Shown here piece after piece: positions 1 through 64,000 of a stretch of 64,000 nt of DNA. A program made the position numbers and the translations under genes. This DNA comes from Bacteroidales bacterium (GTDB lineage: Bacteria > Bacteroidota > Bacteroidia > Bacteroidales > ML635J-15). The notes below the pieces were generated by a model. The model was not told the origin of the DNA. It did no database searches and saw nothing but the letters and a program-made list of their open reading frames with translations. Location of the stretch: contig QKHS01000012.1 in the NCBI GenBank assembly GCA_003249955.1, positions 186,001 to 250,000 of the forward strand, given 5' to 3'. Position 1 is the stretch's first letter; every line of letters begins with the position of its first letter.

Positions 1-267
1 TAAACCTATAAGCTGTTTAATGTTTCCTGACGAAGAAGTTCCCTGGTAAGATGCAAGTTTTAAAAATGAAATACTGCAGTCAATGTTCAGATTTTTAAAC
101 AATTCCGCAGCAAACATAAAAGATCCGTTTAAAATTCCCAGAAAAATCGGGTTTTTACCAGCGAGATCGGAATTCATTTTGTCGGCCATCAGCTTTATTT
201 TTGATTCAATTTCATTCTGATCAAGATATGGCTCAAAATATTTGTCGTGTAATTTTATCTTATCCAT
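1..267 (-). CDS. hpt: Hypoxanthine phosphoribosyltransferase, N-terminal part (cut by window edge)
   Basis: The reverse strand opens with ATG at 267 and stays open for 89 codons to the window edge, so only the N-terminal half is present. The reading begins MDKIKLHDKYFEPYL and contains PIFLGILNGSFMFAAEL, followed by SISFLKLASYQGTSSSG. The LGILNGSFMFAADL-like segment and the following SYxGxxSSG stretch are typical of bacterial hypoxanthine phosphoribosyltransferase, which salvages hypoxanthine and guanine with PRPP. The PRPP-binding loop would lie beyond the edge and is not seen. It is divergent from purE, so purine salvage and de novo synthesis share an intergenic region of about 235 bp. Identification is from motif resemblance and length. 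Confidence 0.8.
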   Translation of the reverse strand, partial: MDKIKLHDKYFEPYLDQNEIESKIKLMADKMNSDLAGKNPIFLGILNGSFMFAAELFKNLNIDCSISFLKLASYQGTSSSGNIKQLIGL

Positions 268-282
268 TTTTATAGTATTTAG

Positions 283-336
283 AGTTAAAAAGTATTTAAA
301 GTGCCTAAAGTTAAAAAAAATATTTAAAGTGTCTGA
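283..336. repeat. Imperfect two-unit tandem repeat in the hpt-purE intergenic region
   Basis: Two adjacent units of 26-28 bp both read AGTTAAAA..., then TATTTAAAGTG, then a CYTRA ending. The rest of the 268-502 gap is AT-rich and must hold divergent promoters, but I could not assign them with confidence. Confidence 0.45.
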
Positions 337-502
337 AGGAATTAGAGCGTTTAAAGTTTGGAAATTATTGCCATGTTTTAACTTTAGTTCACTCCGGACT
401 TCAAGACTAATTTCGCAATAAAAGTAAATAATATTAATTATTTAATGCAAAAATAGAAATTACTTGTGTATTTTTACCATGTTAATTTGTTAAACATAAA
501 AA

Positions 503-1012
503 ATGATGAAACCAATTGTTAGTATTATTATGGGTTCAGCCTCGGATTATAAAGTGATGGAGAAGGCTGCATTACAGTTAAACGAATTTAAAATTCCTTT
601 CGAAATAAATGCATTATCGGCACACCGCACACCAGCAGAGGTGGAAGAATTCGCTAAAAATGCAGCAGGCCGCGGAATAAAAGTTATAATTGCCGGTGCA
701 GGTATGGCTGCTCATTTATGTGGTGTAATAGCTGCTATGACTACAGTTCCTGTTATTGGTGTTCCGATAAACGCAAGCTTTGACGGTATGGACGCTTTAC
801 TTGCAATTGTTCAGATGCCTCCCGGAATTCCTGTTGCCACAGTTGCGGTTAACGGGGCTCAGAATGCAGCTATACTTGCTGCCCAGATGATTGCAACCGG
901 AGATGAAAAAATGGCTCAGATGCTTGTTGAATTTAAGGAAACACTTAAAAATAAAATTGTTTCAGCCAACAAAGAACTCGAAGAATACAAATATGATTAT
1001 AGGGTAATATAA
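503..1012 (+). CDS. purE: N5-carboxyaminoimidazole ribonucleotide mutase PurE
   Basis: PurE converts N5-CAIR to CAIR in purine biosynthesis. The 169-residue product has the hallmark motifs in order: GSASDYKVM near residues 11-19, SAHRTP near 39-44, AGAGMAAHLCGVIAA near 64-78, and GMDALLAIVQMPPGIPVATV in the second half. Length matches class I (bacterial) PurE, about 160-170 residues. Two consecutive ATG codons (503 and 506) both fit. The next gene starts 16 bp downstream on the same strand, so co-transcription with the outer-membrane protein genes is possible although they are functionally unrelated. A purM homologue lies about 58 kb further on; the pathway is not clustered here. Confidence 0.95.
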   Translation: MMKPIVSIIMGSASDYKVMEKAALQLNEFKIPFEINALSAHRTPAEVEEFAKNAAGRGIKVIIAGAGMAAHLCGVIAAMTTVPVIGVPINASFDGMDALLAIVQMPPGIPVATVAVNGAQNAAILAAQMIATGDEKMAQMLVEFKETLKNKIVSANKELEEYKYDYRVI

Positions 1013-1028
1013 TCTCAGATTTTTACAG

Positions 1029-1856
1029 ATGAAGAAAATTCTTACATGTATATTGTTTATCGGTTTTGGATTGGCAGTTTCAGCGCAAACTACTACCAAT
1101 ACCGGTGGAGCAAGAGCTGCCGGAATGGCCAACGCCGGACTGACAAATCAGGATGTCTGGGCAGTATTTAATAACCCGGCTGCTTATAGCTGGATGAATA
1201 ACAAAGCAGCCGGACTTTTTTACGAAAACAGATTTTTAATGAAAGAAACCGGATACGGAGCTTTGGCTTTTTCATCTCCTCTTATGGGAGGTAATGTAGG
1301 ATTCGGATACTCGCATTTCGGCTATAGCCTTTTTCAGTCTGATAAATTTGCTCTTGGATTTTCACAACAATTATTTAAGAATTTTGCTCTCGGGCTGCAG
1401 GTTAATTATTTCTCCGTAAGGCAATCAGACTATTACGGAAATTTAAACTCTTTAACATTTGAAGCGGGGGTAATGTCTAAACCTAATGATAAACTTTCAA
1501 TAGGTTTTTATGTTTTTAACCCTCTTAACCTTTCGTATTTTGAAAATACAGATTTTAAAATGCCGGTAGCTTTAAGACTTGGCTTTTCTTACCTTTTCAG
1601 TAAAAGTTTGCTTTTATCTGTTGAAACAGGCAAAGCAATTAATGGATATACTCCGGTATTCCGTTCCGGTATTGAATATAATATAAATGAACAATTTGCT
1701 GTAAGAACAGGAGTAGCTTTGTCTCCTACAGAATATTCATTTGGGCTGGGATATAATAACTTTATCCAGAAAAATAAAATAGGTTTTGATATCGCTTATG
1801 CATATCACGAAGTGCTAGGATCAACACCTAAATTATCTATTAATTATGAGTTTTAA
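1029..1856 (+). CDS. Outer-membrane beta-barrel protein, PorV/FadL-like
   Basis: The 275-residue product starts with a signal peptide (MKKILTCILFIGFGLAVSAQ, probable cleavage after SAQ). The mature N terminus, GGARAAGMANAGLTNQDVWA followed by NNPAA, is the pattern seen in PorV/PorQ and FadL-like barrels of Bacteroidota. The remainder alternates aromatic and polar residues (GFGYSHFGYSLFQSDKF, LALGLQVNYF) and ends with an aromatic C terminus (NYEF), as expected for an outer-membrane barrel. It overlaps the start of the next gene by 11 bp, so the two are translationally coupled. A role in type IX secretion or surface-protein handling is an inference from family resemblance only. Confidence 0.72.
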   Translation: MKKILTCILFIGFGLAVSAQTTTNTGGARAAGMANAGLTNQDVWAVFNNPAAYSWMNNKAAGLFYENRFLMKETGYGALAFSSPLMGGNVGFGYSHFGYSLFQSDKFALGFSQQLFKNFALGLQVNYFSVRQSDYYGNLNSLTFEAGVMSKPNDKLSIGFYVFNPLNLSYFENTDFKMPVALRLGFSYLFSKSLLLSVETGKAINGYTPVFRSGIEYNINEQFAVRTGVALSPTEYSFGLGYNNFIQKNKIGFDIAYAYHEVLGSTPKLSINYEF

Positions 1857-3933
1857 GACATTTGCCATATGCTTTCTGATGCTGATGTTTTCTGCATCTT
1901 TTCTGTTTTCGCAGGAGGAGACAATTTCTTCTCTTGATGAACTTATAGAGGAAATAGCATCTTCAAGCGATGTGGAACTCGACTATACTACCTTGTTTCA
2001 GTCACTGGAAAATCTGTATTATAACCCTCTGGATTTAAATTCTGCAACCGAAGAAGATTTCAACGAGTTGATGTTTTTGACGGAATTCCAGGTGTATTCT
2101 CTTATAAAATACAGGAAAAAATTCGGTAATTTTAATACTCTGTACGAATTGCAATATGTGGACGGAATTGACCCCATTACTTTAAAACGACTTTTGCCGT
2201 TTGTAACTATTGCTGACAAAAATGAAGTCCCGAAAACAGACCTTAAAAAAGCTTTTTCTTACGGACGTAATACTGTTTTGCTGAGGTACCAGCGAATGCT
2301 TCAGGAAAAAGCCGGATATGAAGAAGTGCCTGACAGTATTCTTGCTGTTAATCCTGATAAATCACGCTATCTGGGTAGCCCTGACAAACTTTATGTACGC
2401 TATAATTATCAGTATAAAGATAAATTGTATTATGGACTCACCGCCGAGAAAGATGACGGGGAACAGTTTTTTAAGGGAGCCCAGAAATATGGATTTGATT
2501 ATTATTCAGGTCATTTTCAGATAAATAACCTGGGTGTGGTAAAAAAACTTATTGTGGGAGATTATGTTGCCCAGTTTGGGCAAGGATTAACCATGTGGTC
2601 GGGAATGGGATACGGAAAGACATCGTCGTCAATCGATATCGTAAAAAAAGCACGCGGAGTTAACAAATACAGTTCTGTAAACGAATCGGCTTTTTTGAGA
2701 GGCGAAGCGATGAGCTTTCAGTACAATAAGTTTACATTAACGGAATTTGTTTCATACAAATCATTGGACGGTGGTATTGATTCTGTCCTGACATCAGACT
2801 TTAGTGATGAAGAGCAATATGTGTCTTCGTTTTTGGAAACCGGCTATCACAGAACCCCTTCCGAAGTTGCAAAGAGAAAAACCGTTAAAGAATTTATAAG
2901 CGGTGCAAATCTCAACTGGTCGGGTTCCAAATTAAAAATCGGGGCTACCGGAGTTTATTACGGTTTTTCGCAACCTTTAGCTGTAAACTCTCAGACATAC
3001 AGATATTTCGATTTTTCGGGAAGCAGTAATTATAACCTTGGGGTGGACTATATTTTTACAATTCATAAGGTTAATTTTTTCGGCGAAACATCTATGAGTG
3101 AAAATATGGGTTATGCAACAATTAACGGGGCAATAGTAGATTTTGTACCTGAGTTTAAAATGTCATTTATTCACAGGTATTACCGTCAGGATTATCAGGC
3201 TCTGTATGCACAGCCATTTTCGGAAGGTAATAAGCCTTACAATGAGTCAGGTATTTTTATCGGTGCCGAAATATTTCCCAGAAAGCATTGGAAGATTGAT
3301 GCATATATTGATTCGTGGAAATACCCGTGGTTGAGATATGGGGTAGGAGGACCTTCTACCGGAACCGAATATCTGTTCCAGATAACGCATTATCCTCAGC
3401 GTAACCTCGAAATGTATCTGCGTGTTAAGTATGAGACAAAACAGAAAAATGACAGTGATATTGAAACAGGCATAAGGCCGCTTACTGCTTATGCATCTTC
3501 AAAATACAGATTCCATGTGAGTTATACTGCCAGTCAGGAGTGGAAACTAAAGAGCAGAGCCGAACTTTCAAGGTATTCTTTAAATGGGGAAGCAGATTGG
3601 GGCTACATGGTTTATCAGGATTTTCAGTATCAACCTGAAAAATTACCATTAACATTTACTGCAAGAATAGCTGTTTTTGAAACAGAGTCATATGATACCA
3701 GAATATATGCATATGAACCAGACGTTCTTTATGGTTTCTCGGTTCCGGCATATTACGGACAGGGAACCAGACTTGCTTTGGTAATAAAATATGCCGCTTT
3801 TGATAATCTTGACTTCTGGTTCAGAATAGCTAATACTTATTATAATGATAAGGATGAACTGGGTACTGGTCTTGATGCAATAGCCGGAAAGAACCGTACA
3901 GATATCAAGTTACAGTTAAGATTTAAATTCTGA
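1846..3933 (+). CDS. Helix-hairpin-helix protein with predicted outer-membrane beta-barrel
   Basis: This 695-residue protein has a signal peptide (about residues 1-22), then a region around residues 58-120 with two ComEA-like helix-hairpin-helix motifs: PLDLNSATEEDFNEL, and LYELQYVDGIDPITLKRLLP. The remaining 570 residues are rich in aromatic, alternating segments and end in LRFKF, typical of an outer-membrane barrel. HhH domains of this kind bind DNA non-specifically in ComEA; whether that activity persists here is unknown. The start overlaps the upstream barrel gene by 11 bp and the stop overlaps the next ATG (TGATG), so 1029-4421 looks like one operon. I know the domain arrangement from other Bacteroidota as an uncharacterised family. 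Confidence 0.75.
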   Translation: MSFKTFAICFLMLMFSASFLFSQEETISSLDELIEEIASSSDVELDYTTLFQSLENLYYNPLDLNSATEEDFNELMFLTEFQVYSLIKYRKKFGNFNTLYELQYVDGIDPITLKRLLPFVTIADKNEVPKTDLKKAFSYGRNTVLLRYQRMLQEKAGYEEVPDSILAVNPDKSRYLGSPDKLYVRYNYQYKDKLYYGLTAEKDDGEQFFKGAQKYGFDYYSGHFQINNLGVVKKLIVGDYVAQFGQGLTMWSGMGYGKTSSSIDIVKKARGVNKYSSVNESAFLRGEAMSFQYNKFTLTEFVSYKSLDGGIDSVLTSDFSDEEQYVSSFLETGYHRTPSEVAKRKTVKEFISGANLNWSGSKLKIGATGVYYGFSQPLAVNSQTYRYFDFSGSSNYNLGVDYIFTIHKVNFFGETSMSENMGYATINGAIVDFVPEFKMSFIHRYYRQDYQALYAQPFSEGNKPYNESGIFIGAEIFPRKHWKIDAYIDSWKYPWLRYGVGGPSTGTEYLFQITHYPQRNLEMYLRVKYETKQKNDSDIETGIRPLTAYASSKYRFHVSYTASQEWKLKSRAELSRYSLNGEADWGYMVYQDFQYQPEKLPLTFTARIAVFETESYDTRIYAYEPDVLYGFSVPAYYGQGTRLALVIKYAAFDNLDFWFRIANTYYNDKDELGTGLDAIAGKNRTDIKLQLRFKF

Positions 3934-4421
3934 TGCTGATATCATCTTCTGAGCAACATATTGAGTTTTTGGAAAAACAGGTTCTGGGATCTGTAAAAAA
4001 AACATTTGATGACAATCAGCTTTTGTTTGGTTTTATGGTTATGGGTCAGGCAATTGAAATAATGGGATCATATCTCGACGACAAACCAATGAGAGCAAAG
4101 CAGCAGTCTTTAAAGAGATTTTCCATAGCAATAAACAGGTTGTTCCCCAAATCATACCGGGATGCAAATCAGTCGTCATTTTTATATTATCAGCTAAGAG
4201 CCTGCATGACGCATATGTTTGTTCCTACTGCCAGATTATCATTAAATGCAGGGCGACAGACAAAAGAAAAACCCCATCTTTACGTTAAAGAAGGGGTTAT
4301 GTATCTTTACTCAGAAGATTTTCTCTCAGATTTCACTTCTGCCGTACAAAATCTTCAAAACAGAATTTCTGCCGGTAAACTAAAACTTAAGAATATCTCT
4401 TCCGGAGAAATAAATTCCTGA
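3933..4421 (+). CDS. Hypothetical protein, 162 residues
   Basis: I do not recognise this family. The ATG overlaps the preceding stop codon (TGATG), which strongly supports translation and coupling to the helix-hairpin-helix/barrel gene. The protein looks soluble and mostly helical with no signal peptide; it is moderately basic and contains FGFMVMGQAIEIMGSYL followed by KQQSLKRFSIAINRLFP. It converges with the universal stress protein gene with one base between the two stops. A hairpin inside its last 160 bases probably terminates the convergent gene. Confidence 0.7.
   Translation: MLISSSEQHIEFLEKQVLGSVKKTFDDNQLLFGFMVMGQAIEIMGSYLDDKPMRAKQQSLKRFSIAINRLFPKSYRDANQSSFLYYQLRACMTHMFVPTARLSLNAGRQTKEKPHLYVKEGVMYLYSEDFLSDFTSAVQNLQNRISAGKLKLKNISSGEINS
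4260..4298 (-). terminator. Probable intrinsic terminator of the Usp gene, inside the convergent coding sequence
   Basis: A stem AACCCC-TCTTT / AAAGA-GGGGTT (one A/A mismatch, 5-base loop) spans 4270-4298. Read on the minus strand it is followed by TTTTCTTTTG (4260-4269). It lies about 125 bases past the Usp stop codon. Confidence 0.5.
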
Positions 4422-4422
4422 T

Positions 4423-5220
4423 TTAGTTAAAGCCTCCGATTTTGAAAATATCAGTACGTTTATTTACGCACATAATAGGAATCTTTTTATAAAGTTCCAG
4501 ATTTTCGGCTTTTTTCAGATCTTTAATGTATGAACGATATTTGTTTGTCATTACAAGAATAATGTCGCTTTCTACCTCATTCGCATATGAATATATTGAG
4601 TCAGCAAAATTTCTTCCTGATTCAAGAACCTTCATTTCATAGTCAATCAATTCTTTGTCAAACCAGTTTTGGGCAAACTTTAAATTGTTGCTTATTCCTT
4701 TTTGTTTAAACCCGTCCGAGGCATTATGTGTAATTATAAACGCTTTGCTTTCAAATAAAGTGTTGATATATCTTACCCACTGAATTTTAATACGGGAGGT
4801 AATGTCGGCGTCAATAGGGATAACTATTCTGTCGTATTCTCCGAATATTACAGGACTCTGAACAAGAATGAAAGGTATTTTTACAAATTTCTTTACGACT
4901 TTCATTGCTTTTTTCATGCTCTTGATACCGTGTGTTCCCATTACAGCAAGGTATGCATCAATCTCAAGTCCGTATTTGTATATTTCTTTAAACAGATTAC
5001 CTTTTCTGATTTCTACAACAATTTCCACATCTTTGTCTTCTTTTGCTTTTTCTGCAATTTCCGTCAATTTTGCTCTTGCCGGTTCTATTTGAGAAGTCTT
5101 TCCAACAACATGTATAAGATGAATAGGACTTTTGGATGCTTTACCTACCATAAAAGCGTGTTCAATTGCGTAATTACCTACATCTGTAAAATCATGAGGA
5201 ACAAGAATACTTTTTTTCAT
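4423..5220 (-). CDS. Universal stress protein, two-domain UspA family
   Basis: The 265-residue product has the tandem-Usp length. It begins MKKSILVPHDFTDVGNYAIEHA, the strand-loop-helix start of UspA domains, continues with IHLIHVVG and YLAVMGTHGIKSM (family GTHG-like segment near residue 95), and has a more degenerate second half with RIVIPIDAD and DIILVMTNK. The second domain lacks a clear GxxGx9GS ATP-binding signature. It is probably a cytosolic stress-response or nucleotide-binding protein; the client is unknown. A Bacteroidota-type minus-7 box lies about 84 bases upstream (5304-5312). Confidence 0.85.
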   Translation of the reverse strand: MKKSILVPHDFTDVGNYAIEHAFMVGKASKSPIHLIHVVGKTSQIEPARAKLTEIAEKAKEDKDVEIVVEIRKGNLFKEIYKYGLEIDAYLAVMGTHGIKSMKKAMKVVKKFVKIPFILVQSPVIFGEYDRIVIPIDADITSRIKIQWVRYINTLFESKAFIITHNASDGFKQKGISNNLKFAQNWFDKELIDYEMKVLESGRNFADSIYSYANEVESDIILVMTNKYRSYIKDLKKAENLELYKKIPIMCVNKRTDIFKIGGFN

Positions 5221-5303
5221 AAATTACTTATTTCGTTAGTAAAATATTATTTACCCGTTTTTCTAAACGTAATAGGTTGTTAAATGGTTGCTTAAAATTC
5301 ATT

Positions 5304-5312
5304 GCAAAAATA
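5304..5312 (-). promoter_or_regulatory. Promoter-like minus-7 box upstream of the Usp gene
   Basis: On the minus strand the sequence is TATTTTTGC, matching the Bacteroidota TAnnTTTG consensus. No TTTG box was found at the expected 19-21 base spacing. Apart from this, the 318-base gap 5221-5538 is AT-rich and shows no gene. Confidence 0.4.
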
Positions 5313-5538
5313 AAACAATTTTATTTCTATAAACGTTTTTGTTGTACAAAAGTTGTATTAATCTGCAAATAGTTATCAATAGTTAATTGTTGATAATGTT
5401 TGCCTGAAAAATGTATTTGATAGAATTATTGACTTGTGTTGTGTGTTTTTGCAAGTCTTTTGCAGTCATTATTTTTTTTAATATTTGAAACCTGATTTAA
5501 TTAAATATTGAAAATCGTGAAAATGAAAATCCTTTGTT

Positions 5539-7257
5539 TTAGTTTGAGTTCTGGATGTCTTTAACCAGAATTTGTAAAAATGTCTGATTCATAAAATTGT
5601 TTTCAAAAATCTGATAGCACAGGTTAAACGGGTTAAAATCCTTAATGTGTTCGTAATATTCTCCGAAATTAAAACCTATTCCTTCAATGCATCTGTTGTC
5701 TCCCAGTTGTTGCACTACTTTTAATTTAAGATGGTCGCCTTCTTTGCCTACTTTTTTAACGCTGCCGTTATCATAAACATTTTTTGAAATAAATGTAGGA
5801 GTCATATTTTCAGGACCGAAAGGAGCAAATTGTTTGAGTATTCTGTAAAATTTCGGAGTTATATCTTTAATTTTTATTTCCATATCGGCATTAATTACCG
5901 GAATCCTTTGTGCTTCGGTAATTGTTGATTTAACATAGTTTTCGAATCTTTCTTTAAATTCTTCGAGTCTTTCGAGTTTAAGTGTTAAACCTGCTGCATA
6001 CATGTGTCCGCCAAAATTTTCGAGCAAATCGCTGCATGATTCTATCGCTTCATAAAGATTGTAGCCGGGAACTGATCTGGCTGATCCTGTTGCCATATCT
6101 CCGGTTTTTGTAAAAACAACAGTAGGTCGGTAATACGTTTCTGTAAGTCTTGAGGCTACTATCCCGATTACACCTTTGTGCCATGCCTCGGAAAAGACTA
6201 CGGTAGTGTAAGCAGCACGGGATATCTCACAACCCTGAATCATTGCGAGAGCCTGTTCTGTAATATCATGATCAAGTTCCTTGCGGCTTGAATTAATCGT
6301 ATTTATTTCAAATCCTATTTTGTCTGCAAAATCATCGGTTTCGGAAACCAGCAGTTCTACTGCCCGTTTGCCGGATTCCATTCTTCCGGCTGCATTTATA
6401 CGCGGGCCTATTTTAAAGACAATGTCATTTATCTGTATTTCTTTATCTGTAAGTCCTGTAATTGCAATAATGCTTTTTAATCCCGGCAACGGATCTGTAT
6501 TTAACTGCATAAGTCCGTAATAGGATAAAATACGGTTTTCTCCGGTTACGGGAACAATGTCTGAGCCAATACTTACCACAACAAGATCAAGATATTTTGT
6601 CAGATTTTCAAAATCGTCTCTTACTGTATGGCAATATGCCTGCATAAATTTAAAAGCAACACCACAACCTGATAATTCTTTATAAGGGTAGTTGCAGTCT
6701 GACCTCTTAGGGTCCAGAACAGCATAGGCTTCGGGCAGTTCATTACCCGGATTATGATGATCGCAGATTATTATGTCAATATTATTGTCATTGGCATATT
6801 TTGTTTTTTCAATAGCTTTTATGCCGCAGTCAACAGCTATCACAAGACTGCATTTGTTTTCCACAGCATAATCTATTCCCTGAAAGGAAATTCCGTATCC
6901 CTCGTTATATCTGTCCGGAACATAAAAACTAAGGTCGGCATGGAACTTTTTCATATAATTGTAAATCACAGCAATTGCAGTTGTTCCGTCCACATCATAA
7001 TCGCCGTATATCAGAATATGTTCTTTGTTTTTAACAGCACGGACAAGCCTGTCAACAGCTTTGTCCATATCTTTCATCAAAAACGGATCATGTAAGTCGC
7101 TTAATTCCGGTCTGAAAAAGACTCTGGCCTCTTCAAAAGTCTCAATTCCGCGCTGAACAAGAAGATTTGCAATTTTTTCATCAACGTTGAGTACTGATGA
7201 CAGTTTTTCAATTTTGTCTCTATCCCCGTCTTGTCTTACTAACCAACGTTTTTTCAT
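5539..7257 (-). CDS. recJ: Single-stranded-DNA-specific exonuclease RecJ
   Basis: RecJ degrades 5' single-stranded DNA in recombination and mismatch repair. The 572-residue product matches RecJ length and carries the DHH phosphoesterase motifs in order: ILIYGDYDVDGTTA (motif I), VIAVDCGIKA, DIIICDHHNPG (motif III), KIGPRINAAGRM, and in the DHHA1 domain FGGHMYAAGLTL. The C-terminal OB-fold region ends near VKDIQ. Mn2+-binding aspartates and histidines of the DHH core appear intact. Its ATG start at 7257 is followed downstream by an AT-rich region with no clear terminator. Upstream lies the 904-bp mobile element that separates it from lysS. Confidence 0.95.
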   Translation of the reverse strand: MKKRWLVRQDGDRDKIEKLSSVLNVDEKIANLLVQRGIETFEEARVFFRPELSDLHDPFLMKDMDKAVDRLVRAVKNKEHILIYGDYDVDGTTAIAVIYNYMKKFHADLSFYVPDRYNEGYGISFQGIDYAVENKCSLVIAVDCGIKAIEKTKYANDNNIDIIICDHHNPGNELPEAYAVLDPKRSDCNYPYKELSGCGVAFKFMQAYCHTVRDDFENLTKYLDLVVVSIGSDIVPVTGENRILSYYGLMQLNTDPLPGLKSIIAITGLTDKEIQINDIVFKIGPRINAAGRMESGKRAVELLVSETDDFADKIGFEINTINSSRKELDHDITEQALAMIQGCEISRAAYTTVVFSEAWHKGVIGIVASRLTETYYRPTVVFTKTGDMATGSARSVPGYNLYEAIESCSDLLENFGGHMYAAGLTLKLERLEEFKERFENYVKSTITEAQRIPVINADMEIKIKDITPKFYRILKQFAPFGPENMTPTFISKNVYDNGSVKKVGKEGDHLKLKVVQQLGDNRCIEGIGFNFGEYYEHIKDFNPFNLCYQIFENNFMNQTFLQILVKDIQNSN

Positions 7258-7688
7258 AGCATTATTCCTCTTTTTTAGCGAGATTACAATATTACAATTT
7301 TTTTTTAATTTTCGGAATGATTATTTTCAAATTCTATTTAATGTGAAAATTTTATACTGATACTTGTCAATATCTCTGACTCCATGGCAAACGCATACTT
7401 TGTCAAGGTTTACACAACAAAAAGAATCACAACAAGAATTTATTACAGATTAAAAAAGGCTAATAGTTAATTATTACCAGACATTCCAGCCGCGAATTTA
7501 CGAATTAAAGTTCAGTGCTATGAATTGAACTAAGGTTGGCAAGCTCGCCAAACATCGGGCTGAAACTTTAGCTTTGTTAAACATATTTTGATCCATGGCA
7601 AACGCATCTAAACTTTTATAAATTAAACGAGATTGTAATAGTCAAGCTAAGTACCTAAACAGTATTCGAAGCTCCGTGCGCAGGCCAT

Positions 7689-7867
7689 GGCAAAACGGCG
7701 GGAAGAACAGGCAGTGAGACCAAAACAAATAGAATCGTGTCGAGCCGATATATCGTTTCTAAAACAAATGATTCAAAAGGCATAAGGTATTGGCATTTGT
7801 TTTAGACCAAGGTCGATATACAATTCTTTTGTTTTGGTCGAGGCGTGTCGGGTAGCATTGTTTTGCC
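7689..7867. repeat. Long nested imperfect palindrome inside copy A
   Basis: Three perfect inverted pairs are nested: GGCAAAAC (7689-7696) with GTTTTGCC (7860-7867); GACCAAAACAAA (7718-7729) with TTTGTTTTGGTC (7828-7839); CTAAAACAAATG (7759-7770) with CATTTGTTTTAG (7794-7805). The whole 179-base segment could form a long hairpin. It is GC-richer than its surroundings. Confidence 0.75.
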
Positions 7868-7879
7868 TTGATTTCTTTG

Positions 7880-7907
7880 CAACTTTCTTTATTAAGAAAG
7901 AAAGTTG
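7880..7907. repeat. Short perfect-armed hairpin next to the long palindrome
   Basis: CAACTTTCTT...AAGAAAGAAAGTTG forms a stem of about 10 pairs with one bulge. It directly follows the long palindrome, and the two together probably belong to the same dispersed structure. Confidence 0.55.
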
Positions 7908-8304
7908 TTTAAAAATAAATACTGTTCTGTAAAATCATTTCTGATGTTTTTGTAACATGTTTAATTGACTATTTGCAGATAACGTAATGCAAAAGCTCAG
8001 CTATAACATTTGTATAATTAGATGAGTTTGCCCTGTATTTTGATCGTCCATTGTGAATTTATTCGCGGCAAATGAAAATGAAATAACTAATGCGTTTGAG
8101 TTTGTAATGCTAACCTGCTAACCCATGTTAGACATAGCTGATAGCGATGTTATATCAGAAAACATATTATAGAATTTGCTATTCTTTATTAATCTGAAAA
8201 TGCTGTGAGCTGTTTGTAAACCAACTGTTTTACTTGTATAAAATGGGTTAGTGCAAGCATCAAGCAAATAGTATGCGTTTGCCCTGTCTCTGACTCAGCT
8301 TTTT

Positions 8305-8336
8305 TTTGACAGTCTTTAGTCTTTTACTATATTTGC
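8305..8336 (+). promoter_or_regulatory. Bacteroidota-type promoter of lysS
   Basis: TTTG at 8305-8308 is followed by a 19-base spacer and TATATTTGC at 8328-8336, an excellent match to the TTTG/TAnnTTTG consensus. It leaves an 18-base leader before the lysS ATG and starts 8 bases after the target duplication of the mobile element. Confidence 0.75.
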
Positions 8337-8354
8337 AAAAAAAATAACATTATT

Positions 8355-10085
8355 ATGGATTATATTGGATTAAGCGAACAGGAAATTATCAGGAGAGAAG
8401 CTTTAACTGAAATAAAAAAATTGGGAATTGATCCTTACCCGGCTGCAGAATATCCGGTTAGTATATATACGAAAGAAATTCTTGAGAAATTTGATGATGC
8501 AAATTTACCCGAAGAACTTAAAACGGTGTGTCTTGCAGGTCGCATTATGTCACGCAGAATTATGGGTAATGCATCTTTTGCCGAGTTACAGGACAGCAAG
8601 GGGCGTATTCAGTTGTATTTTAAACGCGATGATATTTGTCCTGACGAAGATAAAACAATGTACAATGTTGTTTTTAAAAAGTTGCTGGACATAGGTGATA
8701 TTATCGGTGTTAAAGGATTTGCATTCCGTACCCAGATGGGAGAAATTTCTGTTCATGTTACGGAATATGTAATATTGAGCAAATCTTTGCATCCGCTACC
8801 TATTGTAAAAGAAAAGGACGGACAGGTGTTTGATGCCGTTACCGACATGGAAATGCGTTATCGCCAGCGTTATGTTGACCTGATTGTAAATCCTCAGGTT
8901 AAGGACACTTTTATTAAAAGAACCAAAATTATTAATACTATGCGTCAGTTTTTCAACGAACAGGGATATCTGGAAGTTGAAACTCCTATATTGCAGTCTA
9001 TCCCGGGTGGAGCAGCAGCTCGTCCGTTTATAACTCATCACAATGCATTAAATATTCCTTTGTATCTGCGTATTGCAAATGAGCTTTATCTTAAAAGACT
9101 TATTGTAGGCGGATTTGAAGGCGTTTATGAGTTTGCAAAGGATTTTCGTAACGAAGGTATGGACCGCACTCATAACCCGGAATTTACAGTTCTCGAAATT
9201 TATGTTGCTTATAAAGACTATAAATGGATGATGAACTTTACCGAGGAAATGATTGAACGCGTTGCTCTGGCTTTGCACGGAACTACAAAAGTACAACTCG
9301 GAGACAGGGAAATTGACTTTAAACGTCCGTTTAAAAGAGTTACCATGTATGATGCAATTAAAGAACATACAGGTTACGATATCTCGGATAAAAATGAAAC
9401 AGAACTCCGCGAAATATGCAATGCCCTTGGCCTGGAAACAGATGCTGCAATGGGGAAAGGAAAGCTTATTGACACTATATTCGGAGAAAAATGCGAACAT
9501 CATTATGTTCAGCCGACTTTCATTATTGATTATCCGGTTGAAATGTCTCCGCTTACTAAAAAACACCGCTCGGTACAAGGCCTTACCGAAAGATTTGAAC
9601 TTATGGTTAACGGAAAAGAGCTTGCAAATGCATATTCGGAACTTAATGATCCTATTGATCAGCGTGAACGTTTCGAAGAGCAGATGAAACTGTCGGAGAA
9701 AGGAGATGATGAAGCTATGTTTATCGATCAGGATTTCCTTCGTGCACTGGAATATGCTATGCCACCCAACTCAGGTATGGGAATAGGTATTGACAGGCTT
9801 ACAATGTTTATGACCAATTCGCCTTCTATTCAGGATGTTCTTTTCTTCCCTCAGATGAGACCTGAGAAAAAAGCCGATGCTGTTGACGAAAAGATTTTTA
9901 CAGACTTGGGCATAGATGAAGAATGGGCTAAAGTTTTGCAAAAAGCAGGATTTACTACTCTTAAACAGTTAAAAGAAGCTAATCCCGGCAAGTTGCACCA
10001 GATATTATGCGGATGGAATAAAAAGCATAAACTGGGATTGCAGAATCCAACTCCCGAACAGGTTACAGCATGGACTAAAGCTTAA
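8355..10085 (+). CDS. lysS: Lysyl-tRNA synthetase, class II
   Basis: LysS charges tRNA-Lys. The 576-residue product has the N-terminal OB-fold anticodon-binding domain ([20 protein letters not shown]), then the class II core: motif 1 region ending [20 protein letters not shown], motif 2 [15 protein letters not shown], and motif 3 [11 protein letters not shown] followed by the usual [10 protein letters not shown] near residue 500. About 70 extra residues follow, with a helix-hairpin-helix-like segment ([20 protein letters not shown]). I have seen such a tail in Bacteroidota enzymes; its role is unclear. The stop overlaps the next ATG (TAATG), so the antiporter gene is coupled. Confidence 0.96.
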
Positions 10086-12040
10086 TGAATATCGCAAAAA
10101 AGATAGCTTTTTTACTTTTATCGTTTCTGCTATGTACTGTAGTGGCAAATGCGGAAGTCAACAGGGTAAAATCTGTTGAGATTGATCCGGGGCTGGCTGT
10201 GGTTGAAGGTATGAGTACTGATGTGCGTCTTATTGCACTTGACAGCCTGGGCGAAAAAACAAATATTAATTGCTTTTCAAGCGTAAGAATAAACAACAAA
10301 AAAGTTGATTTATACTTTGTTGACGGAGTTGCGGATTTTGAATACGTTTTTTCTGAAAAATCGGAGCTGATTATTGAATGCGACCAGATAAAATCTGCAA
10401 AAACGATTAATCCTGTTCCGTTATGGCTGTCTGTTATTCCTCCTTTAATAGCGATTTTATGTGCTTTGATTTTTAAAGAAGTATTTTCGGCATTGTTTCT
10501 AGGAATATTCAGCGGGGCATTTATTCTTTGGATTTATTCAGGGGCAGGAGTGTTTGCCGCATTTTTCAAAGCGATATTTTCAATATTCGACACATATGTT
10601 ATCAGCGCACTTTCCGAAAGTTCCCATGTCTCCATTATTATCTTTTCCATGCTTATAGGAGGAACAGTTCATATCATAACAAAGAACGGCGGAATGCAGG
10701 GAGTGATAAATTTTCTGGCAAAATATGCGCGTTCTCCCCGGTCGGGACAGTTGGTAACATGGATGCTGGGAATAATGGTGTTTTTCGATGATTATGCCAA
10801 TACTCTGGTAGTAGGTAATACTATGAGGCCGGTAACGGATAAACTCAGAATTTCAAGAGAAAAACTGGCTTATATTGTTGACAGCACTGCGGCACCTGTA
10901 GCTGCAATTGCCTTTGTTACGACGTGGATAGGAGCAGAGCTTAGTTATATTCAGGCATCTCTGGTAAGACTTGATCTGGAAGTAAGTGCATATAATGTTT
11001 TCTTTTCGAGTTTAAAATATGCCTTTTATCCTGTTGTTACTCTTGTTTTTGTTTTTATGCTGATATATTCCAAAAAGGATTACGGTGCAATGTATAAGGC
11101 AGAGATGAGAGCCAGAGAAAAGGGAGTTACAGCATCCAGTCAGGAACAGAAAATTGAACATGAATTAAAAGAATTTGAAAGCCCCGAGAATGTAAAGGCA
11201 CGGGCATATAACGCACTTATTCCTGTCGGGATAATTGTTTTCGGGACAATTGCCGGACTTATATACACAGGCTGGGACAGTTCAATCTGGCATAACCAGT
11301 CTTTGGGATTGCTGAAAAGAATTTCAGGAATTATAGGCAATTCGGATTCTTATTTATCTTTGATCTGGGCTTCTGCCGGAGGACTTATTTCAGCTTTTAT
11401 ACTTACCATTACACAAAAGAAATTATCTTTAAAAGATACTGCCGACAGTATGCTTTCGGGCTTTAAGTCAATGCTTACGGCTATACTTATCTTAACACTT
11501 GCCTGGTCTCTGGCAGGGCTTATTTCGGATATGCACACTGCCGATTTTATTACAAAAGTTATAAGCTCTACAAGTATGAGTCCGGTATTTTTGCCGTTTA
11601 TTACTTTTATAGTGTCGGGACTTATTGCATTTAGTACAGGATCTTCCTGGGGAACTATGGCGATAATGTATCCGTTGATTTTGCCGGCGACCTGGCTGTT
11701 ATGCAAAGATTTCGGGATGGGACATGAGCAATCACTGGCAGTATTTTCACATGTTGTTTCCACTGTTATTGCCGGTTCTGTTTTCGGAGACCATTGTTCG
11801 CCTATTTCAGACACAACAATTCTCAGTTCGCTGGCATCATCATGTAACCACATTCAGCATGTCAGAACGCAAATGCCTTATGCACTTACTGTAGCGTTGG
11901 TTTGTCTGGCATTCGGAACCTTACCCGTGTCTTTAGGCCTGAGTGTATGGATTGTTTTCCCCCTTCTGATAGGTGTGGTCTGGTTTGTGATTAAATTTTT
12001 CGGGAAGAAAATACCCGATTTTGTAAACAATGATGAATAA
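10085..12040 (+). CDS. Na+/H+ antiporter, NhaC family, with N-terminal exported domain
   Basis: The 651-residue product begins with a signal-like helix ([23 protein letters not shown]), then about 90 residues of predicted extracytoplasmic beta domain, before a multi-pass membrane region from residue 115 onward. The conserved NhaC-type segments are present: TWMLGIMVFFDDYANTLVVG, DSTAAPVAAIAFVTTWIGAE, FSTGSSWGTMAIMYPL and GSVFGDHCSPISDTTILSS. NhaC exchangers couple Na+ and H+ across the inner membrane. This fits the Na+ energetics of the decarboxylase operon at 39-44 kb, although that link is inference. The start overlaps the lysS stop. Confidence 0.88.
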   Translation: MNIAKKIAFLLLSFLLCTVVANAEVNRVKSVEIDPGLAVVEGMSTDVRLIALDSLGEKTNINCFSSVRINNKKVDLYFVDGVADFEYVFSEKSELIIECDQIKSAKTINPVPLWLSVIPPLIAILCALIFKEVFSALFLGIFSGAFILWIYSGAGVFAAFFKAIFSIFDTYVISALSESSHVSIIIFSMLIGGTVHIITKNGGMQGVINFLAKYARSPRSGQLVTWMLGIMVFFDDYANTLVVGNTMRPVTDKLRISREKLAYIVDSTAAPVAAIAFVTTWIGAELSYIQASLVRLDLEVSAYNVFFSSLKYAFYPVVTLVFVFMLIYSKKDYGAMYKAEMRAREKGVTASSQEQKIEHELKEFESPENVKARAYNALIPVGIIVFGTIAGLIYTGWDSSIWHNQSLGLLKRISGIIGNSDSYLSLIWASAGGLISAFILTITQKKLSLKDTADSMLSGFKSMLTAILILTLAWSLAGLISDMHTADFITKVISSTSMSPVFLPFITFIVSGLIAFSTGSSWGTMAIMYPLILPATWLLCKDFGMGHEQSLAVFSHVVSTVIAGSVFGDHCSPISDTTILSSLASSCNHIQHVRTQMPYALTVALVCLAFGTLPVSLGLSVWIVFPLLIGVVWFVIKFFGKKIPDFVNNDE

Positions 12041-12056
12041 TAAATGTTATTAAGAC

Positions 12057-12278
12057 ATGAATTTTGCAACTTTAATATTGGCAGTCGTAATTATCGCTTT
12101 AGTGGTACTCGGCCTGGGTGTGGGGATTTTCTTTTCAAAAAAGAAATCATTCCCGGAAGGATCAATCAGTAAAAATAAAGATATGCAGCGTCTTAATATA
12201 ACCTGTGCAAAGCATGACGAACTTCATGCATGCGGTATTGACGGCGGATGCTGTGGCGGAGCAAATCATGAGGAATAG
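12057..12278 (+). CDS. Small membrane protein with cysteine-rich tail (NqrM-like architecture)
   Basis: The 73-residue product has one transmembrane helix (about residues 4-25), a basic stop-transfer patch (SKKKSFP), and a tail with four cysteines, including CAKHDELHACGIDGGCC. A single helix plus cytoplasmic Cys cluster resembles NqrM, the Fe-delivery factor of Na+-NQR, and a small Bacteroidota membrane family found near ApbE. I recognise only the architecture, not a definite orthologue. It starts 16 bp after the antiporter gene and is probably co-transcribed with it. Confidence 0.65.
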   Translation: MNFATLILAVVIIALVVLGLGVGIFFSKKKSFPEGSISKNKDMQRLNITCAKHDELHACGIDGGCCGGANHEE

Positions 12279-12978
12279 CCGGAGAGGGCTCTCTGGAAAT
12301 AGTAATCATTTAGCCTTAAAGGACAATTTTATAATTGTTTTTGTAGTTGGGAACTGTGATCCATAATCTGTAATCTGTGGTCGGTAATCGGGGTAGTATG
12401 CAGTTGCAAACGCGTTTACTGTATTGTGATCTGTTAACAATGAGTTAGTTAGCTGCTTCGCAGGTTTACCTCCTGATCTGGCCTGCAGTTTTGCCTTTGG
12501 CATTGTCCTCCGGGCTACGATTCCATGGATTGTCGGCATCGCTTTTCTGAATATTCATAGCTATGTTTTTTTATTTAACGCAGGAAGAATCTTCTCCGGA
12601 AATTTTGCCTGATCCATTATATTACATTTTGAGGACTCACTTATTTAAAAATGAAGTTGGTGTTTGGTATATTCAAAAGACTATCAAGCTGTGCTAATAG
12701 CAACATGATCGCTTTACGGCAAATGAAAATTATAAGATAAAAAACTTTTAATAGTTTGTGTTTATAGAAATTATTAAATGCTTTCACTTAAAAAATGTAT
12801 TTTATCTCGTGAAATAAAAATATTATATATATTTGAAAAATATTAATTCTGGGAATTGAAAAAGAGTAATTAATATGAAAGATAGTGAAAGCTTTAACTA
12901 ATTGAAAAATAACCGGCATTGTGGTGGTTATACAATCGTTGTGCCTCATGCTGAAAAAAACGAAATAAAACAAATAAT
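12279..12978. other. 700-bp gene-free region with repeat fragments
   Basis: I see no credible gene. At 12279-12296 there is a short hairpin (CCGGAGAG/CTCTCTGG) without a U-run. At 12656-12679 a 24-base stretch matches 20827-20850 at 21 of 24 positions. At 12716-12730 CGGCAAATGAAAAT resembles an internal sequence of the mobile elements at 8067 and 25141. The region marks the transition from core genes to the accessory block. Just before the next gene, CGTTGTGCC then AAAAAAACGAAA (12938-12965) resembles the right end of the structured element at 14605-14740. Confidence 0.5.
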
Positions 12979-14100
12979 ATGGAACAAGAAGAAGTATACC
13001 CATTTGATGAGAGTTTAAAAAAAGAAGAAGACATCGCTTCATGGGAGGATGACCATGCTGAAGTTCCTCCAACTGATATAGTTGCGTATAATGAGCTTAG
13101 GTCTTGCGCTGATATTGTTAGAATGTATAAAAATGGACAACTAACAATTCAACCAGACTTCCAAAGGGATGTTGTTTGGAAAAAGCCGGAACAAACAAGA
13201 TTTATTGATTCTTTAATTAAGCAACTGCCAATTCCAAGCATGTGTATTAGTTTCGACTTTAATACCAATGAAAGACTTGTAATTGACGGTCTTCAAAGAA
13301 TATCAACAATTATCAATTTTCTTACTAATGATGAGTATCAGCTTTCCGAGTTAGAAGATATTGACCCAAAAATATCTGGGAAAACTGTATCAAATATCAA
13401 ATCCAAGAATAAAACAATTTATGACAGAGTTGAAAATCTGACAATACCAATTACTGTATTAAGATGTGATTATGAGAAAAAAACTCACATGGATTATCTT
13501 TTTACAATTTTCCATAGATTAAATTCTGGTGGGTCAAAACTTAATAATCAGGAAATTAGAAATTGCATTTACAATGGAAAGTTTAATACTTTTTTAAAGA
13601 GTACTGTTAAATATCCTATTTACAAAAAATTATTCAACATTGACGATGACAAAACATATCGTTTTGCTTTTGAAGAATTAAACTTACGATATTTTGCTTT
13701 TTCAGACCGCCTTGATAGTTACAATGGAAGATTAGCAAAGTTTTTAAATGATTATATGTATGATAAAGAGAAGAATCCGAAACTTCCAAAGATTACAGAC
13801 AGGGAAATTGAGGAAAAACGTAAGGTGTTTCAGAAAGCAATTGACCTGACATATAACAAAGTTTTTGAAAACAAAAGCATTGAAAACCTTAGCAAGGCTG
13901 TAATTGAAGCGGTTCTAATTGGCGTTGGTAAAAACCTCAATTATATTGACTCAATTTCAGGCGAAGAATCCCAACAACTTTTCCATAACTTAAAAAATGA
14001 CCCACTTTTTTCTCCGGAAAGTTTAAAAGAGGGATTATCACAAAAGGGAAAGGTTACAAATCGAATTAATCGTGCAATAGAAATCTTCGCCGGCAATTGA
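12979..14100 (+). CDS. DUF262 (GmrS/ParB-like) domain protein
   Basis: The 373-residue protein carries the DUF262 signature: PDFQRDVVW at residues 59-67 and VIDGLQRISTIINFL around 101-115, the DGQQR-type nucleotide-binding or hydrolysis motif, followed by FHRLNSGGSKLNNQEIRN near residue 178. DUF262 is the N-terminal half of the type IV restriction enzyme GmrSD and also occurs alone, paired with HEPN proteins. It lacks the C-terminal DUF1524 HNH domain, so it is not a complete GmrSD. The HEPN gene begins one base after its stop, indicating an operon. The role as a defence or toxin-antitoxin partner is inferred from family and context. Confidence 0.88.
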   Translation: MEQEEVYPFDESLKKEEDIASWEDDHAEVPPTDIVAYNELRSCADIVRMYKNGQLTIQPDFQRDVVWKKPEQTRFIDSLIKQLPIPSMCISFDFNTNERLVIDGLQRISTIINFLTNDEYQLSELEDIDPKISGKTVSNIKSKNKTIYDRVENLTIPITVLRCDYEKKTHMDYLFTIFHRLNSGGSKLNNQEIRNCIYNGKFNTFLKSTVKYPIYKKLFNIDDDKTYRFAFEELNLRYFAFSDRLDSYNGRLAKFLNDYMYDKEKNPKLPKITDREIEEKRKVFQKAIDLTYNKVFENKSIENLSKAVIEAVLIGVGKNLNYIDSISGEESQQLFHNLKNDPLFSPESLKEGLSQKGKVTNRINRAIEIFAGN

Positions 14101-14101
14101 T

Positions 14102-14596
14102 ATGGTTGTAAAAAAATACATATTAAGTAACATCAAGAAACTTGACCAACTTTACAATTCTTCTCCAACTGTAGAAGCCACGTATTATTCAAAACTAGCC
14201 ATTATTGAACTCTGTGGATGGATAGAATTTTCAATGGATAATATTGTTGAATATTTTGCAAATGAGCATATTAAAACTCAACCTTTCAAGGACAGCTTCA
14301 AATCATTGAAAGATAAGAACTATGGGTTCGATTACAAACAGAATTTCAGAAAAATGCTTAGTCAAACAATTGGCATGCATAATATGGAAAAGTTAGAATT
14401 AACCATAAATAGGACTGGAAATGTAAATATTTTGGATGCAACACTTAATAACTTGAAAAACCTCAGAAATGATGCAGCTCATACTTATATTGACACAACC
14501 AAAACCTATCAAGCCCCATCAGTTACAAAATCGCAGCTTGAGTTAATCTATCCTATTTTAAAGGATTTTAGTAAAGAAATTAAAAAGATAAAATAA
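14102..14596 (+). CDS. HEPN-domain protein (MAE_28990/MAE_18760-like), predicted RNase
   Basis: The 164-residue all-helical protein contains LRNDAAHTYID: arginine 122 and histidine 127 form the R-x4-H motif of catalytic HEPN ribonucleases. The upstream segment YYSKLAIIELCGWIEFSMDNIV matches the first long helices of HEPN families that are genetically linked to DUF262. The start follows the DUF262 stop by one base. I infer an RNA-cleaving effector whose activity is controlled by the DUF262 partner; substrate and trigger are unknown. The gene is followed by a structured, GC-richer intergenic element. Confidence 0.75.
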   Translation: MVVKKYILSNIKKLDQLYNSSPTVEATYYSKLAIIELCGWIEFSMDNIVEYFANEHIKTQPFKDSFKSLKDKNYGFDYKQNFRKMLSQTIGMHNMEKLELTINRTGNVNILDATLNNLKNLRNDAAHTYIDTTKTYQAPSVTKSQLELIYPILKDFSKEIKKIK

Positions 14597-14604
14597 AGCA
14601 CGAA

Positions 14605-14740
14605 GGCATAACAATGTACATATTGCAGGGCGGAGTTCGGTGGTACGCCAACTGCGGATTCTCGTTTCGCAGTTCCGTGTTCTCTGGACAGGAACGCTCT
14701 TCGAAATCTGCCCCGACAACATGTACCAACCGTTACCGCC
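14605..14740. repeat. Structured inverted-repeat element, attC-like
   Basis: The left arm (14605-14634) contains TAAC, TACATATTG and GGGCGGA. The right arm (14707-14740) read in reverse contains TAAC, TACATGTTG and GGGGCAGA in the same order. Between the arms are two smaller hairpins: AACTGCG/CGCAGTT and GTTCC...GGAAC. The layout of imperfect long arms ending in AAC/GTT with internal hairpins resembles integron attC recombination sites, though the core does not match GTTRRRY exactly. It lies between the HEPN gene and the MoxR gene. Confidence 0.5.
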
Positions 14741-14792
14741 AAGCATAAAAAACGAAAGAACGAGCATACCATATAAATGAGAATATTTAGAT

Positions 14793-16355
14793 ATGACAAT
14801 AAAACTAAAAATAACCGAATTACTCAAACGACTAAATGACGGTGTAATTGAGAAAGAAGAAGTAATCGCATTATCATTACTTTCTTCTGTTGCTGGAGAA
14901 AGTATTTTTCTCTTGGGAGCACCTGGAGTAGCAAAGTCCTTAATTGCAAGACGACTTAAATACGCATACAAAGAAGGCAGTTCATTTGAGTATCTAATGA
15001 ACCGTTTCAGCACACCAGACGAAATATTTGGCCCCGTTTCTATTTCACAGCTAAAAGACCACGACAAATACGAAAGAATCGTAAAAAACTACTTACCAAC
15101 AGCTACAGTGGTATTCCTTGACGAAATATGGAAAGCTGGACCTTCAATACAAAACGCGTTATTAACTGTTCTTAACGAAAAAATATACCGCAACGGAGAG
15201 CAAGAAATTCAAGTGCCTATGAAAGCACTTGTCTCCGCCTCAAATGAATTGCCAAGTAAAGGAGAAGGACTTGAAGCACTGTGGGACAGATTTCTTGTTC
15301 GTTTAATTGTTGACGGAGTTAAAGACAAACAGAGTTTCAATGAAATGATTTCAAAGACATTGAATTCATATAGTGACACCATTGGTGAAGCATTGAAAAT
15401 CTCTGATGATGAATACAAGAAATGGAATAAACAAATTGATGAGATTGGAATTCCCGAAAATGTATTCAATGTAATTCACGTCATCAGGGGTTTCATTGAC
15501 CAACATAATCAACGAGAAGAAAACAAACAAAATCCGATTTACATTTCAGACCGTAGGTGGAGAAAAATTGTAAGACTTCTTCGCACTTCAGCATTTCTTA
15601 ATGATAGAAAAGCGGTGGATTTAATGGATTGCTTTTTAATTAAAGATTGTCTTTGGAATGAAACAGAACAATTACAAGCTGTTTCACAATTTGTAAGAGA
15701 TGCTATCCAAAAGCACGGATATTCTTTAAAGTTCAATTTCAAAGGGCTAAAAGATGAATTGGATGAATTTAAAACTGAAATCAAAGAAGAAACTAAATTT
15801 GAGAAAGACACAAGAGTAGAAGTTTTAGCAAATGCAAGAAGTGGTTATTATGAAATAGTAGGAATGAACCAGTATAGCAACCTAATAAGTCAATCAGATT
15901 TTAAAGCACTTACAAACACAAATCAAAGAATCTATTTGCATTATTGGGAATCTGGATGGCAGCAAGTTAGGCAATACCAAGTCCATAACATTAGAAAGGG
16001 GAACTCAAAAAATAGCATTTTCATAAACGACCAAGAACACCAGCTTAAAACAAAAGTAACAGGAGAAAAACGCCAAATCACAAAAAAGCCACACAAAAAA
16101 GTTGAAGAAGATTGGGACAAAAGGGTTATACAATACCTTGAAGTCACAAACAAGCAAAAAGAAGAACTTGAAGCATATAGAACTAAGGACTTACAACATT
16201 TGAGAACCAATCTCTTTGTTAATCCTGAATTAGCCAATATTGTAGAAAGCCACTTAACAGAAACAAGAAAAGAAATTGAAAAATTTGAAATTGAAATCCG
16301 AAAAATTCAAAATGATTACAAAAAATTGAAAGACGAAGAAATTTTAATTCAGTAA
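14793..16355 (+). CDS. ravA: MoxR-family AAA+ ATPase, RavA-like
   Basis: The 520-residue protein has a Walker A GAPGVAKS (42-49), a Walker B VVFLDE (106-111), a sensor region ALVSASNELP and an arginine-finger segment ALWDRFLVR, all within the N-terminal 170 residues. The start is like E. coli RavA (MoxR subfamily). The C-terminal half is helical, then beta-rich (RNSKNSIF-like), then a coiled coil rich in Lys/Glu, comparable to the RavA discoidal/LARA region. Its stop overlaps the VWA gene start (TAATG). RavA-ViaA is a hexameric ATPase plus VWA partner acting on membrane or metal-containing complexes; here its position beside DUF262-HEPN suggests an accessory or defence version. Confidence 0.82.
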   Translation: MTIKLKITELLKRLNDGVIEKEEVIALSLLSSVAGESIFLLGAPGVAKSLIARRLKYAYKEGSSFEYLMNRFSTPDEIFGPVSISQLKDHDKYERIVKNYLPTATVVFLDEIWKAGPSIQNALLTVLNEKIYRNGEQEIQVPMKALVSASNELPSKGEGLEALWDRFLVRLIVDGVKDKQSFNEMISKTLNSYSDTIGEALKISDDEYKKWNKQIDEIGIPENVFNVIHVIRGFIDQHNQREENKQNPIYISDRRWRKIVRLLRTSAFLNDRKAVDLMDCFLIKDCLWNETEQLQAVSQFVRDAIQKHGYSLKFNFKGLKDELDEFKTEIKEETKFEKDTRVEVLANARSGYYEIVGMNQYSNLISQSDFKALTNTNQRIYLHYWESGWQQVRQYQVHNIRKGNSKNSIFINDQEHQLKTKVTGEKRQITKKPHKKVEEDWDKRVIQYLEVTNKQKEELEAYRTKDLQHLRTNLFVNPELANIVESHLTETRKEIEKFEIEIRKIQNDYKKLKDEEILIQ

Positions 16356-17947
16356 TGGACAAAGATACTTTTGATAGATTTATTCATTTCGGTGCAATTG
16401 GCGATAAAAAGTCAAGAGAACAAATTGCTAATGCAATTTATTCACAACTGCAAAAGAAATCAGAAAGCGGCATTGGCGAAGCCAATGCTAATACTGATAA
16501 TTTTGCTGCTTCTATTGATGAAATTCTCTCTAATTCCACAATGAAAGAATTGTGTACAAAAGACCCAGAACTTGCTGAAAAAGTAACGCAAGAAATTCTT
16601 GACTTTGTAAACAAGACGAAGAAACAATTAAACAAAACGCAAAGTCCATTTGAAAACGAAATAGAGTTAAAGCAAGAATTTGAGCAAAGCAAAAAATCTG
16701 AATTTAAAAATAAGTGGGAGAAAGTAAATAAAGTCATTAAGAACAACTATGACAAAAAGGAATTTGATGTTACTTTTTATGACAAGGAATTCACCAAAAG
16801 TTTGGATGAAAAAATTAAAAGCGATAAAAACAAGCCAAGTTTTGAAAGTGTAAAAGAGCACTTCAATGAAAAATGGGACGAATTGCTTTACAAGAAACAA
16901 ACTAAATGGGAACTTGAGCAAATAGAAGCGGAACGGAAGAAGTTCTGTGAAGAATTATACAAGCGTATAGATGAACTAAAAAAACTTAAAGAAGCACTTG
17001 AGCCATTTACCAAAGAATTAGGACGGCTTTGGGATATGAGCAAAGGAAATTGGCAACGTGTAAATCTTGATATTTTAAAACGGTATGCTGAACTTTTGCA
17101 GAGAGACAAATTATTAAAAGAACTTGCCGAAATGCTTGGCAAAATGCGGCAAGCTGAAAAGGAGTTTGAAGAAGAACTTTTTGCAAACATTCAATTGAAA
17201 ACTGAATGGAAAGTGGAGCATGCCAGCAAAGCGGACTTAATCGGCATTCAAGAAAGCGATGATTTAAGCAGTTTACTACCGTCTGAAACTGCTTTACTAG
17301 CTGACGAAACGATGCAATCAGTTTTCTTTAAAAAGTTTGCTGAAAAGAAACTGCAAACCTTCGAGTATCAGGCAAAAATGCTTTCATACCGAGAAGAAGA
17401 ATTTCAGGATAAACGACAAAAGGGAAAAGAAGAAGCTAAGGGGCCTTTTATCATTTGCGTTGATACAAGCGGTTCAATGCACGGAACACCAGAGACTGTT
17501 GCTAAAACACTATGTTTCGCCATTTTGAAAATTGCCATTCGGGACAATCGAAAATGCTATCTCATTTCATTTTCGACAGGTATTGAAACGCTTAACCTGA
17601 CAGATTTGAAAAACTCTTTGGATAAAATCATTTCTTTTCTTTCGATGAGTTTTCACGGTGGCACAGACGCAACACCTGCTATGAGAGAAGCACTTAGAAT
17701 GTTAACAACACAAGACTACAAAAAGGCAGACGTGATAATGGTTTCCGACTTTGTAATGTCTGCATTTGACAAAACAACTCAAAACCAGATAAAGACTGCA
17801 AAGAACAACAAAACAAAATTCCATAGTTTGGTAATTGGTAACAGCCAAAATCCTGCGACAATTAAGGACTTTGACAGTAATTGGTTTTACGACTTGAACA
17901 ACCCCAACAGTGTATTGACACTAATAAAAAACGTAAATGAAATATGA
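16355..17947 (+). CDS. viaA: VWA-domain protein, ViaA-like
   Basis: The 530-residue protein has a long charged helical N-terminal region (about 350 residues, very rich in Lys and Glu) and a C-terminal von Willebrand A domain. The MIDAS metal site is complete: VDTSGSM starting at Asp near 370, GGTDATPA for the conserved Thr/Asp, and VIMVSDFVM. This order and length match ViaA, the partner of RavA. The gene starts in the stop codon of the MoxR gene, so the two are certainly co-translated. A scar-like structured element follows the stop after about 17 bases. Confidence 0.85.
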   Translation: MDKDTFDRFIHFGAIGDKKSREQIANAIYSQLQKKSESGIGEANANTDNFAASIDEILSNSTMKELCTKDPELAEKVTQEILDFVNKTKKQLNKTQSPFENEIELKQEFEQSKKSEFKNKWEKVNKVIKNNYDKKEFDVTFYDKEFTKSLDEKIKSDKNKPSFESVKEHFNEKWDELLYKKQTKWELEQIEAERKKFCEELYKRIDELKKLKEALEPFTKELGRLWDMSKGNWQRVNLDILKRYAELLQRDKLLKELAEMLGKMRQAEKEFEEELFANIQLKTEWKVEHASKADLIGIQESDDLSSLLPSETALLADETMQSVFFKKFAEKKLQTFEYQAKMLSYREEEFQDKRQKGKEEAKGPFIICVDTSGSMHGTPETVAKTLCFAILKIAIRDNRKCYLISFSTGIETLNLTDLKNSLDKIISFLSMSFHGGTDATPAMREALRMLTTQDYKKADVIMVSDFVMSAFDKTTQNQIKTAKNNKTKFHSLVIGNSQNPATIKDFDSNWFYDLNNPNSVLTLIKNVNEI

Positions 17948-17963
17948 AGAAAGAATGCTAGGC

Positions 17964-18040
17964 GCTAATTGAGTAGACCGCCCCATCAGATAAACTGACG
18001 GGGAGAGCCCTTCGGTTTCCTCAGGAACCACCTCTCACAG
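17964..18040 (-). repeat. Structured scar resembling a group II intron fragment
   Basis: Read on the minus strand it runs CTGTGAGAGG, a GC-rich hairpin (CCCCGTCAG...CTGATGGGG on that strand), then GGTCTACTCAATTAGC. Group II introns carry a comparable GTGAGAGG-hairpin-CTACTCGA segment, recalled from family knowledge. The first 21 bases (17964-17984) match 23627-23647 at 18 positions. No reverse transcriptase ORF is present. The rest of 17948-18347 shows no gene. Confidence 0.4.
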
Positions 18041-18347
18041 TTCTGCTGAGCAAAATCGAAGTTCTGGTTCTGTTTCAGGCATTAGCGTATTTGAGTTGTA
18101 GTTAACTTGTATGGCTGAAAAGGGAGATTTTGTGTTTGTATGGTGTGGATGGGAGGGGAATTCTACTCTTAATAACCTAAAGAGTTCTATAAAAAATTGA
18201 CTGCCGTGAAAGGACTGCACGAAGAATGATTTAAAAACTTAGGTTTATGGGTATAAATGTAAAATGCAATAAATATGAGAAAAAATACATTATAGAATAA
18301 TTATTGTTTTTTTACACAAACAGACACTATTTGTCAGTTTGTTTATT

Positions 18348-18356
18348 TATATTTGC
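18348..18356 (+). promoter_or_regulatory. Promoter-like minus-7 box before the 18.4-kb lipoprotein
   Basis: TATATTTGC is an exact TAnnTTTG match 41 bases upstream of the lipoprotein ATG. No well-spaced TTTG box is visible. Confidence 0.5.
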
Positions 18357-18397
18357 ACTTTAATGGAATTATTGTTACTAACTAAAACTTGAAAATT

Positions 18398-18856
18398 ATG
18401 AAAAGATTATGGATTTTAATCATTTTTTTACCTGCAGTTTTTTGTTTAGTCAGTTGTGAAAAAGAGAATGCAGATGTTAATTTATTTGATGCAACAAAAA
18501 ATTACAATGCAAAATTTGAACAAACCGGAGATCCGAACGATTACGTATTTGTAAATCCTAAATGGGAGTTAGTAGATGACAACTATTCAGATGGGAAAGG
18601 GAATGTAGGAGAGTTATATACAAATTTAAACAATCCTGTAGAAAGTCTTTTTTGCATAAAGATTCAGTCAAAAGCTTGTGGCTCTTATACCGGCATTTGG
18701 AATACTATAGATTTATATAATCCGGACACCAATACTTATGTTAGTTTAAAATCTTGTGACAAAGCAAATAATAATCAAAATTGTGGGGTTACCATTTGTT
18801 ATGATGATGACGGGCATATAACCGGAACTTCTGTTTATTCCTTGCCAACCAGATAG
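18398..18856 (+). CDS. Small cysteine-rich lipoprotein
   Basis: I chose the ATG at 18398 rather than an in-frame TTG three codons upstream because it gives a normal signal (MKRLWILIIFLPAVFCLVSC) with lipobox LVSC and an acylated Cys at residue 20. The mature part (about 132 residues) has six further cysteines, including FCIKIQSKACG and SCDKANNNQNCGVTIC, consistent with disulfides in an exported protein. I do not recognise the family. It is the first gene of a pair with the 550-residue lipoprotein 68 bases downstream. Confidence 0.72.
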   Translation: MKRLWILIIFLPAVFCLVSCEKENADVNLFDATKNYNAKFEQTGDPNDYVFVNPKWELVDDNYSDGKGNVGELYTNLNNPVESLFCIKIQSKACGSYTGIWNTIDLYNPDTNTYVSLKSCDKANNNQNCGVTICYDDDGHITGTSVYSLPTR

Positions 18857-18924
18857 ATATAATAATTATGAGAGGTAACTTGCAAAAGTTGCCTTACTGA
18901 TAATTCCAACAAATATTTATATTG

Positions 18925-20574
18925 ATGAAGAACAATATTTTAAGTACAATTATCATCAGTTCAGTAGTTTTATTTGCCTGTACACAAAAAGAGAAATCAA
19001 ACATTGCCGGACAAAGTGTTTATGAGATTGCTAAAGTAAAAGAAGTTGTATTCCCATTAGACAGTTCGAAAAACGGGAAACCCTTAGATTACGATGTTTT
19101 TTACAAAAGAGTTTATGATTATTGCTTTATTGACGGAATTGAAACATTAATAATCCCTATAAATGAAAGCAGATTAGCATTTTATGATTTGGCTACTAAA
19201 AAAGAATATCATAGCGTTCCTCTTTTACAATTTAGAAGTATTGAAAATTTCAAATATATAAACAAGGATAGTATTTTTGTTTTTTATGAAGTGAAACAAT
19301 TGGCAGATAACAAATATGAACCAATTTATTTCCAGTTATTAAACTATCAGGGAGAGATAAAAGTATGTGACTACAAAATTGATACCTCTGGTTTTAAAGA
19401 TAGTGTAGATGTAAGAACTCCGTTTATAGTTGAAAATGATATGCATCCGATAATAAGTAATAACAATGTGTATTTTTTAACAGAAGTTTCAGGTATTAAT
19501 AATATTGGCACTGCGACTTTTTTTAAGAAACAAATTCCTTTGTTCGCGTATTATAATGCTGTTACGAAAAAAATAACACTTTCAAAATCTATAAAATTCC
19601 CCGATATATCAGAAGGAATTTACTATGACACCCATTACCGTAAAGTCAGATATTGTTTGTCCGAAAAAAACTTGCCTGTATTGCGGTTCTTTTATTCAAG
19701 TACACTCTATGAATGGGATTATAAAAACGATGAAGTAATTAGGCACTCTTTGAAATCTAAAATTATTGATTCTATTGCTCCCTTACGGGAAGAGAATTCT
19801 TTGCCGGAATCGCTTGAAGCTGTTTATGGCCCTATATTTTACGACCATTATAATAAAATATATTATTCGTTTTTGTACCTAAATAATGTCTTGTATGGTA
19901 ACAATTATACTATATTGATTCTTGCAGACGAAAATTTTAATTATCTTGGAGAAATATTTAACCCGCCATTAGGTGGTAATATAGAATTTAGCGGGGATAA
20001 TATTGTCTTATATGGATATTACAATGATTCTATACATGTTTGGTACAGAAAGTTGGTTAAGACAGACAAACCACTGCAGCCGTACCTGGATTCTGTGAAA
20101 AATGAATTGGGAATAAAAAGGCAAACGATAGAAAGTAATTATAAATCATATAAAAAAAACGGAAATTCTTTGCAAGCATTTTTAAAATCAAAATTTCCCC
20201 AAATTGAGGATGATTATGTTTTGTTAACATTATATGCCAGTGGAGGATGCCCATCATGTGTCGATGGGATAAAAAAATTATTGCATGATAATTACACCGT
20301 TTTTAAAAAATTGCCATTTTATATGATTTATGCAGGTTCGCCCATGGAGGTTTCGGATATTGAAAATTACAAAAACATTGAGGAACTAAATTTAATTAAA
20401 GATACTTTGAAAGTTGTACAGCTTATTGCTATAAATGAAAATAAATTTAATACATTGGATCCCAGATTGACTGTCATAAAAGATAATGCAGTAATCTTAG
20501 ATACCGTTTATAACTGGACTAATATCCAAACAGGACTAATTCCGGCAATGATGGAAAACTTAGATTTAAAATAG
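18925..20574 (+). CDS. Lipoprotein with beta-rich body and C-terminal thioredoxin-like CPSC motif
   Basis: The ATG at 18925 gives a lipoprotein signal with lipobox LFAC (Cys 19). Residues 40-390 are beta-rich with repeated aromatic strands, resembling the six-bladed-propeller lipoproteins (such as DUF4221) of Bacteroidota. The last 150 residues look thioredoxin-like: DYVLLTLYASGGCPSCVDGI carries a CxxC motif, and a later segment RLTVIKDNAVILDT resembles the thioredoxin C-terminal strands. A periplasmic or surface disulfide role is inferred. It probably works with the preceding cysteine-rich lipoprotein. An in-frame TTG lies immediately upstream of the chosen start. Confidence 0.68.
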   Translation: MKNNILSTIIISSVVLFACTQKEKSNIAGQSVYEIAKVKEVVFPLDSSKNGKPLDYDVFYKRVYDYCFIDGIETLIIPINESRLAFYDLATKKEYHSVPLLQFRSIENFKYINKDSIFVFYEVKQLADNKYEPIYFQLLNYQGEIKVCDYKIDTSGFKDSVDVRTPFIVENDMHPIISNNNVYFLTEVSGINNIGTATFFKKQIPLFAYYNAVTKKITLSKSIKFPDISEGIYYDTHYRKVRYCLSEKNLPVLRFFYSSTLYEWDYKNDEVIRHSLKSKIIDSIAPLREENSLPESLEAVYGPIFYDHYNKIYYSFLYLNNVLYGNNYTILILADENFNYLGEIFNPPLGGNIEFSGDNIVLYGYYNDSIHVWYRKLVKTDKPLQPYLDSVKNELGIKRQTIESNYKSYKKNGNSLQAFLKSKFPQIEDDYVLLTLYASGGCPSCVDGIKKLLHDNYTVFKKLPFYMIYAGSPMEVSDIENYKNIEELNLIKDTLKVVQLIAINENKFNTLDPRLTVIKDNAVILDTVYNWTNIQTGLIPAMMENLDLK

Positions 20575-21110
20575 AAAGAATCTGATCAGTTAAACATCCG
20601 GTTGCGAACCTGTGGTTAGTGTAAGAGCCTTCGTTATCGCGTATTTTGTAGTTAATAACCTTTTGTTTCATGATTTAAAAGAAATCGTTTCAAAAATTAC
20701 TCTGATATCAGTCTCAATCATATCAGGCATTATTTTAACCCGTCCTGAAATCCAACCACACGATAAAAAACAAATTTTAATCTGTTCTGATTTTTGATTA
20801 CTTACACTCATTAATTAGAAAATTGGGTTGGTATTGGGGATATTCAAAAGCTCGTTGAGCAAATTAAATATTTCCAAATAAATTCTTTGATATACTAGTT
20901 AATGTTTTTATATTTGATTCTTAAACGAATTATTTTTAACTAAAAAACCAGCATTATCCAATAATAAACGACAATAAACGGCTATGTGGTTTAAAATCAG
21001 TACTTTTACAAACTTTGCAAGTTGTTCATAAGGCTGAAATAAACACAACCGGTTGCGTTTAGGGAGATGTTGTACATAATTTAGGAAAGGCCGTAATCAC
21101 ATAGTATAAG
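20575..21110. other. 536-bp gene-free accessory spacer
   Basis: There is no credible gene; a 61-codon open frame starts with GTG and has no family-like features. The stretch GTTGGTATTGGGGATATTC (from 20827) matches 12656-12679. The segment 21040-21105 (CAACCGGTTGCGTTTAGGG...) is GC-richer than its surroundings and could be a remnant of another insertion. Confidence 0.4.
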
Positions 21111-21674
21111 ATGATTAATAAAGTGATAAAAATATTTTGTAGCCTAAGTGAAAATTTGATAAAAAAGAAAATTGGCAAAAAAAAACAAGCCGATTTTAAC
21201 ACAATTCCGCCTCGACCCAAAGATTGGAAATTAACCCTTTCAGATTTAATGCAAGAAATGAAAGAAGGTAAAAGAAAATATATTGGGCAACCAGAACTTG
21301 AATGGGCTAGAGAATACCAAAAAAGCTTAATCCCCGCTGATTACAGATTTCCTCAGAAAAGTGATTTGTACGAATCTCAGATTAATCAGGAAATTGAATT
21401 TTTAACAGCTTGGGCGGCACCGTTTACTGGAAGTGGAAAATCAACTTTATACAAAGGTGAAAGGATTTGGGTTTCGTCAGACCCAATTGATGTCAAACCA
21501 ATAGGCACATATGCTTTACCTGTTGATTATAAAAAACTAGAACAAAGGATGGTTTCGTCATCAGATAGGAATGCTCCAAAATATAGAGGATTTTATCTTT
21601 CGGTTGACACGAAGATCTTAAATGAAAATTTCATTTTGATAACGACTGGATTTTGCAAAGAAAAATATGAATAA
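21111..21674 (+). CDS. Hypothetical protein, 187 residues
   Basis: I recognise no family. The protein has a strongly basic N terminus (ENLIKKKIGKKKQADF), no membrane helix or lipobox, and a middle with LEWAREYQKSLIPADYRFPQKSDLYE. The C-terminal half is beta-rich (YRGFYLSVDTKILNENFILITTGF). Codon use is AT-rich like its neighbours in the accessory block. It is followed, after 79 bases, by a membrane protein gene on the same strand; a functional link is possible but unsupported. Confidence 0.55.
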   Translation: MINKVIKIFCSLSENLIKKKIGKKKQADFNTIPPRPKDWKLTLSDLMQEMKEGKRKYIGQPELEWAREYQKSLIPADYRFPQKSDLYESQINQEIEFLTAWAAPFTGSGKSTLYKGERIWVSSDPIDVKPIGTYALPVDYKKLEQRMVSSSDRNAPKYRGFYLSVDTKILNENFILITTGFCKEKYE

Positions 21675-21753
21675 AATATGCCACCACTGTTGGCTGTCAT
21701 ATTGAATCAAAGACATTTATACTATTCTGATATAAAAGCAAAAATAAAATGAT

Positions 21754-22473
21754 ATGAAAATTAAAAGACCATTTGAACAGTTTTTGGAGATTTTCAGGAC
21801 AACAAATCGAGAAAGTAAGGAATTACTCAAATATGTTTTTGAAAAGTCCGACAATATATCACTTTGGATTATTGGTCTTGCAATTGGTGGAGTATCGATT
21901 TTTGCTAATAATATCGCTGATATTCAAAACGTAATTTTACCATGTTATTTAAAACCGATATTGCTTATGCTTGCAATTTCGGTAACCAGTGGAATAATAT
22001 ATCGTGGACTTTATTTATATCTTTTTGTATTGTTAGACGGTAATTTCCGTGGAATTGATATTGCATTTTCGAATCAAGAAGTGATGGACTTAGAATCAAA
22101 TTTAGATGGTTCTGAATCTTTCTCTCAAGTAGTTGATACCTTGAAAAACGGATTTGGAGACGACCTTTCATATTTAATACCAGCGTACGAAAAAATAAAT
22201 GCGGAAGCAAAGCAAGCACTTTATGATAGCGTAGTTAATCATTACCTCAAATGCATTGAATTTGCACAAATGGATGCAAATAATGCTATGGATTTTGTTG
22301 CAGATACTTATTCTAAATTTTTCGGAAAGAGTAAGGAAAAATTTCTAAAAGCGCTTAATGGCGGTTCCGTTGCCAAAAAATATAAATGGGCTATAAGTTT
22401 GACATATATATTTTATGTTGTTTATATTTTGGCTTTTATTTCAGCGCTTTTCGCTTTTGTACTTGCTGTTTAA
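21754..22473 (+). CDS. Membrane protein with two N-terminal and one C-terminal helices
   Basis: The 239-residue protein has predicted membrane helices around residues 36-55, 66-95 and 210-237, with a soluble helical middle (about 100-205) containing DANNAMDFVADTYSKFFGKSKEKF. I do not recognise a named family. The arrangement resembles small helical membrane effectors or sensors found beside defence genes (SLATT-like), but no specific motif supports that. It is AT-rich and lies in the accessory block. Confidence 0.6.
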   Translation: MKIKRPFEQFLEIFRTTNRESKELLKYVFEKSDNISLWIIGLAIGGVSIFANNIADIQNVILPCYLKPILLMLAISVTSGIIYRGLYLYLFVLLDGNFRGIDIAFSNQEVMDLESNLDGSESFSQVVDTLKNGFGDDLSYLIPAYEKINAEAKQALYDSVVNHYLKCIEFAQMDANNAMDFVADTYSKFFGKSKEKFLKALNGGSVAKKYKWAISLTYIFYVVYILAFISALFAFVLAV

Positions 22474-22695
22474 ATCCATTGAAAGTATAGATAATTTAAG
22501 AAAAATGAAAATCCGAACCGATAAAAATTTGCATATGGCAGGCGTGAGTTTTAGCGGTATTACAAGTCAGACCAGCAGAAAAGTGACCGTTAGCAATAAT
22601 TGAAAATAAACAATCCGGCATATTGTCAAAGGATGGAGTAAATTGCAACAACAAATACATCTCAAAATCAATTATAACTTAAAGGATAATAAAGA

Positions 22696-23580
22696 ATGAA
22701 AACACATGTTATAACAATATTTGCAATAATTTCCATCTGCATTTTCTCTTGTAAGAATTACAAAGAAGACAGAAGTAGTAAGGTACAAGATCAAACTGAA
22801 AACACACAGCCCAAAGAAAGTAATGAAAATATCAAATCTGAACCTGAAAATTCGAAAACTTCAACAAATTCACAAATAGCTAATATAAACAATATCGCTA
22901 AGTCTGATTCTATGTTGCTACAATTTAAAACAATAGAAGCAAACAATATACTTGTTAAAACAGAGGATTGGAATCAAAATTCTGATGTAGATTGGCACAT
23001 TGATTACAAGTATCATGAAAGATTTTCTAATGTATATGGTATCGATTTCCCTGTAGAGGATGTAAATATTTATTATGAAAGACTTTATCCTGTCGCAAAA
23101 TTTCAAATAGCTGACAATATCTTAGGTCTGATTATATTAAAATACGGGATGTACACCTATACAAAGAAAGACTTGGTTTTTTACAATTCAGATACCAAAC
23201 AAATGTCTTATGGGATTGAGTTATCAAATTCTTGGGGAGATGCCGGTGTTGACTATAATAAAATGAGCTGGATTCTTGACATTGATAAAGATGGATTATA
23301 TGATATAATATCCAAAAAAAATATTTTCATGCCTATTGTTGGACCTGGTTCAGACGGAGTGGTTGGCCATATTACCGACTCAATAACTATTTATAAAGGA
23401 TTCAAGAATAAATTCGAAAAAGTCTTAGCTACTGTAACTTGCGACTCTGCATTTTCAAATGATGGCCGTAAATACAGTATAGTTACGAGACTATCTAAAG
23501 ATAAAATTTATTACAATAAAAGTATTTCTGAAGTATTTGATATTAACCTGAAAAAATATCATGAATACAATGACTTTTAA
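22696..23580 (+). CDS. Lipoprotein with a calcium-binding-like DxDxDG segment
   Basis: The 294-residue product has a lipoprotein signal (MKTHVITIFAIISICIFSC, acylated Cys 19), a low-complexity Asn/Ser/Glu linker to about residue 65, then a beta-rich globular part. The segment WILDIDKDGLYDII is an Asp-rich loop of FG-GAP/EF-hand type, usually a Ca2+ site. I do not recognise the family. It ends about 46 bases before the second scar sequence at 23627, where the accessory block ends. Confidence 0.65.
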   Translation: MKTHVITIFAIISICIFSCKNYKEDRSSKVQDQTENTQPKESNENIKSEPENSKTSTNSQIANINNIAKSDSMLLQFKTIEANNILVKTEDWNQNSDVDWHIDYKYHERFSNVYGIDFPVEDVNIYYERLYPVAKFQIADNILGLIILKYGMYTYTKKDLVFYNSDTKQMSYGIELSNSWGDAGVDYNKMSWILDIDKDGLYDIISKKNIFMPIVGPGSDGVVGHITDSITIYKGFKNKFEKVLATVTCDSAFSNDGRKYSIVTRLSKDKIYYNKSISEVFDINLKKYHEYNDF

Positions 23581-23626
23581 CTTAAAAATAAATTCACTGA
23601 AAGGTCTATGTGTTAAAACAACTATT

Positions 23627-23647
23627 GCTAATCGGGTAGCCCGCCCC
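23627..23647. repeat. Second copy of the scar sequence at the accessory-block border
   Basis: GCTAATCGGGTAGCCCGCCC plus one C matches 17964-17984 at 18 of 21 positions in the same orientation. The following 50 bases have no clear structure. Confidence 0.45.
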
Positions 23648-23697
23648 GCAGTAGCACCTGGGAGGATAGCTCTTGGATTTTATCAAGCCAAGCCCAA

Positions 23698-24786
23698 CTA
23701 GTTCACAATACCTAACAGAATTTCCTTTTCATTTTTCCAGTTCAGAATTTTTGATGCAGAATTACAGTTTTTATGATAGCTGTAAATTAAATCCGGGTTT
23801 GATGTAATTGAAATGATTCTGTCTGATAAACTTTCTTTATTGCAGCCGGTAATTGTTTCTCCTACACCGAATTCGTCTATAATCCTTTTCATTTCCGGCA
23901 ATCCGGAGCACAGCACAGGAACTCCGGCCTGTATGTAGTCAAATATTTTGTTGGGTAAAGCAAATTTATAGTTCAGACTGTTGCCTTGTTCCAGCGATAA
24001 GCCAAGCTTTGCAGTTTTTGTAAGCCTGTGCAGTGAGTCAAAATCAAGATTCCCTGTAAATACAACTTTATCTTTAAGCTTAAGTTGCCGGCATAATTCT
24101 TTTAATTCATTTTCCAGATCACCTTTACCTGCAATTATTAATTTCCATCCTTCAATAAGACTCATAGCTTCAATCATCAGGTCTATACCACGTTCCTTGT
24201 TCAAGGCACCCTGGTATAATATGATATTTTCACGGGTGTTGAAATCATCAGGGAAAGGCCTGTTAACCGGCAAATTCCTTAAAACCTGCATTTTTATGCC
24301 ATAGAGATTGTTATAATAATCAGCAATAGATTTACAAACCGTATATGCCATATCTGCCTTTCTGATACAGAATTTTTCGACAGCAAGCCAGAGCTTCTTT
24401 TTTAAGTTTTTTCCTTCAAGTTCCGGCACTTCCGTAAATAATTCATGACTGTCGTAAACTAACTTCTTTCTTTTTATTTTAGCGGCAAGAGTGTTTGCCA
24501 AAAGAGTGTCCAGATCATTTGAAAGAAATATGTCAGCTTTTGAAAATAACAGGATGCAGAATAATCTAAGATTAAGACATGCATAAAACAACATTCCTTT
24601 GTTAAATAACAGTCTGAATCTTTTTGTTTTATAAGTCCGCGGAGAAATATCGGGACTTTTCTTAAGCTTACGGCCAAGCAAAACAACGTCATTCCCGGCA
24701 GATTGCAGGCTGCTACACACTCTGTGCACACGTTGGTCATTGCTAAGATCGTTGGAGACAGATACTATTATTCGCTTTTTTGCCAC
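23698..24786 (-). CDS. Glycosyltransferase family 4 protein
   Basis: The 362-residue protein begins with the GT-B N-terminal strand and loop (MAKKRIIVSVSNDLSNDQRVHRVC). It carries KLVYDSHELFTEVPEL in the first domain, and the C-terminal donor-binding signature ILYQGALNKERGIDLMIEAM, LIIAGKGDLENEL, then KFALPNKIFDYIQAGVPVLC. These are GT4 hallmarks, with the E-x7-E region replaced by ALPNKIFDYIQAG as in several Bacteroidota enzymes. The start is GTG at 24786; a stop four codons upstream excludes an earlier one. The sugar and acceptor are unknown. The gene stands alone, beside the second mobile element. Confidence 0.87.
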   Translation of the reverse strand: MAKKRIIVSVSNDLSNDQRVHRVCSSLQSAGNDVVLLGRKLKKSPDISPRTYKTKRFRLLFNKGMLFYACLNLRLFCILLFSKADIFLSNDLDTLLANTLAAKIKRKKLVYDSHELFTEVPELEGKNLKKKLWLAVEKFCIRKADMAYTVCKSIADYYNNLYGIKMQVLRNLPVNRPFPDDFNTRENIILYQGALNKERGIDLMIEAMSLIEGWKLIIAGKGDLENELKELCRQLKLKDKVVFTGNLDFDSLHRLTKTAKLGLSLEQGNSLNYKFALPNKIFDYIQAGVPVLCSGLPEMKRIIDEFGVGETITGCNKESLSDRIISITSNPDLIYSYHKNCNSASKILNWKNEKEILLGIVN

Positions 24787-24849
24787 TCTGAAATTTTATT
24801 CAAAAATAATATAATTTTCAATTTGCGACTGATTAATAATTGTTTACAT

Positions 24850-25208
24850 CAGGGCAAACGCATACTTTGTCAAGGGGCAATAAAACAAAAAGAATTTATT
24901 GGAGAAAAAATAATTGCTAATTATTGTCTGACAAACTAGCCGCGAATTGACAAATTTTCCCGAATAAATTTCACAATTACTATCAAAATCAGTTTGAAGT
25001 CCGGCGAACCCGCCAAACTTAATTCAGCAAGTGATACAACGAACAATTCAACGCATCGCGTTGAACTTTAATTGACTTCGTCGAGGGCTAAAGCCGTTCG
25101 TAAAAAATTCGTTAATTCGCGGCGTTGAGCTTCGGTTCGAGGCAAATGAATATGAATAACTATTGAAATTTATTGTCTGCATCAGATAAAAAGTATGCGT
25201 TTGCGCTG
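24850..25208. mobile_element. MITE-like element, copy B (359 bp)
   Basis: The left end CAGGGCAAACGCATACTTT (24850-24868) and the reverse-complemented right end CAGCGCAAACGCATACTTT (25190-25208) match at 18 of 19 positions. The flanks TTGTTTACAT (24840-24849) and TTGTTTACAA (25209-25218) form a 10-bp duplication with one mismatch. Inside, GCCGCGAATTGACAAATTTT (24939-24958) pairs with its near-complement at 25104-25123 (18 of 20). The element has no coding capacity and shares ends, inner repeat and the GGCAAATGAA...ATAACTA segment with copy A at 7383-8286. GAGGGCTAAAGCCGTT (25083-25098) also occurs at 58413-58428. Confidence 0.78.
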
Positions 25209-25241
25209 TTGTTTACAAACCATAGGCATTGTAATGTTTTA

Positions 25242-25275
25242 TTTGCATTATATGAGTTATTTTTAATTATTTTTG
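25242..25275 (+). promoter_or_regulatory. Promoter-like boxes upstream of murB
   Basis: TTTG at 25242-25245, a 22-base spacer and TATTTTTG at 25268-25275 lie 19 bases before the murB ATG. The spacer is slightly longer than the usual 19-21. The boxes begin 24 bases after the duplication flanking mobile element copy B. Confidence 0.5.
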
Positions 25276-25294
25276 TCAGCAAATATTTTTTATA

Positions 25295-26314
25295 ATGAAA
25301 ATATACAGGAATTATTGCCTAAAAAAACATAATACTTTTAATGTTGACGCTATAGCTTCGATATTCGCGGAATATACAACAGACGACGAAATAATTGAAT
25401 ACATAAGAACGAATGAGGGCAAATTCAAACAGGTAAAACACCTGATAGTAGGAGAGGGGAGCAATTTGCTTTTTACAGGCGATTTTTACGGAATGGTTTT
25501 GCACCCCTTAACAAAATACATTTCTGTGCAGTCAGAGGACAACGATTTTTGTCTTATTGAGGCTGCGGCAGGAGTAATATGGGATGATTTTGTAGGCTGG
25601 ACAAGCTCTCATATGGCTTTTGGCCTTGAAAACCTTTCGCTGATTCCGGGTACTGTTGGAGCATCTGCAGTTCAGAATGTCGGGGCATATGGAGTAGAAG
25701 CAGGTGATTATATACATTCTGTAAAATATATTGATTTGCATTCAGGTGAGTTGATAAGTCTGAGTTCGGAACAGTGTAAATTCTCTTACCGTAACAGTAT
25801 TTTTAAAAATGAACTTAAAAACAATTTTCTCATTCTTTCCGTAACCTATAAACTAAGCAGAAAACCTGTAATTAATATAGAATATGCAGATCTCAGGAAC
25901 TGTTTTGGCGAACGCTCAGATGTCTCTCCCCGGGAAATAAGAGAAGCTGTAATAAATATCCGTAATAATAAACTCCCTGACCCTGAGGTTACCGGTAATG
26001 CAGGAAGCTTCTTTAAAAACCCTGTAATAGATAAACTCAAGTTTAACGTGTTAAAGGAAAGATTTTCCGATTTGCGTTTTTACGAACTTGCCGACGGAAA
26101 CTATAAACTGGCAGCAGGCTGGCTTATTGACAAGTGCGGATTAAAAGGATTTGAACATAACGGAGCTGCTGTTCATGATAAACAGGCTCTGGTCTTGATT
26201 AATAAATCCGGTAATGCAACAGGAAAAGATATTACGGGATTGGCATATATTGTCAGGGAAAAAGTAAAAGAGAAGTTTGATGTATGCCTGGAGCCGGAAG
26301 TTATTTTTATTTAA
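25295..26314 (+). CDS. murB: UDP-N-acetylenolpyruvoylglucosamine reductase MurB
   Basis: MurB reduces UDP-GlcNAc-enolpyruvate to UDP-MurNAc with NADPH and FAD in peptidoglycan synthesis. The 339-residue product is of the long type I form. FAD-binding elements are visible: LIVGEGSNLLFTGDFYG, ENLSLIPGTVGASAVQNVGA and YRNSIFKNE. The catalytic serine lies in GNAGSFFKNPVI, and the C-terminal AAGWLIDKCGLKG with terminal EPEVIFI supplies the catalytic glutamate. All expected motifs are intact. Confidence 0.96.
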   Translation: MKIYRNYCLKKHNTFNVDAIASIFAEYTTDDEIIEYIRTNEGKFKQVKHLIVGEGSNLLFTGDFYGMVLHPLTKYISVQSEDNDFCLIEAAAGVIWDDFVGWTSSHMAFGLENLSLIPGTVGASAVQNVGAYGVEAGDYIHSVKYIDLHSGELISLSSEQCKFSYRNSIFKNELKNNFLILSVTYKLSRKPVINIEYADLRNCFGERSDVSPREIREAVINIRNNKLPDPEVTGNAGSFFKNPVIDKLKFNVLKERFSDLRFYELADGNYKLAAGWLIDKCGLKGFEHNGAAVHDKQALVLINKSGNATGKDITGLAYIVREKVKEKFDVCLEPEVIFI

Positions 26315-26323
26315 GTTCCGGTT

Positions 26324-26896
26324 TTAAATTGTCAGCCAGTTTTTTATCATTTGATTTCCGTACTCTGTTATAAACGATTCAGGGTGAAACTGAACAGACT
26401 GGATATTATAAAATTTGTGTTCCATTGCCATGATTATTCCGTCTTCGTTAACGCCTGTGACTTCAAGCTCTCCGGACAGGCTTTCAGAATCTACATACCA
26501 CGAATGATAAACCCCGATATAGGAGTTGTCAGGAACACCTTTAAATAATATGCCGGATGAATCTGTTAGTTTCAGTTTCCGCTTCATGCCGTGATTAACC
26601 TGCCCGTAATTCTTTAATTTTGCTCCGAAATATTCACCAATTGCCTGATGTCCCAGACATACTCCCAGAAATTGTTTTGAAGATTTATACTTGTCAATAA
26701 TTTCGGACATCAGAGGCAATTCAGAAGGTAGTCCCGGGCCGGGAGAAAAAATAATTTTATCAAAATCCGAAATTTTGTTGATATTTGCGCTTTCGGGATA
26801 AGATATAGTTAGTTTTACATCTTTTATTTTGCTGAACATTGCTGCCAGATTATAAGTAAAGCTATCGTGATTGTCCAGCAAAAAAATTTTAATCAT
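26324..26896 (-). CDS. pabA: Glutamine amidotransferase, aminodeoxychorismate/anthranilate synthase component II
   Basis: The 190-residue class I glutamine amidotransferase begins MIKIFLLDNHDSFTYNLAA. It has the oxyanion-strand motif FSPGPGLPSE, the nucleophile elbow GVCLGHQAIGEYFGA (catalytic Cys near 79), and the His-Glu pair in VQFHPESFITEYG. Because it faces pabB and a pabC-like gene, and no trp genes are nearby, its partner is most likely PabB, giving 4-amino-4-deoxychorismate for folate. The ATG at 26896 is only six bases from the divergent pabB start. Confidence 0.9.
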   Translation of the reverse strand: MIKIFLLDNHDSFTYNLAAMFSKIKDVKLTISYPESANINKISDFDKIIFSPGPGLPSELPLMSEIIDKYKSSKQFLGVCLGHQAIGEYFGAKLKNYGQVNHGMKRKLKLTDSSGILFKGVPDNSYIGVYHSWYVDSESLSGELEVTGVNEDGIIMAMEHKFYNIQSVQFHPESFITEYGNQMIKNWLTI

Positions 26897-26902
26897 TACA
26901 GA

Positions 26903-27877
26903 ATGAATTTTTGTAGCGAAATAAGTAAAAAGTTATCAAACAAAGCTAAAACTGCTGAGGAATTTTTATTTATAATAAATTTTGATTGTTCCGAATGTTT
27001 GATCTTTTCTCCCGAAGAGGCAGCAAAAAGCGGAATTTATTTTGATTTTGAAGGAAAGTCAAATGTCGAAAAAAAAGAAGTAAAACCCGTTTTAAAAAGC
27101 TTTGAATTTTCGCCTGTAGCTTTTTCAAAATATCTCGAAGGATTTTATCGCTGTCAGGAAGCTTTACAGCGTGGTGATACATACCTTATAAATCTTACTT
27201 GTCAGACTCCGCTTAAAACTGATTATAGCCTTGACGAAATTTTCCGTTATTCAAATGCAAAGTTTAAACTTTTGTTTAAAGATAAGTTTGTTGTCTTTTC
27301 TCCCGAAAGATTTGTAAAGATTTCGCCCGGTAAGATTGAAACCCGTCCGATGAAAGGGACTATTGATGCCTCTTTACCCGATGCCGGAAAGTTACTTATA
27401 GAAAACGAAAAGGAGTTATTCGAGCATAATACTATTGTCGATTTGTTGCGTAATGACTTAAATATTGTTGCAAAAAATGTTCGCGTCAGGGATTTTCGGT
27501 ATATAGACAAGCTGGTTACTAACCGTGGGGAAATATTGCAGGTAAGTTCAACCATTACGGGAGAACTGGAAGAAGATTGCCAGTCCCGGCTTGGCGAAAT
27601 AATAACAGCTCTGTTGCCTGCAGGTTCTGTTACCGGAGCGCCCAAACAAAAAACCACTGAAATAATTAAAGAAGCTGAAAATTATGAAAGGGGTTTTTAT
27701 ACAGGGGTTTTTGGTTTTTTTGACGGTAAAACAACCGATGTTGCAGTTGCAATAAGGTTTATCGAAAATATTGACGGTAAGTTGTATTACAAAAGCGGAG
27801 GGGGAATAACCGCTCTAAGCAATGCTAAGGACGAATATGAAGAATTATTAAATAAGATATATGTTCCGTTTTTTTGA
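26903..27877 (+). CDS. pabB: Aminodeoxychorismate synthase component I
   Basis: The 324-residue product is a short PabB lacking most of the N-terminal domain. It carries the chorismate-binding signatures FSPERFVKISPGKIETRPMK, HNTIVDLLRNDLNIVAKNV, PAGSVTGAPKQKTTEII and RGFYTGVFGFFDG, ending KDEYEELLNKI. I place the start at ATG 26903; an in-frame GTG at 26867 would overlap pabA by 30 bases. The stop lies inside the pabC-like gene (17-base overlap), so the two are coupled. It forms p-aminobenzoate precursor with PabA. Confidence 0.92.
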   Translation: MNFCSEISKKLSNKAKTAEEFLFIINFDCSECLIFSPEEAAKSGIYFDFEGKSNVEKKEVKPVLKSFEFSPVAFSKYLEGFYRCQEALQRGDTYLINLTCQTPLKTDYSLDEIFRYSNAKFKLLFKDKFVVFSPERFVKISPGKIETRPMKGTIDASLPDAGKLLIENEKELFEHNTIVDLLRNDLNIVAKNVRVRDFRYIDKLVTNRGEILQVSSTITGELEEDCQSRLGEIITALLPAGSVTGAPKQKTTEIIKEAENYERGFYTGVFGFFDGKTTDVAVAIRFIENIDGKLYYKSGGGITALSNAKDEYEELLNKIYVPFF

Positions 27878-28454
27878 AACAATAAAAATAGTTGACGGTA
27901 TTTTGCAGTATCCCGAATACCATCAAAAAAGGATGAATGAAACCATGATGCATTTCTACAGTGAACCGTCAGTTGTATTTGTTGATAAAATACAGATTCC
28001 GGAAATGTTTAAAAACGGACTTGTAAAATGCAGGCTAAGTTATGATTTGTCCGGTTTTAATACAGATTTTTCGTATTACAATATTAAGCCGGTCAAAACT
28101 TTAAAGATAATAGAATATGATAATGCAGATTATTCATATAAGTACACAGATCGTTTGCTGTTTGAGGAATTGTTAAAAAGAAGAGACAACTGCGACGATA
28201 TTTTAATTGTAAAAAACGGCAAAATTACGGATACAGGTTTTAGTAATGTAGTCTTATTTGACGGCCAAACATTTATAACTCCTGATGAACCTCTTTTGAA
28301 CGGAACATGCCGCAGACGTATGCTGGATCAGGGCAGGATAGAAGCGAAGCCGGTTTTCTTAAGAGAACTGACAGATTTTCAGTATCTGGTTATTATAAAT
28401 GCAATGCGTGGTGATGATTTTGAGAATCCTGTACTAATAGCAGATATAAAATAA
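27861..28454 (+). CDS. pabC: Aminodeoxychorismate lyase-like class IV aminotransferase-fold protein
   Basis: The 197-residue protein has the fold-type IV PLP pattern: RFFETIKIVDGILQYPEYHQ at the start, KYTDR with the probable PLP lysine at residue 94, and ILIVKNGKITDTGFSNVVL, where the usual glutamate position is occupied by Thr/Asp. NGTCRRRML and a C-terminal INAMRG also fit. It is shorter than E. coli PabC (about 270), as seen in other compact Bacteroidota versions. The overlap with pabB supports release of pyruvate from aminodeoxychorismate to give p-aminobenzoate. Confidence 0.8.
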   Translation: MFRFFETIKIVDGILQYPEYHQKRMNETMMHFYSEPSVVFVDKIQIPEMFKNGLVKCRLSYDLSGFNTDFSYYNIKPVKTLKIIEYDNADYSYKYTDRLLFEELLKRRDNCDDILIVKNGKITDTGFSNVVLFDGQTFITPDEPLLNGTCRRRMLDQGRIEAKPVFLRELTDFQYLVIINAMRGDDFENPVLIADIK

Positions 28455-28485
28455 AAAAGCTGCCCTTTTGAGCAGCTTTTTTATT
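28454..28485. terminator. Bidirectional intrinsic terminator between pabC and the giant adhesin gene
   Basis: The stem AAAAAGCTGC (28454-28463) pairs with GCAGCTTTTT (28472-28481). U-runs on both sides serve pabC on the plus strand and the convergent adhesin gene on the minus strand. Confidence 0.85.
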
Positions 28486-28499
28486 TTAGGTTCAATGGA

Positions 28500-31400
28500 T
28501 TATTTAAATACTGTTACAGTTCCGGCGTAGGTGTAATCTTTACCGTACTTGTCTCTGAGTTTTACAACATATGTGTAAACTCCTTGCGGAACATAATCTC
28601 CTTTATCCATGTCATATCTTCCTTGCCAGTGCGTGTACCAGTCTCTTGTCTGGAATATCATTTCGCCCCATCTGTTGTAAATGGTCATCTGGTAGTTATC
28701 TTCATCAACACCAACTCCTATAGGATAGAATTCATCATTACCCGGGCTTCTGAGATTTATTGCATTCGGGAAATAAATTCTGTGATCGTCAACTATCTCA
28801 ATGTTTTTGGTTATTGTGTCAACGCAGCCTTGCTGACTGTAAACAGTTAATGTAACCGGGAATTCTCCCTGATCAAGATATGTGTGTGTAGTGTTTTGTC
28901 CTCCTGAAGTTCCTCCGTCTCCAAATTGCCATTCCCAGGCAATTGCACCTACAGAAGCATCAACAAAATCAATTTCCGGCTCAAATAGCCCTGTTGACCA
29001 CGGGAATGCATTGAATTCAGCTATAGGCCCTTCGTGAACTTTTACTGAAATCCATGCAGAGTCTTTACATCCCATTACAGTTGAAACTACTGCCATTACA
29101 TCGTAATCACCGGTTTCATTAAATACATGAGTAGGACGTTTAAGATCCGAATAGTTATTCGTTCCTGATTCAAAATCAGCAAATTCCCAGTAATATGTAT
29201 AAGTCATATTTTCGGTATTATTGTCGAATACAACCGAAAGCGGAGAACAACCTGTATAAGGAGTTCTGGTTATATGAACTTCAGGCATTGCTGATACTGA
29301 AGCTGTAATTGTAACAGTATCTCTCGGAGTCGTACATCCGTCACTTACAATTACAGTGTAATCTGTTGAGACAAGAGGACTGATGTTCAGTGTGTTGCTT
29401 GTAGTTACCTGTCCGTTACCCCAATCGTAAACATAATTTCCATCACCGCCGGTTACATTTGCAACTAAAGTAGAAACCTGGCCTTCGCAAATTGCACTTG
29501 GGGTAATTACGGATAAAGACAATGGCGGATTTACTTCAATCAATACACTTGATCCGGCAGATTGGCAACCTCTGGAGTCTAATGCTGTAACTGGATAATC
29601 AGTAGTAACCACAGGAGAAACAAGGAATGAACTTCCTGTGCCGAGACCTTCCCATAAGAATGTGTACCCCGGAACGCCTCCGCCGGCAGATGCCGATACT
29701 ATTGCCTGTTGTCCGATGCAGATAACAGAACTCTCACTTGGATATATTACGACTTCTTCCGGTGAACCGATCGGGAACTGAGTATAAACGGTACAACCAT
29801 CCTGATCCACTACGTTTACGTTATAAACTCCTGCATATAAAGTGTTGGAAAAATCAAGTTCCGTAACATCAGGGGTCCAGTTGTAAGTGTAAGGAAGAGA
29901 GCCGCCTGATACAAATATCTGAGCAAATCCGTCATTGTCACCATAACAGGTTACACCATTAAACATCACATTGTCAATCTGAAGACTTGCAGTTGCATTT
30001 ACTGTAACATTATTGCTTCTGGTACATCCGTTAGCGTCTGTAATTACAACGGAATAGGTTCCCGGTGCAAGATTTGTCAGATAATCACTTGTCATTCCTC
30101 CAGGATTCCATACATAAGTAAAACTACCTGTTCCACCTGTAATATTACTAACATAAGCAACACCGTTATTCATACCGCATGTTGCATTTTCGGTTACAAA
30201 TGTAGCAACTATCTGATTTGGCTCTCCGACGACATATGTTTCCTGAATGAAACAACCTATGTCGCTGGCATCATAAACAACAACTGTATATGATGCAGCA
30301 GTAAGATCATTAATTACAGCAGAGGTTTCCGGAATCTGAGGCCATGAATAAAAATATGCCCCGCTGCCTCCGCCTGCAGCAACCGAGATCATCCCGTTAT
30401 CACCGGCATAACAGGTTGCGTCGGTAACTGTTCCTGTTATTGTAAGTGGAGAAGGCTCGTTAATATCAATGTCAACAGATGCTGTACAGCCATTGTCGTC
30501 AGTAATTACAAGAATATAATTGCCTTCGCAAAGATTTGATGCTGTAGCCGTTCCTGCACCATTTGACCATGTGTAAATATATGGCAGGGTGCCTCCGTTT
30601 CCTAACCCGGTGGCAGCCCCATTGCAAAATCCGTAACAGGTAACGTCATTGTAAACAGATATGCTGGCTGTAAGCGGTAATGGCTCTGTAACAGCAACAT
30701 TACCAACTGCCGAACATCCGTTTGCATCTGTTACAGTTACAACATATGCTCCTTCTGTAAGATTTATTGCCAATGCTGTAGATTGTCCGTTGTCCCATGA
30801 TATAGTATTGGTAGCTGTGGAACTTGTAAAGAAGACTTCGGCTGTTCCTGTATTTTCCCCGAAACAGTTTGCGTTTACAGGATTTATATTTGTAATTACA
30901 GGGCCGTTTATATCACTTAAAGCAATTGTCTGGCTAATGCTGCAGCCGTTAAAGTCGGTAATTGTAACAGTATAATTCCCGGACTGGACATTGTTTATTG
31001 TGCTTGATGCTCCGCCTGAAGCAGGAACGGGGTTCCACGCGTACGTATATGGCCCGACTCCTCCGGTTGCACCAACAGTGACAGAACCATCTGAATTTCC
31101 GCATGTAGGCTGGGTAATATTCTGAACACTTATTCCTAAAACAGCAGGGCTGTTAATACTCGTGGAATTATAGACCTGACATCCGTTAAAGTCTGTTACT
31201 GTAATGTTATATATTCCAGCACAAAGGTTAAGTATATCCGGGGCTACTTCTGAATTTGACCATAAATAGCTATATGGGGATACACCTCCGGAAGGCATGG
31301 CAGATATTGTTCCGTCACAGGCTCCGTTACATAATTCATTCGAAGCCAGTAAACTTACATTTAGTACAGGTGGTTGGTTAATCAGAACACATGTATCTAT

Positions 31401-34400
31401 CATACAACCGTTATTATCAAGGACTGTTACACAATGTTGGCCTGCACTTAAACCAAACGGATTTGATATTACATGGCCATTATCCCATACATAATCGTAC
31501 GGAGCAGTACCACCTATAATAGTTATACTGATATCAGCATTTGAACTTCCGTTACATTGTGCGTCATTAATTGTGACATCAGCAAATTGCATAGGAGTAG
31601 GAGTGTCAACAAAAACCGAATTAGTTCCTGTACAACCATTGCTGTCATATACTGTTACTGTATGCAATCCTGTGCACAAGCTCAATGCTGTTGCAGTTGT
31701 TTGTCCTGATCCGCTCCACACATAAGTGTAAGGGGCTGTACCTCCCGATGGAGCAGCCGTAGCTGTCCCTGAGCAATCACCGAAACATTCTGTATCGGAA
31801 CTAACCATTGGAACCGTAATAAATGAAGGCGATGAAATTGTGAAATTTCTGGTAAGGAAGCAATTATAGGAATCTAAAACAATAACAGAATATGCTCCTG
31901 CACAAAGATTTGTCTGATCCGGTGCATTTATTGCCACACCGGCACCTGACCATGTATATGAATAAGGAGCTGTTCCTCCGAATACAGTAATGTCAATACT
32001 TCCGTTGCATAATCCTGAACATGTTACATCTGAAATCCCGGAAATAAGATCAACCGCTGTTGGCTCGGTCATAGTCGTACCTACTGTTGCAACACAACCT
32101 GTATTTAAATCAGTAACAACTACACTGTACGATCCGTCACATAAATTGGTAGCGGTATTGCTTGTCTGTACAGGCACTGTACTCCATGAGTACTGGAACA
32201 GTCCGCTGCCTCCGGTTACACTTACTGTAGCAGTTCCGTTACATGTTCCGTTACATGTAGGATTACTGCTGGCCGTAATTGTTGCAACCTGTGCATTCTG
32301 ATCGCTTATAGGATAAGAAACAATTTCCTGACATCCTTTGTTATCTGTAACTGTTAATATATATGATCCGGCAGGAACATTCCAGATATCCTGACTTAGC
32401 TGACCGCTGCTCCATGCATAGAAATATGGAGGAGAGCCTCCTCCTACAGTAACATCAATGGCTCCGTCAGATTGTCCGCAGTTTGAAGGCGTAATAGCAT
32501 CATTTACGAAAATTGCCGGCCCGTCTGTCATTACAGTACTTGCTGAAATTGAACACCCGTTATCATCAGTTACTGTTACTGCAATATTTCCTGCACATAA
32601 GCCGGTTGCAGTTTGAGAACTTTGAAGATTACTCCATGTATAAGTAAACGGAGCAGTACCGCCGGCTATGTTTGCAAGAGCACTTCCGTTGCAGGCTCCG
32701 AAACAATTAATCTGAGGTGCAACAATATTTAAACTCAAGCCTGCCGGCTGTCCGATTATTACGCTGGCAGTTACAGAACAACCTATTGCATCACTTATAG
32801 TCACATTATATGACCCGGGACACAGGTTTGTCGCAGTAGGATTGGTTTGCGCAGGAACAGTACTCCATGTATAATTGTATGGAGCAGTTCCTCCGGCAGC
32901 AGAAACTGTTGCCCAACCATCACAGGTTCCGTTACAACTCAAATCGCTGTATGCCGAAATAATAGCGCTCGGGCCGGCAACGTTAACCACATTGGCAGAA
33001 CCGGTCTGGCTACACCCATTGTCGTCGGTTACTGTTACTGTGTAAGGATTTCCTGCCGCAGTAAGCCCGGTATTGGTTTGACCTATAGTGTTGCCACCTG
33101 CCGACCATCCCCATGAATAAGGAGATGTCCCTCCGACAGGAGTCGCTGTTGCTGTTCCGTTTGCCATTCCGCAATTGGCCGGAGTTGTGGACATATTTAA
33201 AAGCATTGCTGCCGGCTCTGCAATATTGAAATTAAGGCTTGTGGTACATCCGTTATTGTCTGTTACCAATACAGAATGAGATCCACCACATAAATTCAGG
33301 TTGTTGTTTGAATTTGGATTTAATCCGCCGGACCAATTATAAGTGTAAGGTGCTGTACCTCCTGAAACACTTATCTGAGCTTCTCCGTCACAATCTCCGT
33401 TACAGGTAACAGGAACTGTGCTTACAAGGTTTGCAGATAGTGCTGTAGGTTGGGTAAGAGTTGTACTGTGAGTTGCTGTACAGCCAAAATTATCTGTTAC
33501 AACAACTGAAATTCCACCTGCAGGTAAGCCGGTTACAGTACTTGTTAATCCGGCAATAGTTTGATTAAAGCCATTGGACCAGTTATATGTATAATTCGGA
33601 GAACCTCCTGTTACTGTAGCTGTTGCTGTTCCGTTAGCACCTCCGGCACAGGACACGTTTGTTCCGGTTACATTTACCGTAATTGCGCCTACGTCACCTA
33701 CAAAGCCACTGGCTGATGCAGTACATCCGTTATTGTCTGTAACGGTAACAGTATAATTTCCGCTTGGAATACCGGTAGCTGTAACCGCATTCTGAGGAGG
33801 AGCCGTATTCCAGATATAGCTTGCATAAGGTGTTGTGCCTCCGGTCGGATTAACGGTAATGGCTCCGTCTGATTGTCCGCAGTGTGCATTCACTATGTTG
33901 ATTGTGCTTGCTGAAAGAGCAGCAGGTTGTGTAATATTAACGCTTCCTATAACTGTACATCCTGACATTGTAACAGAAACATTATGTATTCCGGCACACA
34001 GATTCGTAGATGTTTGTGTTATCTGGGTATTATCCCAAAGATAAGTAAAAGGTCCTGCCCCTACGGGTGTTACTGTTGCAGACCCGTTACAAAGTCCGTT
34101 ACAGCTCACCTGAGATACTGCAGAGGTCGTTATTGTAAACGGAACTCCGCCATCAACAATACTAATACTGTTTGAAGATGTACAACCGGCACCGTCAGTT
34201 ACAGTTACGGTATAGCTGCTTGCAGCCGCGGTAATTGAACTTGTTATGGGGCCGTTGCTCCAGTTGTATGAAGGAGGAGGGGTGTGCCCTGATACTACTA
34301 CAGATGCGGTTCCGTTTGACATTCCGCATGTAGCATTTGTGGATGACATTGTGAGAACCATAGCAGGAGGATCTGTAATACTGAAATTTTCTACTGTGTA

Positions 34401-36815
34401 GCAGGCGGCATTTGAACCGTCAGCAACAGTTACTGTATATGAACCATCACATAAACCTCCGGTGGATTGGTTATTAGGAGTTGTTCCTGCCGAATAATTG
34501 TAAGAATATGTTGAACATCCTGATGCATTAACTGTTGCTGTTCCGTTACAGTTCCCTGCACAATTAGGATTGGTTACAACTACATTTGCTGTTGGAGTAT
34601 TTCCTGTATTGTTAACAACTGTGCTTGCAGAAGCTGTACATGAATTGGCATCTGTTACCGTAACAGAGTAAGGGCCGGCACACAGAGAGTTGATTGTTTG
34701 TGATGTGCCGCCTGAAGACCATGAATATGATGAGAAAGCTGTTGTAGTTGTCGCAGAACCATTACAAAGTCCGCAACCGGCTGGTGTCGGAGTAATTGCC
34801 GGAGCAGGTTGCGGATACACGGTAATATTCTGACTGTATGACTGAACACAACTTCCTGCAGTTACTTGTAACGTAACTGAATATGTTCCCGGTGTTGACC
34901 AGGTGATTCCTGTAGGATTCTGTGTTGTGGATGTTGCCGGCGAACCTCCTGCAAAAGTCCATAAATAAGTCTCCCCGGGAATAACTGTTCCTGTGTGGGT
35001 GAAATTAAATGAATGTCCGCTGAAACACTGGTTTCCGTTGTACGTAAATGCAGGGTCTGGTACCGTAACAGTATTAAGGTTCACAGTTCCTGTTGCAGTA
35101 CACCCTGTGGCATCAGTTATGTTTACTGTATAACTTCCTCCTCCGAGTCCTGTGAAATTATATGAGGCTACTCCGGTTTGGGTTGACGCCCCAAGTTGAA
35201 TATTGTAATTAGGCACCCCTCCTGTACCTGTAATTAAAACAGATCCGTTATTCGGGCCTCCTGCACATGTCGGATGAGTAATGCTGGAATTAAATCCTAC
35301 AGCGGTTGGTTGCGTTAATACAACGGTTTCATTATATTCACACCGGCCTATTGCATCTGTAATTGTAAGAGAATATGAGCCAGGTGCAAGCCCGCTTAAA
35401 TTATTGCTTGTCGATGTGAAAGCTCCCGGCCCGACCCAGTTGGTAGAATATGGAGCAGTTCCTCCATTTATGCCGGAAACAGTAATAGTCCCGTTATTTG
35501 CACCGTTACATGTAATATTGGTGCTTGTAACAGTAGCATCAATACCATTAATTGTAAAATTAAGACAGTTGCCTGCTGAGAAATTGCTGCAAATGTCATT
35601 TACCCCGCCGTTTAACACGCAAATAGAGTAATTACCATCATTAGATAAAAAGTCTCCCAACTCCAGAGTCCAGAGGTCGTCATAAAAAGTTCCTGCGTAA
35701 GTTCCTGCTGCACCTGCTTCACAAACGGCACTCCATGCATCAACAATATTGTACGTGCCGGCCGGACCGGAAATAACAAAGTCGGAAGGCTGAACGCTAC
35801 CACACCATAATCTCTCCGAGAATTGAAGTGTTATGGATGAAGACCCGCAAACAGGCGGATATACAATAGATTCCATGTATGGCGGCACATTGTCTATAAT
35901 AGATGCTGTACCTCCAAAGCTTATGCTATATCCATACTGAGTTGACGAAAAATTACTGACATTTACCACATATGTATTGCCTGCAGTAACATTTAAAAGA
36001 GCATTGTCGTTAACATCGCTTGCAGAACCGCAGGTAAGTGATGAACCCCCGTTTGCCCCTGTAGTCCCGGATGTGGCAGACCAGTTACAACTGATCTGAA
36101 CAGATGCAGGATTGCTTGCAATTGTATTGCAGTCAGCGGAGGTAATGTTATAAACTGCCCAATCGTAATCATCTGATGATTGATTTGGTGTAATATTAAA
36201 AGATGTATTTCCTGAAGTGGTAGCAGTAAATGTGTACCATACATCATTACGTTCACCGCTTAACATACAGTTTGCAGGACATCCGCCTGTTGTCGGAATT
36301 TCATTCGGATAGTTTCCGGTTCCTACATAAGATGCGGCTGTTGAATAACTGCTTGAACAAAGCGGAATTGCCCCCAGACAGTCCTGAACAGTAGGAGGTG
36401 GGAGCGAACAATATGCAAGAACTCCGGCATTAACAGTTGTGCCGCTACAATAGAACTGATAAATTCCGATACGGAATGTTCCGGCATTTGGAGCAACGAA
36501 TACAACTTCTGATCCTAAACCGCAATGATCGTCATTGTAAAATCCTGCTACAGCAACTCCTGCATTGTTATATACTTCTAACTGAGTGTCAACAGAGTTT
36601 GTTCCACCTCCCTGGCAAAAAGAAAAAATGAAGGTCTCTCCTGGATATGTTGCCACAAACGTATAATAAGTGTGTGTGTTTACACTTACAGTTTGAAATG
36701 CTCCGTTCGGAGACAAAGCACCTGCAAGAGTAGCTCCTGTACAAACGGCAAAAACTTTGTTGTTTATTGAAAACATCAAAGTTGTGAGAACCGCAAAAAG
36801 TAATATTTTTCGCAT
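28500..36815 (-). CDS. Giant SprB-repeat surface protein with type IX (type B) sorting domain
   Basis: The 2771-residue protein has a signal peptide (about 1-23). A cysteine-rich N-terminal region (to about 435) contains two bacterial pre-peptidase-like beta domains (TYYTFVATYPG; DVWYTFTATTSG). About 24 SprB-type repeats of 75-80 residues follow to about 2375, interrupted by one PKD-like domain. Each repeat has the scheme TCxGxxxG...GGTAPYxYxW...GxYxVTVTDxxGC. Two Ig/PKD-like domains and two PKD domains come next, then a C-terminal sorting domain (IYFPNAINLRSPGNDEFYP ... YNRWGEMIFQT ... PQGVYTYVVKLRD). This ending is the gliding-motility-associated type B domain, so export by T9SS and surface attachment are expected. 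Role as adhesin or gliding protein is inferred. It is the last gene of a leftward cluster with an ECF sigma factor. Confidence 0.92.
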   Translation of the reverse strand: MRKILLFAVLTTLMFSINNKVFAVCTGATLAGALSPNGAFQTVSVNTHTYYTFVATYPGETFIFSFCQGGGTNSVDTQLEVYNNAGVAVAGFYNDDHCGLGSEVVFVAPNAGTFRIGIYQFYCSGTTVNAGVLAYCSLPPPTVQDCLGAIPLCSSSYSTAASYVGTGNYPNEIPTTGGCPANCMLSGERNDVWYTFTATTSGNTSFNITPNQSSDDYDWAVYNITSADCNTIASNPASVQISCNWSATSGTTGANGGSSLTCGSASDVNDNALLNVTAGNTYVVNVSNFSSTQYGYSISFGGTASIIDNVPPYMESIVYPPVCGSSSITLQFSERLWCGSVQPSDFVISGPAGTYNIVDAWSAVCEAGAAGTYAGTFYDDLWTLELGDFLSNDGNYSICVLNGGVNDICSNFSAGNCLNFTINGIDATVTSTNITCNGANNGTITVSGINGGTAPYSTNWVGPGAFTSTSNNLSGLAPGSYSLTITDAIGRCEYNETVVLTQPTAVGFNSSITHPTCAGGPNNGSVLITGTGGVPNYNIQLGASTQTGVASYNFTGLGGGSYTVNITDATGCTATGTVNLNTVTVPDPAFTYNGNQCFSGHSFNFTHTGTVIPGETYLWTFAGGSPATSTTQNPTGITWSTPGTYSVTLQVTAGSCVQSYSQNITVYPQPAPAITPTPAGCGLCNGSATTTTAFSSYSWSSGGTSQTINSLCAGPYSVTVTDANSCTASASTVVNNTGNTPTANVVVTNPNCAGNCNGTATVNASGCSTYSYNYSAGTTPNNQSTGGLCDGSYTVTVADGSNAACYTVENFSITDPPAMVLTMSSTNATCGMSNGTASVVVSGHTPPPSYNWSNGPITSSITAAASSYTVTVTDGAGCTSSNSISIVDGGVPFTITTSAVSQVSCNGLCNGSATVTPVGAGPFTYLWDNTQITQTSTNLCAGIHNVSVTMSGCTVIGSVNITQPAALSASTINIVNAHCGQSDGAITVNPTGGTTPYASYIWNTAPPQNAVTATGIPSGNYTVTVTDNNGCTASASGFVGDVGAITVNVTGTNVSCAGGANGTATATVTGGSPNYTYNWSNGFNQTIAGLTSTVTGLPAGGISVVVTDNFGCTATHSTTLTQPTALSANLVSTVPVTCNGDCDGEAQISVSGGTAPYTYNWSGGLNPNSNNNLNLCGGSHSVLVTDNNGCTTSLNFNIAEPAAMLLNMSTTPANCGMANGTATATPVGGTSPYSWGWSAGGNTIGQTNTGLTAAGNPYTVTVTDDNGCSQTGSANVVNVAGPSAIISAYSDLSCNGTCDGWATVSAAGGTAPYNYTWSTVPAQTNPTATNLCPGSYNVTISDAIGCSVTASVIIGQPAGLSLNIVAPQINCFGACNGSALANIAGGTAPFTYTWSNLQSSQTATGLCAGNIAVTVTDDNGCSISASTVMTDGPAIFVNDAITPSNCGQSDGAIDVTVGGGSPPYFYAWSSGQLSQDIWNVPAGSYILTVTDNKGCQEIVSYPISDQNAQVATITASSNPTCNGTCNGTATVSVTGGSGLFQYSWSTVPVQTSNTATNLCDGSYSVVVTDLNTGCVATVGTTMTEPTAVDLISGISDVTCSGLCNGSIDITVFGGTAPYSYTWSGAGVAINAPDQTNLCAGAYSVIVLDSYNCFLTRNFTISSPSFITVPMVSSDTECFGDCSGTATAAPSGGTAPYTYVWSGSGQTTATALSLCTGLHTVTVYDSNGCTGTNSVFVDTPTPMQFADVTINDAQCNGSSNADISITIIGGTAPYDYVWDNGHVISNPFGLSAGQHCVTVLDNNGCMIDTCVLINQPPVLNVSLLASNELCNGACDGTISAMPSGGVSPYSYLWSNSEVAPDILNLCAGIYNITVTDFNGCQVYNSTSINSPAVLGISVQNITQPTCGNSDGSVTVGATGGVGPYTYAWNPVPASGGASSTINNVQSGNYTVTITDFNGCSISQTIALSDINGPVITNINPVNANCFGENTGTAEVFFTSSTATNTISWDNGQSTALAINLTEGAYVVTVTDANGCSAVGNVAVTEPLPLTASISVYNDVTCYGFCNGAATGLGNGGTLPYIYTWSNGAGTATASNLCEGNYILVITDDNGCTASVDIDINEPSPLTITGTVTDATCYAGDNGMISVAAGGGSGAYFYSWPQIPETSAVINDLTAASYTVVVYDASDIGCFIQETYVVGEPNQIVATFVTENATCGMNNGVAYVSNITGGTGSFTYVWNPGGMTSDYLTNLAPGTYSVVITDANGCTRSNNVTVNATASLQIDNVMFNGVTCYGDNDGFAQIFVSGGSLPYTYNWTPDVTELDFSNTLYAGVYNVNVVDQDGCTVYTQFPIGSPEEVVIYPSESSVICIGQQAIVSASAGGGVPGYTFLWEGLGTGSSFLVSPVVTTDYPVTALDSRGCQSAGSSVLIEVNPPLSLSVITPSAICEGQVSTLVANVTGGDGNYVYDWGNGQVTTSNTLNISPLVSTDYTVIVSDGCTTPRDTVTITASVSAMPEVHITRTPYTGCSPLSVVFDNNTENMTYTYYWEFADFESGTNNYSDLKRPTHVFNETGDYDVMAVVSTVMGCKDSAWISVKVHEGPIAEFNAFPWSTGLFEPEIDFVDASVGAIAWEWQFGDGGTSGGQNTTHTYLDQGEFPVTLTVYSQQGCVDTITKNIEIVDDHRIYFPNAINLRSPGNDEFYPIGVGVDEDNYQMTIYNRWGEMIFQTRDWYTHWQGRYDMDKGDYVPQGVYTYVVKLRDKYGKDYTYAGTVTVFK

Positions 36816-36872
36816 AATATGTCGGGGTTTTAATTTAAACTATATTCTCTTATTTAAGTGTCATGGATGATT

Positions 36873-37418
36873 TTATTTATTATTGTTCTCTATTTCTTTC
36901 AGAAGACTTTCATATTCCTCCGGGTTTTCCTGTATCCATTCTTCTTTGGATTTTCTGTAATTTTCATCATCAACTTCTTTATTTCCAGTGTTGTCATAGG
37001 ATGGAAAACCTGATGCGCTTACGTTAAAACCTTTACTTGCCAAATTGCTCCCCGGAGTATAATTGTGTTCCGGATTTACACCGTCAACTATAATTGTACT
37101 GTAGTCGTAATCCACATTGTTTGACAACAAAATATTTTTTATGTACGAAGCCGTTATAAGGTTGTTAATGTACAACTGATATCTGTCTTTTCCGGCTCCG
37201 CTTTTAAAATACCTGCCGTCAAGAACATTATTATCACTTAATAAATCATTAAGTATTTGCTGTGCATGATTCTCATCAACTACATTCACAACTTCGAAAT
37301 AAACAGTGTAGCCCTCATTTGCAATTTTTTTCTGGGCAAAATCAAGTTTTTGCTGCTGGGCAAAACAGCCAATTCCGAAAAGCATCATTAACCCTGTAAA
37401 TAACAATCTCTCTTTCAT
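36873..37418 (-). CDS. Small secreted protein in the adhesin cluster
   Basis: The 181-residue protein has a signal peptide (MKERLLFTGLMMLFGIGCFAQ). The mature protein starts QQKLDFAQKKIANEGYTVYF and has two mixed alpha/beta segments, EVVNVVDENHAQQILNDLL and DRYQLYINNLITASYIKNILL, suggesting a small SPOR- or FMN-like alpha/beta repeat, then an acidic C terminus. I do not recognise the family. Its position 11 bases after the anti-sigma-like gene and 57 bases before the giant adhesin gene points to a helper for that adhesin, perhaps in the periplasm. Confidence 0.7.
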   Translation of the reverse strand: MKERLLFTGLMMLFGIGCFAQQQKLDFAQKKIANEGYTVYFEVVNVVDENHAQQILNDLLSDNNVLDGRYFKSGAGKDRYQLYINNLITASYIKNILLSNNVDYDYSTIIVDGVNPEHNYTPGSNLASKGFNVSASGFPSYDNTGNKEVDDENYRKSKEEWIQENPEEYESLLKEIENNNK

Positions 37419-37429
37419 GGTATGTTGTT

Positions 37430-38695
37430 TTAATTTCTTATCAGATTCACTCTTCCTTTTTTGGTCTGAACATTGCCGAATTTGTCAAGAGTCTTAATCT
37501 CCCATAAATAATACCCTGGTCTGACTTCTTCACCTATGTTATTAATTCTGCCGTTCCACATAAATTCAGGATTGTCAGAATCAAAAACAGTATTTCCGTT
37601 TCCATCAACAATTACTAATTTGTAAGAAACAAAATCCAGATTTTCACCAATCGGTCCAAAACTGGAATTAACTCCGTTTGAATTCGGCATAAAAGCATTT
37701 GGTACATAATAAACATGCTCTACAACAATATTTACTTTCTCAGTTGCTTCCGACTTGCAGCCAAACTCATTAATAGCAGTTAACCCGATTAAATATTCAC
37801 CTGCACTGTTAAATTTATAACTTACTTCTTTTTCTATAAATTGTTGATTATCAATGCTCCACAATAATTTTAAATCCTCAACATTATTGCAAGTAAAGTA
37901 ATATAAATTTTCTGAGTTATCAAAATTAATTTTAACAAAACTTGGTTGGTTAATGGTAATTTCTTTTAATTTTTCTGTTTTTAATATGAAATTGTTGAAA
38001 ATAACAGAAACTTCAGGTTGGTAATTACCGGCTTCAATATAAGTGTGTTCTGCTTTTGCCCCGTAAACTCTGAGATTCTCGTCAGTGTTCCATATAATAT
38101 CGCATTTTTCAGGCAAATTTTCGGCAGTAAAGATTACTTTAGCCGGAATACAGTTTTCCTGCACTTCAATTTTAAATGTTAATTTACTGATGTCGGGTGT
38201 TACAACAGTTTCAACAGCCGTTTCTTTTACATTGTTTTTATTTGTATTTTCATGATTGTCTGTTACTTCAGATTCCTTTATTGCTGAATTGTTTTCTTTG
38301 ATTTCGGGTTTTATTTCATTTGTTACAACGTTCTTATTGGTTTCTGTAAATTCTTTATCTTCTGAATTCAGGTTTGTTTTATTTGTTGTAACAATAACTT
38401 TGTCATTTTCCGGCTTTATGTCGTTGCCATTAGTGTTCTGTTCAGATACTACAGACTTGTTATTATCTGATTTTGCAATAACAGTAGCTTCTTTGTCAGG
38501 GGTTTTATTTATCCTGTTAAATAAATATATTCCGGAAACAGACAGCATAAGTGCTGTAGCAACAAGAATTGTTTTAGTCAAACCACTCATCCCGGGAGAT
38601 TTTGGTAAATCTTTTTCCAGTTTTATCCAGTCGTTATGGTCATATGGGACTTCGTACCCGTTCAATATGTCTTTTATGTTTTTCATATCATTCAT
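37430..38695 (-). CDS. Anti-sigma-like membrane protein with sorting-domain-like C terminus
   Basis: I start at ATG 38695 (another ATG at 38686 is possible; an upstream TTG is rejected). The roughly 40-residue cytoplasmic part, YEVPYDHNDWIKLEKDLPK, has the W-x2-LExxL pattern seen in Bacteroidota ECF anti-sigma proteins. One membrane helix follows (TKTILVATALMLSVSGIYLF), then an Asn/Lys/Glu-rich linker and two PKD-like domains. The end (VYYVPNAFMPNSNGVNSSFGP ... YKLVIVDGNGNTVFDS ... RPGYYLWEIKTLDKFG) resembles the type IX type B sorting domain. Its start overlaps the sigma gene stop, so it is a co-translated partner. An inner-membrane anchor plus a sorting-like domain is unusual; it may sense secretion status. 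Confidence 0.72.
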   Translation of the reverse strand: MNDMKNIKDILNGYEVPYDHNDWIKLEKDLPKSPGMSGLTKTILVATALMLSVSGIYLFNRINKTPDKEATVIAKSDNNKSVVSEQNTNGNDIKPENDKVIVTTNKTNLNSEDKEFTETNKNVVTNEIKPEIKENNSAIKESEVTDNHENTNKNNVKETAVETVVTPDISKLTFKIEVQENCIPAKVIFTAENLPEKCDIIWNTDENLRVYGAKAEHTYIEAGNYQPEVSVIFNNFILKTEKLKEITINQPSFVKINFDNSENLYYFTCNNVEDLKLLWSIDNQQFIEKEVSYKFNSAGEYLIGLTAINEFGCKSEATEKVNIVVEHVYYVPNAFMPNSNGVNSSFGPIGENLDFVSYKLVIVDGNGNTVFDSDNPEFMWNGRINNIGEEVRPGYYLWEIKTLDKFGNVQTKKGRVNLIRN

Positions 38696-39266
38696 TGATA
38701 TTTCCGTATTTCTCAATATACATGTTTTTTAACTTCCCTTTTGCTTTTGCCAGATTGGATTTTGAAGTTCCGATACTGATGTTAAGCATTTCAGCAATCT
38801 CTTTATGCGAATATTCTTCTACAACATAAAGATTGAAAACTGTTTTATAAGCAGGTGAAAGTTCCTGAATAAGCTCAATTATCTTTTCTGCACTGGCATT
38901 TGTTAAATTTAGCTTTTCAAGACTTTCTTCCGAATCGTCTGTCAGATTTGACAAACTAAGATCTGAATCATTGCTGAAACTCATCTTATTCTTTTTCCTT
39001 ATGCAATCAATAGTATTATTAACTATTATTCTGCGTATCCATCCTTCTATCGATCCGGTATGCTTAAAATATTTAATCTTTTCAAAGACCTTTATAAACC
39101 CGTCGTGCAGAAAATCTTTAGCCTCGTCTTTATCTTTGGCGTATCTTAAGCACAATCCAAGCATTTTTCCGTATGTGTATTTGTAAAGTTGCTGCTGACT
39201 GTCTCTGTCTCCCCGGATACATCCATCTACAATCAACTTTACATCCTCCTGGTTGCTTAGGTTCAT
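38688..39266 (-). CDS. ECF-type RNA polymerase sigma factor
   Basis: I place the start at ATG 39266 (192 residues); a TTG-initiated longer form adds an unlikely basic N terminus. Sigma-2 region: DSQQQLYKYTYGKMLGLCLRY then DEAKDFLHDGFIKVFEKI and GSIEGWIRRIIVNNTIDCIRK. Sigma-4 region: ELSPAYKTVFNLYVVEEYSHKEIAEMLNISIGTSKSNL. These are standard ECF sigma signatures. The stop overlaps the anti-sigma-like gene. It probably controls its own operon, including the giant surface protein, and is likely released by the membrane partner. Confidence 0.93.
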   Translation of the reverse strand: MNLSNQEDVKLIVDGCIRGDRDSQQQLYKYTYGKMLGLCLRYAKDKDEAKDFLHDGFIKVFEKIKYFKHTGSIEGWIRRIIVNNTIDCIRKKNKMSFSNDSDLSLSNLTDDSEESLEKLNLTNASAEKIIELIQELSPAYKTVFNLYVVEEYSHKEIAEMLNISIGTSKSNLAKAKGKLKNMYIEKYGNINE

Positions 39267-39391
39267 ATCTTCTTTTTTCAATTTGATGACGGCAAGATTC
39301 CCAAATAGTTGTCTGGTAAATCTAAATTTTTTACCGAAATTATAAAAATATTTTAACAAACATGAAATATTGAAAAAATTGTAGCTTTTCT

Positions 39392-39425
39392 TTTGGGATT
39401 TGTAAAACGCTTTTTCTATATTTGC
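39392..39425 (+). promoter_or_regulatory. Promoter of the methylmalonyl-CoA operon
   Basis: TTTG at 39392-39395, a 21-base spacer and TATATTTGC at 39417-39425 match the Bacteroidota consensus. The boxes lie 24 bases before the mce ATG. A single promoter could drive the five following genes. Confidence 0.72.
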
Positions 39426-39449
39426 GACACTCGAATTAAAAATAAAATA

Positions 39450-39860
39450 ATGGAATTATCTCACATTGAACACATTGGTATTGCTGTAAAATCGATAGAT
39501 GAAGCAAGAAAATATTATGAAGGAATTTTGGGCTTAACCTGCTATGCTGTAGAAGAAGTTAAAGACCAGAGAGTCAAAACTGCGTTTTTTAAAATAGGAC
39601 AAACAAAAATTGAGTTGCTGGAGTCAACAGACCCTGAAGGTCCGGTTGGTAAATTTATTGAGAAAAAAGGCGAAGGAATTCATCATATTGCTTTTGCTAC
39701 CAAAGGGATTGAAGGCGTTTTACAAGATCTGGATGCTTCGGGAGTTAACCTGATTGATAAAACTCCGAGAAAAGGAGCCGAAGGTTTGGATATTGCATTT
39801 TTGCATCCTAAGTCAACTTATGGCGTTTTGACAGAGATTTGCGAAGACAAGAATAAATAA
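39450..39860 (+). CDS. mce: Methylmalonyl-CoA epimerase
   Basis: The ATG at 39450 gives the expected 136 residues; an upstream TTG-initiated extension would start inside the promoter. The VOC-fold motifs are clear: [20 protein letters not shown] with the first metal histidine, [16 protein letters not shown], and [14 protein letters not shown] with a second metal histidine, ending THGVLTEI-like ([11 protein letters not shown]). The enzyme interconverts (R)- and (S)-methylmalonyl-CoA between mutase and decarboxylase in the succinate-propionate pathway. It heads the decarboxylase operon, 31 bases before mmdA. Confidence 0.93.
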
Positions 39861-39891
39861 TATATTTCCAAACAATAGAACAAAATTAATA

Positions 39892-41451
39892 ATGGCAATT
39901 GAAGAAAAAATCAAAAAGCTCGTCGAACTACGTGCCGAGGCACGTTTAGGAGGTGGAGCAAAGAGGATGGAGGCTCAGCACGCTAAAGGAAAATTAACCG
40001 CACGTGAACGCATTGATCTGCTTTTGGACGAAGGCAGTTTCGAGGAACTGGACATGTTCGTAACTCACAGACTTACCGATTTTGGTCTCGAAAAAGAACA
40101 ATATCTTGGTGATGGCGTTGTTACAGGTTACGGAACAATTGACGGAAGATTGGTATATGTCTATTCTCAGGATTTTACAGTCCTTGGCGGTTCTTTATCC
40201 GAAACAAATGCAAAGAAAATCTGCAAAGTAATGGATATGGCCATGAAAGCCGGAGCTCCGATGATCGGGCTTAATGATAGCGGAGGTGCACGTATTCAGG
40301 AAGGTGTTTTAAGTTTGTCAGGATATGCCGAAATCTTTCAGCGTAATATCGAAGCTTCAGGTGTAATCCCGCAACTATCGGCTATTCTTGGCCCTTGTGC
40401 CGGAGGCGCAGTATATTCTCCTGCTTTGACTGATTTTATTCTTATGGCTGAAAATATCAGTTATATGTTTGTTACCGGTCCTAAAGTTACCAAAACTGTT
40501 ACAGGCGAAGATATAACTGTTGAAAATCTTGGCGGAGCTATGATTCACGCTTCTAAATCAGGTGTGGCTCATTTTGTCTCTGAAAATGAAGAAGAAGCAA
40601 TGAAGACATTGAGAAGACTTATTTCTTATATGCCTCAGAACTTTATGGAAAATGCTCCTGTTATAGATTGTGACGATCCTATTGACAGAGTTGACGATGT
40701 CCTCAATCAGATTATTCCTGATAATCCGAATAAACCATATAACGTAATTGATGTAATTACTACTATTGTTGATAACGGAGAATTTGAAGAAGTACATAAA
40801 TACTATGCAAAGAATATTGTTGTAGGGTTTGCAAGATTTAACGGACAGTCCGTAGGTGTTGTAGCCAATCAACCCAGTTTTCTTGCAGGAGTACTTGATA
40901 TAGAAGCTTCACGAAAAGGAGCCCGTTTTGTAAGGTTCTGTGATTGTTTTAACATTCCGTTGGTTACTTTGGTTGATGTTCCGGGATTTTTACCGGGAAG
41001 TTCACAGGAATACGGAGGTATTATTTCAAATGGTGCAAAACTTATGTATGCATACGGAGAAGCAACTGTTCCGAAAGTAACAATAACTCTTCGCAAATCA
41101 TATGGCGGAGCTCACGATGTTATGAGCTGTAAACAGTTAAAGGGAGACCTAAACTATGCATGGCCTTCTGCCGAAATAGCTGTTATGGGAGCTTCAGGAG
41201 CTATTGAAGTATTGAATTTCAGAGAGCTTTCAGCTATTGAAGATACTGAGAAAAAAGCTGAATATATTGCTCAAAAAGAAACCGAATACAGAGAAAAGTT
41301 TGCAAATCCTTATCAGGCAGCAAAATATGGCTATATTGATGATGTAATTGAGCCACGTAATACAAGGTTCAGAATAATCAGAGCATTGGCATCTCTGGCA
41401 ACCAAGAAAGCTTCAATGCCCGCGAAAAAACACACCAATATTCCACTTTAA
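39892..41451 (+). CDS. mmdA: Methylmalonyl-CoA decarboxylase alpha / propionyl-CoA carboxyltransferase subunit
   Basis: The 519-residue acyl-CoA carboxyltransferase has the family start [20 protein letters not shown] with [15 protein letters not shown]. The active-site regions are [20 protein letters not shown] and [17 protein letters not shown] in the first crotonase-like half, and [19 protein letters not shown] and [13 protein letters not shown] in the second. It transfers CO2 between methylmalonyl-CoA and biotin. Because OadG, BCCP and OadB-like genes follow directly, it is part of a membrane Na+-pumping decarboxylase rather than an ATP-dependent carboxylase. Confidence 0.95.
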
Positions 41452-41462
41452 TAAATTAAAAC

Positions 41463-41834
41463 ATGAACATAATAAGTGCAATAACTTTTGATTTATCACG
41501 TGTTGACGGCAATGCTATTACAATTTTTCTCATTGGTTTTGGGGTTGTGTTTTTTGCTTTGCTTATCATATATCTGATTTTTTCAACTATCCCGCGTTTT
41601 CTTGACATAAAGATTCCGAAGAAGACTAAGGTGAAAAATGAGAATGCAGAGTCTGCCGTAACTACAGGTAAGTCAGAAATAAATAATGAAGTTTATGCTG
41701 CCATAGCTATGGCATTAAGCTTACATTTTGAGGATCATCATGATGAAGAATCTATGATTCTTACTATAGATTTACATGACAGACTTAACTCTCCGTGGAG
41801 TGCTAAAGTTCAGAACGTGATTTCAAAAAATTAA
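41463..41834 (+). CDS. OadG-family decarboxylase gamma/delta subunit
   Basis: The 123-residue protein has one N-terminal membrane helix (about residues 18-45: AITIFLIGFGVVFFALLIIY), then a short linker and a C-terminal conserved segment VYAAIAMALSLHFEDHHDE, ending LNSPWSAKV. This is the OadG/MmdD layout: a small membrane anchor that joins the carboxyltransferase to the Na+-pump subunit. It sits between mmdA and the biotin carrier, exactly where this subunit is expected. Confidence 0.85.
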   Translation: MNIISAITFDLSRVDGNAITIFLIGFGVVFFALLIIYLIFSTIPRFLDIKIPKKTKVKNENAESAVTTGKSEINNEVYAAIAMALSLHFEDHHDEESMILTIDLHDRLNSPWSAKVQNVISKN

Positions 41835-41852
41835 TTAAAGTAAACTACATAA

Positions 41853-42281
41853 ATGAAAAACTTTAAATTTAAAATTAACGGTAACGATTACGAAGTTGCT
41901 ATAGATGAGATAGTTGACAATAATGCTAATATTGAAGTTAATGGCGTTAAGTATGTCGTAGAGCTTGAAAAACAGGCAGACAAACCACAGCCTATTGTCA
42001 GAAAACCAAAACCTCAGGCTGTTAAGAATGAACCTGTTCAGCCAAAAGCTTCCACACCATCAGGAAATGTTAAATCAGTATTATCTCCTTTACCGGGAGT
42101 TATACTTGACGTAAAGGTTAAGGAAGGAGATAAAATCTCTAAAGGAACTACTGTCCTGATTATGGAAGCAATGAAAATGGAAAACAACATTGTCTCTGAA
42201 TTTGACGGAGTTGTTACAGCTTTAAAGGTTAAAAACGGACAATCAGTTTTACAGAATGATGTCTTAGTCGAAATACAATAA
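41853..42281 (+). CDS. mmdC: Biotin carboxyl carrier subunit
   Basis: The 142-residue protein has an N-terminal beta region (KFKINGNDYEVAIDEI), a Pro/Lys/Ala-rich flexible linker (about residues 42-70) and a C-terminal biotinyl domain. The biotin attachment motif is EAMKMEN with lysine 108. The upstream SPLPGVILDVKVKEGDKISKG is the typical lead-in. It ferries carboxybiotin from MmdA to the membrane subunit. Confidence 0.94.
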   Translation: MKNFKFKINGNDYEVAIDEIVDNNANIEVNGVKYVVELEKQADKPQPIVRKPKPQAVKNEPVQPKASTPSGNVKSVLSPLPGVILDVKVKEGDKISKGTTVLIMEAMKMENNIVSEFDGVVTALKVKNGQSVLQNDVLVEIQ

Positions 42282-42295
42282 GTAAAAATAATAAA

Positions 42296-43936
42296 ATGAA
42301 AAATAAATTATATTTGATTTTTACCTTTTTATTTATTGGACTGATAACATTTGCAGGTAATGCAGATTTAAAGACTGAATTAATAAAAGGTAAATGGATG
42401 AATAAATCGGGGGGATATTATCCGACTCCGATTTTGCCAAAAGATGATTCTAAAATTGAAACAGTTTGTCGCTATAAAACTCTTGTTTTTCACGAAGACG
42501 GCACATTTGCGCTCGATTCTGCCAAACATGATTATATGGGTAAATTTTCAATTGAAAACGGAATTGTCCGTTTGGACTTTATGCCTTCGGCTGTACAGCA
42601 TTACAGCAAAAACATGGGAAAAGCTTCAGGAGGATACATTGTTACATATGACACAATACAGCTTCCTCCGCGCGAAGGTAAAATAGTTGACGGTAAACTG
42701 GTTTTGGATACAGGATTTGAATTTACACATCGTAGTTCATCTCTTCACGGATTATTAAAATTCTGGGAGTTTACCGGATTTGAAAATGCAACCTGGGGGC
42801 ATTTTATCATGCTGCTTGTTGCATTGACATTTATTTTCCTTGCAATCAGGTACAATTATGAACCACTTTTGCTGATACCTATTGGTGTAGGGATAATTAT
42901 TGGAAATATTCCGATGTTTCAGGCTGTTGATTTTAATCTTCAGTTAGGGATTTATGAGCCGGGGTCGGTAATGAACTTCTTTTACGGAGGTGTTGTTAAT
43001 GGATGGTTTCCACCTTTGATTTTCCTTGGTATCGGAGCCATGACAGATTTTTCTGCACTGATTTCAAGCCCAAGGTTAATGCTTTTGGGTGCTGCTGCGC
43101 AGTTTGGAGTGTTTGCAACATTTGTACTAGCCCTTATTGTAGGATTTTACCCGGCAGAAGCAGGTGCTATAGGAATTATCGGAGGTGCCGACGGACCAAC
43201 AGCAATATTCCTGTCTTCAAAACTGGCAAACGGGATGAATATCGTAGGTTTCAGCGGGGCAGGAGAGGCAATATACTCCAAGAATCTGCTCGGGGCTATT
43301 GCTATTGCAGCATATTCATATATGGCTCTGGTTCCGGTAATTCAGCCTCCTGTAGTAAATCTGCTCACTACTAAAAAAGAAAGATTGATTAAGATGAGAC
43401 CACCACGTCAGGTTTCAAAAATTGAAAAGATACTTTTCCCGATTGTAGGCTTGTTACTGACAGCTTATATATCTCCGACTTCTTTACCATTATTGGGGAT
43501 GTTGTTCCTGGGAAATATTCTTAAAGAAAGCGGTGTAACCCGTAGACTTGCCGAAACTGCGGCCAATCCTTTGATTGACTCAATTACAATTCTTCTTGGG
43601 GTTAGTGTGGGAGCTTCAACACAAGCCGATGTCTTCCTTACATTCGATTCTGTAATGATCTTTACCATGGGAGCATTGTCTTTTGTTCTGGCAACAGCAT
43701 TCGGAGTAACATTCGCGAAAATAATGAACTGGTTATCACCGAAGAACAATCCTGTAAACCCGATTATTGGTTGTGCAGGCGTTTCGGCTGTGCCTGACAG
43801 TGCGCGTGTTGCACAGGAATTGGGTCACAAGGCAGATCCTTCCAATTACCTGCTTATGCATGCCATGGGGCCGAATGTTGCCGGAGTTATCGGGTCAGCA
43901 ATTGCTGCCGGTATATTACTGAGTTTCTTATTATAA
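42296..43936 (+). CDS. mmdB: Na+-translocating decarboxylase beta subunit with extra N-terminal lipocalin-like domain
   Basis: Residues from about 150 to 546 form the OadB/MmdB pump: FWEFTGFENATWGHFIMLL, GFYPAEAGAIGIIGGADGPT, GSARVAQELG-like (PDSARVAQELGHKADP), and AMGPNVAGVIGSAIAAG, with many membrane helices. It couples biotin decarboxylation to Na+ export. Residues 1-20 are a signal-like helix and about 24-147 form a beta domain of lipocalin-like type (ELIKGKW ... TLVFHEDGTFALD). OadB proteins are usually about 375-430 residues, so this is an N-terminal fusion. It is one open frame with no sign of frameshift. Confidence 0.9.
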   Translation: MKNKLYLIFTFLFIGLITFAGNADLKTELIKGKWMNKSGGYYPTPILPKDDSKIETVCRYKTLVFHEDGTFALDSAKHDYMGKFSIENGIVRLDFMPSAVQHYSKNMGKASGGYIVTYDTIQLPPREGKIVDGKLVLDTGFEFTHRSSSLHGLLKFWEFTGFENATWGHFIMLLVALTFIFLAIRYNYEPLLLIPIGVGIIIGNIPMFQAVDFNLQLGIYEPGSVMNFFYGGVVNGWFPPLIFLGIGAMTDFSALISSPRLMLLGAAAQFGVFATFVLALIVGFYPAEAGAIGIIGGADGPTAIFLSSKLANGMNIVGFSGAGEAIYSKNLLGAIAIAAYSYMALVPVIQPPVVNLLTTKKERLIKMRPPRQVSKIEKILFPIVGLLLTAYISPTSLPLLGMLFLGNILKESGVTRRLAETAANPLIDSITILLGVSVGASTQADVFLTFDSVMIFTMGALSFVLATAFGVTFAKIMNWLSPKNNPVNPIIGCAGVSAVPDSARVAQELGHKADPSNYLLMHAMGPNVAGVIGSAIAAGILLSFLL

Positions 43937-43953
43937 AAAATAATTATTTATTG

Positions 43954-43987
43954 AAAATGCTCCGCCCGCGGGGCATTTTTTTTTATT
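43954..43987 (+). terminator. Intrinsic terminator of the decarboxylase operon
   Basis: AAAATGC-CCGC (43954-43965) pairs with GCGG-GCATTTT around a two-base loop; a long U-run follows. It ends the five-gene operon. Confidence 0.85.
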
Positions 43988-44016
43988 TTTACACCATAAT
44001 ATACTAGCAGCAAAGA

Positions 44017-44739
44017 ATGAAAGCAATGATTTTTGCAGCAGGTCTGGGAACCAGACTGGCTCCGTTTACAAATGACAGACCTAAGGCAATGGTTGAAGTC
44101 GCCGGAAAACCAATGTTACAAATGCAGATTGAACGTTTGCGCGATTTTGGCTTTAACTATATTGTAATTAATGTTCACCATTTCTCAGAACAAATCATAA
44201 GTTTTATTAAAGCAAATGATTTCGGGGTAGAAATAAAAATTTCAGATGAATCCGGTCTTTTGCTGGATACAGGAGGCGGACTTAAAAATGTGAAAAAGTT
44301 CTTTCAGAAAGACGATATCTTTTTACTTCATAATGTGGACATATTTTCTGATATTGATCTTAAGCATCTTTATGAATTTCATGAATATTCAGGTAATCTG
44401 GTGAGTCTGGCAGTAAAACACAGAAAAAGTACAAATTATTTACTTTTTGACGATAACAATACTTTGTGCGGGTGGAAAAGCTATAAGACAAATTCCATGA
44501 TAATATCTTCCGAAAGGCCTTCTTATGACGAAATGGCATTTAGCGGAATATATATGTTTAATTATGAAATTTTTGATTTTTTGAAAAAAGAAGGAGCATT
44601 CCCGATTATACCGGAATTGCTCGAAATATCAAAAAGCCAATCAATAGGAGCATGGGTGCACGATGATAATTTTATGCTTGATCTGGGAAAACCCGAAGCA
44701 ATTGCCGAATGCGAAAATTATATAAAATACTTTAAGTAG
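44017..44739 (+). CDS. Sugar-1-phosphate nucleotidyltransferase family protein
   Basis: The 240-residue protein starts with the nucleotidyltransferase loop MKAMIFAAGLGTRLAPFTND and the RPKAMVEVAGKPML lysine region. It continues with VINVHHFSEQI, EIKISDESGLLLDTGGGLK (product-binding DTGGG) and a central HNVDIFSDIDL metal-binding Asp. It resembles MurU/HddC-type enzymes that make NDP-sugars from sugar-1-phosphates. The substrate is not determined by the sequence, and no sugar-pathway neighbours are present. Confidence 0.85.
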   Translation: MKAMIFAAGLGTRLAPFTNDRPKAMVEVAGKPMLQMQIERLRDFGFNYIVINVHHFSEQIISFIKANDFGVEIKISDESGLLLDTGGGLKNVKKFFQKDDIFLLHNVDIFSDIDLKHLYEFHEYSGNLVSLAVKHRKSTNYLLFDDNNTLCGWKSYKTNSMIISSERPSYDEMAFSGIYMFNYEIFDFLKKEGAFPIIPELLEISKSQSIGAWVHDDNFMLDLGKPEAIAECENYIKYFK

Positions 44740-44756
44740 TCAACAATAAGCAAAAA

Positions 44757-44795
44757 AACACGCCGGGTAATTAAAATTATCCGGCGTGTTTTTTT
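44757..44795. terminator. Strong bidirectional terminator
   Basis: AACACGCCGGGTAA pairs with TTATCCGGCGTGTT (44757-44790, one mismatch), flanked by an A-run on the left and a T-run on the right. It serves both the nucleotidyltransferase gene and the convergent thioredoxin gene. Confidence 0.9.
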
Positions 44796-44822
44796 ACTTA
44801 ACAGTATTTTTTAGGAATCCTG

Positions 44823-45224
44823 TTATTTAATGTATTCTGCCAATTCAGCCAATAACTGAGATTTTTCGCGATAGCCGATAATACGTTTAACTTCTTTACC
44901 GTCTTTCATAACTATCATACACGGTATTCCTGAAATGTTGAATTTTGCAGACAGATTTTTATTGTTGTCTGTGTTTACAGAAGCAACAGTAATCTTGCTT
45001 TGATATTCGCCGGCAACTTCTTCGAGAACCGGTTTCATCATTTTACACGGGCGACACCAGTCTGCATAAAAATCGACCAAAACAACTCCCGATTTGGTAC
45101 CTGCTGTAAAATCTGATTCTGTTAAAGTTTTAATTTTTGACTCTGATGTCTGTGCATTTAAATTCACGGAAGTTAATAACCCGACGACAATCAGAGCTGC
45201 TGAAATAAGAAGGAATTTTTTCAT
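44823..45224 (-). CDS. Exported thioredoxin
   Basis: The 133-residue protein has a signal peptide (about 1-25, ending LNAQ) and a full thioredoxin domain: GVVLVDFYADWCRPCKMMKPVLEEVA with active-site WCRPC, VNTDNNKNLSAKFNISGIPCMIV with the cis-Pro loop, and GKEVKRIIGYREKSQL. The active site has Arg where thioredoxins usually have Gly. Periplasmic reductant or disulfide roles are likely; the electron donor is unknown. Confidence 0.9.
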   Translation of the reverse strand: MKKFLLISAALIVVGLLTSVNLNAQTSESKIKTLTESDFTAGTKSGVVLVDFYADWCRPCKMMKPVLEEVAGEYQSKITVASVNTDNNKNLSAKFNISGIPCMIVMKDGKEVKRIIGYREKSQLLAELAEYIK

Positions 45225-45249
45225 AATTCTTTGTTTAATTTATTTATTT

Positions 45250-46161
45250 TTAACGTAATATTTCTTTATTTATGTATTCGTTTAACTCATTTATTTTATC
45301 CGGCTCAAACCATGCCGTATCTTTATATCTCCTGAACCATGTAAGTTGCCGTTTTGCATAATTTCTGGTATTCTTTTTAATTAATTCAACCGCATCTTCC
45401 AAAGAGATAGTTTTTTCAATGACATTAAACAATTCTCTGTAGCCAATTGTTTTCAAAGCAACAAGATTTCTTTTGGAATAAAATGTCATAGCTTCTTCAA
45501 ACAGCCCGTTTTCCATCATTTTGTCAACCCTTTGGTTTATTCGTTCATAAAGCAGAGCCCTATCCAAATTTATGCCAATTTTGATTATTCTAAAATTCCT
45601 TTCAATATTTTGATTGCTACGGAAGTCCGAAAACGGTTTGCCGGTTTGATAAAACATTTCCAGCGCACGCATGATGCGGTTCGGATTTTTGAGATCAACC
45701 TGAGAGTAATAAACAGGGTCTGCTTTTTTTAGTTCAAATCGTAAAGCCTCTATTCCTTTTGCTTTATACAATTCATTTACCTGTCTGCGTATTTCTTCAT
45801 CGTGATCAGGCATTTCGTCAACGCCATTGCAAACAGCATCAATGTAAAGCCCTGAACCTCCGCACATTATTGCAATATCATGTGATTCAAAATATTTTTC
45901 GAGTAATGCGGTGCTTTCGGCTTCGTACTGATAAATACTGTAATGATCGTCAATTGAGACAGAGCCGATAAAATGGTGTTTTACTTCTTTTAACTGGTGA
46001 GGCTCAGGTTTGGCAACACCAATGTTTAATTCTTTGTAAATTTGCCTTGAATCACATGACAATATTTCTGAACTGAAGTGTTTGGCCGTCTCAATACTTA
46101 AATCGGTTTTCCCGACTCCGGTAGGACCGAAAATTATAACAAGTGTTTTTAAATTAGCCAT
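45250..46161 (-). CDS. miaA: tRNA dimethylallyltransferase MiaA
   Basis: MiaA prenylates A37 of tRNAs reading UNN codons. The 303-residue product has the P-loop GPTGVGKTDLSIETA, the substrate motif SCDSRQIYKELNIGVAKP, GGSGLYIDAVCNG, and RRYKD near the C terminus in KRQLTWFRRYKD. Length and motif order fit MiaA. The start overlaps the stop of the upstream gene (46161) by one base, indicating an operon from about 48.7 kb leftward. Confidence 0.95.
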   Translation of the reverse strand: MANLKTLVIIFGPTGVGKTDLSIETAKHFSSEILSCDSRQIYKELNIGVAKPEPHQLKEVKHHFIGSVSIDDHYSIYQYEAESTALLEKYFESHDIAIMCGGSGLYIDAVCNGVDEMPDHDEEIRRQVNELYKAKGIEALRFELKKADPVYYSQVDLKNPNRIMRALEMFYQTGKPFSDFRSNQNIERNFRIIKIGINLDRALLYERINQRVDKMMENGLFEEAMTFYSKRNLVALKTIGYRELFNVIEKTISLEDAVELIKKNTRNYAKRQLTWFRRYKDTAWFEPDKINELNEYINKEILR

Positions 46162-46679
46162 TAAAGGTCGTAGTCGTCAATATTTTCCAAACCAAAATCA
46201 CCATCTTCATCTTCACTAAAGCTGTCAAATTCTTCCAGATCGTCATCTGTAATGTCATCAATAAACACCTGACGCGGAGCTTTGCCATGTGAAAGAGTGC
46301 AAATAGGAAATTCCAGATGAACATCATCCTTTGTCCGCTCCCTGAGATTTACAATTTCAATAAAAAATGAACGAACCGAGAAAAAATCAAAAATATAAAC
46401 AAATCTCTGTCCCAGACTAAGATCGAAATCTGTCAGTTTAGTTTCTTCCATTAGCAATACATCTGCCTGAGACTCTGTATCTATTCTGTCAAGGGCTATT
46501 TCTTCAAGCTTATCCCATGATTTATTGGAATGATAAAAAGTAGTGATTAAATTCGGATCAAAGTCACACGAAGCCTGAATAGCAAGGTGTAAATCTAAAA
46601 AGGTGCTGTCGGAAAATAATTCTATATCTCTGACAAATTCGTCATTTTCGCCTGAAATTATTCTGTATTTTATTATCAT
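46161..46679 (-). CDS. IS1096 passenger TnpR / pRiA4b ORF-3-like protein
   Basis: The 172-residue protein follows the family pattern: MIIKYRIISGENDEFVRDIEL, TFLDLHLAIQASCDFD, LGQRFVYIFDFFSVRSFFIEI, and a very acidic C terminus. This family name comes from plasmid and IS contexts, but the protein is common in Bacteroidota chromosomes without mobile neighbours. Function is unknown. It overlaps the LuxC-type gene by four bases (ATGA) and miaA by one base. Confidence 0.82.
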   Translation of the reverse strand: MIIKYRIISGENDEFVRDIELFSDSTFLDLHLAIQASCDFDPNLITTFYHSNKSWDKLEEIALDRIDTESQADVLLMEETKLTDFDLSLGQRFVYIFDFFSVRSFFIEIVNLRERTKDDVHLEFPICTLSHGKAPRQVFIDDITDDDLEEFDSFSEDEDGDFGLENIDDYDL

Positions 46680-47707
46680 TTTCTTAAATTTAATATAAAA
46701 CTAATTGTGTCTGCATTATCTGCATATTCATTTAACCCGGGTTTTTGTGATTTCCCGAATGCTAATTTATCTGAAAATCCGGTACACTTTGTTATAATGC
46801 ACTGAATTTTTTCGGAATTTTCTGTTAAAATTTGTTCAACGACATCCAAATCGTTGTAATATTCGTAGTTAACAACTCCTACCGGTGCTGCAATATCTGA
46901 CTTCTCGACAAGAAATAAATTTCCGGGGTTAACATGTAAAATTTTATTCATTGCCAGAACTGCGTACTGATAGTCAAGATTGTTCGCAAATTTAAAATGA
47001 TCTTTCAAATGTATGTACTTCTGAAAAGCATTGCAAAGAGGGTTAAAGTCATAATTTTCCGGCACATAAATTTTTGAAACATTTCTGCATCCGAGTCCGA
47101 AGTAAACAAAAATATCATCGGCAAGAGCTTCAAGCTCTTCTTTTGTCTCTTTACCTGATAAAATTGCAACAGAATTTCTGTTCTTCCTTAAAATATTAGG
47201 GTATGAAGAAAAATAATATTCAAAGTATCTGTTAGTGTTATTACTTCCTGTTGCAATTATTGCATCAAAATTATCAACTCTGGATTCGCTTATTTTTATT
47301 TTAGATGCGTAACCCGGCGATTTGATTAAGATTCTGTCAATTATCCATTTTAATAATAAACTGTCTTTTGAAGAAAGCTTGATGTTAAGGTTTACGCCAC
47401 ATATAAATCCGCAAATAAGATCATGCAGTCCTACCATTGGAATGTTTCCGGCCATTATCAACCCCAGAGTCCTGTCCGAAAGACCATCAGGGATATTATA
47501 TTTGTCAGACCATTTATTTAAAATATCTGTTTTAAGATTTTTGCTACACTCTGTAAGTGCAAATCTTACGAACTCTTCGCTGAACCATGGATTTGAATTG
47601 TATATTCTTTCAAACCCGGGAAAATTATACAGTTCCGGTGTCTGACAAACTTCGGACATCTCCGAGCCAACAACTGATAGTGTTTCTATCCGCTCTTTCA
47701 GTGTCAT
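46676..47707 (-). CDS. LuxC-family acyl-CoA reductase
   Basis: The 343-residue protein contains GLIMAGNIPMVGLHDLICGFICG, KLSSKDSLLLKWIID, YFGLGCRNVSKIYVPENY and, near the C terminus, TKCTGFSDKLAFGKSQKPGLNEYAD. The cysteine in GLGCRNVSKI is the probable catalytic nucleophile of an acyl-CoA reductase/aldehyde-dehydrogenase-like fold. LuxC relatives in Bacteroidota are annotated as acyl-CoA reductases; the physiological acyl substrate is unknown. It is in a tight operon with miaA and the TnpR-like gene. Confidence 0.82.
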   Translation of the reverse strand: MTLKERIETLSVVGSEMSEVCQTPELYNFPGFERIYNSNPWFSEEFVRFALTECSKNLKTDILNKWSDKYNIPDGLSDRTLGLIMAGNIPMVGLHDLICGFICGVNLNIKLSSKDSLLLKWIIDRILIKSPGYASKIKISESRVDNFDAIIATGSNNTNRYFEYYFSSYPNILRKNRNSVAILSGKETKEELEALADDIFVYFGLGCRNVSKIYVPENYDFNPLCNAFQKYIHLKDHFKFANNLDYQYAVLAMNKILHVNPGNLFLVEKSDIAAPVGVVNYEYYNDLDVVEQILTENSEKIQCIITKCTGFSDKLAFGKSQKPGLNEYADNADTISFILNLRK

Positions 47708-47709
47708 TA

Positions 47710-48396
47710 TTAATAACCTGTTTCGTTCCAGGCTTCGTTAATGGCCTGATTAACTTCATTAAAACCAGAACCATCCATAGCCATAACAACTATCATGTAA
47801 ATCAGGAAAATCACACCCAGTACCAAACCTATGATAGCACAAATTTGTCCTGCTTTTAAACTGTTAAAAGAAGAAATTGTGTACGATTCCGGGTTTTCGG
47901 CATAAGTCCTTTTTGCTTTCGGAACTAATGCCAAAGCTATAATTGCAAGTACAGGCGCAATTAATCCTCCGCAACAGCATATGCTTACAATTGACAATAT
48001 CCCTAAAGTCAGCACACCTGACGAATTAGGAACTTTTATCTGCATTCTTTGTTGGGTATATGAATAATTCTGATTCATTGTATTCATGTTTAAATTATTA
48101 TTGTGTTTTTGATTTTGTGATGTGTTTGAAGGGAAACCCGTATTTTCATCAGCAATTTTCTCCTGTTGTCTGGCAAATTCCAGATGAGATTCGTCAAAAC
48201 CTTTGCTTACAGGCGGAATTATTGTTGCGTTTTGCTCCTGACTTTCGGGCAGACTGCTTTTATTAATTGTGCTGTCTGTAGCAGGATTGTTGTCATTTTT
48301 TAATTCAGGTAATGGAGGAATACTGCTGATGTCCGGAATTGGCGGTATTTCGGGTTGGTCAGGAGTTTCCCTGTATTTATTTTCGTCGTTTTCCAT
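47710..48396 (-). CDS. CCC-motif / DUF4190-like membrane protein
   Basis: The 228-residue protein has a long disordered N-terminal half, rich in Pro, Asn, Ser and Gln (PEIPPIPDISSIPPLPEL), then two membrane helices around residues 130-155 (LGILSIVSICCCGGLIAPVLAIIALAL) and 180-207. The CCC motif in the first helix and the spacing match a family usually found beside DUF2752 genes, as here. Function is unknown. Confidence 0.8.
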   Translation of the reverse strand: MENDENKYRETPDQPEIPPIPDISSIPPLPELKNDNNPATDSTINKSSLPESQEQNATIIPPVSKGFDESHLEFARQQEKIADENTGFPSNTSQNQKHNNNLNMNTMNQNYSYTQQRMQIKVPNSSGVLTLGILSIVSICCCGGLIAPVLAIIALALVPKAKRTYAENPESYTISSFNSLKAGQICAIIGLVLGVIFLIYMIVVMAMDGSGFNEVNQAINEAWNETGY

Positions 48397-48404
48397 AATG
48401 TTTT

Positions 48405-48695
48405 TTATTGATTAAACAGTTTTATCAGATAGTTCAAAGATATAATAATTGCATTTAGGATAAAAATATATTTTAGAATTTTTGCTCCGTTTTTAAAATC
48501 ATAAATCAGGTGAAGTATCAAAATAATAAACATAATTATCAGAGGTATAAGTGCCGGATAGCTGATAATGCTTTCCCACAGATTACCTTTCAAAAGTTCA
48601 ATTACCGAGCGCTGCATTCCGCATCCGGGACAGTCATGACCTGTTAGCCGGTGAACCGGACAGGGTAACATATGTTTCTCAAGCCACTGAACCAT
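48405..48695 (-). CDS. DUF2752 small membrane protein
   Basis: The 96-residue protein contains CPVHRLTGHDCPGCGMQRSV, the DUF2752 signature with conserved cysteines, followed by two predicted membrane helices (about 42-62 and 72-92). The family is uncharacterised. Its gene is nine bases upstream of the CCC-motif gene, the usual pairing in Bacteroidota, suggesting the products work together. Confidence 0.85.
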   Translation of the reverse strand: MVQWLEKHMLPCPVHRLTGHDCPGCGMQRSVIELLKGNLWESIISYPALIPLIIMFIILILHLIYDFKNGAKILKYIFILNAIIISLNYLIKLFNQ

Positions 48696-48802
48696 GCGGC
48701 AAAGTTAAAAAAAATGCAAACAGCGGATAATATCAGTAAACAAAATATGAAATCAGGAGCATAGAATAAATTGTTTATTTTAATTTTGTTTAAGATTTAT
48801 TT

Positions 48803-48810
48803 TATTTTTG
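48803..48810 (+). promoter_or_regulatory. Promoter-like minus-7 box before aat
   Basis: TATTTTTG lies three bases before the chosen ATG at 48814; transcription would begin very close to or within the first codons, so it may be fortuitous. Confidence 0.25.
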
Positions 48811-48813
48811 TTT

Positions 48814-49476
48814 ATGCCGGTTTACGAACTTATAGACAATATTGTTTTCCCTGATGTGGAAGAAGCAGAGCCAAACGGATTGCTTGCCAAAGGCGGAGAT
48901 TTATCTGCTGAACGGGTGCTTTATGCCCTTACCCAAGGCATTTTCCCATGGTTCAGCGAAAGAGAACCCATTTATTGGTGGGCTCCCGACCCCAGATTTG
49001 TTTTGTTTCCTGAAAAGACAAAAATATCTAAGTCTCTTCGTCGCAGTTGCAGCAGATTTACATATAAAATTGATGAAGATTTTAAATCTGTGATTGAAAA
49101 TTGTGCAAAAGTTCCCAGGCACGGACAAAACGGGACATGGATTACAGATTCAATGATTTCGTGTTATAAAAAGTTAAATGAATATGGCTATGCAATATCG
49201 TTCGAAGCATATTCAGACGGAGTGTTGGCAGGAGGGCTTTATGGGGTTAATCTAGGCGGAATTTTTATAGGAGAATCAATGTTTCATTTTAAGACAGATG
49301 CCGGAAAGGCAGCGTTTTGTTTACTGGCAGAATATTGCATATATTATGATATCAAACTGATAGATTGCCAGTTTCACACAGACCTTTTGGAAAGTCTTGG
49401 AGGTGAATATATTTCCCGTAAAGAATATTCGGATTATTTAACTAAATTTGTAAAATCACCTTTCGTGGAAATATGA
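48814..49476 (+). CDS. aat: Leucyl/phenylalanyl-tRNA-protein transferase
   Basis: Aat adds Leu or Phe to N-terminal Arg/Lys of proteins for N-end-rule degradation. The 220-residue product has NGLLAKGGDLSAERVLYALTQGIFPW, then WWAPDPRFVLFP, HGQNGTWITDSM and GVNLGGIFIGESMFH, the conserved family blocks, with LIDCQFHTDLLESLGGEYI near the end. I use ATG 48814 (MPVYELIDN) instead of the TTG two codons upstream. It overlaps tilS by four bases (ATGA). Confidence 0.95.
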   Translation: MPVYELIDNIVFPDVEEAEPNGLLAKGGDLSAERVLYALTQGIFPWFSEREPIYWWAPDPRFVLFPEKTKISKSLRRSCSRFTYKIDEDFKSVIENCAKVPRHGQNGTWITDSMISCYKKLNEYGYAISFEAYSDGVLAGGLYGVNLGGIFIGESMFHFKTDAGKAAFCLLAEYCIYYDIKLIDCQFHTDLLESLGGEYISRKEYSDYLTKFVKSPFVEI

Positions 49477-50795
49477 TATCAAAAGTTTTTAAAAAAATTG
49501 ATGACGCCGGGATTAAAACAGGTACACGATTGTTGTGCGCCGTAAGCGGTGGCATTGATTCCAGTGTAATGCTACATGTGCTTAGTGATTTCGGATTTGA
49601 CTGTATTGTGGCACATTGTAATTTTAAATTAAGAGGAGCAGAGTCGGACGGAGATGAAGACTTTGTGCGGAAGCTTTCTGATAAGCTTGAGTTTAAGTTT
49701 CTTTGTGAGAGATTTGATACTCATTTGTATGCAGATCAAACCGGACTTTCAATTCAAATGGCTGCCAGAGAGTTACGTTATAACTGGTTTTATGAAATGG
49801 CACAAAAACATAATTGCAGTTATATTGCTCTGGCTCACAACTCAGACGATCAGGCCGAGACTGTTATTACAAATCTTGTTCGGGGAACCGGAATAAGAGG
49901 ACTAACAGGAATGAAATTTGTAAAAGATATGCTGTTTCGCCCGTTGCTGGAAATTTCACGTCATGAAATTGAAGATTTTGCTGAAGCAAATACAATAGAT
50001 TTCAGAACAGATTCTACAAATAAAACCGTGAAATATTCGCGTAATAAAATAAGACATCAGATTTTACCTCTGATGGAAGAAATAAACCAGTCATGTAAAA
50101 CGAATATTTTAAAATCTGTAAAGTATTTAAGCGATACAGAACTTATTCTTAAAGCATATGTCTCTGAAGCCGCTAATAAATGTATGCATTATGAGCGGAA
50201 TAAAACCGTAATTGACATTGCTCAGCTTCGAAAAACTGCTGCACCGGAGACGGTTTTGTTCGAAATTCTTGTTGCGGAAGGATTACCAAAAAGTCTTGCT
50301 GTAGAGTCTGTTGCTCTGCTTGATGCGCAAACCGGAAAGTCGTGTCGTTTTCTTAATGCAGAAGTACTTAAAGATCGGGACAGACTTATAATTGACAAGA
50401 ATATCCGCCCGGCTAACGAAGGAATAACAGAAATAGATGAAGACAATTTGTCATTATTTGATAAATATGGAATTACAGTCAGAATTATTAATAATGATGA
50501 AACATTTAAAATAGTTAAAGATAAGAACATTGCTTTTACTGATTTCGACAAACTTAAATTCCCTCTTATTATAAGGCATTGGCAGGATGGAGATAAGTTT
50601 AAACCTTTCGGAATGAAAAATTTCAGAAAACTGTCAGATTTTTTTATTGATGAAAAGCTCAGTATGTTTGACAAAAACGATGTTCTTATTCTGGAATCGG
50701 CAGGAGATATTGTATGGTTGGTTGGATTACGTGCTGATAACAGGTTCAGGATAGATGAAAACACCAAACGTATATTGGTATTGGAGAAAGGCTGA
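49473..50795 (+). CDS. tilS: tRNA(Ile)-lysidine synthase
   Basis: TilS converts C34 of tRNA-Ile(CAU) to lysidine. The 440-residue protein has the PP-loop SGGIDSSVML, then VAHCNFKLRGAESDGDEDFV, the specificity helices with LAHNSDDQAETVITNLVRGTG and RPLLEISRHEIE, and a C-terminal TilS domain RHWQDGDKFKPFGMKNFRKL. All expected elements are intact. The first codon overlaps the aat stop. Confidence 0.95.
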   Translation: MISKVFKKIDDAGIKTGTRLLCAVSGGIDSSVMLHVLSDFGFDCIVAHCNFKLRGAESDGDEDFVRKLSDKLEFKFLCERFDTHLYADQTGLSIQMAARELRYNWFYEMAQKHNCSYIALAHNSDDQAETVITNLVRGTGIRGLTGMKFVKDMLFRPLLEISRHEIEDFAEANTIDFRTDSTNKTVKYSRNKIRHQILPLMEEINQSCKTNILKSVKYLSDTELILKAYVSEAANKCMHYERNKTVIDIAQLRKTAAPETVLFEILVAEGLPKSLAVESVALLDAQTGKSCRFLNAEVLKDRDRLIIDKNIRPANEGITEIDEDNLSLFDKYGITVRIINNDETFKIVKDKNIAFTDFDKLKFPLIIRHWQDGDKFKPFGMKNFRKLSDFFIDEKLSMFDKNDVLILESAGDIVWLVGLRADNRFRIDENTKRILVLEKG

Positions 50796-50802
50796 GATAA
50801 AA

Positions 50803-50830
50803 ATAAAAAATCCGGAGAGGCCTCCGGATT
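50803..50830 (-). terminator. Terminator of the HMA-protein gene
   Basis: AATCCGGAG (50809-50817) pairs with CTCCGGATT (50822-50830). On the minus strand it is followed by TTTTTTATTTTT. It may also stop tilS readthrough. Confidence 0.7.
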
Positions 50831-50853
50831 CTCCAATCTCTAAATAACAATGC

Positions 50854-51213
50854 TCACTTCTCACTTTGTTCGCCATGTTCTTTTTCGCCATGGCTACAAG
50901 CTTTATTAATTTCTTTGTTTTTATCTGAAAATTCAGTGTAATAGCCTATTTTTTCTATTTCGGCAATAATACCTTCTTTACTAATTATAGCAGGATCATA
51001 CTTAAAATCTATAACTTTTGTTTCAAGGTTTACAACAAACGATTCTATTCCTTTAACTTCAGCAAGTTTTGTTTCCAGCAGTTGTTTTCCATTGGCACAA
51101 TGAAACCCCACAGTTACTTTAAACTCAGCAGTTTCGGCATCCTGTGCGAATGTAGTTGCGGAAAATAAAAATACGGAAACAAGTAAAAGGAATAGTCTGA
51201 GTAATTTAGTCAT
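50854..51213 (-). CDS. Exported heavy-metal-associated (HMA) domain protein
   Basis: I start at ATG 51213 (119 residues); the upstream TTG would add 11 unlikely residues. A signal peptide ends near TTFAQ. The HMA ferredoxin-like fold follows: EFKVTVGFHCANGKQLLETKL, VEGIESFVVNLETKVIDFKYD and IAEIEKIGYYTEF. The metal loop has a single cysteine (FHCANGK) instead of CxxC, so classical two-thiol copper binding is unlikely. The His/Glu-rich tail CSHGEKEHGE could add ligands. Confidence 0.8.
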   Translation of the reverse strand: MTKLLRLFLLLVSVFLFSATTFAQDAETAEFKVTVGFHCANGKQLLETKLAEVKGIESFVVNLETKVIDFKYDPAIISKEGIIAEIEKIGYYTEFSDKNKEINKACSHGEKEHGEQSEK

Positions 51214-51376
51214 AGTCTTAGTTTGCAAAAAATGTTTCAATAGCAAATATAAACTATATTTTTCTTATTCACAATAGTCAGAGGAAAAAAATATCAGAAA
51301 ATTACACGGTTTTTTCAATATTTTATTAACACAATTTTGAACAATCAGATGAGAAAAGCAGATATTGGCTAAAACA

Positions 51377-51652
51377 TTATATCTTATCTCTCTTTTTAAA
51401 GACAGGCCATTTTTCGGGAACAGGATCATGTCCGTGAGTTCCCCATGGATTACAACGCAAAATTCTCCATGTGCCGAGAATAAGTCCTTTTATCGGTCCA
51501 TGCTTTTTAAAGGCTTCTATTGTGTAATTTGAGCATGTAGGGTAGTGGCGGCATGTTGGCGGGAATAAAGGAGATATTACCCATTGATATATTTTTACCA
51601 ATAGGATAAAAGGAGAGGACAATATTGTTTTTATTACTTCGCCGGTTTTCAT
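51377..51652 (-). CDS. yidD: Membrane protein insertion efficiency factor YidD
   Basis: The 91-residue protein has the full YidD pattern: an N-terminal amphipathic helix, [20 protein letters not shown] with conserved cysteines, [20 protein letters not shown] and DPVP. YidD helps YidC-dependent membrane insertion. The usual rnpA/yidC neighbours are absent here. Confidence 0.95.
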
Positions 51653-51709
51653 GTGGCAAAATTACACTAAACAATTTACATAAGCACTTAGAATAATTAC
51701 AATTTTTTT

Positions 51710-51717
51710 TACATTTG
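51710..51717 (+). promoter_or_regulatory. Promoter-like minus-7 box before the pseudokinase gene
   Basis: TACATTTG matches TAnnTTTG and leaves a 29-base leader. No convincing upstream TTTG was found. Confidence 0.45.
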
Positions 51718-51746
51718 TACTAATCATTCAAATTCGGAAACAAACC

Positions 51747-53054
51747 ATGGGAATAGTTATCAGAGGTTATGATTTAAAAGAGAAAGTATTTTCAAACAGC
51801 TTGTTTAATGTTTACTCAGCATCTCATTCTGTTTTAACAGATCAGACTTTACGGATAACATTGCTGAATTCTGAAATTTTAGAAAAATCTGAAGTGAGGT
51901 CAGAGTTTAATTCATCAGCATTCCGGTTAAGTTTTGCAGAACATCCGTATATAATCAAGAATAATGATATAGTAGAGGAAAACGGGTTTTATGCAATTTT
52001 ATCTGAAAACATTGAACTTGGTTTATTCTCTCATACAATTTCAATGTCTCAGTTTGAAGACAAAAGAATTATGTTTGAGAAAATACTCGAATCTTTGATT
52101 TATCTGAATGACAGAAAAATATTTCATGCTTCGTTAACACCTGACAATATATATGTTGACCAGGAAGGGAATCCGCGTATTGCAAATTATGGACTTGCAG
52201 AAATATTTTTAAAAGTACGTGAGCCCGAACTTCGGGAACTTGTACTTAAGAATTTTAATTATTCAGCACCTGAATTATCTGCATCTCAGCCTTTTGCGGG
52301 AGAAAAGGCCGAAGTGTTTTCGTGCGGAATGTTGATGAAATATATCTTTTCTGACAAAGTCTCTGATAAAATTACTGCCGGAATACAGTATATTATACGC
52401 AAAAGCACAAACTCCGATCCCTTGAACAGACACAGGAATGTTAAGGAATTACTTACAGACTTCAAAAATTGTGAGAATCTGGCTGTTAAAGAAGATATTC
52501 CGGTTCAGGAGCCAAAACGGATTGACAAAACTGAAGAGCCCGGCCCTGCTAAAAGACCTGTTTTTGAAATTCCGGTCGGGAAAGAAAACCAGAATAAACA
52601 GGCTTCCGCACAAGCCCATGCAACATATACAGAATTTAAAGCAAAGGCGGAAGCACACTATAATAAATCTTCTGAGAAAAATCCTGCTCAGAAACCTTAT
52701 GTTAATGGAAATAATCAGGGACAACAGGCTGATTATAATAAAACACGTGAGGCAATAAGACAAAATGCTGCCATGAATGCAAATAACCCGGATGTAATTA
52801 TCAAAACCGGAGATGTTTTGGTTTTTGGTGTTTTGTCTATTTTCTTCGGATTTATTTTGTCTGTGGGAGGCTTTATACTTGCTATAATAGGCTTTTCACG
52901 TGCTGCAAAGAACAAAAAAAAGGTCGCCTCAATGAGAAGGAATTTTGTTCAGAGCGAATCCAACACTCAAAGTATCGGAATTGTACTGTGTATAATCGGA
53001 ATAATAATTTCAGGAATAAGAATGCTGATATTTTTAGCTTCAATGTTTAATTAG
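51747..53054 (+). CDS. Pseudokinase-like protein with C-terminal membrane domain
   Basis: Residues 1-255 have the outline of a Ser/Thr kinase domain. The catalytic loop reads HASLTPDNIYV (127-137), where the usual HRD aspartate is replaced by Ser129, and the DFG motif is ANYG (146-149), with Asp replaced by Asn. The APE-like segment SAPEL (173-177) and the C-lobe helices persist. No Gly-rich loop is visible. It is therefore likely a pseudokinase acting as a binding or scaffold module. A Pro/Lys/Gln-rich linker (about 255-345) leads to two membrane helices (350-380 and 405-433) resembling DUF4190. It is separated by 26 bases from the convergent unknown gene 53081-54241. Confidence 0.72.
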   Translation: MGIVIRGYDLKEKVFSNSLFNVYSASHSVLTDQTLRITLLNSEILEKSEVRSEFNSSAFRLSFAEHPYIIKNNDIVEENGFYAILSENIELGLFSHTISMSQFEDKRIMFEKILESLIYLNDRKIFHASLTPDNIYVDQEGNPRIANYGLAEIFLKVREPELRELVLKNFNYSAPELSASQPFAGEKAEVFSCGMLMKYIFSDKVSDKITAGIQYIIRKSTNSDPLNRHRNVKELLTDFKNCENLAVKEDIPVQEPKRIDKTEEPGPAKRPVFEIPVGKENQNKQASAQAHATYTEFKAKAEAHYNKSSEKNPAQKPYVNGNNQGQQADYNKTREAIRQNAAMNANNPDVIIKTGDVLVFGVLSIFFGFILSVGGFILAIIGFSRAAKNKKKVASMRRNFVQSESNTQSIGIVLCIIGIIISGIRMLIFLASMFN

Positions 53055-53080
53055 GATTTTTTGAAAATAATTTAATAAGT

Positions 53081-54241
53081 TTATCCTGTGCTTGCCCGCA
53101 ATTTACTCGAAACAATTACATTTTGCAAAGGTTTGAAATGTTTTCTGGATTGTGGGAATTTAGTATAATCGGAGTCCAGAATTTCATTTACAGTTTCGCT
53201 GTATTTTTTTAGGTATAATGTTAAAGCCGCAGAAGTTACAGCAGGCTCCATGTAAACAGCGACATTATTGCCTATAGGTTTTTCTTTGTTGGCAAGTGCC
53301 CTCTTTACAGCATTTTCAAGTTTATTGAGGAATATTTCGGTGCGCATAGTTTCATCGGCATTAACCTGTTTTCGCTTGCTTATACTTTCTGTCCCCTGTG
53401 TGTTGAGATCCGAGTCTATAAATTCGAGATATTCTTCTTCAATTGTAATTAGCTGGCCGGAAGTGTCAGAATTAAGATTGTAAGCATAAACTGCGGCGTT
53501 TTCGACAATAACCTGAAGCCTTGGCAAATCGGAACTGAAATGTTTTAAAGATTCTATACACTCGTCGGTAAAAACAAAACTTTTACCATAACGGACAGAA
53601 AGGCCTGAAATAAAGTTCTGAGCCAAAACCACAGTGTTTTTGTGATGCTCATCGGATAATTGTTTGAGTTTTTCTTTATATACTTTTACGGAGTCAATTG
53701 CACTTTTTGTTTTTTGTGTGAAAGCTCTGAATGCTTTTAAATCTTCCTGAGCCTGATTTAAAACTGATACTCCGGATTTGTAAAGGATGTTGGCAATCAA
53801 TGTTTTATTGTCAGTGTTTAATGAAATTCTTCCGGCTTCGATACCGAAAATGCCTAAATCCGGCCTGAAAACTATGAAAACCACATCATTTTCTTTATCA
53901 TACATAGAAGCAAAACGCATACTGAGAACCAGATGATCGTCTTCGTTGCTGATGCTGAACTGAATACTTTTCTGTCCTGAAGAAGTGGCTGCTTTTAATT
54001 TTTCAGGATTAAGTTCCCAGTTATAAGGATTTTTCTTTGCTTTTCTAATGTCGATTGCTGTACCTATATCTTCATCATCAAGAATTTCTTTTACCGATAA
54101 ATCAGAATTTTTGTAGTCTGCCCTGTATAGCCTTGTCCCTTCGGTTGCAAAATATACATACATATTCGCCCCTGACGGTATCAGAGAGGACAGATGTTTT
54201 ATTAAAACAATCCCCGGCTCTTTGGAGAACGAAAATTCCAA
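53081..54241 (-). CDS. Hypothetical protein, 386 residues, near FtsA-like gene
   Basis: The first possible start is TTG 54241 (an in-frame stop lies two codons upstream); an ATG at 54163 would remove 26 residues. I do not recognise a family. The N-terminal third is beta-rich, the middle (about 165-200) is a predicted coiled coil (SAIDSVKVYKEKLKQLSDEHH), and GKSFVFTDECIESLKHFSSDLPRLQVIVENAA recalls, weakly, the helical lid of NtrC-type AAA+ proteins. No membrane helix or signal is present. It is divergent from the FtsA/PilM-like gene across a 220-base AT-rich region with palindromes, and convergent with the pseudokinase gene, suggesting a common process. Confidence 0.6.
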   Translation of the reverse strand: MEFSFSKEPGIVLIKHLSSLIPSGANMYVYFATEGTRLYRADYKNSDLSVKEILDDEDIGTAIDIRKAKKNPYNWELNPEKLKAATSSGQKSIQFSISNEDDHLVLSMRFASMYDKENDVVFIVFRPDLGIFGIEAGRISLNTDNKTLIANILYKSGVSVLNQAQEDLKAFRAFTQKTKSAIDSVKVYKEKLKQLSDEHHKNTVVLAQNFISGLSVRYGKSFVFTDECIESLKHFSSDLPRLQVIVENAAVYAYNLNSDTSGQLITIEEEYLEFIDSDLNTQGTESISKRKQVNADETMRTEIFLNKLENAVKRALANKEKPIGNNVAVYMEPAVTSAALTLYLKKYSETVNEILDSDYTKFPQSRKHFKPLQNVIVSSKLRASTG

Positions 54242-54283
54242 ATTTTATTAAGTTTATTTCTACACAAAATTAAGCTATTTAAT

Positions 54284-54355
54284 TTAATTAAGCAAATTAA
54301 AATTTAATTAAACTGCTTGCTTAATTAATCTTTTTAAACAGGTATTAAGCTTAAT
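54284..54355. promoter_or_regulatory. Candidate operator: 12-bp perfect inverted repeat and nearby palindrome
   Basis: TTAATTAAGCAA (54284-54295) is exactly repeated inverted as TTGCTTAATTAA (54317-54328), with a 21-base spacer. A separate 12-bp palindrome ATTAAGCTTAAT lies at 54344-54355. They occupy the divergent promoter region between the genes at 53081 and 54462 (gap 54242-54461), which is otherwise AT-rich and gene-free. Confidence 0.5.
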
Positions 54356-54461
54356 TTAATCAATATTCCTTGCTAACAAACGAAATTTGTATCAGATTTT
54401 TTTCCGTTTTACTAATTATTAAATTAAAATTTATTAAGTCAATACTAAAAATACTATAGCT

Positions 54462-55643
54462 ATGAAAAATGAAACTTTTGTGTTTATTTCATCCGACTCG
54501 GTTAAAATTTATTCGGAAAATATTAAAAAAGAGATATGTTTTGAAGATAAGGGTGTAAGAAATGTAAGTCCCTTAATTATGTCTGTAATAATCAGGGAAG
54601 CTCTTGACGAGTATGCACTACCTGATAATAATATTGTTTTGGTACCCGGACCGGAATATGTTGTTTGTTCCGAAAAAATCACATCTCATGTTAAGAAAAG
54701 CAATGATCAGGAGACTTTTGTGAAAGATATGGAGATACGTGTGCCGGAAGTTTATTGCGATATGACCAGTTTTATAATGAGTCAGAAAACCCGATTTGTT
54801 TGTAATGGAAAGACTGTTCGAAATTTTGAGGCAGTTCCTTTATTGCAGAAATATTTTGCAAACCGTCAGATTACCGAATTTGAAGCCGGTTATTTGACCG
54901 AACTTCTTGCAAATCTTTACAAAAACGACATTGCTGTGAAAAACATTATGCCTTCGGACAGTCTTATGCCGGTTTCGGAGACAAAACAGGCATATTGTGA
55001 CAGACAGATTTTACTGAGTTTTGGCAGGGATAAAACATTCGCTTCTGTCAGTGAGGGAGGAGTAATTGTTAAAAGTATCAGCTATGCCTCCGGAATGCAT
55101 AAGGTTGCAGAAGATGTAAGCAATAACTTTAATATTTCTGTTAATACTGCCGTTAAAATGATTGATCTTTATGGCTTCGTATTTTTGCCGAAAGAATATC
55201 TTAACTATGTAATTGATGTACCGGTTTATGGAAATGTTTATCAGAATATAGGCCTGGCAGACCTTACATACTGCATAAGAGAGTCGTTGAAGGAAATGTT
55301 TAACGGGATTTTATCAAACCTTTCAGCGAAAATGCGTGATTACGATATTAATTCGGAATTTGTTTGTGAAACCTCAGTTAGCATTAACGGGATGGGGGAT
55401 CTGTTAAAATTAATACTTAACAGGGATGTTGAATTCATATCCTGTGAAGATTTTGAGTACAGGAATATGATAAATATTTATCATGAATTTGTTAAGTATG
55501 ATTTTGAATTAAAAAAACAAACAGAGACCCCGAAAGTACAGGTTCAGCCTGAAGTTACAGAACAACAACCTGCGCTTATGGACAAACTGGCAAATTTATT
55601 TAATTCCAGAATTAAACCGTTTCTTTTAGAACCTGACGCTTAG
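54462..55643 (+). CDS. Divergent FtsA/PilM-like actin-fold protein
   Basis: The 393-residue protein has no signal peptide. The segment LLSFGRDKTFASVSEGGVIV, then YASGMHKVAEDVSNNFNISV and AVKMIDLYGFV (about residues 184-240), lines up with FtsA and PilM around the phosphate-2 region, GGNHITNDIA and the AExIKxxYG helix. An N-terminal SSDSVKIY and a later VSINGMGDLLKLI also fit the fold's phosphate and adenosine loops, but the glycines of a canonical ATP site are largely absent. ATP binding is therefore uncertain. It may be a structural membrane-linked assembly factor. The stop overlaps the convergent response-regulator gene by four bases. Confidence 0.6.
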   Translation: MKNETFVFISSDSVKIYSENIKKEICFEDKGVRNVSPLIMSVIIREALDEYALPDNNIVLVPGPEYVVCSEKITSHVKKSNDQETFVKDMEIRVPEVYCDMTSFIMSQKTRFVCNGKTVRNFEAVPLLQKYFANRQITEFEAGYLTELLANLYKNDIAVKNIMPSDSLMPVSETKQAYCDRQILLSFGRDKTFASVSEGGVIVKSISYASGMHKVAEDVSNNFNISVNTAVKMIDLYGFVFLPKEYLNYVIDVPVYGNVYQNIGLADLTYCIRESLKEMFNGILSNLSAKMRDYDINSEFVCETSVSINGMGDLLKLILNRDVEFISCEDFEYRNMINIYHEFVKYDFELKKQTETPKVQVQPEVTEQQPALMDKLANLFNSRIKPFLLEPDA

Positions 55644-56332
55644 GACTCCTGCATAACCAGAATAAATCCGCTTCCATGAATATTGTTTATCTGGATATTG
55701 TCATCGTCCTTAAAGTATTTTCTTAGTTTGGTAATGTAAACATCCATACTTCTGGCGTTAAAGTAGTTGTCGTCACCCCATATTTTGCGCAGCGCTTCAT
55801 TCCTGTCAAGGACAGTATTTTTATTAAGAATAAGTTCTTTTAAGAGATCTGCTTCACGTGGGGTTAGCCTGTTTGATTCTCCGGCACACGACAAAGTTCT
55901 CAGTTTTGTGTCAAATTCGTATTTTCCGATTTTGATTTTATCTTCTACAGGAGCTTTTCCACCTGAATTCCGTCTCAAAATAGCTTTTATTTTAACCAAC
56001 AAAACATCTGAATCGAAAGGCTTGGTCAGGTAATCATCCGCACCTGCTTTAAAACCTTCCAACACATCATCTTTAAGCGATTTTGCCGTCAGGAAAATAA
56101 TCGGAATTTTTTTGTTCAGTTTTCTGAATTCGCGTGCGATTGTGAATCCGTCAACACCTGGCAACATTACATCCAGAACGCAAAGATCATACTGATTCTT
56201 TGTAAAAGCAGGAACTGCATCTCTGCCATCGCTAACAAGTTCTACTTCAAACTCATTCATTTCAAGATAAGACTTAAGAACGAAACCGAAGTTTACATCG
56301 TCTTCAACCAGTAAAAGTTTTTCTTTATTCAT
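55640..56332 (-). CDS. OmpR-family response regulator, RprY-like
   Basis: The 230-residue protein has a receiver domain with acidic pocket (LLVEDD), phosphoacceptor Asp54 in LCVLDVMLPGVDG, the Thr switch in IIFLTAK, and Lys in YLTKPFDSD. A C-terminal winged helix follows (LTPREADLLKELILNKN ... YITKLRKYFKDD). Its gene is preceded by a histidine kinase gene on the same strand, 110 bases upstream; the pair resembles RprX/RprY of Bacteroides. Target genes are unknown. Confidence 0.93.
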   Translation of the reverse strand: MNKEKLLLVEDDVNFGFVLKSYLEMNEFEVELVSDGRDAVPAFTKNQYDLCVLDVMLPGVDGFTIAREFRKLNKKIPIIFLTAKSLKDDVLEGFKAGADDYLTKPFDSDVLLVKIKAILRRNSGGKAPVEDKIKIGKYEFDTKLRTLSCAGESNRLTPREADLLKELILNKNTVLDRNEALRKIWGDDNYFNARSMDVYITKLRKYFKDDDNIQINNIHGSGFILVMQES

Positions 56333-56442
56333 GCGGGTGGTTTTAATTATTGTTTTTATTTTTTGCAGAAAACAGATACCAGGTATAATCCGGGTTACAA
56401 ATATTATCTGTGTATTTTTCTGTTTTCATATTTTATGGTTAA

Positions 56443-57966
56443 TTATTTCAACGGTAGTATTACGGTAAAAGTACTTCCTTTCCCAAGAGTACTTTTTACT
56501 GTTATAAGACCTTTATGAGCCATTACTATTTCTCTTGCATAGTTAAGCCCTAAACCAAAACCTTTAATATTATGAACATTTCCGGTATGTGCACGGTAAA
56601 ATCTGTCAAATACCTTATTTATTACCTCTTTGCTCATCCCTATGCCTTTGTCCTCTATGGAGATGTTAAATTTGTCAGCTTTTACGTAAGTAGTTACCGT
56701 AATATCCGGAAAATCCTGTGAATATTTTATTGCGTTGTCAAGCAGGTTACTGATAACATTATTCATCAAATCCCGGTCTATATTTATCAGTATGTCGTCA
56801 GCACAGATATTGAGTTTTACAGTACCGCCTTTTTCTGCCACAACAAGCTCAATATTATTTACAGCGTCGTTTACAAGATCGTTAATGCTTTCTTTTTGCT
56901 TTTTAAGTTCGAGATTTTGTTTGTCCAGGACAGCCATTTGTAATACCTGTTCTACATGATGATTCATCCTGTTGGTTTCCTGTGTTATTATGTCAAGCAT
57001 ATTTGACATAATGACAGGATTAGATTGTGTCTTTTCATTTTTTATAGATGCCGCAGCAAGTTTTATTGTGGCAATAGGTGTTTTAAACTCATGAGTCATG
57101 TTGTTTATAAAATCATTTTTTATCTCGCTGAGCTTTTTTTGCCTGATGAGAGCATATAATGTAGTGCCGAAAGTCAGTATAAACAACAAAGTGAGAAAAA
57201 CTGAGGTTGCAAGCTGTGCATAAATTGATTCGAGAGCGTATCTGTCTTTATTCGGAAAATCAACCAAAAGAATGTCGGGATTAGAAAAAAGGCTTCCGGG
57301 AGTCATATTGAATTTATAACATTCTTCAGATCTGTCGGAGTCGAAATTGTCAGAGCTTAGTTTAACTTTATTGTTGTCATCTGTAATTGCGAATTCAAAA
57401 TTAAGATCCAGACCAACTGAGATAAGCGATTTTTTCAGAATGTCCGAAACAGTTTTGGAATTAAATCTTTGCTCAACGGGAATCTGCCTTTGCATAAATT
57501 CTGTTTCCAACTGCATAACAATCTGGTCAAATTCCATCTGCTGATTATTAAATTGCTTGTACATGTACGATTCAACAGCAGAAAGATCACTAAAGCCGGA
57601 GTAAAAAGAATATGTCATTTTGTCAGAACCGGCACCTGGATATGAACGTATCTGTATCTGCATCCCGTTGCCCGAAACCTGTGCAAATGTCTGATTTAGC
57701 CCTAACTGGTTAAGATAAGGGTCAACCGGGAAAATACTGTCAGTGGTTTTATTATTCTGATTAAGTCTGTCATAAACAAAAAATACTGCGTCATGCTTCT
57801 GCAAGGTAACCAAAGTCCTTGAAATTGCTTCGCTGACACCTCTGTCAATCATTTCCTTTGATTTGTTGTAAGCATTAATAAGGTGAACGGTTTGTAATGT
57901 AATTATTAATATCAGAGATACTGACATCAACAACATGACTCCGGTTACCATCCGTTTCTTTTTCAT
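56443..57966 (-). CDS. Sensor histidine kinase, RprX-like
   Basis: The 507-residue kinase has two membrane helices (about 7-28 and 252-275) enclosing a 220-residue periplasmic sensor. The H box MTHEFKTPIAT contains phosphoacceptor His292. The ATPase has the N box NLLDNAIKYS, G1 box DKGIGMS, F box FDRFYRA, and G2 box GFGLGLNYAREIV. All catalytic motifs are intact. It likely phosphorylates the downstream response regulator. Confidence 0.93.
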   Translation of the reverse strand: MKKKRMVTGVMLLMSVSLILIITLQTVHLINAYNKSKEMIDRGVSEAISRTLVTLQKHDAVFFVYDRLNQNNKTTDSIFPVDPYLNQLGLNQTFAQVSGNGMQIQIRSYPGAGSDKMTYSFYSGFSDLSAVESYMYKQFNNQQMEFDQIVMQLETEFMQRQIPVEQRFNSKTVSDILKKSLISVGLDLNFEFAITDDNNKVKLSSDNFDSDRSEECYKFNMTPGSLFSNPDILLVDFPNKDRYALESIYAQLATSVFLTLLFILTFGTTLYALIRQKKLSEIKNDFINNMTHEFKTPIATIKLAAASIKNEKTQSNPVIMSNMLDIITQETNRMNHHVEQVLQMAVLDKQNLELKKQKESINDLVNDAVNNIELVVAEKGGTVKLNICADDILINIDRDLMNNVISNLLDNAIKYSQDFPDITVTTYVKADKFNISIEDKGIGMSKEVINKVFDRFYRAHTGNVHNIKGFGLGLNYAREIVMAHKGLITVKSTLGKGSTFTVILPLK

Positions 57967-58157
57967 ATGGCAAATATAAACATTGTAATTGTGCTTTTTA
58001 CGGGGCTTTAACTTTTCTTTAACGTTGTTTAACTTTCCTTAAACAATAAGACGGTAAAAAAGGCCGTTATTTTGTAAACAATTTAGAAACAAGGCTGTTT
58101 AACAACTGTACTCTAAATAATACTCTCCTTTAAATAACAATGCTTAATTTGGAAAAT
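57967..58157. other. Gene-free start of the intergenic region upstream of the kinase gene
   Basis: This segment holds the upstream region of the histidine kinase gene and no ORF of interest. TATTTTGTAAAC (about 58068-58079) resembles a minus-7 box with a short spacer. The terminator at 58158 would stop a plus-strand transcript that starts in this segment, so an unannotated small RNA is possible. Confidence 0.35.
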
Positions 58158-58191
58158 GTCCCGTCTCCCCGGCGGGACTTTTCTTTTTCAA
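58158..58191 (+). terminator. Intrinsic terminator with no plus-strand gene upstream
   Basis: GTCCCG (58158-58163) pairs with CGGGAC (58173-58178), followed by TTTTCTTTTTC. The nearest upstream gene (histidine kinase) is on the other strand. Confidence 0.65.
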
Positions 58192-58322
58192 TGCATCTGA
58201 AAGCCTGATTACTTAAGGCAAAGATATGTATTAATGTGATAAAATAAAACAAGAATAAATATAAATTGTACATAATAAATAAAAAATTAGCCATGTATTT
58301 ACAAAAAGTAGCAATAAATAAG

Positions 58323-58484
58323 CGCCACTAAGCGTAGTCGAAGGCAACAGTTAAAAGAAAGCAATTTAACAGCTACAAAAACAGAAAACCCCTTTAGCGT
58401 TTTAGCTTCGCTGAGGGCTAAAGCCGTTAGTGTTTTGGTGGCAACAAAAAGGAAAAAACCTTAGTGTCTTCGTGACTTAGTGGC
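58323..58484. repeat. Inverted-repeat-bounded intergenic repeat before purM
   Basis: GCCACTAAG (58323-58331) and CTTAGTGGC (58476-58484) are exact inverted copies enclosing 144 bases. Inside, GAGGGCTAAAGCCGTT (58413-58428) is identical to a segment of mobile element copy B. The phrase CCTTAGTGTCTTCGTGACTT resembles a dispersed repeat common in Bacteroidota, from general knowledge. No gene is present. Confidence 0.5.
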
Positions 58485-58621
58485 AAATAAACAGAGAGTA
58501 GTGACATAAGTAAAATTTAAGTAGCGAGGAAAACCCGAAAGTACAAAAAAGGCAGCCCCTTTAGTATTTTAAGGTTTTTGTTCAATACTAAGTTCTGCAA
58601 CATAAATTAAATTTTTTTTAC

Positions 58622-58630
58622 TACTTTTGC
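58622..58630 (+). promoter_or_regulatory. Promoter-like minus-7 box of purM
   Basis: TACTTTTGC matches TAnnTTTG and lies 11 bases before the ATG at 58642. No well-spaced TTTG was found. Confidence 0.45.
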
Positions 58631-58641
58631 AAACAAAAAAA

Positions 58642-59814
58642 ATGGCTGATAATTTAAGATATAACCAGCGTGGTGTTTCAGCTTCGAAAGAAGATGTACA
58701 TAATGCCATAAAAGATATTGACAAAGGCTTGTATCCTAAGGCTTTTTGCAAAATCATTCCTGATGTTTTGGGCGGGAATGATGAATATTGTAATATTATG
58801 CATGCTGACGGAGCCGGAACTAAATCGTCGTTAGCTTATATGTACTGGCGTGAAACCGGAGATTTGTCTGTATGGAAAGGTATTGCCATTGACGCAGTTG
58901 TTATGAATATTGACGATTTGCTTTGTGTCGGAGCCACAGACAATATTTTGCTTTCGTCAACCATAGGGCGTAATAAAGGCCTTATCCCGGGTGAAGTTAT
59001 CTCAGCTATTATTCATGGTACTGAGGAGTTTTGCCTGCAAATGCAGAAACTGGGAGTTCATATTACACTTACAGGCGGCGAAACTGCTGACGTGGGAGAT
59101 CTGGTAAGAACGGTAATTGTTGACTCAACTGTTACCTGCCGTATGAAGCGTTCGGATGTTATTACCAATGAGAAAATAGCAGCAGGTGATGTTATTGTAG
59201 GGTTATCATCTTTCGGAAAAGCTAATTATGAAGACTTTTATAATTCAGGAATGGGTAGTAACGGACTGACTTCGGCCAGACATGATTTCTTTGAAAAATA
59301 TCTTGCTGAGAAATATCCTGAAAGCTATGACAACAATATTTCCGGGGATTTGGTTTATACCGGTAAATATAATCTGACTGACGAAATTTATGACCCTTAT
59401 TCTGATGCAGGAAAACTTGTGCTTTCTCCGACGCGCACTTATGCCCCGGTAATAAGTGAAATCTTAAAAAATTACAGATCGGAAATACATGGTATAATAC
59501 ACTGTAGCGGAGGAGCCCAGACAAAAATTCTGAATTTTGTTGACAACCTGCATATAATAAAGGATAATATGTTTGAAATTCCGTTGTTGTTCTCTCTGAT
59601 TCAGGAACAAAGCGGGACATCGTGGGCGGAAATGTATAAGGTGTTTAACATGGGACACCGCATGGAATTATATGTTCCCGAAAATATTGCCGAAAATATA
59701 ATTGCAATCAGCAAATTGTTTAATGTTGATGCAAAAATTATAGGCAGGGTAGAAGAATCTGAGGTGAAAAAATTAACTATCAGATCAGAGAAAGGCGAAT
59801 TTATTTATGAATAA
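58642..59814 (+). CDS. purM: Phosphoribosylformylglycinamidine cyclo-ligase, PurM family
   Basis: PurM closes FGAM to AIR in purine biosynthesis. I start at ATG 58642 (390 residues); a TTG five codons upstream is rejected. Motifs: YNQRGVSASKEDVHNAI, MHADGAGTKSSLA, AVVMNIDDLLCVGATD, ITLTGGETADVGDLV, then GLSSFGKAN and the C-terminal IHCSGGAQTKIL and FNMGHRMELYV. The order and PurM/PurL-type ATP-binding elements are complete. Bacteroidota commonly have this slightly longer form. prfA follows 55 bases downstream. Confidence 0.9.
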   Translation: MADNLRYNQRGVSASKEDVHNAIKDIDKGLYPKAFCKIIPDVLGGNDEYCNIMHADGAGTKSSLAYMYWRETGDLSVWKGIAIDAVVMNIDDLLCVGATDNILLSSTIGRNKGLIPGEVISAIIHGTEEFCLQMQKLGVHITLTGGETADVGDLVRTVIVDSTVTCRMKRSDVITNEKIAAGDVIVGLSSFGKANYEDFYNSGMGSNGLTSARHDFFEKYLAEKYPESYDNNISGDLVYTGKYNLTDEIYDPYSDAGKLVLSPTRTYAPVISEILKNYRSEIHGIIHCSGGAQTKILNFVDNLHIIKDNMFEIPLLFSLIQEQSGTSWAEMYKVFNMGHRMELYVPENIAENIIAISKLFNVDAKIIGRVEESEVKKLTIRSEKGEFIYE

Positions 59815-59869
59815 AGTATGCCGTAAGGTGGAGAGAAACAAGTAATCAAATAAATAACATAAAAATTTT

Positions 59870-60961
59870 ATGGCGAATAATTTAATCTTAGACAAATTAC
59901 ATGGTGTCAAAGCACGATTTATTGAAGTGGGGAACCTGTTGACTGATCCGTCGGTTATGTCTGATATGGATAAATACGTTAAATTAAACAAAGAATATAA
60001 AGAGTTGGAACCTATTGTAGAAGCATATGATGAATATGTTTTGCTTACTTCCAATATTGATGATGCACGGAGCATTCTGGCAACTGAAAAGGATGATGAA
60101 ATGCGTGAAATGGCCAAGACTGAACTTGATGAGTTATTGCAAAAGGTCGATCCTATGGAAGAAAAAATCAAGTTATTGCTTATTCCTAAAGATCCTGAGG
60201 ACGATAAAAGTGCAATACTCGAAATTCGTGCAGGTTCCGGTGGAGACGAGGCCAGTTTGTTTGCCGGAGAACTTATGCGTATGTATGTAAAGTATGCAGA
60301 GTCCAAAGGCTGGAAAACTGAGGTTACACGGGCAAACGAAGGTACTGTGGGCGGATACAAGGAAATTGTTCTTAACGTAACCGGACACGGTGTTTACGGC
60401 ATTTTAAAATATGAGTCAGGAGTTCACCGTGTTCAGCGTGTCCCGCAGACAGAAACACAGGGGCGTGTACATACTTCTGCTGCATCTGTGGCTGTATTGC
60501 CCGAGGCTGACGAAGTTGACGTAAAACTAAACCCGGCAGACATAAAACGCGATGAGTTTTGTTCTTCAGGACCTGGCGGACAGTCGGTAAATACAACTTA
60601 TTCAGCAATTCGTCTTACTCATATTCCTTCAGGTATTGTGGTTATCTGTCAGGATGAGAAATCTAAACTGAAAAATTTAGATACTGCAATGAAGGAACTT
60701 AGAACAAGGTTATATAATCTGGAGTATCAGAAATACCTTGACGAAATTGCAAAGAAACGTAAAACAATGGTTTCGACAGGTGACCGTTCTGCAAAAATAC
60801 GTACCTACAATTTCCCTCAGGGACGTGTTACGGATCATCGAGTAAATTATACTGCATATAATCTGCAGAGCTATATGCTAGGTGATCTTGATGAACTTAT
60901 TGATCAGCTTATTATGGCTGAAAATGCCGAAAGACTTAAAGAAGCAGGGGACAACGATTAA
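59870..60961 (+). CDS. prfA: Peptide chain release factor 1
   Basis: RF1 terminates translation at UAA and UAG. The 363-residue product has an N-terminal helical domain, then ILEIRAGSGGDEASLFAGEL, GVHRVQRVPQTETQGRVHTS, and the catalytic GGQ in SSGPGGQSVNTTYSAIRL. KIRTYNFPQGRVTDHRVNYT is the conserved C-terminal block of RF1. The RF1-type sequence and length (363) exclude the frameshifted RF2 gene. Confidence 0.96.
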   Translation: MANNLILDKLHGVKARFIEVGNLLTDPSVMSDMDKYVKLNKEYKELEPIVEAYDEYVLLTSNIDDARSILATEKDDEMREMAKTELDELLQKVDPMEEKIKLLLIPKDPEDDKSAILEIRAGSGGDEASLFAGELMRMYVKYAESKGWKTEVTRANEGTVGGYKEIVLNVTGHGVYGILKYESGVHRVQRVPQTETQGRVHTSAASVAVLPEADEVDVKLNPADIKRDEFCSSGPGGQSVNTTYSAIRLTHIPSGIVVICQDEKSKLKNLDTAMKELRTRLYNLEYQKYLDEIAKKRKTMVSTGDRSAKIRTYNFPQGRVTDHRVNYTAYNLQSYMLGDLDELIDQLIMAENAERLKEAGDND

Positions 60962-60989
60962 TTGTTCCGGAAAATATAACGTAAAATTA

Positions 60990-61025
60990 AGAACCACACG
61001 AAGCCTTGTGTGGTTCTTTTTTTTG
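60990..61025 (+). terminator. Intrinsic terminator of prfA
   Basis: AGAACCACAC (60990-60999) pairs perfectly with GTGTGGTTCT (61008-61017), followed by a run of seven T. Confidence 0.92.
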
Positions 61026-61126
61026 AAAGAACTCTGCATTTCTTAAAATCCGGGTGTTGAAAAAATATCTGAAAATCATTTGTTTGGCATTCTCTGCGGT
61101 AGTATTTTTATGTTTTAGATTTGATT

Positions 61127-63604
61127 ATGGATTATTCGGAAAACGATCAGTTGAAATTAGCTCAGGAGTTTGTGCAATTCACCAATAAGAATATTTTCTT
61201 AACGGGAAAGGCTGGAACCGGTAAAACAACGTTTTTACGTAACCTGAAGCACTCTACTCCAAAGAGAATGGTTGTCGTTGCTCCGACAGGCGTGGCTGCA
61301 ATAAATGCAGGAGGGGTTACCATTCATTCATTTTTTCAATTGCCGTTCTCTCCGTTTATACCAGGATTTAATCACAATCCCGGAGCACTTACTGATAATG
61401 AGAATGAGAAGTCCCGTTTCGCACATAAGCTTAACAGGAATAAAATCAAACTTATCCGCAGTCTGGACCTTTTGGTAATTGATGAGATAAGTATGGTGCG
61501 CTCCGATTTGCTTGATGCTATTGATGATGTCCTGAAGAGATACCGGCATACAGATAAACCGTTTGGCGGCGTACAGTTACTTATGATAGGGGATTTACAC
61601 CAGTTGGCTCCCGTCGTAAAAGAGGACGAGTGGAACATGTTGAGAGAATATTATCAGTCTGCATATTTTTTCAGCTCAAATGCCTTGCAAAAAACCGATT
61701 TTACGACAATAGAGCTTAAACATATATATCGTCAGGAAGATGAAAAATTTATCGGACTGCTCGGCGAAATAAGAGAAAACAGGCTTAGCCCTGAATCTGC
61801 TGACTTGCTTAATTCCCGTTACATTCCGGGTTTCAAACCTGATGAAAATGACGGTTATATCACGTTAACTACGCATAATAATTCTGCGGCGAGAATAAAT
61901 GAGTCAAAACTTGCTGAGCTTAAAACCAAAATACGTAGGTTTAAGGCAGTTGTAAAAAATGACTTTCCTGAGTATATGTATCCAACCGAAAGTGAACTGG
62001 AACTTAAAGCGGGAGCTCAGGTCATGTTTATAAAGAATGACTCTTCGTTCGATAAATTATTCTATAACGGGAAAATAGGAAAAATAACAAGATTTGAGGA
62101 CGATATAATTTTTGTTGAATGTGAGGGCGATTTCAGGGAAATTGAAGTAAAACCTGAACTCTGGGAGAATGTGAAGTATGCCTTAAATGAAGAGACCAAA
62201 GAAATAGAGGAGGAGGTAGCAGGCAGTTTTGAGCAATACCCGCTTAAACTGGCATGGGCAATTACGGTACATAAAAGTCAGGGGCTGACATTTGAAAAAG
62301 CTGTAATTGATGTGAATGCGGCATTTGCTTTCGGGCAGGTTTATGTTGCATTAAGCCGTTGTAAAACTCTCGAAGGTCTGGTACTTATTTCCAGAATAAA
62401 TTCAAACGGCATAAAAACTGATTCCACTGTAAGGGAATTTAACCAGAATGCTGATGCGAACAGTCCAAACGAAGATAAGCTGAAGGAATCAATGATAAAA
62501 TACCAGAAAGAACTTATTCTGGATCAGTTTGATTTTAGTTCCGTAAAAAAACTGTTTTATTCGGTTCGCAAAACATATAATGAGAATTCTGCTAAATTTG
62601 ATTCGGGTTTTGCCGTTTTCTTTGATGAGATTAACCGCAGGGCAATAAGCGAAATATTTGAAATAAACGACAAATTTATCCTTCAGCTTAACTACTTATT
62701 AAGACAGAATATTTTGCTTAATGAAAATGTACAACTTACAGACAGAATTAAAAAAGCTTCTGCATATTATCTGGAAAAGCTGGATTCGGTTTTTGTCCAG
62801 AAATTCACAAGTGCCTATTTTGACTCTGATAATAAGGAAGTAAAAAAAGATATGGCCGGGGTTATAGAAAAATTTGAACTCGCACTGGTTCAGAAAATAA
62901 ACAGCCTTAAAGTATCGGCACAAGGATTTGAAACTGTAAAATATCTGAAGTCAGTTGCTGATGCCGAAATTGATTTTAAACCCAGGTTTAACAAAAAAAC
63001 AGTCTTCCTTAAAGAAGGCAACAGCGAAGTAAGTAATAAGGAATTGTATGCAGACCTTAATGCATGGCGAAAATCTGTTGCTGAAGATTCGAATGCTCCG
63101 GTGTTTATGATTTTACCGCAAAAAACACTTAAGGAAATTGTAGATAAGATGCCATCGAATATAAAACAATTGTCAAAGATAAAAGGTTTGGGTAAAGTAA
63201 AGGTGCTTCAGTTCGGAGAGGATATTCTGGAAATAATTGATTCATATTGCGAAAGAGCCGGAATAGAACGTGATGAAACTGAAATAGAAGAGTTAAAGCC
63301 TAAAAAAGAGCCAAAACCGGACACAAAAGTTCTTAGTCTTGACTTGTTCAGACAAGGCAAAAGCATTGCACAGATTGCAGAGGAAAGAGGTTTTGTTGAA
63401 TCTACAATTTTCGGGCATCTAACACATTTCGTATTAAAGGGCGAGCTTGAAGCTGAAGACCTTATGCCAGCAGACCGGATTGCAGAATTAGAGAGTTTTA
63501 TAAGAGATAAAGAAACCACATCTCTTCGCGATTTGGTAATTGCTTCGGATGGAAAATATAATTACAACGAGTTGAGGTTTATAATTGAGTTGCGAAAGAT
63601 GTAG
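61127..63604 (+). CDS. Pif1-like helicase with RecQ-type HRDC and helix-turn-helix tail
   Basis: I start at ATG 61127 (825 residues); a TTG two codons upstream is possible. The Pif1/RecD-like SF1 motifs are present: GKAGTGKTTFLRNL (I), LLVIDEISMVRSDL (II), QLLMIGDLHQLAPV (III), AWAITVHKSQGLTFEKAVID (V) and YVALSRCKTLEGLVL (VI). After about residue 460 comes a long helical linker, then an HRDC-like domain (NKELYADLNAWRKSVAEDSN) and a final winged/HTH-40 segment (FRQGKSIAQIAEERGFVEST). The tail is that of RecQ helicases, so this is a composite helicase, known in Bacteroidota. Expected activity is 5'-3' unwinding of DNA structures. Confidence 0.9.
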   Translation: MDYSENDQLKLAQEFVQFTNKNIFLTGKAGTGKTTFLRNLKHSTPKRMVVVAPTGVAAINAGGVTIHSFFQLPFSPFIPGFNHNPGALTDNENEKSRFAHKLNRNKIKLIRSLDLLVIDEISMVRSDLLDAIDDVLKRYRHTDKPFGGVQLLMIGDLHQLAPVVKEDEWNMLREYYQSAYFFSSNALQKTDFTTIELKHIYRQEDEKFIGLLGEIRENRLSPESADLLNSRYIPGFKPDENDGYITLTTHNNSAARINESKLAELKTKIRRFKAVVKNDFPEYMYPTESELELKAGAQVMFIKNDSSFDKLFYNGKIGKITRFEDDIIFVECEGDFREIEVKPELWENVKYALNEETKEIEEEVAGSFEQYPLKLAWAITVHKSQGLTFEKAVIDVNAAFAFGQVYVALSRCKTLEGLVLISRINSNGIKTDSTVREFNQNADANSPNEDKLKESMIKYQKELILDQFDFSSVKKLFYSVRKTYNENSAKFDSGFAVFFDEINRRAISEIFEINDKFILQLNYLLRQNILLNENVQLTDRIKKASAYYLEKLDSVFVQKFTSAYFDSDNKEVKKDMAGVIEKFELALVQKINSLKVSAQGFETVKYLKSVADAEIDFKPRFNKKTVFLKEGNSEVSNKELYADLNAWRKSVAEDSNAPVFMILPQKTLKEIVDKMPSNIKQLSKIKGLGKVKVLQFGEDILEIIDSYCERAGIERDETEIEELKPKKEPKPDTKVLSLDLFRQGKSIAQIAEERGFVESTIFGHLTHFVLKGELEAEDLMPADRIAELESFIRDKETTSLRDLVIASDGKYNYNELRFIIELRKM

Positions 63605-64000
63605 ATTCTTGTTTGGTTCAGAATATTTTTGTTTTATTATCTGAAAATTATTTGTCAAAAGGAATTATGCTGGTACTGACTAAAAAATTAGCAGGAACAA
63701 GACTTAAAACTGAAAATATCGGAGTTTTACCATCAATTTTATGTTTTATCGTAATTGTTTAGGTTTTATGTTAAAACTATAATTCTGTTATTGTAGTTTG
63801 TAATCAGTAATCAGTGGGTTTTGCATAGTCACTTCCGTTTATTGGAATTTAACTTTTGTAAAATAAAGCATAATCTCAGGTTTACTACAATTTACCGATT
63901 ACTGATTACAAAATTATACTATAGAGCTAAATAATTATGTTTTATCTAATAATACACTGCTCCACTGTTATCAGGTAGTTGCAATTCATTATTTCCGGGT
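63605..64000. other. Gene-free window end with an inverted repeat
   Basis: TTTGTAATCAGTAATCAG (63797-63814) is repeated inverted at 63895-63912 with one mismatch. A related phrase (GTAATCTGTGGTCGGTAATC) is near 12370. No ORF of note is seen, and the end of the window truncates any further feature. Confidence 0.45.

Follow-up and report, generated by a model that had tools for sequence, protein, structure and literature searches.

The window, that is the whole stretch of 64,000 nucleotides analysed here, contains two elements, copies A and B, which are very probably non-autonomous MITEs moved in trans by a transposase of the ISAs1 family; copy A is a nest of one such element inside another, and its inner member holds a hairpin module that occurs in several kinds of carrier. 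The MITEs themselves are real, of a known kind and assigned here to ISAs1. They are set apart by the nesting and by a module that has seemingly changed carrier, the latter being the unusual part.

Nested structure of copy A, and copy B

The features of the two copies, in window coordinates, are as follows.

7373-7382, no strand: left 10-bp target duplication of the outer element of A, TCTCTGACTC (direct reading and script assertion)
7383-8286, plus strand: composite A, made of an outer ISAs1-type MITE (452 bp once the insertion is subtracted), the nested element and the nested target duplication
7383-7399, plus strand: left terminal inverted repeat of A, CATGGCAAACGCATACT (inverted-repeat pair I3)
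7584-7593, no strand: left 10-bp target duplication of the nested element, TATTTTGATC
7594-8035, plus strand: nested ISAs1-type element, 442 bp, ends CATGGCAAACGCATCTAAAC and, as reverse complement, CAGGGCAAACTCATCTAATT
7679-7878, plus strand: conserved hairpin of the module (scoring 174 bits against covariance model R1; copy G000:C65:193679-193878)
7868-7919, plus strand: second hairpin, at the end of the module (inverted-repeat pair I1)
8036-8045, no strand: right 10-bp target duplication of the nested element, TATTTTGATC (this target is single-copy in the C58 paralogue)
8270-8286, minus strand: right terminal inverted repeat of A, as reverse complement CAGGGCAAACGCATACT (inverted-repeat pair I3)
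8287-8296, no strand: right 10-bp target duplication of A, TCTCTGACTC, exact
24840-24849, no strand: left target duplication of copy B, TTGTTTACAT
24850-25208, plus strand: copy B, a 359-bp ISAs1-type MITE with outer-type ends CAGGGCAAACGCATACTTT and, as reverse complement, CAGCGCAAACGCATACTTT
25209-25218, no strand: right target duplication of copy B, TTGTTTACAA

Composite element A (904 bp) has 17-bp ends that are complementary at 16 of 17 positions (94%). With the like ends of copy B, this bears out an earlier note on this DNA, which had proposed a MITE-like family with clear inverted ends and, at copy A, an exact 10-bp duplication. What did not stand was its description of copy A as one 904-bp element; the nested insertion and the structured module had escaped it. 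The end core GCAAACGCAT is present five times in the window, compared to 0.15 expected from shuffles, and it was the fifth copy (7598-7607), which belongs to no end of A or B, that led to the recognition of the nested element. Since TATTTTGATC flanks 7594-8035 exactly on both sides, copy A consists of a 442-bp element inserted into a 452-bp one. The ends of the nested element have nearly the same letters as those of a complete insertion sequence (IS) in a genus-mate, locus L119, the left end differing from the L119 end at one place within the first 19 letters.

The earlier note had proposed a search for empty sites in related strains and for further copies in the genome. For the nested element, the empty site is confirmed at the base level: a paralogue of the outer element on another contig of the same genome (C58:1293-1634) has TATTTTGATC once, uninterrupted. 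Leaving gaps aside, 246 of 269 aligned positions of this paralogue agree with the outer element. The outer element is more than 100 bp longer at the right than this paralogue, which has no visible target duplication of its own. The empty site of the outer element was judged by gap length only, because the neighbour protein is just 72-83% identical in the genus-mates, from which no base-level empty site was obtained. In 9 of 25 genus-mates, the fetched flank contained the upstream neighbour gene. Between this neighbour and the gene at 8355 the window has a gap of 1097 bp, 914 bp of which are the element plus one duplication, and the gap measures 220, 234, 235, 235 and 238 bp in five of the nine relatives (gaps are subtractions of listed coordinates, and the match begins at residue 2 in two genomes). 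The other four syntenic relatives have, however, longer gaps of 382, 395, 410 and 930 bp.

No open reading frame of at least 100 aa in the window listing overlaps 7383-8286 or copy B, in agreement with the earlier statement that no transposase is encoded. A promoter and terminator scan of 7300-8400 gave five promoter-like sites, compared to 4.8 in shuffled sequence, and no terminator-like site; being at the shuffle level, it lends no support to transcription of this region. Elsewhere in the window, a single open frame of 2771 codons covers 28500-36815 on the minus strand.

Copy B has its terminal repeats at 24850-24868 and 25190-25208, and its flanks (TTGTTTACAT and TTGTTTACAA) agree at 9 of 10 places, so that its limits, its length and its own duplication are as first described. 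Complete or partial repeats of a 77-bp piece of its interior (25047-25123), 90-95% identical, are found on contigs C19, C58 (inverted) and C13 (inverted) of the same genome, G000, which indicates that the interiors of these MITEs are mosaics.

End family and its probable transposase

We collected 52 distinct end pairs from the window, 40 fetched stretches and 84 stretches of a collection scan, with a span of up to 620 bp, a limit that excludes copy A; pairs short of flank were dropped. The elements so delimited are 125 to 539 bp long. Their flanking 10-mers agree at 10 of 10 places in 21 pairs and at 9 of 10 in 7, giving 28 pairs at 9/10 or more, compared to 0 of 260 shifted-position controls, one of which reached 8. 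Transposition, which had been argued from the two copies of the window, is thereby upheld on a larger sample, although 17 of the 52 pairs, with flanks agreeing at four places of 10 or fewer, count against it.

A search for the end sequence beyond the window, also suggested earlier, was productive. With one mismatch allowed, GGCAAACGCATACTTT was found in 30 of 149 genomes, the own genome included, with 59 copies in the genus-mate G009, 34 in G019, 20 in G020 and 8 in G024. The reversed control pattern matched in 15 genomes, with at most two copies each, and many single matches to GGCAAACGCATACTTT therefore mean little. In a collection of 257 billion bases, the 19-mer end was found in 84 stretches, where chance would give about 2 (an arithmetic figure that assumes equal base use). 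The same 19-bp end is present in two Legionella species, and in Psychrobacter records it borders 125-bp MITEs with exact 10-bp duplications (L152, L175, L182, L188, L206 and L210). In G019, a 211-bp ISAs1-type MITE lies within a decayed PF01609 match with nine stops and 28.6 bits (L128, G019:C97:5864-6412).

Full-length IS with the same ends, which the earlier note had recommended looking for, were found at three loci, none of them in the window's assembly. L119, in G019, is a complete IS of 1236 bp with ends CAGGGCAAACGCATCTAAA and CAGGGCAAACGCATCTAAT and the exact duplication ACTAGGATCT. Its open reading frame, 362 aa from the first chosen M, encodes an ISAs1-family transposase (NF033564, E 2.3e-115) that also matches PF01609 (DDE domain) and PF13808, and is the only one that was tested against Pfam. 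L134, in a Serratia marcescens record, is a complete IS of 1213 bp with the exact duplication TATCATCGAG and one end exactly CAGGGCAAACGCATACTTT; L179, in a gammaproteobacterial MAG, is complete at 1254 bp, with one exact CAGGGCAAACGCATACTTT end and without duplication. The other ends of L134 and L179 differ from CAGGGCAAACGCATACTTT at 4 and 3 of 19 places, and the NF033564 E-values of the three complete elements are 2.3e-115, 1.5e-115 and 1.9e-115. A further element, L130, is bounded on either side by the 14-base core and has no duplication; its ISAs1 E-value is 1.3e-108. The MITE ends are thus common to autonomous IS, the nested type at both ends of L119 and the outer type exactly at one end of L134 and of L179; in L119 and L134 an ISAs1 transposase lies between such ends together with an exact 10-bp duplication.

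Within the genus, ISAs1 transposase matches were obtained in 4 of 26 genomes, two of them partial, and none of the four has the exact outer end ...CATACTTT. That end was found on complete IS in gammaproteobacterial records only, at one end each, and an autonomous partner having it was not found within the genus. In ten stretches from G009, G019 and G020, mostly unpaired ends, no transposase was recognised when the open reading frames were read by eye. The window's own assembly, a draft in 101 contigs, gave no PF01609 and no ISAs1 transposase match. Given this number of contigs an ISAs1 copy may be unassembled, and a transposase in the same genome is no defining trait of MITEs; since none was found in the assembly, it is probable that copies A and B are now silent, unless a transposase comes from outside.

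The earlier guess of an IS4-superfamily transposase came close, but the complete elements encode ISAs1-family transposases. Were the elements instead MITEs of another group of the superfamily (IS4Sa, ISH8 or IS231, of the strict IS4 family), ends beginning with CA and duplications of about 10 bp would be accounted for as well: in the passages available from the IS4-family survey, where the word ISAs1 does not occur, IS4Sa has CA ends and duplications of 8-10 bp, ISH8 CAT ends and 10 bp, and IS231 CAT ends and 10-12 bp (PMC2266710). We nevertheless regard such an origin as very improbable, because three complete elements that bear CAGGGCAAACGCAT at one end or at both match ISAs1 with E values around 1e-115, followed by L130 as a fourth. 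In addition, among 18 PF01609 matches scanned in four genus-mates, which include the decayed gene hit by a MITE at L128, an own CAGGxCAAACGCAT end was found only in L118 and L119, both ISAs1. No strict IS4-family (YREK) element with these ends was seen among the PF01609 matches of five genomes.

We infer that an ISAs1 transposase was the mover here. A DDE transposase of this family would act in trans, recognise the CAGGGCAAACGCAT ends and leave a 10-bp duplication. Copy A very probably took shape in two steps, the outer element inserting next to the gene at 8355 and then receiving a second element, whose ends (CATGGCAAACGCATCTAA) are closely related to its own. This inner element holds the hairpin module, which is commoner in elements with long direct repeats and is present also in a MITE of the ISL3/ISAon1 type.

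The hairpin module and its carriers

Twenty-five copies of the module are known in the window's genome, 24 by model search plus L013, and 7679-7878 is one of them. The model R1 was built from 17 copies, including that of the window. In the 17-copy alignment the module forms a long irregular hairpin of 59 pairs, paired in 97.6% of 1003 cells, a measure that is favoured by the derivation of the structure from the same alignment. Double-sided changes affect 15 pairs and are seen in 44 cells, compared to 10.2 in shuffles and 0 to 6 in slid controls; on one measure, that of further pair types, 52 of 500 shuffles matched the alignment. Thirteen examples from 11 genomes have fold z values from -1.9 (a 70-nt form) to -7.4 relative to dinucleotide shuffles, and either strand of the window stretch folds well (z -4.7 and -9.0). 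As read from alignments and folds, stem sequences differ between genomes yet stay paired, and internal-loop letters (GGCGGG..AGC and GAGCGGG..GAAGC) and a tail, TTGATTTTTTT, recur. Because pairs and loop letters are kept and stem letters are not, we lean towards a module kept as folded RNA or single-stranded DNA, two states that compensatory changes alone do not separate. Pairing could also be maintained if one arm of a quasi-palindrome were corrected against the other.

With the covariance model, the module was detected in 14 of 100 genomes, the own one included, and, with strict filters and few candidates scored per genome, in 2 of 296 genomes from an even draw of the phylum, one being the window's own. 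No Rfam 15 family matched at gathering score over the whole window, and in E-value mode the best match of copy A (E 0.067) fell far short of the gathering score of its family. Minimal forms of 70-72 nt were seen in other families of the order (L228, L240, L239, L274 and L230), with one stem, a loop of constant letters, a T-rich tail and a second hairpin.

Being palindromic, multi-copy and intergenic, the module resembles the REP-type repeats of RAYT (Y1 tyrosine) transposases, and Y1 transposases are present in 9 of 9 genomes searched. However, no Y1 gene adjoins the module in the window's genome, where five Y1 matches come no closer to a module than 3.07 kb (2.8 kb in G039), and at 70-300 nt the module is longer than REPs, for which the part of PMC3733652 available gives 20-40 bp. 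A RAYT/REP origin was rejected and has, in our view, hardly any chance of being correct.

Carriers were classified for 79 of the 81 known module copies, from 14 genomes, two matches (G018 and G039) being left out. In the window's genome, 15 of 25 copies are bounded on both sides by ends like GGATCAAGCAAAATTTCTG, with up to 4 mismatches, and 5 on one side only. In 9 of the 15 two-ended ISL3 carriers the 8-bp flanks agree at 7 or 8 places, one of these being a T-run. A full ISL3 partner is present in the same genome (G000:C6:5229-6639, 1411 bp), with an ISAon1/ISL3-type transposase (NF049917, E 2e-159; PF01610, E 1.1e-55) and no clear duplication. Elements of this type differ from those of the window in their ends, GGATCAAGCAAAATTTCTGGGGG, and in duplications of 8 bp as opposed to 10 bp. 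On the minus strand of the window, around 12440-12622, we read a decayed and truncated ISL3/ISAon1-type copy, with the end GGATCAGGCAAAATTTCCG at 12597-12615 (2 mismatches) and then an apparent 5' part of the module. ISAs1-type carriage is seen in the window copy with two ends, in L009 with one and in L010 with a weaker one (3 mismatches); it amounts, however, to three copies in one genome, and two clear ends are on the window copy only. By these tests, 32 of the 79 copies have no recognised carrier.

Long direct repeats surround 27 of 76 copies at E <=1e-6 (the 79 minus three short of flank), in 9 of 14 genomes and 4 genera, and are mostly 36-277 bp long. In an earlier, looser scan they surrounded 29 of 65 copies, compared to 2 of 120 random positions, the controls being from other loci and partly from other genomes. 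At least 4 of these 29 are doubtful: L019 and L261 match over 24 bp (E 6.6e-4), and L221 and L234 are artefact-like, with repeats that look like a hairpin or a second module copy. Modules lie inside direct repeats of 83-211 bp, 90-99% identical, at L219, L242, L224, L236, L233, L253 and L259, and in several such copies the repeat reads as a gene end or a gene start.

These repeats could be unrelated tandem duplications rather than target duplications, as may be suggested by an identity that falls to 79% in some, by the four doubtful cases, and by an automatic search that gave no consistent pair of inverted ends at the repeat borders. The recurrence of the repeats at the stricter threshold across genera makes this unlikely, as does the precedent of IS1634 and IS1549, reported to make direct repeats of 8-514 bp, for which the 2008 survey states that a mechanism had yet to be modelled (PMC2266710). 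A second alternative is that the module is itself a mobile element inserting into MITEs. Homology between carriers stops close to the module, by our reading of the alignments, and the excess of direct repeats around it in the looser scan would fit. In the clear cases, though, the repeats lie beyond the module by 36-265 bp, as they would if the moving unit had been larger; in L014, L027 and L278 they lie outside the ISL3-type ends of the carrier, and none was found inside ISAs1 or ISL3 carriers. A search for a module-specific gene, limited to Y1 transposases, found none. Independent movement of the module is, on these grounds, quite improbable.

The long-repeat carriers are perhaps MITEs of the IS1634 type. 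Near the border, 10 of 22 such carriers have, by eye, CTGACTT, CTTACTT or CTGACCT. IS1634-family transposases are present in G024 and G020, and in G024 the sequence CACTGGGACACCC is common to a carrier, L245, and to the end of the IS1634 element at L125. No long repeat was seen around three IS1634 genes, two of which have short flanks. The IS1634/IS1549 group resembles these carriers by its long, variable flanking repeats (PMC2266710, as far as available) and has transposases in the genus, but the link to the module carriers is an end resemblance in few copies.

A tree was made from 30 module copies: 9 from ISL3 carriers, 3 from ISAs1 carriers (L010 by virtue of its weak end) and 18 of the 24 long-repeat-only copies, L219, L221, L224, L236, L237 and L238 being left out and the doubtful L234 kept. 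The nine ISL3 carriers form one branch (98/94) among long-repeat carriers, and the carrier labels need 4 changes on the tree, compared to 10.7 when shuffled. Most inner branches are weak, 20 of 27 being open, and the tree is rooted at its midpoint. The ISAs1 rows form no supported group, so that one or more captures are possible. The tree suggests that the module has changed carrier; on the simplest reading, long-repeat carriers would be its old home, and ISL3- and ISAs1-type elements would have captured it later.

Relation to known elements and meaning

The window elements are like ISAs1 IS (NF033564) in their CAGGGCAAACGCAT ends and 10-bp duplications, seen in records of the same genus and of gammaproteobacteria; they are unlike them in that A and B lack a transposase and the window's assembly has no ISAs1 match. 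According to the passages available, the bacterial MITEs MITEAba12 (PMC6382973) and QMITE2 of Coxiella (PMC10969869) are also short, with IS-like inverted ends, short duplications and foldable interiors, but they belong to other IS families, and those passages describe no structured core common to carriers of three families. In the same partial sources, TIMEs (PMC4133298) are non-autonomous elements that likewise nest and shuffle parts, but are of the Tn3 type, and BOX, RUP and SPRITE insert into one another (PMC10969869), but are pneumococcal and not ISAs1. Among literature passages on ISAs1 and MITEs, none describes an ISAs1-derived MITE; the portion available of PMC5756416 mentions three submitted MITEs and does not give their parents. 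No description of the module was found in open-literature titles, abstract starts and passages.

MITEs are usually taken as shrunken IS, whose interiors have little meaning. Here, one MITE interior, on which a pressure to keep the fold is evident, is present in carriers that belong to at least two transposase families and probably to three. A set of elements flanked by long repeats is added as well. That the module is a functional structured nucleic acid which has switched between MITEs belonging to three transposase families that are not related, and which benefits its carrier, is a tentative proposal that we hold with considerable doubt. If the module is functional, it could for example end transcription, spare the neighbouring gene or aid transposition, and selection on MITEs would then extend beyond their ends alone to their cargo.
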